Virus record (IMG/VR): IMGVR_UViG_3300006121_000020
Span: 1 to 38,026 of that record
Length of the DNA: 38,026 bases
From: a virus
Reading direction: 5' to 3' (one strand)
Shown here: piece after piece, positions 1 to 38,026 of the stretch
How the letters are laid out: the number at the start of each line of letters is the position of its first letter
Numbering within the stretch: the stretch's first letter is position 1
The notes under the pieces: model-generated
What the model saw: only the letters and a program-made list of their open reading frames with translations
The model's database searches: none
Told to the model about the DNA's origin: nothing
Translations under genes and position numbers: made by a program

Positions 1-623
1 ATCAGCATAGCGATAATCAACTTAGGTTTGGGCTTCCTTCTAGGCTCATTGCTAAGACATTTGTTTTCAGACTCATCTACGGAGGTAGTGCTTACAGTTA
101 TGCTCATGACGTTAATTTTACTGGTGTATCTACATCTGAATCTTTCTGGCAGAATGTTATAGATGAGTTCTATAAAAAGTATAATGGGTTAGCAAAGTGG
201 CATAAGTTAATTGTCGATCAAGCCATTCGGGATCGCCAACTAACTATGCCTACGGGTAGAGTTTATAAGTATGAACCAGAAGTAAAGTATGGTAAAGTCA
301 AATGGCCTCGCACGAAAATCTTAAACTATCCAGTACAAGGATTAGGTGCAGACCTGATGGCAATAGCAAGAGTGTCTTTAGCCAATAGGCTTAAAGATGT
401 AGCAGGAGTTAAACTTATTAATACTGTTCATGATTCGATAATACTTGACTATGATGATAAAGTATGCGATAATAATAGTATAGTAAGTTTAGTTGATAAG
501 TGTTTTATGGATATTCCAACTAACTTTAAGAAGTTGTTTGGAGTAGATTTTAACCTTCCTATGCGGGTCGAATGTCAAGTTGGACCTAACTGGGGTAACA
601 TGGAGATAGTTAATGTTAATTAA
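1..623 (+). CDS. DNA polymerase, family A (C-terminal part only)
   Basis: The reading frame is open from nt 3 and the gene starts outside the window. It encodes the palm and fingers end of a family A (Pol I/T7-like) replicative polymerase. The O-helix motif R-x3-K-x7-YG is at nt 42-83. Further on are a conserved QGLGAD stretch (about nt 336-353) and the catalytic motif C as VHDS at about nt 426-437. Many family members have HDE there, so the Ser is a variant. The protein ends about 60 residues after motif C, as expected for this family. The proofreading domain, if present, is not visible. The gene overlaps the SSB gene by 11 bp, which fits a co-transcribed replication module. Family assignment is secure; the start is unknown. 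Confidence 0.95.
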   Translation, partial: QHSDNQLRFGLPSRLIAKTFVFRLIYGGSAYSYAHDVNFTGVSTSESFWQNVIDEFYKKYNGLAKWHKLIVDQAIRDRQLTMPTGRVYKYEPEVKYGKVKWPRTKILNYPVQGLGADLMAIARVSLANRLKDVAGVKLINTVHDSIILDYDDKVCDNNSIVSLVDKCFMDIPTNFKKLFGVDFNLPMRVECQVGPNWGNMEIVNVN

Positions 624-1137
624 TATTGTAGATATTGGTGCACCAAATAGCAAGACAACTAAGAACGGTAGATCTTATCAAGAAATTGAAGTTACTTATA
701 AGAACGAACAAGGTCAATTAGGTAACAAAAAGCTTATCTCATTTAGTAATCCTAGTGTGTTTAATCACATTAAAGATTTAACTAAAGGTGATCAGATTAA
801 TGTTACAACAACTAAAGATGCTGCAGGTTACTGGCAGTGGACTGGTATTGGTGGTGATGCTTCAACTCCTTCTACTAGTACTCAATCTAAACCAGCACAA
901 GCTGGTGGTCGTGTAACTGGTAGTAACTATGAAACTAAAGAAGAACGTGCCGCCAGGCAAGTCTATATTATTCGTCAGAGCAGTATTTCCTCTGCGGTTG
1001 AACTCTTAGGTGCAGGTAAAAGTGTAGATGAAGTATTGGCTGTAGCTAAGAAGTTTGAAGAGTATGTCTTTGCTAAGGATCCTAATCCTACTAAAGAAGT
1101 AAACTTTGATGACTTAGAGGATGATATCCCAGTATAA
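613..1137 (+). CDS. single-stranded DNA-binding protein
   Basis: This 174-residue protein has an N-terminal half compatible with an OB fold (short beta-rich segments to about residue 75). A low-complexity Ser/Thr/Pro/Gln linker follows, then a helical segment, and it ends in an acidic tail (DDLEDDIPV). The tail closely resembles the C-terminal tip by which SSB proteins recruit replication partners. It presumably coats ssDNA at the phage fork. It lies between the polymerase and the exonuclease, overlapping the first by 11 bp and the second by one base (TAATG). No OB-fold signature residue can be proven by eye, so the call rests on the tail, size and position. Confidence 0.8.
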   Translation: MLINIVDIGAPNSKTTKNGRSYQEIEVTYKNEQGQLGNKKLISFSNPSVFNHIKDLTKGDQINVTTTKDAAGYWQWTGIGGDASTPSTSTQSKPAQAGGRVTGSNYETKEERAARQVYIIRQSSISSAVELLGAGKSVDEVLAVAKKFEEYVFAKDPNPTKEVNFDDLEDDIPV

Positions 1138-1811
1138 TGAAAGCACTTATTGATGCTGATATCGTAGCGTATAGGGTTGCCTGTACGCTACAAGATGATG
1201 ATGACAAAGCCTTTGCATACGCTAGGACAGAAGATCTAGTAGATCAAATCCTAGTGAATACAGAGGCTGAGTCTTATCGTCTATTCCTAACCGGCAAGGA
1301 TAACTTTAGATATACAATATACCCTGAATACAAAGCTCATAGACCTAAAGAGAAACCTGTCTGGCTAGAACCTATCAGACAATATTTAATAGCTACGTTC
1401 AATGCAGAAGTAATCGATGGCATGGAAGCTGATGATGCCATGGGTATGAACCAACAAGATGGGACAGTTATATGTTCTATTGATAAAGACTTACTAATGA
1501 TTCCCGGTAAGCATTATAACTTTGTTAAGGATGAGTTCTATGATGTCACTGAGTTTGAAGGCTTAAAGCATTTCTACAAGCAGTGTCTTATGGGAGATCG
1601 TTCTGATAATATTAAAGGGATAGAAAAGATTGGGCCTAAAAAAGCTGACAAGCTTTTAGAAGCCTGTACTACTGAGCAAGAACTATTCAACGCTGTCAGA
1701 GAAGCTTATAGCAACGATGACGAGTTTAAAATGAATGCAAGAGTTCTTTGGATAAGACAAACTAATAGAGAGGATTGGCTAGATGATTATAAGAGACTGT
1801 ATGCAGAATGA
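1137..1811 (+). CDS. 5'-3' exonuclease, FEN/PIN-like
   Basis: This 224-residue protein has the ordered acidic motifs of phage 5'-3' exonucleases (T7 gp6/T5 type). These are LIDADIVAYR at the N-terminus, GMEADDAMG near residue 95, SIDKDL near residue 114, and GDRSDNIKGIEKIGPKKA near residue 153. The last combines metal-binding Asp residues with the helix-hairpin-helix DNA-binding loop. It probably removes RNA primers or degrades DNA for recombination and nucleotide recycling. The start overlaps the SSB stop by one base, indicating translational coupling. Length is shorter than the T7 or T5 enzymes, but all core motifs are present. Confidence 0.92.
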   Translation: MKALIDADIVAYRVACTLQDDDDKAFAYARTEDLVDQILVNTEAESYRLFLTGKDNFRYTIYPEYKAHRPKEKPVWLEPIRQYLIATFNAEVIDGMEADDAMGMNQQDGTVICSIDKDLLMIPGKHYNFVKDEFYDVTEFEGLKHFYKQCLMGDRSDNIKGIEKIGPKKADKLLEACTTEQELFNAVREAYSNDDEFKMNARVLWIRQTNREDWLDDYKRLYAE

Positions 1812-1977
1812 CGATGGGTCCTTGGACTTTGACTTTCATGTAGACCCTAAAGAAGCAGCATTCTTAATGGACTATGCAATCAAAGAACTAGTTCGCAGAG
1901 GTGTGTTCACTGTAGCAACAGAAGTTGCGGAACAAGAGTTAGATTTATTTAAACAGGAAGGCGGTCAGGTCAATTGA
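1801..1977 (+). CDS. small conserved-type phage protein, unknown function
   Basis: A 58-residue protein starting MQNDDGS. I prefer the ATG at 1801 to an in-frame ATG at 1783, because an AAGAGA purine stretch lies about 4 bases before 1801 and the 1783 start would add residues encoded deep inside the exonuclease gene. It overlaps the exonuclease end by 11 bp. The sequence is acidic and predicted helical, with no catalytic motif. The spacing suggests co-expression with the replication genes. Function is not recognised. Confidence 0.65.
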   Translation: MQNDDGSLDFDFHVDPKEAAFLMDYAIKELVRRGVFTVATEVAEQELDLFKQEGGQVN

Positions 1978-2063
1978 TATTGGTCCTGATTACTATTGCA
2001 ATCATAACTAATTTAATACGGCTAGATTAGTTATTACTACTATCATAATTTCGGGGGCGATCA

Positions 2064-2429
2064 ATGATTAATAATTGGGTTTTAAAAGCATTTCTAGGTC
2101 TGGTACTAATCCTTAATCTGTTTTGGATTGGTTTAGTAATTGACAGATTGGTCGCTCAAGATTGGCGATATTTACACTACAAATACAACGAGAATGCAAT
2201 TGTCACTATCTCTAATGTTGATTGCTTTATTCCGGAACTTCAAGGACCTTATCCTTGGGCTGCGATAGCAACAAGAATTGATGGTGAAAGATTGTTAGGT
2301 TGTTACAATCACGAAGGTGATAACATTGTAATTCAATGGTGGAAAGGTGATAAGAGTATCTTTAATGCAGACCTCTTTAAACTTGATCCTAATTTAGATA
2401 AACTTTATAAAACTAAACCAACAGTATAA
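2064..2429 (+). CDS. membrane-anchored protein, unknown function
   Basis: This 121-residue protein has one strong hydrophobic segment (about residues 8-28). A soluble remainder follows that is rich in aromatic residues, with two cysteines (near residues 54 and 80) that could form a disulfide if exported. This looks like a signal anchor with an N-in, C-out domain, perhaps a membrane or periplasmic host-takeover factor; that role is speculation. The 86-bp gap before it is the largest within the left plus-strand block. The sequence just before the start is GGGGG-rich rather than a standard AGGAG site. No family is recognised. Confidence 0.7.
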   Translation: MINNWVLKAFLGLVLILNLFWIGLVIDRLVAQDWRYLHYKYNENAIVTISNVDCFIPELQGPYPWAAIATRIDGERLLGCYNHEGDNIVIQWWKGDKSIFNADLFKLDPNLDKLYKTKPTV

Positions 2430-2438
2430 GGATAACAA

Positions 2439-2642
2439 ATGAGTAAAGGTAATTCACCCGCATTCCCATGTCAAGATAATAAGAAACAAATCTGGACAGG
2501 TATGAACCTTAGAGACTACTTTGCACTAGAAGCTATGAGTGCAATCATAGAGTCTGCTACATTACTTAAATGGGAAGACATTCCTAAACGCTCTTATAAA
2601 TTAGCCGACATGATGTTAAGTGAACGTGAGAATTATAAGTGA
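2439..2642 (+). CDS. small phage protein with G-M-N-L-R-D-Y-F-A motif
   Basis: This 67-residue soluble protein is preceded by AAGGA about seven bases before its ATG. It contains GMNLRDYFALEAM, a form of the G-(M/L)-x-(L/K)-R-(D/E)-Y-F-A pattern that I know from many short uncharacterised phage proteins. Those usually sit among replication or recombination genes, as here. No enzymatic residues stand out. Its TGA stop overlaps the GTG start of the HNH gene by four bases, so the two are probably translationally coupled. Confidence 0.7.
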   Translation: MSKGNSPAFPCQDNKKQIWTGMNLRDYFALEAMSAIIESATLLKWEDIPKRSYKLADMMLSERENYK

Positions 2643-2995
2643 ACTGGACAGAAGGTAGACGAAAGTCTTTTATAACTAGTGTACTAAGAAGTGGCTATCG
2701 GAGGTGGCCTCCTAAGTATGAAACACTCAAAGAAGCACAAACAGGAAAGAAAATCAATGAGAAAACTAAGAGACTCGCAATGCACTACAAATGTAAGAAG
2801 TGTAAAGAAGACTTCCCTGCTAAGGAAGTTCAAGTCGACCATATTAAACCTGTGGTGGACTCTAAACAAGGATTTAAGACCTGGGATGTTTTCATCGACA
2901 GGCTCTATTGCGAGAAAAAGAACTTACAAGTCTTATGCAAGACATGCCACTCCGAGAAAACCTTAAAAGAAACAAAACAAAGGACAAAGAAATGA
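2639..2995 (+). CDS. HNH endonuclease
   Basis: This 118-residue protein begins with GTG in a GTGA overlap with the previous stop. It has a complete HNH/zinc-finger layout. C52 and C55 form the first metal knuckle (CKKC), then VDH (D67, H68), N95 within the KNLQVLC segment, and C100, C103 and H104 in CKTCH. This is the compact free-standing HNH type common in phages, which may resolve or nick DNA or act as a homing nuclease. No intron or intein is evident next to it. The ATGA overlap with the downstream exonuclease suggests a functional pair in DNA processing. Confidence 0.88.
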   Translation: MNWTEGRRKSFITSVLRSGYRRWPPKYETLKEAQTGKKINEKTKRLAMHYKCKKCKEDFPAKEVQVDHIKPVVDSKQGFKTWDVFIDRLYCEKKNLQVLCKTCHSEKTLKETKQRTKK

Positions 2996-3738
2996 GTAAG
3001 ATATTACTATTAGATATTGAAATGGCTCCTAATGTAGCCCACGTGTGGGGTATATGGGATCAGAACATTGGTATCAATCAGTTACAAGAGTCATCTTATG
3101 TCATGTGCTATGCCGCTAAATGGTATGGTGATAAGAAGATGATATTTGACTCTGTTAAGAAGTCTGGTGAAAAGAAAATGTTAGCTGGTATACATAAGCT
3201 TCTAGACGAAGCTGATGCAGTAGTACACTACAATGGTAAACGTTTTGACATACCAAGTCTTAATAAAGAATTCTTACTTCATGGTATGTTCCCACCAGCA
3301 CCCTTTAAAGAGATTGACTTATTGACTGTAGCTAGGGGTAGATTTAGATTTGTATCTAACAAATTAGACTACGTAGCACAGTCATTAGGTTTAGGTAAAA
3401 AAACTGAACATAGTGGCCATGAGTTATGGGTACAATGTATGGCAGGTATTCCTAAAGCTTGGAAGACTATGGAAGAGTATAACAAGAACGATGTTATCCT
3501 TCTAGAGAAGGTTTATGAACGTTTTAAACCTTGGATTAAGAATCATCTTAATCGTAATCTAGTTGAAGGTACTGACTTATGTTGTCCTACATGTTCATCT
3601 ACTAACTTCCAACGTCGTGGCTTTAACATGACAGCGGCAGGTAAGTATCAAAGATATCAATGTAGAACTTGTGGTAACTGGTTTAGAGATAATAAGAATC
3701 TTAAACCTAAAGGTTCAACAAAGCTTGTCAATGTTTAA
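2992..3738 (+). CDS. DnaQ-like 3'-5' exonuclease with C-terminal zinc ribbon
   Basis: This 248-residue protein starts at the ATG of an ATGA overlap with the HNH stop; an upstream in-frame ATG lies inside the HNH gene and is rejected. The RNase H-fold exonuclease motifs are clear: D8-I-E10, N81-x4-D86 (NGKRFD) and Y163-N-K-N-D167. The C-terminus holds a zinc ribbon, with cysteines at 197/198, 201, 224 and 227 (CPTC...CRTCG). It probably degrades or edits DNA or RNA 3' ends. The separate gene may serve repair, proofreading in trans or host nucleic acid breakdown. The zinc ribbon is a likely nucleic acid contact. Confidence 0.88.
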   Translation: MSKILLLDIEMAPNVAHVWGIWDQNIGINQLQESSYVMCYAAKWYGDKKMIFDSVKKSGEKKMLAGIHKLLDEADAVVHYNGKRFDIPSLNKEFLLHGMFPPAPFKEIDLLTVARGRFRFVSNKLDYVAQSLGLGKKTEHSGHELWVQCMAGIPKAWKTMEEYNKNDVILLEKVYERFKPWIKNHLNRNLVEGTDLCCPTCSSTNFQRRGFNMTAAGKYQRYQCRTCGNWFRDNKNLKPKGSTKLVNV

Positions 3739-3756
3739 GAAAGGTGATATAATATT

Positions 3757-3960
3757 ATGAGTGCTTTAAATAAACAAATAGCAGGTAATCATTATAAAAG
3801 CTTTGCTATACAACCTATTGAGTTTATAACTAAAAACAATTTACCATTCATTGAGGGAAACATTATTAAATATATTTGTAGATGGCAAGACAAAGGTGGT
3901 GTGGAAGACCTTAATAAGGTCATTCATTATGTTGAATTATTAAAAGAATTGAAGACATAA
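3757..3960 (+). CDS. DUF3310 family protein
   Basis: This 67-residue protein is preceded by AAGGTG about ten bases before its ATG. It matches the DUF3310 pattern: an N-terminal GNHYKSF.IQPIEFI segment, then FIEGNIIKYICRW.DKGG, and a C-terminal helix with DLNKVIHYVELL. The family is widespread in phages and often annotated loosely as nucleotide kinase-like, but no activity has been firmly assigned that I know of. It sits between an exonuclease and the ribonucleotide reductase region, which fits a link to nucleotide metabolism. Confidence 0.85.
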   Translation: MSALNKQIAGNHYKSFAIQPIEFITKNNLPFIEGNIIKYICRWQDKGGVEDLNKVIHYVELLKELKT

Positions 3961-3961
3961 T

Positions 3962-4120
3962 ATGTTAACGTTAGAAGAACTAAAAGAGAAGTTAGCAGAA
4001 CAGATTGATGAGATTACTCTTTTAGATATACTGGGTATTACATCTTATGACCTTGTTGAAAGGTTTGAAGATATAATAGAAGATAAATTTGAGAAACTAG
4101 AGAAAGAAATAGATGGCTGA
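3962..4120 (+). CDS. small acidic helical protein
   Basis: A 52-residue frame (MLTLEELKEK...) starts one base after the DUF3310 stop and overlaps the start of nrdJ by eight bases. It is rich in Glu, Lys, Leu and Ile. Residues 1-20 and 30-50 look like amphipathic helices separated by a short GITSYD turn, suggesting a helical hairpin that may oligomerise. The tight packing on both sides and the AT-poor reading frame support it as a real gene. Function is unknown. Confidence 0.65.
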   Translation: MLTLEELKEKLAEQIDEITLLDILGITSYDLVERFEDIIEDKFEKLEKEIDG

Positions 4121-6005
4121 TAAACTCAGTGATTATGGACGCTTTATCCATAAAAGTAGATATGCTCGGTACTTAGAGTCTGAGCAACGTCGTGAGTCAT
4201 GGGAAGAGACTGTAGCAAGGCTAATGGTTTATGTACAATCTAAAGTACCTGAGTTAACCACAGATCCTGTTTATAAAGATAAGTTAATTGAGTTACATAA
4301 TGCTATTCTTAATTTAGAAGTTATGCCTAGTATGCGTCTTTTAATGACTGCAGGTGAAGCATGCGAAAGAGATAACATCTCTGCTTACAATTGCTCTTAC
4401 CTTGCTATTAATAATAAACGAGCTTTCTCTGAAGCTCTTTACATACTAATGAACGGAACTGGTGTGGGATTCTCTTGTGAACGTCAAGAGATTAATAAAC
4501 TACCTACACTACCTGATAAATTTAGGGAGGTAGATGATGTTATTGTCGTTGGTGATTCCAAACTCGGATGGGCCAAGGCCTTTAAAAAGCTTCTGTCATC
4601 ATTGTGGGAAGGAGACATCCCAAAGATTGACTATAGTAAAATTAGACCGGCCGGGTCCAGACTTAAAACATTCGGTGGAAGAGCTTCGGGTCCAGATCCA
4701 TTGCGAAAGTTGTTTAACTTCACACTCGAATTATTCAAGCAAGCTGCTTCGAGAAAACTTAATTCTTTAGAAGTACACGATATTATGTGTATGATTGGTG
4801 AGATTGTAGTAGTAGGTGGTGTAAGACGCTCTGCTCTAATCTCTTTGAGTAACTTAACAGATAAAAGGATGCGAGATGCAAAATCAGGAGCCTGGTATAA
4901 CGATCACCCTTACCGAGGACTTGCCAACAACAGTGTGGCCTATACCGAAAGACCCGATTCTGAAACTTTCATGGAAGAATGGCTCGCTTTGGTTAAGTCC
5001 AAATCAGGTGAACGAGGAATCTTTAATCGTGTTGCTTCTCAGGCTCAAGCAGGAAAATGGGGGAGACGAGATCCGCTTCTCAGCTATGGCACCAATCCAT
5101 GCTCAGAAATTATCCTCCGTGATAAACAGTTCTGCAATCTTACGGAAGTGGTTGTACGGGGGAACGATACCGAATCTACCTTGGCTCATAAGGTGTCCCT
5201 CGCTACAATACTCGGTACAATTCAGTCCACTCTCACCAGCTTCCAATTTCTAAGTGAGGAATGGAAAAAGAATACTGAAGAAGAAAGATTATTAGGAGTT
5301 TCATTAACAGGTATCATGGATTGTAAAGTAACTAATAATCCTGATCCAGCAATGCTTGAAAGGTTAAGAGATGCAGCGAGAAAAACAAACGAAGAACTTT
5401 CTGAGGTCCTTGGTGTTCCTCCTAGTGCTTCTATCACTTGTGTTAAACCTTCAGGTACAGTCAGTCAGTTGGTGGATAGTGCTAGCGGCATTCATGCTAG
5501 ACATAACACTTACTACATTAGAAGGGTTCGCATTGATAAGAAGGACCCTGTATACTCGTTCCTTAAGGAAAAAGGGTTCCCAGTGGAAGACGAAGTATTT
5601 AGGCCTGATTCGACAGCTGTATTCTCGTTTCCTGTAAAAGCCCCTAAGGGTGCTGTTACTAGAAATGATATGACTGCACTAGAACAATTAAACTTATGGT
5701 TAGTATACCAAAGACATTGGTGTGAGCATAAACCTTCAGTTACTATTACAGTAACTGATAATGAATGGCCTGAAGTTGGTGCATGGGTATGGAAACACTT
5801 TGATGAAGTATCAGGAATTTCATTCCTTCCTCATTCAAACCATACTTATCAACAAGCACCATATGAAGATATTACTGAAGAGCAGTATAAAGAATTAGCA
5901 TCTAAAATGCCAAGCTCACTCAATTGGGAAGAGTTGGTAGAACGTGATGATAATACAGAAGGAAGCCAAACCCTTGCGTGTGTTGGCGGAACGTGTGAGA
6001 TATAA
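4113..6005 (+). CDS. nrdJ: adenosylcobalamin-dependent (class II) ribonucleotide reductase
   Basis: This 630-residue enzyme makes deoxyribonucleotides for phage DNA synthesis. It resembles the monomeric class II enzyme (RTPR type). C94 (AYNCSYL) and C341 (QFCNL) match the reducible pair. NPCSE (C330, E332) carries the thiyl-radical cysteine and active-site Glu, and the end CVGGTCEI (C623, C628) is the shuttle cysteine pair. An N-terminal MPSMRLLMTAG segment also fits. It needs adenosylcobalamin, so the host must make or import B12. The start overlaps the previous small gene by 8 bp. The middle of the gene (about 4540-5630) is richer in G+C and in CGA, CTC, TCC and GGG codons than its ends, suggesting an internal recombined segment. 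Confidence 0.95.
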   Translation: MADKLSDYGRFIHKSRYARYLESEQRRESWEETVARLMVYVQSKVPELTTDPVYKDKLIELHNAILNLEVMPSMRLLMTAGEACERDNISAYNCSYLAINNKRAFSEALYILMNGTGVGFSCERQEINKLPTLPDKFREVDDVIVVGDSKLGWAKAFKKLLSSLWEGDIPKIDYSKIRPAGSRLKTFGGRASGPDPLRKLFNFTLELFKQAASRKLNSLEVHDIMCMIGEIVVVGGVRRSALISLSNLTDKRMRDAKSGAWYNDHPYRGLANNSVAYTERPDSETFMEEWLALVKSKSGERGIFNRVASQAQAGKWGRRDPLLSYGTNPCSEIILRDKQFCNLTEVVVRGNDTESTLAHKVSLATILGTIQSTLTSFQFLSEEWKKNTEEERLLGVSLTGIMDCKVTNNPDPAMLERLRDAARKTNEELSEVLGVPPSASITCVKPSGTVSQLVDSASGIHARHNTYYIRRVRIDKKDPVYSFLKEKGFPVEDEVFRPDSTAVFSFPVKAPKGAVTRNDMTALEQLNLWLVYQRHWCEHKPSVTITVTDNEWPEVGAWVWKHFDEVSGISFLPHSNHTYQQAPYEDITEEQYKELASKMPSSLNWEELVERDDNTEGSQTLACVGGTCEI

Positions 6006-6006
6006 T

Positions 6007-6150
6007 ATGCATATAACAGCACATCCCATTTGTGGAGTAACATTAGGATTTGAACTAGTTAACCCATCAGACTTTATGGAAGATGCGGAAAACAAAACTC
6101 ATTTAACAATTGAGTTGTTCATTATAAGAGTAGTAATTTCGTTTAACTGA
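6007..6150 (+). CDS. short hypothetical protein
   Basis: A 47-residue frame begins at the ATG two bases after the nrdJ stop. The C-terminal 15 residues are hydrophobic (LFIIRVVISF), possibly a beta strand or membrane-associated segment. No clear Shine-Dalgarno site is seen, so translation would depend on coupling to nrdJ. It is the right length and spacing for the operon, but it is not recognised and could be non-coding. Confidence 0.45.
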   Translation: MHITAHPICGVTLGFELVNPSDFMEDAENKTHLTIELFIIRVVISFN

Positions 6151-6164
6151 GAAAAGGAGAAAGT

Positions 6165-6311
6165 ATGAACTTCGCATCAATCGTAATTAACAAGGTAGAC
6201 AATGGTTATGTAGTTAACGTACAGAAGACTACGTTTGGTCAGGAACGACCTGAGCAAACTATTAGTGTGTTTACCTCGTTTGATGACGTACTAGCCTATA
6301 TCAAGGGCTAG
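6165..6311 (+). CDS. short hypothetical protein, last gene of the left plus-strand block
   Basis: A 48-residue frame with a strong AAGGAG site upstream of its ATG at 6165. It is predicted mixed beta/alpha (MNFASIVINK..., ending FDDVLAYIKG) with no recognised domain. Its final 11 bases overlap the 3' end of the convergent lysozyme gene, so no room is left for an intergenic terminator. The ribosome binding site makes it a good gene candidate; function is unknown. Confidence 0.7.
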   Translation: MNFASIVINKVDNGYVVNVQKTTFGQERPEQTISVFTSFDDVLAYIKG

Positions 6312-6744
6312 TATTTCCCTCAAAGAGCGCAGCCTCTTTAAGTCGTCTTTGGAGAATTGCATCAGATTTGTGCCCGCCAGCAAAATCCCACTTAAGCAGT
6401 TCTCCTTTGACGGCTTCTTTTTTGCCCGCATTAAGAACCTTCAATAGTGTTGACTTTTGAAAGTTAGCACCACCTACATTAAACGTAAACGATACTAACG
6501 CATCAAACTCATTCTGAGTTAATGGTACTGTAACATACTTGTTAACAAAGTACTCAGCCTTCTCGGCTATATCTATAGCTAACAATGCTACAGCTTCTAC
6601 AGATGATATAGCACCAAAGTGTTCACCAGGTAATATAAGGTGTCCATATCCTATAGTTAGTAGTCCTGCTATATCCTTATAAGGAGTAGCACTAAACCCT
6701 TCAAACTTCTTAATTAAATCTATACCTTGTTGTGATGTTTTCAT
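6301..6744 (-). CDS. endolysin, GH24 (T4-type) lysozyme
   Basis: This 147-residue muramidase hydrolyses peptidoglycan for host lysis. The T4-lysozyme-type triad E-x8-D-x5-T is at E15, D24 and T30 (KKFEGF...YKD...GLLTIGYGH). The later conserved stretch FDALVSFTFNVGG and a final Q-RR segment also fit GH24. There is no signal peptide or SAR-like anchor, so release must rely on a holin. It is the promoter-distal gene of the minus-strand late block. Its start overlaps the previous stop by one base, while the holin-like genes lie more than 12 kb upstream. Confidence 0.95.
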   Translation of the reverse strand: MKTSQQGIDLIKKFEGFSATPYKDIAGLLTIGYGHLILPGEHFGAISSVEAVALLAIDIAEKAEYFVNKYVTVPLTQNEFDALVSFTFNVGGANFQKSTLLKVLNAGKKEAVKGELLKWDFAGGHKSDAILQRRLKEAALFEGNTSP

Positions 6745-7118
6745 TAGGTAGCCTGTGTTTGAGCAGTTAATATACCATTAGTAAATGTCATACTACCATT
6801 AGTACCACCAGTGGTTAGTTTAGCTGTTGTTATAGTAACAGTTAATCCATTAGTAGGTATGTTTATAACATTATTATATTGATCTTGACTTAGATGGTAG
6901 TATTGAGTACCAGATGAATCTCCACCTTGTAATCCTTGTAGACTATTGTGTTGTCTAATTTGAATTGCTGTAATATTAGAACCAGTAAAGTCAATGTTGT
7001 TCCATAGGTTAGGAGCATTCTGACCTCCTACTTGTTGATAGAGTTTAAAGAACCAGTCTCTCCACTCATGAACTTCACCAATAGGTTGTGGTGGTATAGG
7101 TGATAAAGGGGTAGCCAT
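6744..7118 (-). CDS. structural/fibre-like protein with HNSLQGLQGG motif
   Basis: This 124-residue protein has a Pro-rich N-terminus followed by a Trp-rich EWRDWFFKLYQ helix. The middle HNSLQGLQGGDSSGTQYYHL resembles a motif I know from phage fibre and neck proteins. The C-terminal half is Thr/Gly-rich beta sequence. It probably forms a small virion component. One-base overlaps with the ATP-grasp gene upstream and the lysozyme downstream show tight coupling. Assignment as structural is by motif and composition only. Confidence 0.65.
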   Translation of the reverse strand: MATPLSPIPPQPIGEVHEWRDWFFKLYQQVGGQNAPNLWNNIDFTGSNITAIQIRQHNSLQGLQGGDSSGTQYYHLSQDQYNNVINIPTNGLTVTITTAKLTTGGTNGSMTFTNGILTAQTQAT

Positions 7119-8431
7119 TATTCGTACCTAAACTCTCTGCAATAGCCTAGTTTATGTAGTTTTGGTAGTTCTTCTTCTAGACGTTCACCAACGTCGTCGC
7201 GAACAATCATTGCACTAGGTATCTCAATCTTCTTAACTACTTCCATAGACTTCTTCGTAGCTTCTCGTACCGAGTCACCAATACCAGAAGTAACCAACAC
7301 ATAATCACCAGCGGTAACAAACATTTCTGTTTCTGTAAATTTACCATCTTCGTATATAGGTCCTTTCCCTAACATTACTTCACATAAATGTACATCATCT
7401 CCACACTTCTCTAAGTTATAGATAGGAAATCCACTAGGATCTCTACCAGTAACTTTAGTGAATGGGAAGTCCGGTATAGCTACAATATGACCAGCAGCTA
7501 TCTTAGTAGAAGCTTTAAGAGTGTCCTTACCTTCTAAAAGGTCACACATCCATTGTATAGAGTCACCCTTATGTAGTGCTGCTTGGATATTAAATAGAGG
7601 CCATCCTGGTCTTGTAGTCCATTCTAGAGGTCTTGGTGAGCCTTTATCATCAATGATGAATGCAAGGTCTACATAACCAATGTAGTTTTGGAATCGTAAG
7701 AACTCCTCTAGCTTCCCTAGAGTCTCATCAAACAACTTAGACTTTTCTGTATACTTTAATACAGTACCCATCTCACCAGTGTTTACACCAAAATTAGATG
7801 GCATTAGTTTCTTAAACTCAAAGTTCTCACATCTGAGTTTACTAAAGCCATCCTTGCCCATCCATGCACCCACTGCTACTTCAATACCTGGAACAAACTC
7901 TTGCATGATGAAAGGCATTTTAGACTTACCTTTAGACTTCCATCTTTCTAACATGAATAACATGTCAGCTGCATTCTTAGATACATAGCTTAATGCTTTG
8001 TCTGCATCACCAGAAGGTTTAGATACATAACGTTTAGGGTTAGCTTTAACGTACGCAATAGCGTCATTATAGTTCTTAAACTCTTGTCCAGGAATTACAT
8101 CAAGACCTGCTTTCTTCATAATGTCTTGACCTTCACCTCTACGTAACTCAAGGTAAGATGTATCGAGGTTAGCTCCTACAATAGGATAACCTTCTCTGTG
8201 GTACTTCTCAAGGAACTGCATTTGATATGCATTGTCAGATAGTACAATGATATCAGCCCACTTCATAAATGCTTGCCAGTTTAGTACACGAGTTACAATA
8301 CCCTTACCTATAAGAGATTGCTCACCGTTAGGTGTTTTCTTTTGCCATTGTTTAACTTCATGGCCATCACACATAAGTCTAATAGCAAAGTCTGTAAAAG
8401 CTCCCATAGGATCTAATAATAGGACTTTCAT
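7118..8431 (-). CDS. PurD-like ATP-grasp protein (divergent phosphoribosylamine-glycine ligase)
   Basis: This 437-residue protein follows PurD along its length. It has a Rossmann-like start, a lysine-containing ATP-grasp strand (YVSKPSG, K138), the PurD-type NTGxMG motif (218-223), an E-x3-R-x-G metal/ATP segment (E270, R274) and a late RDDVG motif (411-415). PurD joins phosphoribosylamine to glycine in purine synthesis. Here the N-terminal GSGGREHA phosphate-binding loop is replaced by DPMGAFTD, and the Asn of the E-x-N-x-R segment is Thr. The substrate may therefore have changed. It lies at the end of the virion gene block, four bases overlapping the giant ejection protein, rather than with nucleotide genes. 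Confidence 0.8.
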   Translation of the reverse strand: MKVLLLDPMGAFTDFAIRLMCDGHEVKQWQKKTPNGEQSLIGKGIVTRVLNWQAFMKWADIIVLSDNAYQMQFLEKYHREGYPIVGANLDTSYLELRRGEGQDIMKKAGLDVIPGQEFKNYNDAIAYVKANPKRYVSKPSGDADKALSYVSKNAADMLFMLERWKSKGKSKMPFIMQEFVPGIEVAVGAWMGKDGFSKLRCENFEFKKLMPSNFGVNTGEMGTVLKYTEKSKLFDETLGKLEEFLRFQNYIGYVDLAFIIDDKGSPRPLEWTTRPGWPLFNIQAALHKGDSIQWMCDLLEGKDTLKASTKIAAGHIVAIPDFPFTKVTGRDPSGFPIYNLEKCGDDVHLCEVMLGKGPIYEDGKFTETEMFVTAGDYVLVTSGIGDSVREATKKSMEVVKKIEIPSAMIVRDDVGERLEEELPKLHKLGYCREFRYE

Positions 8432-11400
8432 AGTATATCTTCCTCTCGTTTAATATCGTGTTTAAAGGCTCGTCTACGTAGTTTTCTAATCATCTTATCA
8501 ATCTTAGATTGTTGAATAGAAGTCTTAGATTCAATATCAAGTTGTCTAGCTCCAAAGACTTGAGCTCCTTCTCCAGAGTCATCTTTATTAGCTTGGAACA
8601 CTTGACTAGCTTGTGGTACTTGTTGTGTAAAGTAACGAAGTACATCTTTAGCAATGATACTAGGTTCACTCATTGGGTTGTATATTTGTTGACCAGTGTA
8701 AATGTTTCTATCTAAACCAAATTGTACCATACCTTGTAAAGCAGGATTAAATGTAAAGAATGCACTTAGCACAGCTTGAGGATCTTTAGTACCTTCAGCT
8801 ACCTCACCTATAGCATCCATTAAATGAAATGGACCTGCTCTACGTTGTCTAGCATTTTCATTACCAGTCATACGTTGAGCTAACATATCCATTAAAGGAT
8901 AGAAACAAGCCATAATAACAGCCATAGCTGCCACTCTATCAACACCTTCTATAAACTCTTTACGACCCTCAGACCCTTTTAAACCTGATCCTACTTCTTT
9001 AACTGTGTTAATCATAGATTTAAGATAGCCATAATGATAAGGACTAAATACTGTTATGTTAGGGTTCTTCATTACACTAGCAATACCACGGCTTAAAGAA
9101 GATCCTAAAACCTTTTCACCAATACGTGAAGGTACTCTATAGTTAGGCATATGTTTTTCTACATACTCAATAGCTTCAGGATGACTTAAACCTTTAGTAG
9201 CCATAACTTCTCTTAGCCATTGAAGATACATAATGTTACGACTCATCCACATAGCTCTACCAGAAGCTTCTGATAGCACATCATACATATTTAAAAGAGT
9301 TCTACCAGTATCTTTAGCTAAGTCTTTAAAGTCTTGAGTTTTAGAAAACTCTCTAAGACCTTTATTATAGATAGCATCACCAAACGTACTATTTCTAGTA
9401 CTCTCACCTAAAATTGAACCACCATATTTAATAGTATCAGTATAGAAAGAACTCATACCAAGTACATCATCAATAGCTTGTTTACCATACTTAACAAATC
9501 TATAAATACCTGCAGGAGTAACCCAACCTGATAAACCTCTACCTACACCTAAGTGCATACCTTCGTTATACATGTGACCTAAAGGGTTTAACATCATGTT
9601 CTTAACAATTAAACTAGCCATGTTAGTTAAGAAAGTAGGATCTTTAACCTTTGCAAAGTCTGTAATAACTTCAGATAGTTTGTTAGGGAAAGCCCAGCCT
9701 CTTAGAGCTGGAAGTCTATCTAATCCATCAGGTATAGAATAACCATCAGGTAATTCATCTTTAGGACCTGCTGGTCTAGCTAAACTTTTAAACAAGTCAG
9801 ACTCTGTTAAGTTTTTAATACCTTGATAATATCTAGCTTGAGCTTTTAATTCATTTACTGAATTAAGTAGTACAGATAGTGAATCTTTTTTATATCTAAA
9901 AGGTGAATGGAATTCAATCTCTGGAACTGTACCTTCAACTACAGTACCATTTAAAAGCTTATCTCCTACATCTAGGGCTCCTGTTAGAGTTGCTCTAGAG
10001 CCATCTGTAGGACTTACTAAACGAGTTAACAATGATGGTTCTTTCTCACCATTAACATTTTCCCATTTAATAACGTTACCACCTGGTTTAACTTCAATAA
10101 CACTACGTTTACCATCGGCAGCTTCTAATACAAATACAGAACGGTCTTTAGCAGCTCCTCTTTGTTTTTGTAGGTCAAAGTTAAAACCACCTTTATCACC
10201 TCCGCCAAGCTCACCTATAAAGTTCTTAACATTACTATATAGTTTACGTAGTCCTGTTGGTTCAGGGTCTTTTAAACCTTTAGCTATTAATTTATCTTCA
10301 TAAGCTTTAGCCTCATCTTTAGACATAGGTTCTCTTTGACGAGGGAAGTTATTCTCAGAAAGTGTTTTGTTTTTCATTACACCTTCTCTCATTAAGAACT
10401 TAGTTATGTCAACACGAGTCTCAAGAAGCGGTTTATATATTCTATCAAAGATGTCTTGTTCTTCAGGAGTTAAAGTAGTACCTTGGTTTGCTAATGCACG
10501 TAAGTCAGCAGCATCTTTTTCAAGTTGCTTCATTGCTTCTAAACGTTCAGCAACTGTTTTCTGCCAAGTTCTTGATGTTTCCCAGAAGTCTTTATTGTCA
10601 TTAAAGTATTTATTCTCTTCATCAGTGACAGTATCTTTAACTTTAGGATTATCAGACTCCATTCTATTATAGATGTCTTTAAGTTTATTATACTTCTCTC
10701 TATTTGTAGTACCGGATTGAAACTCTCTTTCAAAGTATTCAGCACCAATACCTTTACCCATTTGTTTAATTTCATTATCAATGTTATTAGCTTTAGTATG
10801 TAACTCTACATGGTCTCTATGAAGACCTTCTACAAAGTGTTGAAGGGCTGCACTTTGTTCAGGAGTTAAATCAACTTGATCACGAATAGACTTGGCAATT
10901 ACCTCATCATACATATCAATGTTTTGAAGGTTAAACAACCAGTCAGCCATACCATCTTCATTCTCAGGTAATGGAGGTATGTTAAGAACATCCATATTAA
11001 AGAAAGGGTTAGCTTGGGCAGCATCTATAGCTTGTTTATTAAGCTCACTTTCATATTGTTTCCAAGCATCTGTATTGTATCCAAACTTCTGTGTAATAGA
11101 ACCTCTACCCCAAGCTTTAGCATCATTACCATTAACCATGTCATGAGTTAAGTCCATGAGTTTATCAAAAGCAGTTACTTCATCTTTATTAGATATACCC
11201 ATTAAATCTTTTAGAATGTTCTTAAACTCATCCCAAGCTTTTGCTAGCTTGTTTTGAGGACCATCTCTTTTTACAACAATGTTTTGTAGTGTTCTTCTAA
11301 AGTCGTCACTAGTATACCCTTCACTTATAAACTCTGCTACATTTTTAGTACCATAAAGTCCTGATCCAACTGTTTTACCATTCTCATCTTTCCATTCTTT

Positions 11401-13509
11401 CCAATGCTCTTCTTCAGGAATAACATTTTTAATATCATTAAGAAGGTTTTCTAATTCTTCTACATACTTAGCATTAGTAGGATCATTAAGAGCTTTTATA
11501 GTTCCTGCATGGAATATTTCATGAGCAAAGGTTGGTAAGTCTGCACCATTAAATAAACGTACAGCATGAGTGTTAGGATCATACTCAGCAGGTACATTAG
11601 GACCTTCAGGATGTAATGTATCAAATAGATTTAGTTCAGCACTTGAAAGCCATTTACCTTTTTGTAATAGCTTAAAGATTTCTTGTTCAACTTTACCACC
11701 AAACTTACCAGCTACAATTCTATCAATAGCTTCACCAATGTTCTTAGAACCTACAATAATACCTTTAAGTTCATCTGGAGTAATATGATCAGCGTAGTTA
11801 ACATATTGCTGAGGAGGACCTTGTTTTATTAACTCATCGTGTCTTAATAGGTCAGCATCAGAGGCTTCTCCTAGAATAGCTTTAGTTTTAATATCATTAA
11901 GTTCTGTGTAGAAAGACTTACGAGAGTCATAAGTAAGGCTAGAGCTAACAGAAGGGTTAGCTTTATACCAATCTTCAAAAGGCATTTCTTCTTTAATGCT
12001 AACTCTGTTAATAAGGAAGTCTGTATAAGCTTGAGGAGTTTTAAAGTAGTTCTTTGGAAGGTTATATAAGAATTCCCATCTCTTATCTTTAAAGTGTTCC
12101 ATGATGGCTTTTTTATCTACTTCTAAATGCTTAGAACCATCAGCTACAGATGTAACAGGTCTTACAGCTTCTTCATATTGACTTTGATTAGCTCTATGTT
12201 CTTCTGCTTTAGACTCGTCTATGTTATGACGTGCAGAGTATTCCTTAGCAGTTTCTTTATCAAGGTCTACAACGTTATAGTCATTAAAAGTTTTAGGAGT
12301 GTACAGATCCTTTTTAAGGATATCATCAATATTTTGTTTAGGTTTAACATCTCTTAAAGGTTTAAGAGTTGCCCACTCACCTAGTTTAGTTGGTTTATCT
12401 CCAAGGAAAGGGAATGTAACAGCATTGATAAGAAGAGCTGTAGGATCATATTCACCACTCATCCATTGTTGGAAGCCTTCAATACCTACACCAATACTAC
12501 CTGCAAAGGCAGCTTGTTTAAGAGTTTCAGGTACAGCTACACCACCAACACCAGCAAAAGCTGTAATATCACCTAATTGAGCAGCATATTTATTTTGTTG
12601 TTCACCAACTTCAAGGTGATGGTTAATAGACTCTGGTAATAAGTTACGTTCTATTTTATTAGTTGCGTAGTATCCTACACCAGAACCTACAAGGTTAGTT
12701 ATAATTGGAAATGCTACTTTTAATACACGACCTTCAGGAGTAGCACCTAGAGCTGCTGTAGCAACACTAGTAAGACCTTTAGCACCAGCAAGACCACCCA
12801 TAGCAGGTAATATTCCTGCAGCACCATGAGATAAAAAGGTATCTACAAAGTTTTGTTTCTCTTCTTTGTATTGAGCTTTAATAGCACCAACTAATGTATT
12901 ATCATCTAGAAAAGGATTAGCTGTAGTTTTAGTATCTTCTTCTAAGAAAGGATTCTTTTCTGCAGTAGTATCGGTAAGGAATGGATTTTCTTCTTTTGGG
13001 GGTTCACTAGTTTTAGCTGTGTCCTTAGGAGTATCTACAATAAGATCACTAAGAGTTTTATCACTAACCTTATCACCTAATCTTAATTTCTCTTTAACCC
13101 AATCCCATGAACGTTTAGGTTGAGAGTATTTACTAGAAGGTAAGCTAGCCCAAGTTCCACCTAGTTTATTGATAGCAGATTCATAATCACCTTTTTCAAT
13201 GTCAGGCAGTGCACCTTTATCTTTGATTATTGCTTCAGCTATTTTGTCTTGACTCTCAGGGGAGAAGTCAGTAATGTTTAATTTCTTAGCATACTCATCA
13301 TAAGTAGTCTTAGTGATTTGATACTTACCTGCTGCAGTGCTAGGACCCTCAGCCGTAGTAGTGCCTACAACTCCAGGATGTTTGGAGAAGTCATTAAATG
13401 TAGAACCACCTGTAATAACATTATAATCGGCTCCCTCTGATTGACCAAGGAAGTCTTTAAATGTATTTAGGTTGTCTTTACTAGAGTCTTGTAGAAAAGG
13501 ATTTTCCAT
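8428..13509 (-). CDS. giant ejected virion protein: R-type transglycosylase, HExxH domain and long helical body
   Basis: This 1693-residue protein is probably an internal core/ejection protein that crosses the envelope with the DNA. Residues about 15-145 match the lambda R endolysin (GH104) pattern: SEG with likely catalytic E25, GGSTFNDFSKHP, AAGKYQ, DFSPESQD, KGALPDIEKGD and TWASLP. Four NPFL motifs lie at residues 3, 175, 186 and 198. A hydrophobic Gly/Ala-rich stretch spans about 227-370. HEIFH at 663-667 is an HExxH zinc site, with E726 in NVAEF as possible third ligand. The remaining 900 residues are mostly helical with hydrophobic patches near the C-terminus. It resembles T7 gp16 in size and concept, not in sequence. 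Confidence 0.85.
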   Translation of the reverse strand: MENPFLQDSSKDNLNTFKDFLGQSEGADYNVITGGSTFNDFSKHPGVVGTTTAEGPSTAAGKYQITKTTYDEYAKKLNITDFSPESQDKIAEAIIKDKGALPDIEKGDYESAINKLGGTWASLPSSKYSQPKRSWDWVKEKLRLGDKVSDKTLSDLIVDTPKDTAKTSEPPKEENPFLTDTTAEKNPFLEEDTKTTANPFLDDNTLVGAIKAQYKEEKQNFVDTFLSHGAAGILPAMGGLAGAKGLTSVATAALGATPEGRVLKVAFPIITNLVGSGVGYYATNKIERNLLPESINHHLEVGEQQNKYAAQLGDITAFAGVGGVAVPETLKQAAFAGSIGVGIEGFQQWMSGEYDPTALLINAVTFPFLGDKPTKLGEWATLKPLRDVKPKQNIDDILKKDLYTPKTFNDYNVVDLDKETAKEYSARHNIDESKAEEHRANQSQYEEAVRPVTSVADGSKHLEVDKKAIMEHFKDKRWEFLYNLPKNYFKTPQAYTDFLINRVSIKEEMPFEDWYKANPSVSSSLTYDSRKSFYTELNDIKTKAILGEASDADLLRHDELIKQGPPQQYVNYADHITPDELKGIIVGSKNIGEAIDRIVAGKFGGKVEQEIFKLLQKGKWLSSAELNLFDTLHPEGPNVPAEYDPNTHAVRLFNGADLPTFAHEIFHAGTIKALNDPTNAKYVEELENLLNDIKNVIPEEEHWKEWKDENGKTVGSGLYGTKNVAEFISEGYTSDDFRRTLQNIVVKRDGPQNKLAKAWDEFKNILKDLMGISNKDEVTAFDKLMDLTHDMVNGNDAKAWGRGSITQKFGYNTDAWKQYESELNKQAIDAAQANPFFNMDVLNIPPLPENEDGMADWLFNLQNIDMYDEVIAKSIRDQVDLTPEQSAALQHFVEGLHRDHVELHTKANNIDNEIKQMGKGIGAEYFEREFQSGTTNREKYNKLKDIYNRMESDNPKVKDTVTDEENKYFNDNKDFWETSRTWQKTVAERLEAMKQLEKDAADLRALANQGTTLTPEEQDIFDRIYKPLLETRVDITKFLMREGVMKNKTLSENNFPRQREPMSKDEAKAYEDKLIAKGLKDPEPTGLRKLYSNVKNFIGELGGGDKGGFNFDLQKQRGAAKDRSVFVLEAADGKRSVIEVKPGGNVIKWENVNGEKEPSLLTRLVSPTDGSRATLTGALDVGDKLLNGTVVEGTVPEIEFHSPFRYKKDSLSVLLNSVNELKAQARYYQGIKNLTESDLFKSLARPAGPKDELPDGYSIPDGLDRLPALRGWAFPNKLSEVITDFAKVKDPTFLTNMASLIVKNMMLNPLGHMYNEGMHLGVGRGLSGWVTPAGIYRFVKYGKQAIDDVLGMSSFYTDTIKYGGSILGESTRNSTFGDAIYNKGLREFSKTQDFKDLAKDTGRTLLNMYDVLSEASGRAMWMSRNIMYLQWLREVMATKGLSHPEAIEYVEKHMPNYRVPSRIGEKVLGSSLSRGIASVMKNPNITVFSPYHYGYLKSMINTVKEVGSGLKGSEGRKEFIEGVDRVAAMAVIMACFYPLMDMLAQRMTGNENARQRRAGPFHLMDAIGEVAEGTKDPQAVLSAFFTFNPALQGMVQFGLDRNIYTGQQIYNPMSEPSIIAKDVLRYFTQQVPQASQVFQANKDDSGEGAQVFGARQLDIESKTSIQQSKIDKMIRKLRRRAFKHDIKREEDIL

Positions 13510-13514
13510 TTATA

Positions 13515-14861
13515 TTAAACGTCTAAATCTAAACCTGTAAGTTGTTTATATTTACTAGCAACCTCTTCTTTAGACTTACCTTGTTTAATAGCTTCTTTAG
13601 CAAAGTCTTTATACTTTTTAAGATCTGTTTCAGATACTTTAGCTTGTTGAGGTTTAGCAGGAGCTGTTTTAGGAGCCTCTTCAACAGTAGCTTTACCTTT
13701 AGATATCTTTTTAAGGTCTGCTGTATCTTTTTGTATGTCTTGTTGTAATTGTAAATAAGTAGCGTAAGCTTGTTGTCTTATTTCTTTAGTAGTGCCATTC
13801 TCAGCTAAGTCTTTATAGAGCTTAGCATTATCTGTCTCTTCTTTAATAATAGAAGTTAGACCTTTAACATCATTACCTTTTTCTCTATAAGCTTGTTTAC
13901 GTTCATTTAAAGCTGTTGTTCTTTGTGTAGCTTCAATCTTAACATTATCCATACGTTCTTTTTCAGCAGCTTTAGTAGCTTCAATCTGAAGTTTAGTACG
14001 TTCTTTACCAGTAGTAGTACTTGCAGATAGTTGTTTAGCTTTAGCAATGTTATCTTTATAGTCATCACCAAAAGCTACAGTACCATCATAACCAATTTGA
14101 TTTAGTTGAAGTTGAGCAACACTTCTAGCACTTTTTTCAGCTTCAGGACCGCCCTCTGCACGTTTAATATAGCCATCTAATATACCACCTACATTGTCCA
14201 TAACTTTATCTTGAAGTTCTAAAGCTTTAATATTAGCATTAATAGCTTGACCTTGAAGATCAAACATTTCACCTTCTACTTTGTTAGCGGCATCTGTCAT
14301 GCCTCTTTTACGATACTCTTGAACTAATCCTTTTTTATAGTTAATAGCATTGTTTAAATCATTAGCAGCATTATGAGCCTCAAAATGTTGAGTCATAATA
14401 GGTTTAGTTTCTTGAGATGCAGTTGGAGCAGAAGAAGGCTTAGGACTTTCTGATTGCTTAACTACATCTGTAAGAGGCTTAGGTGCTTCAGCATCCATAG
14501 GAGTACCTGAAGACATAGACTTTCTTTCAGCATCTGTAGGAGGTTGTCCTTTAAATCCTAAGATAGAGTCAGCAGGACTTTCCATACCTTTCTCATCATA
14601 GGTACCAAACGGTGATGTCTTTTCTACTCTAGTTTTATCATCTGTAACAGGAGTAGTAGGAAAAGGAGAAGAATCATCAGGAGTTTTACTAGTAGCAGCT
14701 ACCTGTGGTTTACTAGTGTCTACTTGAGGCGTAGACGTATTATATTGTTTAGCATACTGAGCTTCAATATCCTTAGCCTTGTTTTGTTCCATTTTGTCTT
14801 TAACTAAAGAGCCAAATTGATAGCCCTTCATTAAGTCACCAAAGTAATCATAATAAGCCAT
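13515..14861 (-). CDS. putative internal virion protein, helical/coiled coil
   Basis: This 448-residue protein starts at MAYYDYFGD (14861). A GGTGG site lies about eight bases upstream, and the longer in-frame start at 14936 would overlap the previous gene and is rejected. Residues about 35-160 are a Pro/Ser/Thr/Lys-rich, disordered linker. Residues about 165-400 are Ala/Lys/Glu/Gln-rich and likely coiled coil. It sits directly upstream of the giant ejection protein (5-base gap) and next to the small Gly-rich protein. By position it is the second large ejectosome component, similar in role to T7 gp15. No enzymatic motif was seen. Confidence 0.65.
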   Translation of the reverse strand: MAYYDYFGDLMKGYQFGSLVKDKMEQNKAKDIEAQYAKQYNTSTPQVDTSKPQVAATSKTPDDSSPFPTTPVTDDKTRVEKTSPFGTYDEKGMESPADSILGFKGQPPTDAERKSMSSGTPMDAEAPKPLTDVVKQSESPKPSSAPTASQETKPIMTQHFEAHNAANDLNNAINYKKGLVQEYRKRGMTDAANKVEGEMFDLQGQAINANIKALELQDKVMDNVGGILDGYIKRAEGGPEAEKSARSVAQLQLNQIGYDGTVAFGDDYKDNIAKAKQLSASTTTGKERTKLQIEATKAAEKERMDNVKIEATQRTTALNERKQAYREKGNDVKGLTSIIKEETDNAKLYKDLAENGTTKEIRQQAYATYLQLQQDIQKDTADLKKISKGKATVEEAPKTAPAKPQQAKVSETDLKKYKDFAKEAIKQGKSKEEVASKYKQLTGLDLDV

Positions 14862-14865
14862 AATA

Positions 14866-15534
14866 TTATCCACCAAATAATGAAGCAATTGTACTAAAGA
14901 ATCCACCACCACTTGCAGCAGCAGAACCTGTACCAATTAAGTTGGCACCACCTATTTCACCAGCAATAGTACCTGTAGCGCCAACTGCGCCACCAGCACT
15001 ACCAAATATACTAGATACACCAGGGAACCCAGCTCCAGCATAAGCACCTAATGCTTGAGCACCAAAACTTGTACCAGGTTGAGCAGGTGTAACAATACCA
15101 CCTTGACCTGCACCAGAAGGACCCATAAGGTTTTGAATAAGTTGTTGGTATTGAGTTTGAGCATAAGCATTACCATAGTTTTGTAGTGCTAAGTTTTGAG
15201 CACCAGAAGGACCTGCTCCTGTAGCAGCAGACTGTCTATTTATTTGATCTGCTCCTTGAGTAATACCAAATTGATAACCAGGAGTCGACTTAATATAATC
15301 CGTAATAGACATACCTGGAGTTGTTATAGTTTTCTTATTTTTACCTGCACCTGTAGTAGTAGTTGAACCAGGAATAGTACCACCACCTAATATAAGTTGA
15401 CTTAATAGGTTAGCATAAGGAGCTCGTTGACCTGCTCCAAAGAAGTCTGTTTGTGTAGGTGAAGAAGATCCTCCGCCACCTTTACCATTATATCCTGGGT
15501 GCTTTAAAACACCAATTTGTTTAAAACCAAACAT
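14866..15534 (-). CDS. putative DNA-ejection/internal virion protein, Gly/Ala-rich
   Basis: This 222-residue protein contains GYQFGITQGADQINRQSAATG, then SGAQNLALQNYGNAYAQTQYQ. That pattern (G-Q followed by a Ser-Ala-Ala-x-Gly and QxYGxxxA helix) recurs in short podovirus DNA-transfer or ejection proteins. The C-terminal 70 residues are Gly/Ala/Ser-rich and hydrophobic, able to insert in membrane. It probably serves as the smallest ejection protein (T7 gp14-like role), lying between the GNAT-like protein and the two large internal proteins, as in T7 gp13-16 order. Confidence 0.68.
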   Translation of the reverse strand: MFGFKQIGVLKHPGYNGKGGGGSSSPTQTDFFGAGQRAPYANLLSQLILGGGTIPGSTTTTGAGKNKKTITTPGMSITDYIKSTPGYQFGITQGADQINRQSAATGAGPSGAQNLALQNYGNAYAQTQYQQLIQNLMGPSGAGQGGIVTPAQPGTSFGAQALGAYAGAGFPGVSSIFGSAGGAVGATGTIAGEIGGANLIGTGSAAASGGGFFSTIASLFGG

Positions 15535-15536
15535 TG

Positions 15537-15953
15537 TTAATTCTCCAAGGGTAATTCATAAAAAGTAAATTGTTCTTTATATCCATCGTTCTTAAACACT
15601 TTAGACCAACCTCTACGACCATAAGATTCTATAGTTGAACATTTATGTTCTTTACCAAAGTCTCTTAGTTCTTTTAACATTGCATCTTTCCATTTAGGTA
15701 ATTGTTTACCTGCTGTAAAATGCATGATTAAAGTTGTTATTTGTGGATATTTAAATATCTCAGTTACTACAAAACCATAAGTATGCTGATCATCAAAAGC
15801 AACCCAGAGTTGCTGAGGTTTAACTAATAAACCTTGTTTAATGTCTTCAGCTTTAAATCTACCAAAAGTATACTCTGCTGCACTTTTTAAATAAGACTCT
15901 ATTAAAGGAAAGACCTTTTCATAATCTTCTTTGTTAATTAAAAGGATATTCAA
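15537..15953 (-). CDS. GNAT-fold acetyltransferase-like virion assembly protein
   Basis: This 138-residue protein has the strand-helix order of a GNAT domain: an N-terminal ILLINKEDYEKVFPLIESYL, a central strand LWVAFDDQHTYGFVVTEI, then a strand TTLIMHFTAG and the C-terminal WSKVFKNDGYKEQFTFYEL. The canonical Q/R-x-x-G-x-G/A acetyl-CoA loop is degenerate (TAGKQLPKW), so catalysis is doubtful. T7 gp13, which starts the internal-protein gene run, is also described as GNAT-like. Position just before the ejection proteins supports the same assembly role here. Confidence 0.62.
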   Translation of the reverse strand: MNILLINKEDYEKVFPLIESYLKSAAEYTFGRFKAEDIKQGLLVKPQQLWVAFDDQHTYGFVVTEIFKYPQITTLIMHFTAGKQLPKWKDAMLKELRDFGKEHKCSTIESYGRRGWSKVFKNDGYKEQFTFYELPLEN

Positions 15954-18029
15954 TTAACCGCCTATTTGACCATTGATGTCAAACTCTGCCTTTTCAAGTC
16001 TTAAAGGATTATTACCAGTATACAGAAACTCCCAAGCTCTTCTTCTAAACCTACCTAAATTATAGATACAAGGTTTTTGTAAACTTAAATCAATGTTACG
16101 ATAAGAAGACCAAGTATTATAATCATCTTCAACATGTCTTACTTGCATAACATCATTAATTTGATCACCATAAATAGCTAAACAACTAGAAGTCTTTTGA
16201 TCATAAGTATTAAAGTCTACCCTATCAGATACAATACGCATTCTAATAGGACCAAAAGGATCATGGTAGTTAGTAGGGTCTAATGTAAATATTAAACCAT
16301 TAACAGCATCTAATACATAGTAAGGTCCACTATTGTAAGGGAACTGTTGTACAAAAGAACATTCAAAGTAGTTTTCACCACCACCTATGTAATCTTTACT
16401 TGTAGTCCATAGGTGCCATTCTTTTTCATCTATGTCATAAACAAGTGTTACATTTTGATCTGTTAATACTAAACCATAGAATGTATGCCCAGCAATCTTA
16501 TAAACCCAAGAGTATACTCCTGAAAGGTCACTTGCATCTAAGAAGTTTTCTACAGGTTTAGTAGACACTTTGTAAGGAGCAAGACCATTAAGCATCATAA
16601 TAGATCTACCACCTTCAGATACATTAGCCATCCATACTAATGATTGTTCTACATTTTGAACTGAATCACCTGTTGCACAACCAATTTCCATATGAGCAGA
16701 TTGGTTAATTGATAATACTGATCCTGAAGGATTACCATTGTCATAGAAGAAGTCAGTAGTCCATTCTTTAAATGCTACAATATAATTAAGATGTCTAGCA
16801 ATTGCTTTACCTTTATCAGCTTCTGATTTAGCTGATGTATAATTCAAAGCACCCCATGAATTAGGAGATTCATTATCTGATTGCCATATTTGACCTTGAG
16901 GGTCCATGACAAACACATAACCATCTAGATAAACAATACCAGGAACAGGGTTAGCTGGAAAACTATTTAAACTAGCAGAAGCTGTCGCTGCAGTAGTTAC
17001 TGTACCCGTGATAGTAGTACTGCTTACACTTTGTGATGAACTTACTGTATAAGTACCAACTGTACCTTGTGTATAAAAGTTATAAGTACCAGCAGCTTGA
17101 GCTGATAATACATTACTTAAAGTAACTATTTTATTAGTAGCATCTATTGATGTTACTGTAGTAGCTGAGGGTACACCAGTACCTGATATAAGTTGATTAA
17201 CTACTATATTAGTAACAGATGATAATGTAATAGTATTAGTATTCTTAGCACCACCACTTACATAAGTAGTAGTTGCTGCTGCAGTATCTGTAGAAGTAAG
17301 TTGGTTAACAATGTATGTACCAGATGTAACTCCAGTACCTGATATAGTCATACCTGAATATAAACCACCTGATGTTACTGCTGTAACTGTTAAAGTAGTA
17401 CTAGAGATACTACCTGTAACAACCCCACTTGTACTATTAAATGTTACTGTTAATGTACCACTATAACCTGAGCCTGGATTAGTTAAGGTTACATTAGTAA
17501 TAGAACCACCATAGGTAGTAAATGTTCCTGTAGCTCCGCTACCACCTCCAGAACCTGATACAGTAAATGTACCACCACCAGCTGGGTAACCTGAACCACC
17601 ATTAGTTAATACTACCAAGTTAACTTGTTGTGCCATATTATAAATAGCACCTGTAGCATCTAAATAGTATCCATTAGTTTGGTCATGGAACACCATGTAA
17701 GGGTGTGGACTAGTTGTAGCTAATGTGTTAACAAAGCTTATATTCTTTGTACTACTTAAACCTGTAAGTAAGCTAGTAGAAGTGTTATTAGCTATTTGAT
17801 ATAATGTACCACCAGATACTGCATACAAACCATTATTATAAGCCCATAAACCTTGACCAGGAGCTGATAATGCAGGAGTAACTGTATAGTTAGCTTTACC
17901 AGGTCTTTTAACTATATAAGCTTTTTGACCAACTGTTTCTTTATAACAGTTGACCATCTTAGCATCTTTAGTAGTATCGTTAGTTCTAAACCTTAGAGGC
18001 TGTAATAAAGGTAAAAGAGCCTTAGCCAT
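15954..18029 (-). CDS. P22 gp10-like tail hub/DNA stabilisation protein with inserted beta-repeat domain
   Basis: This 691-residue protein begins with the pattern NCYKETVGQKAYIVKRPG...GLWAYNNGLYAVSGGTLYQI, typical of phage stabilisation proteins that cap the portal (P22 gp10 family), a beta-propeller-like fold. Residues about 136-365 are a Thr/Ser/Gly-rich insert with repeating units such as ISGTGVTSGTYIV and ISGTGVPSATTVTSID. The core resumes with YLDGYVFVMDPQGQIWQSDN. The insert looks like surface-exposed Ig-like or beta-helical decoration. One-base overlap with the gp4-like adaptor gene upstream, its natural partner, supports the assignment. Confidence 0.78.
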   Translation of the reverse strand: MAKALLPLLQPLRFRTNDTTKDAKMVNCYKETVGQKAYIVKRPGKANYTVTPALSAPGQGLWAYNNGLYAVSGGTLYQIANNTSTSLLTGLSSTKNISFVNTLATTSPHPYMVFHDQTNGYYLDATGAIYNMAQQVNLVVLTNGGSGYPAGGGTFTVSGSGGGSGATGTFTTYGGSITNVTLTNPGSGYSGTLTVTFNSTSGVVTGSISSTTLTVTAVTSGGLYSGMTISGTGVTSGTYIVNQLTSTDTAAATTTYVSGGAKNTNTITLSSVTNIVVNQLISGTGVPSATTVTSIDATNKIVTLSNVLSAQAAGTYNFYTQGTVGTYTVSSSQSVSSTTITGTVTTAATASASLNSFPANPVPGIVYLDGYVFVMDPQGQIWQSDNESPNSWGALNYTSAKSEADKGKAIARHLNYIVAFKEWTTDFFYDNGNPSGSVLSINQSAHMEIGCATGDSVQNVEQSLVWMANVSEGGRSIMMLNGLAPYKVSTKPVENFLDASDLSGVYSWVYKIAGHTFYGLVLTDQNVTLVYDIDEKEWHLWTTSKDYIGGGENYFECSFVQQFPYNSGPYYVLDAVNGLIFTLDPTNYHDPFGPIRMRIVSDRVDFNTYDQKTSSCLAIYGDQINDVMQVRHVEDDYNTWSSYRNIDLSLQKPCIYNLGRFRRRAWEFLYTGNNPLRLEKAEFDINGQIGG

Positions 18030-18775
18030 TATCTAAAGTTCCTATTAAATCCTGTCCTTTGATCTGGTTGGAAGAATGTAGATGAATGCTCAATATCCCA
18101 ATCAAGAAGTTCTTGTTTAAATAATGTAGCTTTACTATCAATGTAAGTACGTTCATTTAAATTCTTATCATAGTCAGAAGCTACTTCTGCCATCAATGCC
18201 CATTTAAGAGCTAAGAACCATTCACTAGGAAAGTCAAAGTTATCATTAGGGTTATTAACAATATAAATAGGTCTTTGTACTGTTAAATGTAATTTGTAGT
18301 TAGTTTGTGTATTGCTATCAGGTGTTAAGAAAACAGATACTGTACCATACGTAGTGTATGGTTGATAGAACACACTATTGGTAGTTCCTGTAGAAAACTT
18401 ACTACCTAAAATATTATACTCTTGTTGAGAGATAATAGTCATAGGAATATCTACTGCAGGTGATACTCCAGTATTTCGTAAGAAACTTTGAATGAGTCTC
18501 AATGGTTTATCAGTTACTAAGTCGTTATTAGAAGCAGTACCAATGTTATAAGTAGTTTGACCAGCTACTAAAGGTAGCGTAAGTTCTGTTATAGTCCAGA
18601 GTTTAACACCCTCAGACTGCCATTTCTTCATAATAAGATTAAGAGAGAATCCACAGTTCTCTAATGCTGCTGCAGAAGGTTGTGCACCTTCTTCAAGTAC
18701 TGATAGACCTCTTAAGGCTGCTTCAATAACTTGATTACGTGTAACTACAAAGTTTGATATACCAGTAACTGCCAT
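18029..18775 (-). CDS. P22 gp4-like tail adaptor (head completion) protein
   Basis: This 248-residue protein has an N-terminal helical region (IEAALRGLSVLEEG...NLIMKKWQSEGVKLW) followed by beta-rich LPLVAGQTTYNIG and DKPLRLIQSF. The C-terminal segment is helical with FPSEWFLALKWALMAEVASDYD. This order is typical of podovirus adaptors that bind the portal ring and receive the gp10-like hub. It lies immediately upstream of the gp10-like gene with a one-base overlap. Start is ATG at 18775. Confidence 0.75.
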   Translation of the reverse strand: MAVTGISNFVVTRNQVIEAALRGLSVLEEGAQPSAAALENCGFSLNLIMKKWQSEGVKLWTITELTLPLVAGQTTYNIGTASNNDLVTDKPLRLIQSFLRNTGVSPAVDIPMTIISQQEYNILGSKFSTGTTNSVFYQPYTTYGTVSVFLTPDSNTQTNYKLHLTVQRPIYIVNNPNDNFDFPSEWFLALKWALMAEVASDYDKNLNERTYIDSKATLFKQELLDWDIEHSSTFFQPDQRTGFNRNFR

Positions 18776-18777
18776 AA

Positions 18778-18972
18778 TTAGTCCTGTGATGTATTAGTTG
18801 GTCTTTTAGTTTTAGAAAAGAATCTATCGTATATACGAACAAAAGTCCAGAATATAGTGAGTAGTGCTGCAATAGGTGGTAATAAAGTAGTTATAGTTCC
18901 TAAAGCTGTTGCAGCTGCTACGGCATCTACTACATGTTTTACTGGTTCGGTTAGTTGTGAATGGTCTACCAT
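18778..18972 (-). CDS. small membrane protein, possible class II-type holin
   Basis: A 64-residue protein, starting at MVDHSQ. I prefer this ATG at 18972 because it follows the SprT-like gene's stop by one base, whereas an in-frame ATG at 18999 lies inside that gene. A purine stretch (GAAAGAA) precedes it. Two hydrophobic segments (about residues 16-33 and 34-52, split by PP) are followed by a basic tail (FFSKTKRP). This resembles small T7-type holins. It may pair with the larger holin-like gene two genes upstream, or be unrelated to lysis. Confidence 0.5.
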   Translation of the reverse strand: MVDHSQLTEPVKHVVDAVAAATALGTITTLLPPIAALLTIFWTFVRIYDRFFSKTKRPTNTSQD

Positions 18973-18973
18973 G

Positions 18974-19312
18974 TTAAAGTTCTTTCGGGTCCCAGCCATA
19001 CAAAGTGGCTATCTTGTTAGTAAAGTTAAAGAAGTTTTTGTTATGTAACTCATATCTCTTGCCTTGCAGATATAAGATCATATGAACCATCTCATGAACT
19101 AACGTCCGTTGGATTGTATCTAAATGACCACACCTTGCAGTGCTCATTGTTATTGCATGAGGTTCTGGTTGATATTGTCCATACATATCTGGATCATTAA
19201 CAATCAACCATTCTATCTGAGACGCATGAGGCAGTGTATACTTATCAAAGGGTGGAAGATTACAAAACATCTTGTACATCGCCTTTAATGTATCCACTGT
19301 CACTAAGGTCAT
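18974..19312 (-). CDS. SprT-like zinc metallopeptidase domain protein
   Basis: This 112-residue protein contains TLVHEMVHMILYLQG, with the HExxH motif at H73, E74 and H77. A third likely ligand is H90 in YELHNKNF, the SprT/spartan spacing. The size equals a stand-alone SprT core without the extra zinc ribbon. In cells this fold cleaves DNA-protein crosslinks (SPRTN) or has unknown roles (SprT). Here it is sandwiched between two membrane genes, overlapping one by four bases. A role in lysis, virion maturation or trimming DNA-bound host proteins is possible; none is shown. Confidence 0.78.
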   Translation of the reverse strand: MTLVTVDTLKAMYKMFCNLPPFDKYTLPHASQIEWLIVNDPDMYGQYQPEPHAITMSTARCGHLDTIQRTLVHEMVHMILYLQGKRYELHNKNFFNFTNKIATLYGWDPKEL

Positions 19313-19698
19313 TTTTTAATACTCAAGTACATTCTTTCACCGATGACAAAAGACATACATGCACCGGACATATCTAAAAAGGTTGCTATTACTGTTGCTC
19401 CTACTATTCCAGGAAAGAAAACAATAACACCAGTAAAAACAAGAATAGCACTGATAATAACATATCTAAATGATGCTCTTAAATCTACAATCCATTGAGC
19501 TGGTTGTCCTGTTACAGTTCCATCTAATGCTGACATAGCTTGTAGCTTTTGAGCTTCAGCTTCCATAAGTTGAACTCGTTCTTGTACATTTTGAGGTTGC
19601 CCACCCGCACCTCCAGTAATACGAGCAAACACACCACGTACCCCGTCAGTAAAGACGGGTACGAGTGCTGGTAATATTAGTGAGAGTATACTACCCAT
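19309..19698 (-). CDS. holin-like protein, three membrane segments
   Basis: This 129-residue protein has an N-terminal hydrophobic segment (ILSLILPALVPVF), a soluble linker with EAEAQKLQAM and WIVDLRASFRY, then two adjacent hydrophobic helices (VIISAILVFTGVIVFF and GIVGATVIATFLDMSGACMSFVIG). The layout, including the W-x-x-D-x-R-A-x-x-R segment before the last helices, resembles the three-segment holin family known from gene transfer agents and phages. It would let the cytoplasmic GH24 lysozyme reach the wall. It overlaps the SprT-like gene by four bases. Confidence 0.7.
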   Translation of the reverse strand: MGSILSLILPALVPVFTDGVRGVFARITGGAGGQPQNVQERVQLMEAEAQKLQAMSALDGTVTGQPAQWIVDLRASFRYVIISAILVFTGVIVFFPGIVGATVIATFLDMSGACMSFVIGERMYLSIKK

Positions 19699-19892
19699 TA
19701 GTCTTCTGTAGAATAAATAACAGCTTCTGTTTCACCAGTAATAGCTGTTGCTAAACTAATATCATCATTTCTAAGAATATTAGCTGGGAAAGGTTTTGTA
19801 ACTGGATCTTGAATTACTTGAGTTTCTACTGTAGCGTCTGCTGTAGTTGCTTTAGGTGTTAAAGCATCTACGATGTCTTGTAAGATTGCCAT
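19698..19892 (-). CDS. small hypothetical protein
   Basis: A 64-residue acidic protein, Thr/Ala-rich, with no hydrophobic segment long enough for a membrane. It has one-base overlaps on both sides (stop with the holin-like gene, start with a 50-residue gene), so it is translated as part of the lysis-proximal run. No domain is recognised. It could be a small structural or lysis-timing protein. Confidence 0.6.
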   Translation of the reverse strand: MAILQDIVDALTPKATTADATVETQVIQDPVTKPFPANILRNDDISLATAITGETEAVIYSTED

Positions 19893-20044
19893 TATGCTGA
19901 TTCCTTAGTTAGTAATGTGTTAAGTGCTTGTAGCACGATAATTGTTTCTTCTGTTAACACTTTGATACCACGTAAGATAACTTTAAAAGCCCATAGTGCT
20001 GCTTTTTTAATTAAGTCTAATAGTTGTAATAATTTAGCTTTCAT
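19892..20044 (-). CDS. small basic amphipathic protein
   Basis: A 50-residue frame (MKAKLLQLLDLIKK...) preceded by AGGAG in the end of the neighbouring gene. It is Leu/Lys/Ile-rich and could form one long amphipathic helix with a central hydrophobic stretch (ALWAFKVIL). That composition fits a membrane-surface peptide, possibly an accessory lysis factor beside the holin-like genes. It overlaps the next gene by one base. Not recognised as a named family. Confidence 0.6.
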   Translation of the reverse strand: MKAKLLQLLDLIKKAALWAFKVILRGIKVLTEETIIVLQALNTLLTKESA

Positions 20045-20045
20045 A

Positions 20046-20177
20046 TTATGCTCCTGTTATAGTTGCTTGTAGTCTTGCTACTTCTTCATCACTATAAGGT
20101 ATAATAGTTACCTCACCTGTGATTGAATCTGTTTGTGCTGTACATAAACCAGCATTAATCTTTTCTTGATCAGTCAT
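20046..20177 (-). CDS. tiny fibre-associated protein (TGEVT type)
   Basis: A 43-residue acidic protein with the segment TGEVTIIPYSDEEVARLQA. Its layout matches the 66-residue product of 21383-21583, which has TGKVTEIPLTDAEIAQMQA. Both follow a fibre-like gene and may be paralogous fibre assembly chaperones or small fibre subunits. Its ribosome site (GGAG) lies inside the last codons of the upstream fibre gene, in a TAATG overlap. Confidence 0.65.
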   Translation of the reverse strand: MTDQEKINAGLCTAQTDSITGEVTIIPYSDEEVARLQATITGA

Positions 20178-20812
20178 TATTTAACTCCATAAATAGTAAT
20201 TGAGCTAGCAGTAAAATTATTTGTTCCGCTTTGTCTAAAATAAATTATTGTAGATGATGTAGTTACATTAGTTAATCCTGTTATTGATAGAAAACCTGAT
20301 GCACCCGGTGTTGCTAAACCTAATGCCCCGCCAATAACCCCTGTTGTTAAATCTAACCAAGCAGTTCCATATGCTGAACTAGGACTTATATTTGATGGTC
20401 CTACTGTATATCCACCACCTGTTTGAACATTAGTGCTACTAATAAATAGACTTGAATTTCCAAATAATACAATTGCATTAAATACAATATAAAGTGATTT
20501 ATAAGAAGTTAATGTTAAGCTACTTAATGATGCAGAGTTTACTGCGGTTGGTGTAATAGTACCAAGTAGTGTCATGCCTCCTGAAGCAGGAGCTGCTGCA
20601 CTAGTCCAGTTAGTACCATCACTAGTTAATAAGTTACCAGATGTGCTTGGAGCAGGTAAACCACCAATAACCCAAGAAGAACCATTGTAGGCTTCTAGTG
20701 AGTTAAGTGTAGTGTTATATCCTGTTTGACCAGCAGATGGAGAAGCTGGACGACCAGCAGTAGTCCATGATGGGAAGGTTTCTCCGTTTGTTCCGTCTAA
20801 TATAAGTGACAT
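20177..20812 (-). CDS. tail fibre-like protein, cassette 1
   Basis: This 211-residue protein is Ser/Thr/Gly-rich and beta-predicted. The N-terminus has an AGQTGYNTTLNSLEAYNGSSW pattern common in phage fibre attachment domains. A linker TSGNLLTSDGTNWTSAA and PASGGMTLLG then lead into a jelly-roll-like C-terminal domain ending IYGVK. The linker is nearly shared with cassette 2 and the C-terminal end with cassettes 2 and 3. It likely forms a trimeric receptor-binding spike. The final GGAGTTAAA codons also give the ribosome site of the next gene. Confidence 0.75.
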   Translation of the reverse strand: MSLILDGTNGETFPSWTTAGRPASPSAGQTGYNTTLNSLEAYNGSSWVIGGLPAPSTSGNLLTSDGTNWTSAAAPASGGMTLLGTITPTAVNSASLSSLTLTSYKSLYIVFNAIVLFGNSSLFISSTNVQTGGGYTVGPSNISPSSAYGTAWLDLTTGVIGGALGLATPGASGFLSITGLTNVTTSSTIIYFRQSGTNNFTASSITIYGVK

Positions 20813-21381
20813 TATTTAACTCCGTAAATGTATATTGTTCCACCATTAAATGTTGAAGCAGAAGTTCCAAACACTATAGATGTTGTAGATGTTGTATAAC
20901 CTGAATTAGTATAATAAATGTTAGTTAGTGAGTTATTATTAGATGTAAATCCACCACCTGAAAATAAATCAAAATAATAGTTACCATTTATTGGACCATT
21001 TGTATTGCCTGTGAGTTTACTACTAGTGCTAGCAATATATAAAGCCCCTTGAGAGCCTACTGTGCTTGTTACTCCTACAAAAAAACACCATATCATTTTA
21101 TAAGATGTTAAATTTAATCCTGAAGCAGTAACTGTAGTTCCTGATGTTGTATTTAAAGTAGATAATAGTGTCATTCCACCTGATGCTGGTAATGCAGCAC
21201 TAGTCCATGTTGTACCATTACTTGTTAATACATTACCACTTGTGCCAGGAGTTACTCCTCCTGTATCTGTAAGAATGTTACCCGTTGTTGCAGGTAAAGT
21301 TAATGTTGTTGACCCTGCTGTACTAGGTGCTGATAAGGTTACTGAACCTGAAACATCGCCTGAAATGACTACTGATGACAT
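20812..21381 (-). CDS. tail fibre-like protein, cassette 2
   Basis: This 189-residue protein has an N-terminal beta-repeat segment with TLSAPSTAGSTTLTLPATTG, typical of phage fibre shafts. A linker TSGNVLTSNGTTWTSAA and PASGGMTLLS follow, then a divergent C-terminal domain ending IYIYGVK. Comparison with its neighbour shows a near-identical linker and end but different C-terminal cores, the expected picture for duplicated, diverging receptor-binding proteins. It starts at ATG 21381, with GGAG from the previous gene's GVK codons about ten bases upstream. Confidence 0.75.
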   Translation of the reverse strand: MSSVVISGDVSGSVTLSAPSTAGSTTLTLPATTGNILTDTGGVTPGTSGNVLTSNGTTWTSAALPASGGMTLLSTLNTTSGTTVTASGLNLTSYKMIWCFFVGVTSTVGSQGALYIASTSSKLTGNTNGPINGNYYFDLFSGGGFTSNNNSLTNIYYTNSGYTTSTTSIVFGTSASTFNGGTIYIYGVK

Positions 21382-21382
21382 A

Positions 21383-21583
21383 TTATTTCACTCCTTGTAG
21401 GGCTTGAAGTTGTGCAGATATTGTTGCTAGTTGTGCTTGTAATTCTGCTACAGTTGGTTGAACTATTTGTTGGGTTTTAGCATCATTAGCTTGCATTTGT
21501 GCTATTTCTGCATCAGTTAAAGGTATTTCAGTCACTTTACCTGTTTGTGAATTGTAATCTATTCTAATATATTGATTATCCAT
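21383..21583 (-). CDS. small fibre-associated protein (TGKVT type), possible chaperone
   Basis: A 66-residue protein. The N-terminal IRIDYNSQTGKVTEIPLTDAE segment is followed by a Gln/Ala-rich C-terminal helix (VAELQAQLATISAQLQAL) that looks coiled coil, and it ends QGVK. It parallels the 43-residue product at 20046-20177. Such small proteins beside fibres often help folding or trimerisation; that is inference. Its GVK end again carries GGAG for the downstream fibre gene. Confidence 0.65.
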   Translation of the reverse strand: MDNQYIRIDYNSQTGKVTEIPLTDAEIAQMQANDAKTQQIVQPTVAELQAQLATISAQLQALQGVK

Positions 21584-22200
21584 TATTTAACTCCATAAAC
21601 ATTAGCTGTAAATGTAAAGGTTCCAGTAGAACCAAAATATCCATAAATAGTTGTAGTTGAATTTGTAATACCAGAACCACCAAGAAATTGACTTAAAGTG
21701 TTACCAGGTGCTCCAGGGTTTCCAGATGATGTATTATAATATCCGACTGCGTTACCACTGCCCAAATCAAATATTCCAAATCCAGATGATGTTGTATTAT
21801 TATTCAATACAATAATACCTGATGTATTTGCTGCTGCATTTGCAATATATAAATATTGAGCACCTGCTGACATAGTGGCACTTACATAAACTTGTTTATA
21901 TCCAGTTAAATTTAAACTAGAGATAGAATACTGTCTGTTAGTTGAAGCTGTAGCTGTCATAGTACCTAATAATGTAAAGCCACCAACACCTGTTAATCCT
22001 GCACCTGATCCAGAGAAGTTAGCTGCTGTAACTGTACCTGATGATGTAGTAATATTACCAGCAAACGTAGCATTCTGTGAATTGTCTAATGTTAGTGCTG
22101 TGGTACCATTGTTAGTTTGTAATGCTATTTGACCTGAAGCATCTGCTGTGGTTGATAAACCACCTACACCACTTGTTACTGCATTAATAATATTAGCCAT
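21583..22200 (-). CDS. tail fibre-like protein, cassette 3
   Basis: This 205-residue protein starts with an N-terminal segment including GQIALQTNNGTTALTLDNS and TFAGNITTSSGTVTAANF, the familiar shaft pattern of phage fibre proteins. GGFTLLGTMTATAS introduces the C-terminal domain, parallel to GGMTLLGT of the other two cassettes. It ends ANVYGVK. The start has a strong AGGAG site and follows a 9-base gap, so this is the first of the three cassettes to be translated. Confidence 0.75.
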   Translation of the reverse strand: MANIINAVTSGVGGLSTTADASGQIALQTNNGTTALTLDNSQNATFAGNITTSSGTVTAANFSGSGAGLTGVGGFTLLGTMTATASTNRQYSISSLNLTGYKQVYVSATMSAGAQYLYIANAAANTSGIIVLNNNTTSSGFGIFDLGSGNAVGYYNTSSGNPGAPGNTLSQFLGGSGITNSTTTIYGYFGSTGTFTFTANVYGVK

Positions 22201-22209
22201 CTATATCTC

Positions 22210-22692
22210 CTATAAAACCAACCAGCGTTGGCCAGTTGGAACTGTCACTGTTACACCACTATTTACTGTTACTGGTCCTACGCTAAATGCGTTACGACCT
22301 GTAGTTAATGTATAATTAGTAGTGACTGTTTTATCATTTTCAATGAATGCGTGGTCTGTACCACCGCCTTGTACTATACCACTAAACAATTGATTAATCT
22401 CACCAGCTGTTAAACGTAGTTCAACTTTGTCACCAGTAGAGAATGCAGAAGCAGTTGTACCTTCTTGTGCTCTTACAATAGTAAATGTATCACTTGATCT
22501 AGCAGTTACTTTAACAATTTCAACTAAAGAACCAGCTGTGTTTTGTAGTGTACAATAAAAGAATTGACTACCAGTTAAAGTAGGAAACAAAGCACCAGTA
22601 GTACTTGCTACTGTTAATGATGTAGCTCCTACTAGAATACCAGAGGCTAGTGTGGTAGCTGCATTATTGGTAAATTGATAATTTGATGACAT
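22210..22692 (-). CDS. tail/fibre structural protein
   Basis: This 160-residue beta-rich protein has NYQFTNNAATTLASGI and IVRAQEGTTASAFSTGDKVELRLTA, patterns I know from many phage tail-fibre-linked proteins. It ends with VNSGVTVTVPTGQRWLVL. The VRAQEGTTA box is widespread in distal tail or baseplate-like proteins. It lies upstream of the three fibre cassettes and may be the attachment base for them. Exact function is not known. Confidence 0.65.
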   Translation of the reverse strand: MSSNYQFTNNAATTLASGILVGATSLTVASTTGALFPTLTGSQFFYCTLQNTAGSLVEIVKVTARSSDTFTIVRAQEGTTASAFSTGDKVELRLTAGEINQLFSGIVQGGGTDHAFIENDKTVTTNYTLTTGRNAFSVGPVTVNSGVTVTVPTGQRWLVL

Positions 22693-22703
22693 AGACTATC
22701 CTA

Positions 22704-23120
22704 TTAATTTATTGAGTTTGTATTAATTGATGAACCATTAACTTGTCTTGCTCCAGCAGTAACTGCAGGTCTTACTTGATAACTTATTGTTGCTGTAGAC
22801 GTTTCTGATACAGCTTCTAATTGTTTATACTTAGGTGGTATATGACTTTGAGTAGCTGTACATATAACTGGATAAGCTGTCATTGTCATCCAGTAAGCTA
22901 TTGGTACAAAACTATCTGCTGGCTCTGGACGAGTCCAAGGAGCTAGTTGATTATCTGGTACACCTCTTACAAAGTCTTGTGGTTGTCTTATTTCCCAATC
23001 TTGAGGACAACAATATAAACCATCCCATCGTTGTTGTAACTTAGACGCTTTATATTTACGACCACAGACATCACAGTCTGCTATCCAGTCGCCTTTATCA
23101 TATCTAGGTGTATATGACAT
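22704..23120 (-). CDS. phage structural-region protein with N-terminal zinc-binding motif
   Basis: In this 138-residue protein, residues 1-50 carry CDVCG (C16, C19) and YCCPQDW (C37, C38), a zinc-knuckle pattern. RWDGLYCCPQDWEIRQPQDFVRG is a conserved stretch that I recognise from many tail-region phage proteins. The C-terminal half is Thr/Ser-rich and beta-predicted with TSTATISYQVRP. Likely a small virion or tail assembly component; the metal site probably stabilises the fold. Confidence 0.65.
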   Translation of the reverse strand: MSYTPRYDKGDWIADCDVCGRKYKASKLQQRWDGLYCCPQDWEIRQPQDFVRGVPDNQLAPWTRPEPADSFVPIAYWMTMTAYPVICTATQSHIPPKYKQLEAVSETSTATISYQVRPAVTAGARQVNGSSINTNSIN

Positions 23121-23122
23121 GA

Positions 23123-23449
23123 TTAGACGTTAATAGGTGCTATTACCGGAAGATCACCTACTAAAGTAAATGTGTTACTAGCAGATGTTGTTACAGTCAT
23201 TTGTAAACTATAAGTAACTCCATCAACTCCGTTAGCTATACGTTGTATAGCTTTTTGTGTAGGTACACTATTAACTGTCCATTGAGGAGTACCAACTAGT
23301 ATGTTAGAAGGGTTAGAATCAGTTCCTTCTTTAATTTGTACTACACAGGTTGCACCGTTAATAGTTTCACTAGAACCCAACACAGGGCTAAAGTCAAAGG
23401 TGAATAGTTCACTTTCAGTTGTTATTTTGTATGAGAATGAATTACTCAT
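23123..23449 (-). CDS. small beta-rich virion protein
   Basis: A 108-residue protein of predicted Ig-like or beta-sandwich type: FTFDFSPVLGSSETINGATC, then GVDGVTYSLQMTVTTSASNTFTLVGDLPVI. This kind of short protein is common in phage tail-fibre neighbourhoods. Its start overlaps the end of the 18-residue-repeat gene by four bases. No enzyme motif; function unassigned. Confidence 0.6.
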   Translation of the reverse strand: MSNSFSYKITTESELFTFDFSPVLGSSETINGATCVVQIKEGTDSNPSNILVGTPQWTVNSVPTQKAIQRIANGVDGVTYSLQMTVTTSASNTFTLVGDLPVIAPINV

Positions 23450-24618
23450 ATATTTAAATCCTTGTCAATAAATAAAGTTCTAAACTTAACTAGAGAGATA
23501 GATCTAACCTTTTCTAAGGTTCCTATCATTGTAATAAAAGGGATTCTTGCTAGTGATCTTATCTTAGGTACAGCATATATAACTTTATCTGCTGCATAAT
23601 TGACAAAAGATATAGCATTAGCTAATAGACTAACAACTATATTTGATGTAATACTTAAAAGCTTATTCATGCTCTTAACTAATATTATAACAGAATTTAC
23701 TCCAATTGTCAAGGTCTTTTGCCATACTTTAGTTAAAATAGTTGTAGTGGTAGAAACCACTGTTAAAAACTTATAATAGAACTGAGCATAGGTTAAGGTA
23801 CTAGTTGAAGTTAAAGATGCGTTTAAAAGCTTTCCAATAGCCTTTATGAGGCTAATTATACTACTTAAACTAGTAGACAATGTTCTACTTATACTTTTAA
23901 CTAGTGTACTAGTTGTAACAGAACTTACTACAAGTACTCTTAAATAGTTAGCTTTCTCTAGTATGGTAGCTGTCTCTGACTCTACCAGAGACATTAGTTT
24001 ATTTATTAATCTTACAATCGTAGCAGTGCTTGTTGTGCTTACTGTTATAATCTTACGTAGAGCTTTTATTATAGTAACAATACTAGATAGGCTAACTGTT
24101 AATAGTTTACCTATAGATTTAACTATAGTAGCTGTAGTTGTACTTGTTACTGCTAAGGTTATAAACCTACTTGTTCTTATGAGTAATGTTATAACTTCAG
24201 TTTCAACTAAGGTTATAAACTTACTTAATGCTTTTATTATAGTTGCTGTACTTGTAGTAGAAGCTAATTTAATAGACCCTATACGTTTAATTACAGTAAC
24301 TGAATTTGTTGTTGATGCTGTTAAAGTCTTTAATATAGACTTAAATAAAGATACAGCATTTGTACTTGATACTGTTAAAGTTCTTGTTAAAGCTTTTATT
24401 ATTGATACAGTACTAGAAGATGCTATTGCTAGCACCTTCCCAATACTTTTTATTATACTAATTGTTGAAGTGCTAGTAACACTTTTAATTGCTTGTAAGC
24501 CTCTTATAAAAGAAGCAGTTGAAGTTATTGCAGTAGCTGTTAAACTCTGTAAAAGAGTGTTACCACCAGCTGATCCGTTAACAACCTCTTTATTGACTGC
24601 TGCTTGATTAAGAGCCAT
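23446..24618 (-). CDS. tandem 18-residue repeat protein
   Basis: In this 390-residue protein, roughly residues 25-335 are about 16-17 degenerate copies of an 18-residue unit, for example STNAVSLFKSILKTLTAS and TTSTATIIKALSKFITLV, with a few 20-residue units. Each unit alternates Ser/Thr-rich polar residues with an I-I/V-K-x-I/L-x-K core. The last 55 residues are non-repetitive and basic. It may form a fibrous or solenoid shaft; 18 residues is also the length of one left-handed beta-helix turn, though no clear hexapeptide pattern is seen. I recall similar Thr/Ala/Leu repeat proteins in other phage structural modules, uncharacterised. Confidence 0.75.
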   Translation of the reverse strand: MALNQAAVNKEVVNGSAGGNTLLQSLTATAITSTASFIRGLQAIKSVTSTSTISIIKSIGKVLAIASSSTVSIIKALTRTLTVSSTNAVSLFKSILKTLTASTTNSVTVIKRIGSIKLASTTSTATIIKALSKFITLVETEVITLLIRTSRFITLAVTSTTTATIVKSIGKLLTVSLSSIVTIIKALRKIITVSTTSTATIVRLINKLMSLVESETATILEKANYLRVLVVSSVTTSTLVKSISRTLSTSLSSIISLIKAIGKLLNASLTSTSTLTYAQFYYKFLTVVSTTTTILTKVWQKTLTIGVNSVIILVKSMNKLLSITSNIVVSLLANAISFVNYAADKVIYAVPKIRSLARIPFITMIGTLEKVRSISLVKFRTLFIDKDLNI

Positions 24619-24625
24619 CTATACA

Positions 24626-24991
24626 TTAACTAAATTGAACTTTAAATGTAAACTGAATACTGTCACCAGAGTTTAAAGCTAAACCAGTGAAGTCACCTTT
24701 TACAAATAGGTTACCAGATGTAGAAGCATCAAATGTACCAGCATTGGTAATAGTTACAGAACCACCTGCTGTTAATGTGCCTACTACTTGGAATGTATCA
24801 TTAGTAGTTGATGTTGTTTGTTGAGTCATTGTACCTGATACTCGTGTACCAGTTTCAGTAAATAGTGTTGTATCAGATGCTGATGTAGTACCTGCACCTG
24901 TACCCCAAGCAATATACTGAGGTGCTGTACCAGAACCTAGTATACGATTGGTAACAACAGATTTACCTGTTGTAACTAAGAGTGTAGCCAT
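24626..24991 (-). CDS. beta-rich virion protein
   Basis: This 121-residue protein includes PQYIAWGTGAGTTSASDTTL and TNDTFQVVGTLTAGGSVT, then SGNLFVKGDFTGLALNSGD. This set of motifs is frequent in small phage structural proteins near tail fibres, where it is usually annotated only as hypothetical. It overlaps the 52-residue gene upstream by 16 bases, and its GGAG site lies within that gene. Probably a decoration or distal tail component. Confidence 0.65.
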   Translation of the reverse strand: MATLLVTTGKSVVTNRILGSGTAPQYIAWGTGAGTTSASDTTLFTETGTRVSGTMTQQTTSTTNDTFQVVGTLTAGGSVTITNAGTFDASTSGNLFVKGDFTGLALNSGDSIQFTFKVQFS

Positions 24992-25134
24992 TGTTTAATT
25001 CTCCAAATAAGTCTTTTGATAGGATTCTTATGCCAGTAGCTGACAGTACCAAGAGTTTCCCTGGTACCATCTGCTCTGATTATAACTGCCTCTACCTCAA
25101 TAGATTTAGCGTTTTGAATTGCTAAGTTATCCAT
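24976..25134 (-). CDS. small protein with basic amphipathic C-terminus
   Basis: A 52-residue protein read from the ATG at 25134, which overlaps the previous stop in TAATG; the longer frame to 25197 would run inside the upstream gene and is rejected. It has a strand pair IEVEAVIIRADGTRETLGTVSYW followed by HKNPIKRLIWRIKQWLHS, a Trp- and Arg/Lys-rich amphipathic helix that could bind membrane or nucleic acid. I recall the YWHKNP-x-KRL pattern from other phage small proteins. Function unknown. Confidence 0.65.
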   Translation of the reverse strand: MDNLAIQNAKSIEVEAVIIRADGTRETLGTVSYWHKNPIKRLIWRIKQWLHS

Positions 25135-25568
25135 TAAGGAGTCCAGCCTTTTGATAGTTCTAAGATAACTGAGAAAGAATATCCTGATGATGTCCATGTT
25201 CCTGATTCAGTACTTGTTGACCAGTTAATCTTACCTGTCCAACCTGTATTCTTAGGATTCTGTAAACCACCAATATGTCTGTAGTCAGCTTTGCCTCGAC
25301 CAGCCAATTGTTCAATAGTAGTTCCTGTTGAGTCGTCCCAGATTAAATTAACCACAATACCATCTTCGATATTGTGGATAATCTTATCGATACGATACCA
25401 ACCAGCTTTTAAATAGTTAGATCCTGTTGGATCAACTGTTGAACGAGCTGCTGGGTCTACTAACGTTGAGGAAGTAAAATCGGCTGTATTCGCATTACCA
25501 GTTAGTTTCAAGATAGTCGTTGCAGGACCATCTGAAATAATCTGTATGTTTGGTGTTGGATTAGCCAT
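25134..25568 (-). CDS. virion-region structural protein
   Basis: A 144-residue protein with N-terminal IQIISDGPATTILKLTG, a TVDPTGSNYLKAGWYRIDKI segment and a C-terminal WTSSGYSFSVILELSKG. It is all-beta in character and resembles small conserved phage structural proteins between capsid and tail genes. It ends in the same TAATG overlap that starts the 52-residue gene. A head-tail interface role is possible; no direct evidence. Confidence 0.6.
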   Translation of the reverse strand: MANPTPNIQIISDGPATTILKLTGNANTADFTSSTLVDPAARSTVDPTGSNYLKAGWYRIDKIIHNIEDGIVVNLIWDDSTGTTIEQLAGRGKADYRHIGGLQNPKNTGWTGKINWSTSTESGTWTSSGYSFSVILELSKGWTP

Positions 25569-25582
25569 TTATATTTCCCCTA

Positions 25583-26296
25583 TTATCGTGAAAGTTCTTG
25601 AGCAACTAATACGAAGTCAGTTGTTAAAGTATCAGTCGCTGTAGGAGTAATTTGGAACACTGGGCTTAATAAAGCATTAGTTAATGTAGTGCTTGATGAA
25701 CCAATTGTAGGTGCTGCAACACGAGCTACGTTAACATTGTTAGCAAACACTTTAATATCTGTACCATCAAAGTATAAACCTAAGTCAACCCATGTAGCTG
25801 CTGCAGCTGTTGCTACACCAGTTACTAAAGTTGTAGCTGTAGAACCTACTGTTGATACTAAGTTGATTGATGTTGAAGATGCTGCTTTAGAAAACCATAA
25901 ACCGTCAGTAGCTGCTGAACCATTTTGTAAACCTACATAAAATGATACGTTACCTGCTACTGCAGATACTTGAACTCTTGTTGAATACCATGCTCTGTTA
26001 CCAGCTTGGAATTGGAAGAATGTACCGTTCTTGTAAGCAGATGATGCTGTTGTAGTACCACCTGGTGTTAATACTGCTGCACCACCAACTACTGAGTTAG
26101 ATAATGCAAATGTTGATGATGAACCAGTTACAGTGTAATCTGTACCGATAAGTGTGTTAAAATCGTTAGTGTAAACTGAGCTACCTAAGTTTTGTGTACT
26201 TCCAGTGTGAAACGGATCTGGAAATGGAAATGAGTAAAGTGTCTCGCCAGAATAAGCTGTAGATACTCCACTTAGAAATCTTGATGGTGCTGACAT
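25583..26296 (-). CDS. virion surface protein, lectin-like beta sandwich
   Basis: In this 237-residue protein, the central part (YSTRVQVSAVAGNVSFYVGLQNGSA...WVDLGLYFDGTDIKVFANN) has the strand pattern of concanavalin-like/LamG sandwich domains found in phage decoration and fibre proteins. It is the second gene after the major capsid gene, with an AGGAG site preceded by a compact hairpin region. It may decorate the capsid or bind surface glycans; both are inference. Confidence 0.6.
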   Translation of the reverse strand: MSAPSRFLSGVSTAYSGETLYSFPFPDPFHTGSTQNLGSSVYTNDFNTLIGTDYTVTGSSSTFALSNSVVGGAAVLTPGGTTTASSAYKNGTFFQFQAGNRAWYSTRVQVSAVAGNVSFYVGLQNGSAATDGLWFSKAASSTSINLVSTVGSTATTLVTGVATAAAATWVDLGLYFDGTDIKVFANNVNVARVAAPTIGSSSTTLTNALLSPVFQITPTATDTLTTDFVLVAQELSR

Positions 26297-26311
26297 ATAA
26301 TTCTCCTTTGA

Positions 26312-26353
26312 CGTTGCTTAGCAACGCTTAATTAAAAGCGTCATTAGAGCGTT
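26312..26353 (-). promoter_or_regulatory. overlapping mutually exclusive hairpins before a structural gene
   Basis: Three stems compete for the same bases. CGTTGC (26312-26317) pairs perfectly with GCAACG (26321-26326) over a 3-base loop. ACGCTT (26324-26329) can instead pair with AAGCGT (26336-26341). AACGCT (26323-26328) can pair with AGCGTT (26348-26353). They lie in the leader between a 24-codon frame and the ribosome site of the 25583-26296 gene, so they could tune translation or mRNA decay. Confidence 0.45.
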
Positions 26354-26360
26354 AATAAAT

Positions 26361-26435
26361 TTAGTTCTTAAATCCCTTTTTAGGGACAGTTGTATCAGGG
26401 CGTTTGCCCTTTTCTCTTTCGTGTTCAAAACCCAT
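26361..26435 (-). CDS. 24-residue peptide gene
   Basis: The frame MGFEHEREKGKRPDTTVPK... (24 residues) is preceded by TAGGAG seven bases before its ATG, as good a ribosome site as any in the late block. The peptide is highly charged (Lys, Arg, Glu) with no hydrophobic segment. It lies directly downstream of the major capsid gene in the most strongly expressed part of the operon. It may be a tiny virion or assembly factor, or a leader peptide for the hairpins that follow. Not recognised. Confidence 0.5.
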   Translation of the reverse strand: MGFEHEREKGKRPDTTVPKKGFKN

Positions 26436-26457
26436 TTGAGTCTCCTAATAAGAGCTG

Positions 26458-26479
26458 GGGAGGGACTTTATCCCCTCCC
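26458..26479 (-). terminator. GC-rich stem-loop after the major capsid gene
   Basis: GGGAGGG (26458-26464) and CCCTCCC (26473-26479) form a perfect 7-bp stem with an 8-base loop, about 20 bases beyond the capsid stop. No T-run follows in the direction of transcription, so it is not a canonical intrinsic terminator. It may be a partial terminator or a 3' stabiliser that raises capsid mRNA relative to downstream genes. Confidence 0.5.
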
Positions 26480-26499
26480 ACCACTCAGTGACGTCCCGA

Positions 26500-27420
26500 T
26501 TAAGGACCGTTAACACCCCAGATTGCTCTAGGATCTGACCAGCCGAAGCTGTAACGTTCGTAACCTTTTGCCTTAGCATTCATAGTATCGAAGTCATTGT
26601 CTTGGTCAAATTGCATACCAATACGTTCATAGTACTTCATACCTGTTTTGCCAGGGATTGTGTTACGGATAAACCAAGCATTTGGTGATGTTAAGTAATG
26701 ATTAACTTTGAAGCCACCTGGAATGTAGTTACCAGATTTGATCACGTTAATGTCATTGTTAGCATTACCAGTTTGGTATGATGAATGTAAAATGCGTTGT
26801 GCATTGAACACTTGTTGACGTGGGATAATCAATGTTTTAGGCATGATATTGATTAAGAGACCACGGTCGTTTTGTAGACCCATGATTGCAATGATAGCAT
26901 CTTCTAGAGCTGCTTCAGACAAGTCAACATCAACTGTTGGACGGTTAGCCCATGTACCACCTGATGTATTTGGGTGTGCTGTGTTAGCTAATGAAACAGA
27001 ATCGCCACCAACATATGAACCTGAGAATGCACGGTTGTATACGTTAGCTGCAACGTTTTCTTTCGTTTGACGGAAAGACATAGCTAATGCTGCTGCACGT
27101 TTACGTGACACTTGCTCATATAAGTTATCATCTAACTCTTCTTTAGTTACAATGTAACCAAGAGCATAAGCAACGTGTGTGTAACGTGTTGTAAAGCCTT
27201 GAACTTCTGAATCGTACTGTGTACCAGCACCTTCAGGTTTTTGTGGTACTAAACCAAAACCTGTAAGTTGTACATCTTCTTCGTAGTTCATTGAAGAGGT
27301 TTCTGAATCAAAAAGATCAGTATACTCTACTTGGTGTTCGTCATATGTTTGACCCCACCATTGTTTGATCCCTGGCCAAAGAGCCTTAGGATGTGATGCT
27401 GTGGTAATTAAACCCGCCAT
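26500..27420 (-). CDS. major capsid protein
   Basis: This 306-residue protein is probably HK97-fold. Diagnostic stretches include VTKEELDDNLYEQVSRKRAAALA (spine helix region), the AHPNTSGGTWANRP loop, MPKTLIIPRQQVFNAQRIL and NAWFIRNTIPGKTGMKYYER, seen in capsid proteins of many podoviruses. The gene follows portal, co-chaperonin, scaffold and two small head genes in proper order. Its stop is followed by a GC-rich stem-loop, and codon use is clean, both typical of a highly expressed gene. No large cleaved N-terminal domain is present; scaffolding is encoded separately. Confidence 0.92.
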   Translation of the reverse strand: MAGLITTASHPKALWPGIKQWWGQTYDEHQVEYTDLFDSETSSMNYEEDVQLTGFGLVPQKPEGAGTQYDSEVQGFTTRYTHVAYALGYIVTKEELDDNLYEQVSRKRAAALAMSFRQTKENVAANVYNRAFSGSYVGGDSVSLANTAHPNTSGGTWANRPTVDVDLSEAALEDAIIAIMGLQNDRGLLINIMPKTLIIPRQQVFNAQRILHSSYQTGNANNDINVIKSGNYIPGGFKVNHYLTSPNAWFIRNTIPGKTGMKYYERIGMQFDQDNDFDTMNAKAKGYERYSFGWSDPRAIWGVNGP

Positions 27421-27439
27421 TTGATTTCTCCTTTAATTA

Positions 27440-28063
27440 TTAAACGCCAGTACGGCCAGTTGCTTGACCGAGGTAAGCATGAACGTTCCAACGAACTACT
27501 AATTCACAATAAGCACCTAACGCATTATCAGGACGTGAATTGATACCCACGATTTGTAATGGTAAGCTGTTTGTTGTTGCTGGACCAGTTGCTACTGTAT
27601 TTGAGAATGGAGCACCATTTCCTAAAGTAGTTTGGTTAGCTGTGATAGTTACGTTACAGTTATTGTTTAAGTTAGAAGCAGCCCAAACAGTTGAGTCACC
27701 TTGAACAGTGAAGTATGTCATTGGGTCTGTAACAACGTAAAGGTAATGTGTACCTGCGTTCAATGGAAGGTAAGTTTTCTCTAATGAGAGTGAGTTACCA
27801 ACTAATGAAGTACCAGGATCAGCAACACGAATACCAACGATAACACCTACTGGTAATGATGCACCTGCTACTGTACCTGACCATTTTGTTACGTATGGAA
27901 CGCCTGTAGCGTCACCACCTGCTGCTGCCATAACGATATCACCGATCGCGTAGGTGTTTGAAGCATCACTCGCTACTGCGAATAATGTTGCACCTTGTGA
28001 CCATGGTGAACCGTCAGTGTTTTGTACTGGGCTTAGGCCCTTAGGACGATTAATGTTCGCCAT
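27440..28063 (-). CDS. capsid-associated protein (putative decoration/stabilising protein)
   Basis: A 207-residue beta-rich protein (MANINRPKGLSPVQNTDG...IGDIVMAAAGGDATGVPYVTKW...). The N-terminal RPKGLSPV and later VGVIVGI... pattern is typical of a gene that sits immediately before the major capsid gene in related podoviruses, where it is a structural protein of the head. It probably decorates or reinforces the shell. It follows a standard ribosome site (AAAGGAG). Confidence 0.65.
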   Translation of the reverse strand: MANINRPKGLSPVQNTDGSPWSQGATLFAVASDASNTYAIGDIVMAAAGGDATGVPYVTKWSGTVAGASLPVGVIVGIRVADPGTSLVGNSLSLEKTYLPLNAGTHYLYVVTDPMTYFTVQGDSTVWAASNLNNNCNVTITANQTTLGNGAPFSNTVATGPATTNSLPLQIVGINSRPDNALGAYCELVVRWNVHAYLGQATGRTGV

Positions 28064-28080
28064 TTATAAAACTCCTTTGG

Positions 28081-28581
28081 TTAGTTTGTATATTTGATAC
28101 CTTCGTGTGGAGTATAGAAGCCTTCAGCGGATGAACCGTCTTTAGTATTCTTACCTTTACGAATAGCATCATCAATTAAATTGTTCTTAGCTTGTAATGC
28201 TGCTTGATCTTCTTCATACCACTCTTGCTTAATCTTCATCAAGTAACAATATAAAGGACCACCATCAGCGGTTCTTCCTACAAGCCATCTTACCTTATCT
28301 CCTAGATCAGTGTTACGAGATACTACGTTCTCTTTAACACCGCCAACTTCCTCGGGAGCAACAAACTCATAACCACCGTCTAAAGCATCTGCTATACGAC
28401 CATTTTCGTCATTAAAACCGTGTAGGTGATAACCATCAATGGTATAGTTTATAGTTAGCTTTCCTTGTGTTCCATTGAACACGTTCCTTTTACGTTCTTG
28501 TGAACGTCTTTCGGAATTGTTACGAACTTGTTTCTCTAATGCCTTTTCTCTTTTATCTTCTGGTGTATCTGCTACTGCCAT
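28081..28581 (-). CDS. head-region protein, unknown function
   Basis: In this 166-residue protein, residues 1-40 are strongly charged and helical (DKREKALEKQVRNNSERRSQERKR), followed by a beta-rich core (KLTINYTIDGYHLHGFND, YEFVAPEEVGG) and a C-terminal helical, charged tail. It lies between scaffold and decoration genes, so it may be a minor head or assembly protein. No recognised domain. Confidence 0.6.
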   Translation of the reverse strand: MAVADTPEDKREKALEKQVRNNSERRSQERKRNVFNGTQGKLTINYTIDGYHLHGFNDENGRIADALDGGYEFVAPEEVGGVKENVVSRNTDLGDKVRWLVGRTADGGPLYCYLMKIKQEWYEEDQAALQAKNNLIDDAIRKGKNTKDGSSAEGFYTPHEGIKYTN

Positions 28582-28591
28582 AATTTTCTCC

Positions 28592-29437
28592 TTATTCCCA
28601 ATCGTAGTTATCTACATACTCTTGTTTAGTTTTAAATAAGCCTTGCTTAATAAACTTATCACAAGCTGCTTTTGCTTCTGGTGGTAAATTGTCGTAAGAC
28701 TTCTTACCTCCACTACCACCTGATCTTACAGATCCGGTTGAATCTACTGCACTACCTCTTTGCTTCCTACCAAGAGATGTTTTCTCAGGGAAGTAATTAG
28801 CAATGCGTTCGTCCAACCTATCTAGAAACTCACGACCAGATAAATTAGGAAATTGTTTTCTTAAAGAAGCTCCTAGTGCATTTGACACTTCTGTCATTTC
28901 AGAGTCTTGTCCAAACCATTGGTTACGTCCAAGCCAATCTTGAATATCAGGATCAGTAGCTACAGGAGTTTGTTGTTGCGGAGAAGGGGCCTTAGACTCT
29001 TCCTTCGCTTCCTTCTGTGCTTCTTTTAATGAATCAATCTGATCATCAATGTCTACAACTAAGTCACCATTGCCTTCAGCAATAGCTGTCTTTTTCTGAG
29101 CTTTAAGTTCTGTGATTTGGGCTTGTAATTCTATTTGTTTACGTTCATAAGCTTCCTTCTGGAACTTCTTGAACTCTTCGACTGATGCTTTAATCTCATC
29201 AATCTCTTTAACCTTTTCATCAAGCTTCTTCATAAGTGTTTCATTATTCTTACGAAGGATAGGATTAATTTCCTTACCACGCTTAACAAAAGTATCTGCA
29301 TCTACCCAATCACTCTCTGACCCCCTAAACTCTTCTTTAGGAACCCAGCCAAAAAGTCTCGCTTCTTTCTCAACAGTTTCATTAACAGCCGGGGCTGCTT
29401 CTGGTTGCTGTTGATCGTTTACTTGATCTTCTGCCAT
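28592..29437 (-). CDS. capsid scaffolding protein
   Basis: This 281-residue protein is acidic. Residues about 60-150 are a long coiled coil rich in Glu/Lys (KKLDEKVKEIDEIKASVEEF...), followed by a Pro/Gln linker and a globular, partly basic C-terminus (SYDNLPPEAKAACDKFIKQG...). Composition, position between portal and capsid genes, and absence of enzyme motifs fit a scaffolding protein that organises procapsid assembly and is then expelled. The C-terminal basic/helical part would bind the coat protein. Confidence 0.82.
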   Translation of the reverse strand: MAEDQVNDQQQPEAAPAVNETVEKEARLFGWVPKEEFRGSESDWVDADTFVKRGKEINPILRKNNETLMKKLDEKVKEIDEIKASVEEFKKFQKEAYERKQIELQAQITELKAQKKTAIAEGNGDLVVDIDDQIDSLKEAQKEAKEESKAPSPQQQTPVATDPDIQDWLGRNQWFGQDSEMTEVSNALGASLRKQFPNLSGREFLDRLDERIANYFPEKTSLGRKQRGSAVDSTGSVRSGGSGGKKSYDNLPPEAKAACDKFIKQGLFKTKQEYVDNYDWE

Positions 29438-29439
29438 CT

Positions 29440-29766
29440 CTAATCTTTCTCGTGTGTTGCCACAACGTCTAAGTCGTTTATAATTCTATACTCTTTACCA
29501 TCTTTAGTTTCATTACCTTTATAGATGAGTCCTGAGTACTTACCAAAAGTAATGAAGTCTCCAATCTTACACCATGGATCTTTTTGATCTCCATAGCAAG
29601 TTGAACCCATCGCTACCACTGTACCACGGATCTGGGCTAACTGCTCCCTGTCCTTTTGTTGGCCTACAGATATGATAATACCACTCTCGGATACTTCTTC
29701 TACTTCCTCAGGTAATACTAACAATCTATGACCAACGGGATTAATACCGCTAGTATTTATTGTCAT
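29440..29766 (-). CDS. GroES-like co-chaperonin (Cpn10)
   Basis: This 108-residue protein fits the Cpn10 fold: NPVGHRLLVLPEE at the start (GroES: PL-x-DRVLV), a mobile-loop equivalent VEEVSESGIIIS, GTVVAMGSTCYG, KIGDFITFGKYSG and a final strand EYRIINDLDVVA. GroES caps GroEL; the phage copy would modify host GroEL so that the large capsid protein folds, like T4 gp31. It sits between portal and scaffold, overlapping the upstream small gene by 17 bases. The mobile loop has the hydrophobic GIII tripeptide needed to bind GroEL. Confidence 0.85.
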   Translation of the reverse strand: MTINTSGINPVGHRLLVLPEEVEEVSESGIIISVGQQKDREQLAQIRGTVVAMGSTCYGDQKDPWCKIGDFITFGKYSGLIYKGNETKDGKEYRIINDLDVVATHEKD

Positions 29767-29974
29767 CTCTCGCTCCGTTAACTAAGTCTTCATATGTTAA
29801 GTCTAACAAATGAAGTATTGCGTTACATCTACCTTTTGCTTCTTCTACATTATCCACGTTACCGCGGACAATCATTTCTTTCATGTACTCTCTATCTTGG
29901 CGTAATGCCTTGAAGAGGGTTTTGGTTACTAAATTGTCCTTCCATTCCTGGAATTCCACCGGTGTTATCACCAT
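29750..29974 (-). CDS. small helical protein overlapping the portal gene
   Basis: A 74-residue acidic helical protein (VEFQEWKDNLVTKTLFKALRQDREYMKE...). Its ATG at 29974 lies inside the portal gene, in a different frame, with 83 bases of shared sequence. It has its own GGAG site about nine bases upstream. I recall the pattern EFxEWKxNLVTKxLFKALxxDRE from podovirus genes at this position, with no known role. Possibly a head assembly factor. Confidence 0.7.
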   Translation of the reverse strand: MVITPVEFQEWKDNLVTKTLFKALRQDREYMKEMIVRGNVDNVEEAKGRCNAILHLLDLTYEDLVNGARDDNKY

Positions 29975-31955
29975 CTTTACTATCTCCTATATCTTTAAGT
30001 ATCTTAATAGATTCAATTAAACCCTGTTGATGGAGTTTAGCTGCTCCTATTTGTGCTTCAATCAGAGCAATCTGATGTCCATCTTTTACACCATCAGCTT
30101 GTTCTGCAGCAAGTAATGCTTCAGCTTCAAGTTTAAGAATCTTAGCTTCATTAAGCTGAGCATCCTGCATAAGTTTAGCTGCACCAAGTTTAGCTTTAGT
30201 TTGAATGTCTTGAGCCTTGGTTTGAGCTTTAATTTGTTCCACTTGTACTTTAGGATTAGGTGGAGGTGGTACTGCATTAGGACCTTGTGGGTCTGGGTAT
30301 ATCTCATCAATGTTAGTAACTTTAATTGCTTCTAAATATCTCTTATTAACTGCATACAAGTTAAAGCCTGGTGAAGTCATTGATACTTCCCTTAGGGCTT
30401 GTGCTTGCATTAGTTTCTGAGTTTCAGTTACTACATGTGGATCAGCAGATGGTCTTAACATATCTGGTGATGGTCGGTAATCCGACGCTAATGCAACTCC
30501 TAAACTATATTTATGTTCACTAGGTAAGTACAACTGATTAAGTCTGTAAATCTTTCTAAACTCTTCTTTAAGGGATCTGTAAATACGTTTAAAGATACCT
30601 TTGAATACTGTGTTACCTTGATCAGCCATCATCTGTGCTGTTTGAGCTGGTGTATTCTGACCTACGTTCTCACCTACCATAATATCGGTAGCACCTACAA
30701 TACGTTCACCATAGTTTACTAGTGTAGTAAGCAACGTGTACAACACTTGGCTAGGTTCTCTAACAGGGAGAGGTACGATTCCTTTTGCGAGATCTTCACC
30801 AGTGCTATCAACATGCTTCCACTCAAGAGGAGCAAAATTGTAGTTACCACCACGAACTTTAATACCTCGTGATAAGAAACCACCTGCTGTTGTAGCCATA
30901 GTACCAGCATCAATAAGCTGATTAATAATAGTATCAATAGATTCATTTAATGGTCCTAAAAGAATACCAAAACCAATATCATAGAAACCACCATCAGGTG
31001 ATGGAATAAATGAATACTTAGTAAAATAGGTTTCAGGTTTAATACTAATGATCTCATCATCGTTATTACGTTTGATGGATGTCTCAAAGTAGTTAGCAAC
31101 AATACGAACTACTTTATTAGTTTCTCTGTGAACTGTAATGATGTATGGCTCTTTAAAACCATCACCATCTAAGTCTTCCCAACGATGTTGTTCAAGGAAT
31201 TCATAAGGAGTTCCTGGATCTTCACTGTTTACATACACACCTTGAGCTCTATCTTGTGTTACAGATAGGTCATCTTGAGGTAGTAGGAGTGGACGAGACA
31301 GGTCTACGTCAAGCCACATACCCCTTCTCTGTCTACTAAGTACATCATTGCTGCTTAAGTATAACATGTGTGTCATACGTGTGCAGTCTGAGAGGTTCTT
31401 TGTCCAATAAGAAACTACAAAATCTTTAGCTAAAATATTCTCTGATACTGGATGTTCTTCATCAAAATCCCAATAGGTCTTTTTAAAAGCACAACCAACG
31501 ATAGGCACTGTAATAAGTACCTTATCCATTTCAGATTCCCAGCTCTCATCTTCTTCTAATACTTGGTAAGACATATGTTTTTCAATACGCTTAGCCTTTT
31601 CAATTACTTCAGGGTTAGAATCTTTACCAGATGCTACACCCATTCTAACGATGTCACCAGCTGGTATTAATGCTGGGTAAGCTCTACTATGGAACTGTAA
31701 AGCTGCAATTGTAATTAAAGGAAACTTAACGTTAGAAGCACCAGACCATGGGAATGATTTAGCTTCTGCAACTTGTAAAGCAAGCTTCATAGCTTCCTCA
31801 ACACGTTTCTCCCATTGACTACGAGACTGCTTGTCAATATTAAACTCTTGTACTACGTTGTAACCAATAGTGTTAAGTACACTTTCATCTAACATCTCAG
31901 CGATGTTAGGTGAAGCTAAGAGTTTTTCTATTTTAATTTTAACGTCTAGATCCAT
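29892..31955 (-). CDS. portal protein
   Basis: This 687-residue protein forms the dodecameric DNA gate at the capsid vertex. It has the podovirus-type sequence: SQWEKRVEEAMKLALQVAEAKSFPWSGASNVKFPLI at residues about 45-80, GCAFKKTYWDFDEEHPVSENILAKDFVVSYW, and FYDIGFGILLGPLNESIDTIINQLIDAGT (helix region lining the channel). The C-terminal part (about 560-650) is a long Ala/Lys/Gln-rich helix, the barrel or its equivalent. It follows the terminase gene with a 3-base gap. Confidence 0.92.
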   Translation of the reverse strand: MDLDVKIKIEKLLASPNIAEMLDESVLNTIGYNVVQEFNIDKQSRSQWEKRVEEAMKLALQVAEAKSFPWSGASNVKFPLITIAALQFHSRAYPALIPAGDIVRMGVASGKDSNPEVIEKAKRIEKHMSYQVLEEDESWESEMDKVLITVPIVGCAFKKTYWDFDEEHPVSENILAKDFVVSYWTKNLSDCTRMTHMLYLSSNDVLSRQRRGMWLDVDLSRPLLLPQDDLSVTQDRAQGVYVNSEDPGTPYEFLEQHRWEDLDGDGFKEPYIITVHRETNKVVRIVANYFETSIKRNNDDEIISIKPETYFTKYSFIPSPDGGFYDIGFGILLGPLNESIDTIINQLIDAGTMATTAGGFLSRGIKVRGGNYNFAPLEWKHVDSTGEDLAKGIVPLPVREPSQVLYTLLTTLVNYGERIVGATDIMVGENVGQNTPAQTAQMMADQGNTVFKGIFKRIYRSLKEEFRKIYRLNQLYLPSEHKYSLGVALASDYRPSPDMLRPSADPHVVTETQKLMQAQALREVSMTSPGFNLYAVNKRYLEAIKVTNIDEIYPDPQGPNAVPPPPNPKVQVEQIKAQTKAQDIQTKAKLGAAKLMQDAQLNEAKILKLEAEALLAAEQADGVKDGHQIALIEAQIGAAKLHQQGLIESIKILKDIGDSKDGDNTGGIPGMEGQFSNQNPLQGITPR

Positions 31956-31958
31956 ATT

Positions 31959-33470
31959 TTAATATCCTGTTACGCGAGAGCGTCCGTCGTTTTGTATTGA
32001 TTTAAGGGTTTTTTGGTACTCATATTCATCTTCTTCTTCAGGAGAGTCAGCGTTCTGTACTTGGTCTACAACCAAGCCTAACCATGATAATGCATCCACT
32101 TGGTCATCATGTCTTGCTTTAGGGAAGCGTACCATCTCTTCTTCTAAATCAGGATACCAAGGAGCACTCTTATCAAACTTAACACCACCTGCTTTAAACC
32201 TTGCTTGAAAACTTCTTGCTCTTGCTTGTTTATCTTTTGTAGGTGTCATAGGATATAAGTTCATATATACTTGACGATTGATTTGTTCTCGTCTTAATAT
32301 GGCACCAATAGCCTTTTCAATTGCACCCTTCTCAGTTACAAAGTACTGAGGGTCATACTTCTTCTGTACTGCAAACATCTCATCGACAATCTCTAGAGCA
32401 TCCCAACGACCTCTACGAATGTCTACAATGTTCATAATACCATCAGAGTCAATTCCGCCAATAGCAATAACAGTGTAGTCGCTACGATCTCTTGTAGAGA
32501 TAGCAAAGTCCACTGCAGCGTAATAAGTAAGTTTCTTTTCTTTATGTCTGATTGCATCTAATGTATGTTTTGGTATTTCAATAAAATCGTTACGTTTAAA
32601 ATAAGAAGTGGACTCATCAATAGGATAGTTTAAAAACTCCTGAGCATACACTTCTGGAATACCTTGCTTTGTGTAATCTTCTTTCTTATTTCTAAAGTAG
32701 TCTGCATCATACCTATCAGACCATAATATCTGTTGGTAGTCTTCAGAGTGTGCTCTATATCTTACACTACGCCATTCAACACGCTTACGTGTAGAATAAG
32801 TCTTTAATGGTTCTTTTTGTACATAGTCGCCATCATAGTCTGGTGGCATAAGTCTATTTAGTAAAGAGTCAAGATGTAGTATTGTTCCTACAATACGTAC
32901 AATACCATTCTGTGATCTAGAAGGTAATAGAGCAGCATAGAACCATCGTCTAAACTTCTCACGTCTATCTTTAGAAGCAACTTGTTCGTCACCTTCTAAG
33001 TCATCACAGATAATTAAATCTGGTCGACGTTGATCCCACTTAAGACCCCGAACTCTTTGCTCTGCACCACGAACTAAAACTCTAAACTGCTCACCATCTT
33101 GAAATTCTACAATGATGTCTGTTTGAGAATCTTTAACAAGTTCTTTAATTTGGAACAAGTTAATAAGATCATCGTTGTTTATTAGTTCATCTTTTAAATC
33201 ACTCAGAAAGTTAATTGCTTGACTTTCTGTATCTGAAACTATTAGTGCAAACTTTCTATCTCTAAATAAAAGAGCAGCGAGTAAGTAAGCATGAGTGATT
33301 GCAGTGGATTTCCCGTGGGCTCGGGGAGCTGCAATTGCTACTAATGGGTCGTCGCTGCAACAGAGATCCCACCACTCAAGATGGCATTGCGGAGTGGGGG
33401 TAGTTCCATCGTATCGTTTTGCTAAACATGCCCCGGTAAAACCGTGGATCATGTCTGGTGTTAATTTCAT
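31959..33470 (-). CDS. terL: terminase large subunit
   Basis: This 503-residue protein is the DNA packaging motor and headful or site nuclease. The Walker A-like motif APRAHGKST is at residues 48-56 and Walker B LIICDDLE at 152-159. An adjacent RVRGLKWDQRRPDL segment is typical of the phage terminase group. The RNase H-like nuclease residues are D321 (AAVDFAIS), E380 (VTEKGAIEK) and D455/D459 (RHDDQVDA). It overlaps the next gene upstream by four bases. Packaging type (headful or cos) cannot be decided from sequence alone. Confidence 0.95.
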   Translation of the reverse strand: MKLTPDMIHGFTGACLAKRYDGTTPTPQCHLEWWDLCCSDDPLVAIAAPRAHGKSTAITHAYLLAALLFRDRKFALIVSDTESQAINFLSDLKDELINNDDLINLFQIKELVKDSQTDIIVEFQDGEQFRVLVRGAEQRVRGLKWDQRRPDLIICDDLEGDEQVASKDRREKFRRWFYAALLPSRSQNGIVRIVGTILHLDSLLNRLMPPDYDGDYVQKEPLKTYSTRKRVEWRSVRYRAHSEDYQQILWSDRYDADYFRNKKEDYTKQGIPEVYAQEFLNYPIDESTSYFKRNDFIEIPKHTLDAIRHKEKKLTYYAAVDFAISTRDRSDYTVIAIGGIDSDGIMNIVDIRRGRWDALEIVDEMFAVQKKYDPQYFVTEKGAIEKAIGAILRREQINRQVYMNLYPMTPTKDKQARARSFQARFKAGGVKFDKSAPWYPDLEEEMVRFPKARHDDQVDALSWLGLVVDQVQNADSPEEEDEYEYQKTLKSIQNDGRSRVTGY

Positions 33471-33724
33471 TTCTTCTTTTGCTTTTCACCAGGTTTGTGA
33501 CCGTTGTCACTCCTGTTGGCACTTCTACTACGTACACGAGTATTACTAAGAGCTTTTGAACCACCAGCACGTAGAGGTGTTTTATGATCTACGTCTTTAC
33601 CAGGCTGTCCTTTGGCACGTGCCGCTTTATTTCGAGCCGCTCTGTCCTTTTTAGCTTCTGGAGAAGAGTGATGGTTCTTATACTCGGATTTGTAATCTCT
33701 TTTATAATTAGCAGAGCTAGGCAT
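33467..33724 (-). CDS. short HNH-type nuclease-like protein
   Basis: This 85-residue protein is very basic (Lys/Arg). The core KDVDHKTPLRAGGSKALSNTRVRSRSANRSD has the compact HNH arrangement: D46-H47, then N61 and the NRS end, without zinc cysteines. I recall this type from phages beside terminase genes, where HNH nucleases can assist genome cleavage. The basic tail could bind DNA. It overlaps terL by four bases and the DUF6321 gene by one. Confidence 0.7.
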   Translation of the reverse strand: MPSSANYKRDYKSEYKNHHSSPEAKKDRAARNKAARAKGQPGKDVDHKTPLRAGGSKALSNTRVRSRSANRSDNGHKPGEKQKKK

Positions 33725-33963
33725 TATTTACAGCCCCATCTTTGACGGGCTGCTTTACCACGCTCACCAGTCCAACCCTTACTACGTGCACAAAATGATT
33801 TGTGCCTAGGGTTAGAACTATCTTTAGTAGGAGCTTTTAAATTAGAACCAGTAGCTTTGTTATACTTAGCTCTACCTTTAGCAGTAAGACCACTACCTTC
33901 TTTAACAGAAAGTTTCTCACCACGTCCTACTGATAGATTAGGTCCTTTTTTACGTTCAGCCAT
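33724..33963 (-). CDS. DUF6321-like small basic protein
   Basis: A 79-residue basic protein with GLTAKGRAKYNKATGSNLKAP and SFCARSKGW, then ARQRWGCK at the end. This matches the DUF6321-type phage protein pattern (GLTAKGR-x-KYNRATGSNLKAP and FCARM/SKG). Such genes cluster near terminase in many phages, and the role is unknown. High Lys/Arg content and two cysteines suggest nucleic acid binding. Confidence 0.75.
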   Translation of the reverse strand: MAERKKGPNLSVGRGEKLSVKEGSGLTAKGRAKYNKATGSNLKAPTKDSSNPRHKSFCARSKGWTGERGKAARQRWGCK

Positions 33964-33965
33964 GA

Positions 33966-34118
33966 TTAATCCTTTTTCGCTGTCTTAGCACTCTGTTTAA
34001 ACGCTTTTGTTGTAGGAGCACCTTTCGCTCCCACCTTACGCATCTTCTCACCCGAACCAGCCTTAATCCTAACACGCTTTGCATGAATGTTGGCATATAG
34101 TCCTGGTTTAGTAGCCAT
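33966..34118 (-). CDS. conserved small basic protein (GLYANIHAKR)
   Basis: A 50-residue protein, MATKPGLYANIHAKR..., followed by RIKAGSGEKMRKVGAKGAPT. I know this sequence type from many podovirus genomes, usually near terminase or structural genes. It is highly basic and rich in Gly and Lys, so it may bind DNA or RNA. Its start is 3 bases from the stop of the next gene upstream, and its stop 2 bases before the DUF6321 start. Function unknown, but gene status is secure. Confidence 0.78.
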   Translation of the reverse strand: MATKPGLYANIHAKRVRIKAGSGEKMRKVGAKGAPTTKAFKQSAKTAKKD

Positions 34119-34121
34119 TGA

Positions 34122-34328
34122 TTAGCACTTAGCCTTAGCTTTAGTTTCTTTTTTAGCTTGTTGTTTGGCTTTAGCTTTTTCCATCATAGCTTTTTTAGTT
34201 TTAGCTGTAGGACCCATGTCGTTTTCAGAACGACCTACAGTTTTCATGTAGTTATCTTTTTTAGTCTTATCTGAAACTTTAGCTTTACCTGACATTGTTT
34301 TAGATTTGTTTGTTGTTGGTGTTGCCAT
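34122..34328 (-). CDS. small Lys-rich protein
   Basis: A 68-residue protein with Lys/Ala/Met-rich composition (KAMMEKAKAKQQAKKETKAKAK) and no hydrophobic core; likely disordered or a single basic helix. It has a strong AAGGAG site. It belongs to a run of four small basic proteins between terS and terL that may condense or tether DNA during packaging. No family name known to me. Confidence 0.65.
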   Translation of the reverse strand: MATPTTNKSKTMSGKAKVSDKTKKDNYMKTVGRSENDMGPTAKTKKAMMEKAKAKQQAKKETKAKAKC

Positions 34329-34342
34329 TACTTTCTCCTTAG

Positions 34343-34471
34343 TTATTTAATCTTTTTAGGTTTCTTAGGTTTAACAAGAATCTTAGCCTTCTTAACGTAA
34401 GACTGCTTCTTTTCTTTCTTAGGTTTAGTACCCGTTAAACTCTGAGGGTTTGTCGCTGTCGATATTGCCAT
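34343..34471 (-). CDS. 42-residue Lys-rich protein, overlapping terS
   Basis: The frame MAISTATNPQSLTGTKPKK... starts at 34471 inside the 3' part of terS in a different frame (47-base overlap) and has an AGAGGA site eight bases upstream. The last 28 residues are almost half Lys and include KPKKPKK near the end. Its composition matches its neighbours in the small basic gene run. Too short to prove, but ribosome site and context support it. Confidence 0.6.
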   Translation of the reverse strand: MAISTATNPQSLTGTKPKKEKKQSYVKKAKILVKPKKPKKIK

Positions 34472-35078
34472 CGTTAATGTCCTCTTGTTGAATTGTAGAA
34501 GCTACAGCTTCCACTTCTTTAGCACTAGCAAACTTCTCAAATTGAGAAGCTAGTAACTTAAGCCTGTCGTCTACTGCAACTTTGTTTGTGATACTAGTTG
34601 GTTCACCCCTGACTAGTTGTCTACGGTTTACCAAGTTGTTAAATAGGTTTGAGAGTACTTTAGTGTCAATTGGTTTACGAACCAAGACACTCTTACGTAC
34701 ATCCCAAAGATAGTCTCCGTTTTGGAGACGTTCTTCAATCTCTGTTAAACTCTTATCGAGTACACTACTGATTCTAGAACCGAGCTTCTCGTTCTGCTCG
34801 ACGTACACTTTCTTTTGAATTTCAACCCACCAGGGTTCTTCTTTCCATTCCCGTATGTACTTGATAGGAACGTTTGTAAGTTTAGATACTTCGTCTAAGT
34901 CACCATAGACGCAGTAAAGAGTGCAAGCGTCAATCTTAGTTTGCTGAGGAAACCATTCCGGAGCATGATGTTTAGCTTTGAGGGGTCTTCCACGACGTGG
35001 AGTAGTTGATATTTCTTGACCATCTAAAAAATATCCACTTGACACTTCTTCATTCTTCTGATCTAAATCTTCACTCAT
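34425..35078 (-). CDS. terS: terminase small subunit
   Basis: This 217-residue protein is the likely DNA recognition subunit of the packaging motor. Residues 26-36 (TPRRGRPLKAK) contain an AT-hook-like RGRP core. Residues about 45-80 include a helix-turn-helix-like segment (ACTLYCVYGDLDEVSKLTNVPIKYIREWKEEPWW) typical of small terminases that pair a DNA-binding domain with an oligomerisation region. The rest is helical and acidic. Its ATG sits seven bases after a consensus -10 box, so the message may lack a leader. A GTG at codon 12 is a weaker alternative start. Confidence 0.78.
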   Translation of the reverse strand: MSEDLDQKNEEVSSGYFLDGQEISTTPRRGRPLKAKHHAPEWFPQQTKIDACTLYCVYGDLDEVSKLTNVPIKYIREWKEEPWWVEIQKKVYVEQNEKLGSRISSVLDKSLTEIEERLQNGDYLWDVRKSVLVRKPIDTKVLSNLFNNLVNRRQLVRGEPTSITNKVAVDDRLKLLASQFEKFASAKEVEAVASTIQQEDINDGNIDSDKPSEFNGY

Positions 35079-35084
35079 GATAAT

Positions 35085-35113
35085 ATTATATCATAAGAAT
35101 TTAAAAATGTCAA
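35085..35113 (-). promoter_or_regulatory. consensus sigma70-type promoter for the late block
   Basis: Read on the minus strand: TTGACA (35113-35108), 17-base spacer, TATAAT (35090-35085), with a TGA extended -10 just before TATAAT. Both hexamers are perfect consensus. The predicted start is about 35078, at or next to the terS ATG. It should be served directly by host RNA polymerase. Confidence 0.8.
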
Positions 35114-35133
35114 GTAGTATTTGAGTATGCTAG

Positions 35134-35205
35134 TTACTTGTTCATAACATACATAGTTACTTCAAAACCGAAACGTAGTTCGGTTGCAGCTGGAGTAGTC
35201 CACAT
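35134..35205 (-). CDS. pqqA: PqqA, PQQ precursor peptide
   Basis: A 23-residue peptide. It aligns without gaps to the known 23-residue PqqA (Klebsiella type): M1 W2, P5 A6, L10 R11, G13, E15 V16 T17, Y19 and N22 coincide. E15 and Y19 are the residues that the radical SAM enzyme PqqE crosslinks to build pyrroloquinoline quinone. PqqD binds the leader. The AAAGGA site lies six bases before the ATG. It has its own -10 box and a hairpin leader on the minus strand, between the late promoter and the divergent plus promoter. No other pqq gene is in the window, so the host must supply PqqB-E. It may boost PQQ for alcohol dehydrogenases, such as methanol dehydrogenase. Confidence 0.85.
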   Translation of the reverse strand: MWTTPAATELRFGFEVTMYVMNK

Positions 35206-35233
35206 AGTTTGTCCTTTCGTATATTAAAATATA

Positions 35234-35250
35234 TAAGCTCTTTAAGCTTA
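35234..35250 (-). promoter_or_regulatory. 5' leader hairpin upstream of pqqA
   Basis: TAAGCT (35234-35239) and AGCTTA (35245-35250) form a 6-bp stem with a 5-base loop. It would be the first structure of the mRNA started from the -10 box next to it, a position that often protects short messages from 5' decay. Confidence 0.45.
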
Positions 35251-35257
35251 CCATAAT

Positions 35258-35263
35258 ATTATA
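35258..35263 (-). promoter_or_regulatory. -10 box for pqqA
   Basis: TATAAT on the minus strand, 53 bases before the pqqA ATG, giving a leader of about 45 nt. The -35 candidate at 17-base spacing (ATGTTA) matches only three of six consensus positions, so the promoter may be weak, activated or phage-modified. Confidence 0.5.
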
Positions 35264-35322
35264 CTCCCCTTTTAAAAATATAACATGCGTATTTTCATGA
35301 AAAATATATAAGACAGGAATAT

Positions 35323-35352
35323 AATATATTTATCTTGACAAGATAATATATT
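35323..35352. repeat. near-perfect inverted repeat over the plus promoter -35
   Basis: AATATATT-T-ATCTTG (35323-35337), then a central A, then CAAGAT-AATATATT (35339-35352): 14 paired bases with one bulged T. It overlaps the TTGACA box of the plus-strand promoter, so it looks like an operator or a replication/terminator structure. Protein binding is inferred. Confidence 0.65.
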
Positions 35353-35363
35353 TATGTTAAAAT
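35335..35363 (+). promoter_or_regulatory. sigma70-type promoter on the plus strand
   Basis: TTGACA (35335-35340), 17-base spacer, TAAAAT (35358-35363, five of six consensus positions). The predicted start is about 35370. The transcript would cross the AT-rich segment and the hairpin-dense gene-free region, then perhaps the right-hand plus-strand genes. Confidence 0.75.
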
Positions 35364-35460
35364 CAATAATTATATATTAATAATAATATTTATATAGTAA
35401 TTATACTAATTAACTAATATATTAATATACTAATTAACTAATATTAATTAAGTAATCGAT
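35364..35460. other. extremely AT-rich segment, possible origin/unwinding element
   Basis: By hand count about 7-12% G+C over 35341-35460 (for example 4 of 60 G/C in 35341-35400). It lies between divergent promoters and beside an inverted repeat and direct repeats. No frame of significance is present. An AT-rich melting region of this kind is typical of phage replication origins, but that use is inference. Confidence 0.5.
35403..35444. repeat. 18-bp direct repeat, two copies
   Basis: ATACTAATTAACTAATAT occurs at 35403-35420 and 35427-35444, identical, with 24-base periodicity, followed by a partial third copy of the ATTAATTA motif. Two iteron-like copies in the AT-rich segment suggest protein binding sites. 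Confidence 0.75.
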
Positions 35461-35469
35461 TAGTACCTA

Positions 35470-36211
35470 ATCTATCCCCGACGTAATTCCCCCTCCGAGG
35501 ACGTAAGTCCGAGGTCTAATCCTAATCGTAGTTACCGAGGACCACTTAATAAGATCCCGTAATGAACGGTGTTCTTAATCAACTAGGCTTAATAGTAAAA
35601 TTTATATAAAATATAGTTGATAGCCATTCACACAAAACAATCCATTAGAGATTGCCTCCCCCGGCCCCCTAAAGGGGTCCTGAATGACCATTGTGTATAT
35701 TACTAATCATAGAGCCAAGGGGATTGAATGGTGTGCTATGCACCAATATAATAAATCAAACACTTACACAATAATAATTATTCATTTAATTCTACCTAGA
35801 CATACCTCTACAACGCACACAATCAATCTATAACGCACGATTATATTCTCAACGATATGTTGAGTCATGCCTTCGGCCTGCCTCGTTATTATACTTCTTT
35901 AACACCGTCCCGTTTCGCCGGGACATCACGACAACCTGAGTCAGGTTGAACACAATCAAACCCATCAGTGTCATATATCGAACACGACAAGTAGTCGTGT
36001 CCTCTTTTAAAGGTGTCCTTGTCCCGTCAAGGACCAAGACGGCCCCGTGATAACGAATTGTATCATACAAATCAAATCAACGATAAACCTGTTGATTCCT
36101 CCTCTAGCGTTCCGGCCGGGCTTTAAACGCAAACCACATGCCACCACTTTAGCCCGGTGACTTTGTATGAGTGAAAAAGTGCACACGGGGAAAACCTAGT
36201 GTGTTTATTTT
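35470..36211 (+). ncRNA. candidate large structured non-coding RNA
   Basis: No convincing gene lies in this stretch of about 740 bp. Some rows reach 50% G+C right beside a segment of about 10%. Many perfect stems occur in order: GGAC/GTCC with GTAA loop (35499-35510), CCGT/ACGG (35557-35569), CAATC/GATTG (35638-35654), TGGTG/CACCA (35729-35745), CTCAAC/GTTGAG (35848-35864), GTCCCG/CGGGAC (35907-35924), CAACCTGA/TCAGGTTG (35932-35948), ACACGAC/GTCGTGT (35982-36000), GTCCTTG/CAAGGAC (36015-36034), AATCAAC/GTTGATT (36075-36097), CCGGGCT/AGCCCGG (36116-36157). The plus strand is favoured by the upstream promoter and the GNRA-type loop. A weak CACAC/GTGTG hairpin plus TTTATTTT (36182-36211) may end it. 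Size and style recall large ornate phage RNAs such as GOLLD or ROOL; identity untested. Confidence 0.6.
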
Positions 36212-36233
36212 AAAACCTTTCAAGGAGTATCTT

Positions 36234-36323
36234 ATGTTACATAATGCACACATCATAGATTATTATCAACACCTAGATAATATTCGCAAATTCTTAATTG
36301 AATTAAATAACCAAGGAGAATAA
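36234..36323 (+). CDS. 29-residue peptide gene
   Basis: The frame MLHNAHIIDYYQHLDNIRKF... (29 residues) is preceded by CAAGGAG seven bases before ATG and followed one base later by the next gene, whose own ribosome site lies in its last codons. The peptide is amphipathic with several His and Tyr residues. It is the first gene after the gene-free region and may be an early host-directed peptide. Not recognised. Confidence 0.6.
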   Translation: MLHNAHIIDYYQHLDNIRKFLIELNNQGE

Positions 36324-36324
36324 T

Positions 36325-36504
36325 ATGCAAGACTCAAAACAACTTTATCTCTTCAATGATATGAACTATGATGATATGGAATCAGATGACTACGAAGAAG
36401 CGTATTTCAACTATCTTCTTGACCATCTTGATGAAACAGAATCAGACCGCGATGATGCATTTGAATCATCAATGTATGATGACGGAAAACCCCTCACTCG
36501 CTAG
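36325..36504 (+). CDS. very acidic 59-residue protein
   Basis: MQDSKQLYLFND... contains about 20 Asp/Glu in 59 residues (DYEEAYFNY, DETESDRDDA). It has an AAGGAG site and ends inside a stem-loop terminator. Highly acidic small early proteins in phages are often DNA mimics or bind host polymerase or nucleases; that is possible here but unproven. The negative charge and lack of hydrophobic core make a helical, partly disordered fold likely. Confidence 0.7.
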   Translation: MQDSKQLYLFNDMNYDDMESDDYEEAYFNYLLDHLDETESDRDDAFESSMYDDGKPLTR

Positions 36505-36521
36505 TGAAGGGGTATTTCCTT
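36490..36521 (+). terminator. intrinsic terminator overlapping a stop codon
   Basis: CCCCTCACT (36490-36498) pairs with AGTGAAGGGG (36503-36512) with one bulged base and a 4-base loop, followed by TATTTCCTTT. The TAG stop of the acidic gene lies at the loop/stem edge. Confidence 0.7.
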
Positions 36522-36565
36522 TGTATTATTTATTAACTTTTATATATTTTTAAGGAATCACAATT

Positions 36566-36946
36566 ATGGCAACAATCGATTACAATGAAATTAATACTTT
36601 CTTAAAAGAAAAGAATTTATCAGCATCACAGAAACTAGCTATCGGTCGTTCTCTTATCCGTAGTGCAAGTTCAGCCTTTGGTGCATACAATAGCCCCTTA
36701 GCTCAAAAGATATTTCAATTACGAGATGATTTAGAACTTATCTCATTAGCTAATAAATTTTACATGGCTAATCGTAATACCAAAACACACACTGTAGAAG
36801 AATTACTCGAAGGTGGTCGTGAATTAGCTCGTCAATCTGCTCAAGCTTCAATGAACAAAGAACAAACAGAAGCTAATCGTGGTAGACCTGAGTTAACATA
36901 TCCTAATCAAACAAACAGTGCTGACTGGGGTAAAGTTTCACAATAA
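36566..36946 (+). CDS. helical protein, unknown function
   Basis: This 126-residue protein (MATIDYNEINTFLKEKNLSASQKLAIGRSLIRSAS...) has an AAGGA site upstream. It is Ala/Ser/Leu-rich and helical to about residue 95, then a Gln/Asn/Thr-rich tail ending NSADWGKVSQ. The AIGRSLIRSASSAFGAYNSPLAQ segment resembles DNA-binding or oligomerising helices, but no named domain is clear. It stands as its own transcription unit between two terminators. Confidence 0.65.
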   Translation: MATIDYNEINTFLKEKNLSASQKLAIGRSLIRSASSAFGAYNSPLAQKIFQLRDDLELISLANKFYMANRNTKTHTVEELLEGGRELARQSAQASMNKEQTEANRGRPELTYPNQTNSADWGKVSQ

Positions 36947-36954
36947 TCTAACAT

Positions 36955-36983
36955 GGCAGGGTTTCAGCCCTGCCTTTCTTTTT
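36955..36983 (+). terminator. strong intrinsic terminator
   Basis: GGCAGGG (36955-36961) and CCCTGCC (36968-36974), perfect 7-bp stem, 6-base loop, then TTTCTTTTT. A classic rho-independent terminator after the 126-residue gene. Confidence 0.9.
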
Positions 36984-36994
36984 AGGAGACTTTC

Positions 36995-37168
36995 ATGTGG
37001 TATAAACTTCGCAACAAAGATACTAATGCAACTATTTTCTATGATGAACTTTCAGATTATCTTTTCTATCGTGGCTGGCGTATTGAACGCGAAGCTAAAG
37101 CTTCTGAAGTTGATTACTTTGATGTCCTTGCAGTTGAACACGACATCATGGAATCAGTCTACGAGTAA
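36995..37168 (+). CDS. 57-residue hypothetical protein
   Basis: MWYKLRNKDTN... has TAGGAG upstream, directly after the strong terminator T-run. It is rich in aromatic and charged residues (FYDELSDYLFYRGWRIERE), consistent with a small alpha/beta fold. The stop lies within a small stem-loop. As it follows a terminator, read-through or an unseen promoter is needed. Function unknown. Confidence 0.65.
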   Translation: MWYKLRNKDTNATIFYDELSDYLFYRGWRIEREAKASEVDYFDVLAVEHDIMESVYE

Positions 37169-37180
37169 TCGTAGATTTTC
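37159..37180 (+). terminator. stem-loop over the stop codon of the 57-residue gene
   Basis: CTACGA (37159-37164) and TCGTAG (37169-37174) with a GTAA loop, followed by ATTTTC. The TAA stop spans the loop. A weak terminator or attenuator. Confidence 0.5.
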
Positions 37181-37230
37181 ACTCTACGACTCTGTCATGC
37201 AAAATTGGGCACAAATCAATAAGGATTGTT

Positions 37231-37611
37231 ATGGACATTAATCATTTAGATATTCAAATTACTTGTATGGCTACTGCTATATATGCAGAAGCTAATACAC
37301 AATCTAATGAAGCTAAATATGGTGTTGGTTATCTTATTCTTAATCGTGTCAAGAATGGTAATTTTGGTAAAGACATTTGTGAAGTTGTATATAAAAATGG
37401 ACAGTTCGAAGGTGTGCATGCTATAGTAACAAATAAACATTCATACCCTTCTAAATTGGACATGATTAATACAAAGTTGTTAGCGTTAAAAGTGTATACT
37501 CATAAAGTTATTAATCCAGTAGGTAAAAGTTTATACTTTCATGACGATTCAATATCGTCAATGCCTTGGGGTAAACGAACTACTAAGATTGATAACTTAA
37601 TTTTCTATTAA
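37231..37611 (+). CDS. SleB-type cell wall hydrolase (Hydrolase_2)
   Basis: This 126-residue protein follows the SleB/Hydrolase_2 pattern: ATAIYAEANTQSNEAKYGVGYLILNRVKNGNFGKDICEVVYKNGQFEG, with likely catalytic E20 in the IYAEA motif. Later LYFHDD, W.KR and a final NLIFY match the family's conserved end. SleB-type enzymes cleave peptidoglycan glycan strands. No signal peptide is seen. It is encoded in the early-type right block, far from the late lysozyme, so it may act in entry or superinfection exclusion or need export by a holin. It has an AAGGA site. Confidence 0.85.
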   Translation: MDINHLDIQITCMATAIYAEANTQSNEAKYGVGYLILNRVKNGNFGKDICEVVYKNGQFEGVHAIVTNKHSYPSKLDMINTKLLALKVYTHKVINPVGKSLYFHDDSISSMPWGKRTTKIDNLIFY

Positions 37612-37628
37612 TAATCAAGGAGATAATT

Positions 37629-37817
37629 ATGGCGGATGATTTTGATAATCATTATGATATCAGTGATGGTGATGGATATCATGATCAAGAAGAAGCTCAC
37701 TTCTATTTTACCATTGCAGAATTTGAATGGTTAATTAAAGAACATGGCTGTGCGTTTGTATTAAGTAAATTGGATACTGAAATCTATAAACAAATTAAGG
37801 AGAAAATAAATGTGTAA
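37629..37817 (+). CDS. acidic 62-residue protein
   Basis: MADDFDNHYDISDGDGYHDQEEAHFYF... has CAAGGAG upstream. Residues 1-25 are strongly acidic and His-rich; the rest (IAEFEWLIKEHGCAFVLSKLDTEIYKQIKEK) is helical. It is adjacent to the SleB-like gene and overlaps the next gene by 8 bases. Possible host-interaction factor; not recognised. Confidence 0.65.
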   Translation: MADDFDNHYDISDGDGYHDQEEAHFYFTIAEFEWLIKEHGCAFVLSKLDTEIYKQIKEKINV

Positions 37818-37965
37818 TTGTGAAGACGACTTAAACTGTGTTCCAAAGTATAAAACAAAATTTACTTTAGTTGAAAAGATAATTGAATATAGTGTTGCTG
37901 TCATTTTAATATTAACAGTTATTACTATAACCATTGCACTAATAAACCCTCATTACTTTGGATAA
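37810..37965 (+). CDS. 51-residue Cys-rich N-terminus, single membrane helix
   Basis: The frame overlaps the previous stop by 8 bases. The N-terminus MCNCEDDLNC carries three cysteines within ten residues, followed by a Lys/Tyr-rich stretch and a hydrophobic helix (residues about 28-45, SVAVILILTVITITIALI). It may be a membrane protein with a metal- or disulfide-binding tail. Located after the cell wall hydrolase, it could assist membrane action. No strong ribosome site beyond AAGGAG within the previous gene. Confidence 0.6.
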   Translation: MCNCEDDLNCVPKYKTKFTLVEKIIEYSVAVILILTVITITIALINPHYFG

Positions 37966-37967
37966 GT

Positions 37968-38006
37968 CCCTACGACTGCAGCATTTGCTATGCCTGCAGT
38001 CTAGGG
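37968..38006 (+). terminator. long stem-loop at the end of the right gene block
   Basis: CCCTA (37968-37972), bulged C, GACTGCAG (37974-37981), CAT, loop, ATG, bulged C, CTGCAGTC (37994-38001), TAGGG (38002-38006): about 16 paired bases just after a stop codon. The following TAAATGTAATCATTTT is only moderately T-rich, so this may be a terminator or another structural element. Confidence 0.65.
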
Positions 38007-38026
38007 TAAATGTAATCATTTTAAAA

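Follow-up and report, generated by a model that had tools for sequence, protein, structure and literature searches.

We found that the window, the whole stretch of DNA analysed here (38,026 bases, an entire viral record), contains what is, judged by family identity and by selection on its sequence, a genuine phage pqqA. We think it quite likely that a Methylophilaceae phage uses it as an auxiliary metabolic gene for the precursor only, replenishing the consumable of PQQ synthesis to keep the host methanol dehydrogenase working.

The pqqA frame and its setting in the phage genome

The pqqA frame (35134..35205, minus strand) has 23 codons and a stop; read from 35205 to 35134, it translates to MWTTPAATELRFGFEVTMYVMNK, with the stop after codon 23. 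The initial annotation had placed a PqqA frame here and had given no strand. The position stood, the strand proved to be minus, and the plus strand at 35134-35205 has no open frame. The assignment to PqqA also held. The 23-mer matched Pfam PF08042 (PqqA) at 41.4 bits (E 1.3e-10, profile positions 1-19 of 19; curated cut-off 21.1 bits) and NCBIfam TIGR02107 at 38.1 bits (E 9.6e-10, positions 1-21 of 21; curated cut-off 20 bits). That is, both scores were about twice the curated cut-off and covered the full length of the profile. None of the 14 control genomes had a match to the PqqA family, and PHROGs is without a PqqA family.

The residues previously listed as those known from PqqA (M1, W2, P5, L10, R11, G13, E15, V16, T17 and Y19) are all present. 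E15 V16 T17 M18 Y19 form the E-V-T-x-Y core, which is the same in relatives picked by their terminase large subunit (TerL; see below), and E15 and Y19, the pair cross-linked by PqqE, are both kept with three residues between them. The AAAGGA ribosome site noted earlier is indeed present as a Shine-Dalgarno sequence (35212..35217, minus strand), 6 nt upstream of the ATG. Every phage copy examined had a Shine-Dalgarno sequence: 23/23 in the TerL set, 7/7 in phage records and 120/120 viral contigs among the matches listed. Judged by the family scores and the conservation, a chance origin of the likeness to PqqA is excluded.

The surrounding genes are those of a phage, with terminase, portal, head protein, head closure, endolysin, DNA polymerase and ribonucleotide reductase all in the record. 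Minus-strand structural genes run from ~35.1 kb downward and plus-strand early genes from 36.2 kb, and pqqA opens the minus unit, at the point where early and late genes diverge. The next gene of this late unit (34425..35078, minus) encodes 217 aa; it occupies the position of a small terminase, has no family match and is shared with relatives. Farther down on the minus strand are TerL (31959..33470; phrog_38, E 7.9e-84), the portal protein (29892..31955; phrog_1216) and the major head protein (26500..27420; phrog_371). Viral genes therefore flank pqqA on both sides, the location expected of an auxiliary metabolic gene, and it has a metabolic-gene homologue in the host, the Methylophilaceae pqqA. 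As first proposed, this phage-borne pqqA comes without its partners: none of pqqB-E was detected in the window, nor was a quinoprotein dehydrogenase or any PQQ-enzyme repeat (PF13360). The usual pqqBCDE neighbourhood is thus absent at this pqqA; it is not obligatory, as host copies mostly stand alone too.

The window also encodes a phage Cpn10 chaperonin (29440-29766), a GARS-like ATP-grasp protein of purine synthesis (7118-8431), a ribonucleotide reductase of the B12-dependent type (4113-6005) and a SprT-like protein (18974-19312). Two wall-cutting enzymes, an endolysin (6301-6744, minus) and a Hydrolase_2 cell wall hydrolase (37231-37611, plus), lie in opposite units.

Methylotrophic hosts and a proposed supply of PQQ precursor

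The peptide itself bears out the earlier hint of a methylotrophic host, which appears to be of the Methylophilaceae type. GTDB genomes containing GFEVTMYVMNK had titles that mostly named Methylotenera, Methylophilus, Methylopumilus, OM43 or Methylophilaceae; a few said just Betaproteobacteria, Nitrosomonadales or uncultured bacterium. The commonest host peptides are also the commonest phage peptides, and the window peptide is identical to the commonest host peptide at 22 of 23 residues. A Methylophilaceae host for the window phage is supported indirectly, by the peptide and by relatives of other lineages.

One PqqA peptide is consumed for each PQQ made, and PqqB-E are catalytic and are reused. 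PqqD presents PqqA, PqqE links Glu15 to Tyr19, and a protease, PqqB and PqqC then act. The action of PqqE on PqqA is documented (PMC10906245, PMC9851590). Fifteen host genomes had from 1 to 12 copies of pqqA. Methylophilaceae hosts have been reported to carry 3-12 pqqA copies compared to typically one pqqBCDE (PMC4109929), and a PQQ producer with five pqqA copies has been described (PMC9851590). That hosts multiply pqqA and typically not pqqBCDE suggests that supply of the precursor is limiting for PQQ. Work cited in PMC7936290, in which overexpression of pqqA alone raised PQQ in Gluconobacter, fits with this. If precursor supply is limiting, then a phage with only pqqA could plausibly sustain PQQ and methanol dehydrogenase.

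The proposed mechanism begins with phage shut-off of host transcription, in which the short host pqqA messages would go first and PqqB-E would persist. The phage copy, transcribed from its own promoter and equipped with a 5' hairpin and a strong ribosome site, would be expressed during infection and would restore the consumable. Host PqqE would modify the phage peptide and host PqqB-E would convert it, and the higher PQQ would be maintained for the lanthanide or calcium methanol dehydrogenase. Continued methanol oxidation would pay for phage replication and could benefit the burst. A point against a supply role is that PQQ already in methanol dehydrogenase may outlive an infection.

It is unlikely, in our view, that PQQ is raised for some other use, as a redox protectant or through leakage to neighbours, and not for the methanol dehydrogenase of the infected cell. 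PQQ is soluble and is imported by other bacteria (PMC12124388). However, these genes go with hosts that are obligate or near-obligate methylotrophs, and this points to methanol dehydrogenase. Slightly less probable again is a decoy or inhibitor, that is, a phage peptide that occupies PqqD/PqqE or gives a different product, lowering PQQ or acting against rival phages. In its favor, the phage has no pqqB-E, and outside the core the phage peptides are more varied than those of hosts (50 distinct peptides compared to 12-17, the host set coming from a narrower pattern). In contrast, E15 and Y19 are found in all copies and the core is invariant, as it should be if the peptide is a good substrate; many phage peptides also match host peptides exactly. 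We favor supply of precursor for methanol dehydrogenase over both of these possibilities.

Distribution, selection and upstream sequences

The tblastn search put forward as a check found pqqA in cultured phages. Searching 50,697 phage records with the 23-mer gave 12 matches: nine Methylophilales isolate records, one uncultured spring phage and two Acinetobacter records. The nine isolate records represent five lineages, P19250A, Venkman, MEP301, MEP401/402 and Melnitz (four records), and the PqqA of P19250A is identical to the window peptide at 22 of 23 residues. The taxonomy also names MEP431-434 and a second Venkman, for which no record was found in the phage collection. pqqA is unannotated in the Methylophilales phage records or lies under an antisense hypothetical ORF. 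Antisense hypothetical proteins are annotated over pqqA in MW202481.1 (2067-2195) and in Melnitz MZ577097.1 (76100-76195), and these are probably misannotations.

The two Acinetobacter phage MD-2021a records (CAKLQF020000010.1 and CAKLQH020000055.1; L009 and L010) were rejected as cases of phage pqqA because they contain a bacterial pqqABCDE operon. One of them also has polyphosphate kinase, and both look like mislabelled bacterial contigs.

The pattern R[FY]GFEVTMY was found in at least 120 viral contigs of IMG/VR. Among the matches listed, all 120 viral contigs had a ribosome site in front of a complete ORF, 23-25 codons long, 119 shared proteins with reference phages and none had pqqB, C, D or E; the same probes were positive in 21 of 120 host loci. 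Only one IMG/VR contig had a PqqA of the alphaproteobacterial type (GMEVT[ST]YES), and phage pqqA of this type is therefore rare there. Four viral contigs (L337, L339, L340 and L341) had a PqqA of a different type, ending RLGFEVTMYFKN[RS], which points to phages that infect other PQQ producers.

We measured selection in relatives picked by TerL, without reference to pqqA. PqqA was present in 21 of these 48 records (22 copies), including 11 of the 13 contigs longer than 33 kb. For the 18 distinct genes, dN/dS was 0.043 (pS 0.60, pN 0.050), compared to 0.042 for host pqqA; the check on conservation suggested at the outset thus came out in favor of a coding gene. The viral set picked by pattern, a choice that in itself fixes the second half of the peptide, gave 0.089 overall; codons 2-11, mostly left free by the search pattern, gave 0.23. 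The TerL-picked set is free of that bias. From these comparisons we infer that purifying selection maintains pqqA as a coding frame.

Related phages that keep the DNA and break the frame, which the initial annotation named as evidence against it, were not seen; the frame was intact or cleanly absent. A relaxed scan over all viral loci, some of which overlap and many of which were picked via an intact core, gave 162 copies, all of which kept the start codon and had no stop within the frame. Among relatives of Venkman, MEP301 and MEP401 that had at least ~80% of the length of the type genome, 9/14 had pqqA. One near-complete contig without it, G088, has a TerL 95% identical to that of MEP401 and retains the flanking gene, with no trace of pqqA. 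Five other near-complete contigs (G067, G071, G079, G095 and G047) and the complete relative MW202796 are also without pqqA. Because pqqA is common and not universal, it is dispensable in some hosts or conditions. The clean absences and the lack of decayed copies indicate that it is gained and lost whole, and is intact where present.

The location of pqqA also varies. Within the clade of the window phage we found four sites. In the window, L251, L268 and others, pqqA heads the late unit; elsewhere it lies at the convergent end that follows the lysis region, within the replication module but oriented opposite to it, or after the head protein gene. One relative of the window phage (IMG/VR 3300011115_000265; G039, with loci L318 and L319) has two pqqA copies that differ from each other and lie at separate sites.

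It is extremely improbable that pqqA is a passenger, a stray fragment of the host genome that the phage picked up and does not use: host peptides are nearly identical (22/23) and a short, multi-copy gene is easily captured, but this reading is refuted by dN/dS of 0.04 at high synonymous divergence, by the lack of decay in 162 copies, by the Shine-Dalgarno sequence in every copy and by the five or more unrelated phage lineages that carry the gene. Just as improbable is conservation of regulatory DNA (a promoter, hairpin or site upstream of the late genes) and not of the peptide; pqqA does lie where the early and late units diverge, with a promoter on either side, but most changes are synonymous and at three other genomic sites the ORF also has an intact frame, and this codon-level selection and relocation refute it.

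The initial annotation gave pqqA its own -10 box, and this stood. The -10 box of the predicted promoter, TATAAT (35258..35263, minus strand), ends 52 nt upstream of the ATG and is conserved in clade copies; its -35 is weak (ATGTTA, 17 nt spacing). A -10 box was located 38-62 nt upstream of the ATG in 19/19 nonredundant clade copies, compared to 5.8 expected from shuffles. A predicted hairpin in the 5' UTR (GTAAGCT-TAAAG-AGCTTAT; 35233..35251, minus) begins 6 nt past the -10 box. The stem had at least 6 pairs in 17 of the 19 clade copies (6.4 expected), with 14 different 5' arms; that is, directly behind the -10 box the sequence of the stem varies and the pairing is preserved. The regions upstream of clade pqqA copies folded more stably than the regions upstream of other phage genes (mean z -1.70 vs -0.11, P = 9e-8, a value that is optimistic because related copies are not independent). 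This excess of structure extends beyond the clade, with a mean z of -1.20 in 111 viral copies compared to -0.11 in control genes. Outside the clade the -10 position was not clearly enriched (31 copies vs 26.5 expected), and so we claim the promoter layout for the clade of the window phage only. A search for TATAAT plus hairpin across the window gave many chance matches, and the hairpin claim therefore comes from the comparison of pqqA copies. A 5' hairpin close to the transcription start usually protects a message, and the predicted pqqA hairpin may do so.

There is a second predicted promoter between pqqA and the next gene (35085..35113, minus strand). It is a perfect sigma-70 type promoter, TTGACA-17-TATAAT with an extended -10 (12/12 matches), and is conserved in relatives. 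It ends 6 nt before the ATG (35078) of the next gene, and a transcript from it would start at or near the start codon and would be leaderless. On the other side of pqqA, ~1 kb between the divergent units (35206-36230) begins AT-rich and continues with several inverted repeats rich in GC, such as ACACGACAAGTAGTCGTGT (35982-36000). It is possible that this is an origin or control region. Searches of Rfam gave nothing credible at the pqqA locus and no match in 35206-36230.

Comparison with known systems

Methanol is a major one-carbon compound in the sea and in lakes, and Methylophilaceae are among the main bacterial methanol consumers in many waters. If phages commonly bring the PQQ precursor, then viral infection acts directly on methanol oxidation. 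We lean, with a little more confidence than doubt, toward a broader view in which pqqA is a near-hallmark of Methylophilaceae phages, a mobile cassette of promoter, stabilising hairpin and 23 codons gained repeatedly by unrelated phages, and in which supply of a consumable precursor, not of an enzyme, is a general viral strategy missed by gene callers for its small size. pqqA is among the smallest metabolic genes known in phages and went unrecognised in all the cultured methylophage records checked; other genes for precursor peptides may be overlooked likewise. Cultured phage-host pairs exist (P19250A, Venkman, MEP301, MEP401 and Melnitz), and the idea is therefore testable.

The initial annotation knew of no characterised phage pqqA. 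Viral pqqA had in fact been reported, in the metagenomic T4-like Lake Baikal virus VP_266 in 2020, together with methanol dehydrogenase (PMC7678222); in the literature found, none has been characterised experimentally. The same paper states that P19250A encodes none of the genes reported there (PMC7678222). Contrary to this, P19250A does encode PqqA, as detected by tblastn. Viral pqqA also appears in a reservoir study, which grouped it with phosphorus genes (PMC13188868). By contrast, pqqA goes unmentioned in the papers on Melnitz, MEP401/402, Venkman and MEP301, so far as their text is available in the open-access literature. What appears to be new here, by comparison of sequences and against the open papers searched (an earlier note elsewhere is possible), is the breadth over cultured and uncultured methylophages, the occurrence of pqqA without pqqB-E, the test of selection, the whole gain and loss, the movement between sites in a single clade and the conservation of promoter and hairpin.

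The window PqqA has the same cross-link residues as Methylophilaceae PqqA (PF08042 / TIGR02107) and stands alone like most host copies. It differs in being in a phage genome, in having L10 instead of the usual M10 and in having no pqqB-E in its record. VP_266 resembles the window phage in its viral pqqA, predicted Methylophilaceae host and proposed role, but has methanol dehydrogenase and radical SAM proteins named with PQQ synthesis, whereas the window phage is unrelated and has pqqA alone. The cultured phages P19250A, Venkman, MEP301, MEP401/402 and Melnitz encode PqqA like the window phage but belong to other lineages. Cyanophages carry photosynthesis genes (psbA and others), an analogous supply of a short-lived part of the energy machinery of the host. 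For the window phage, the part supplied would be a peptide substrate that is consumed, and not a protein subunit.
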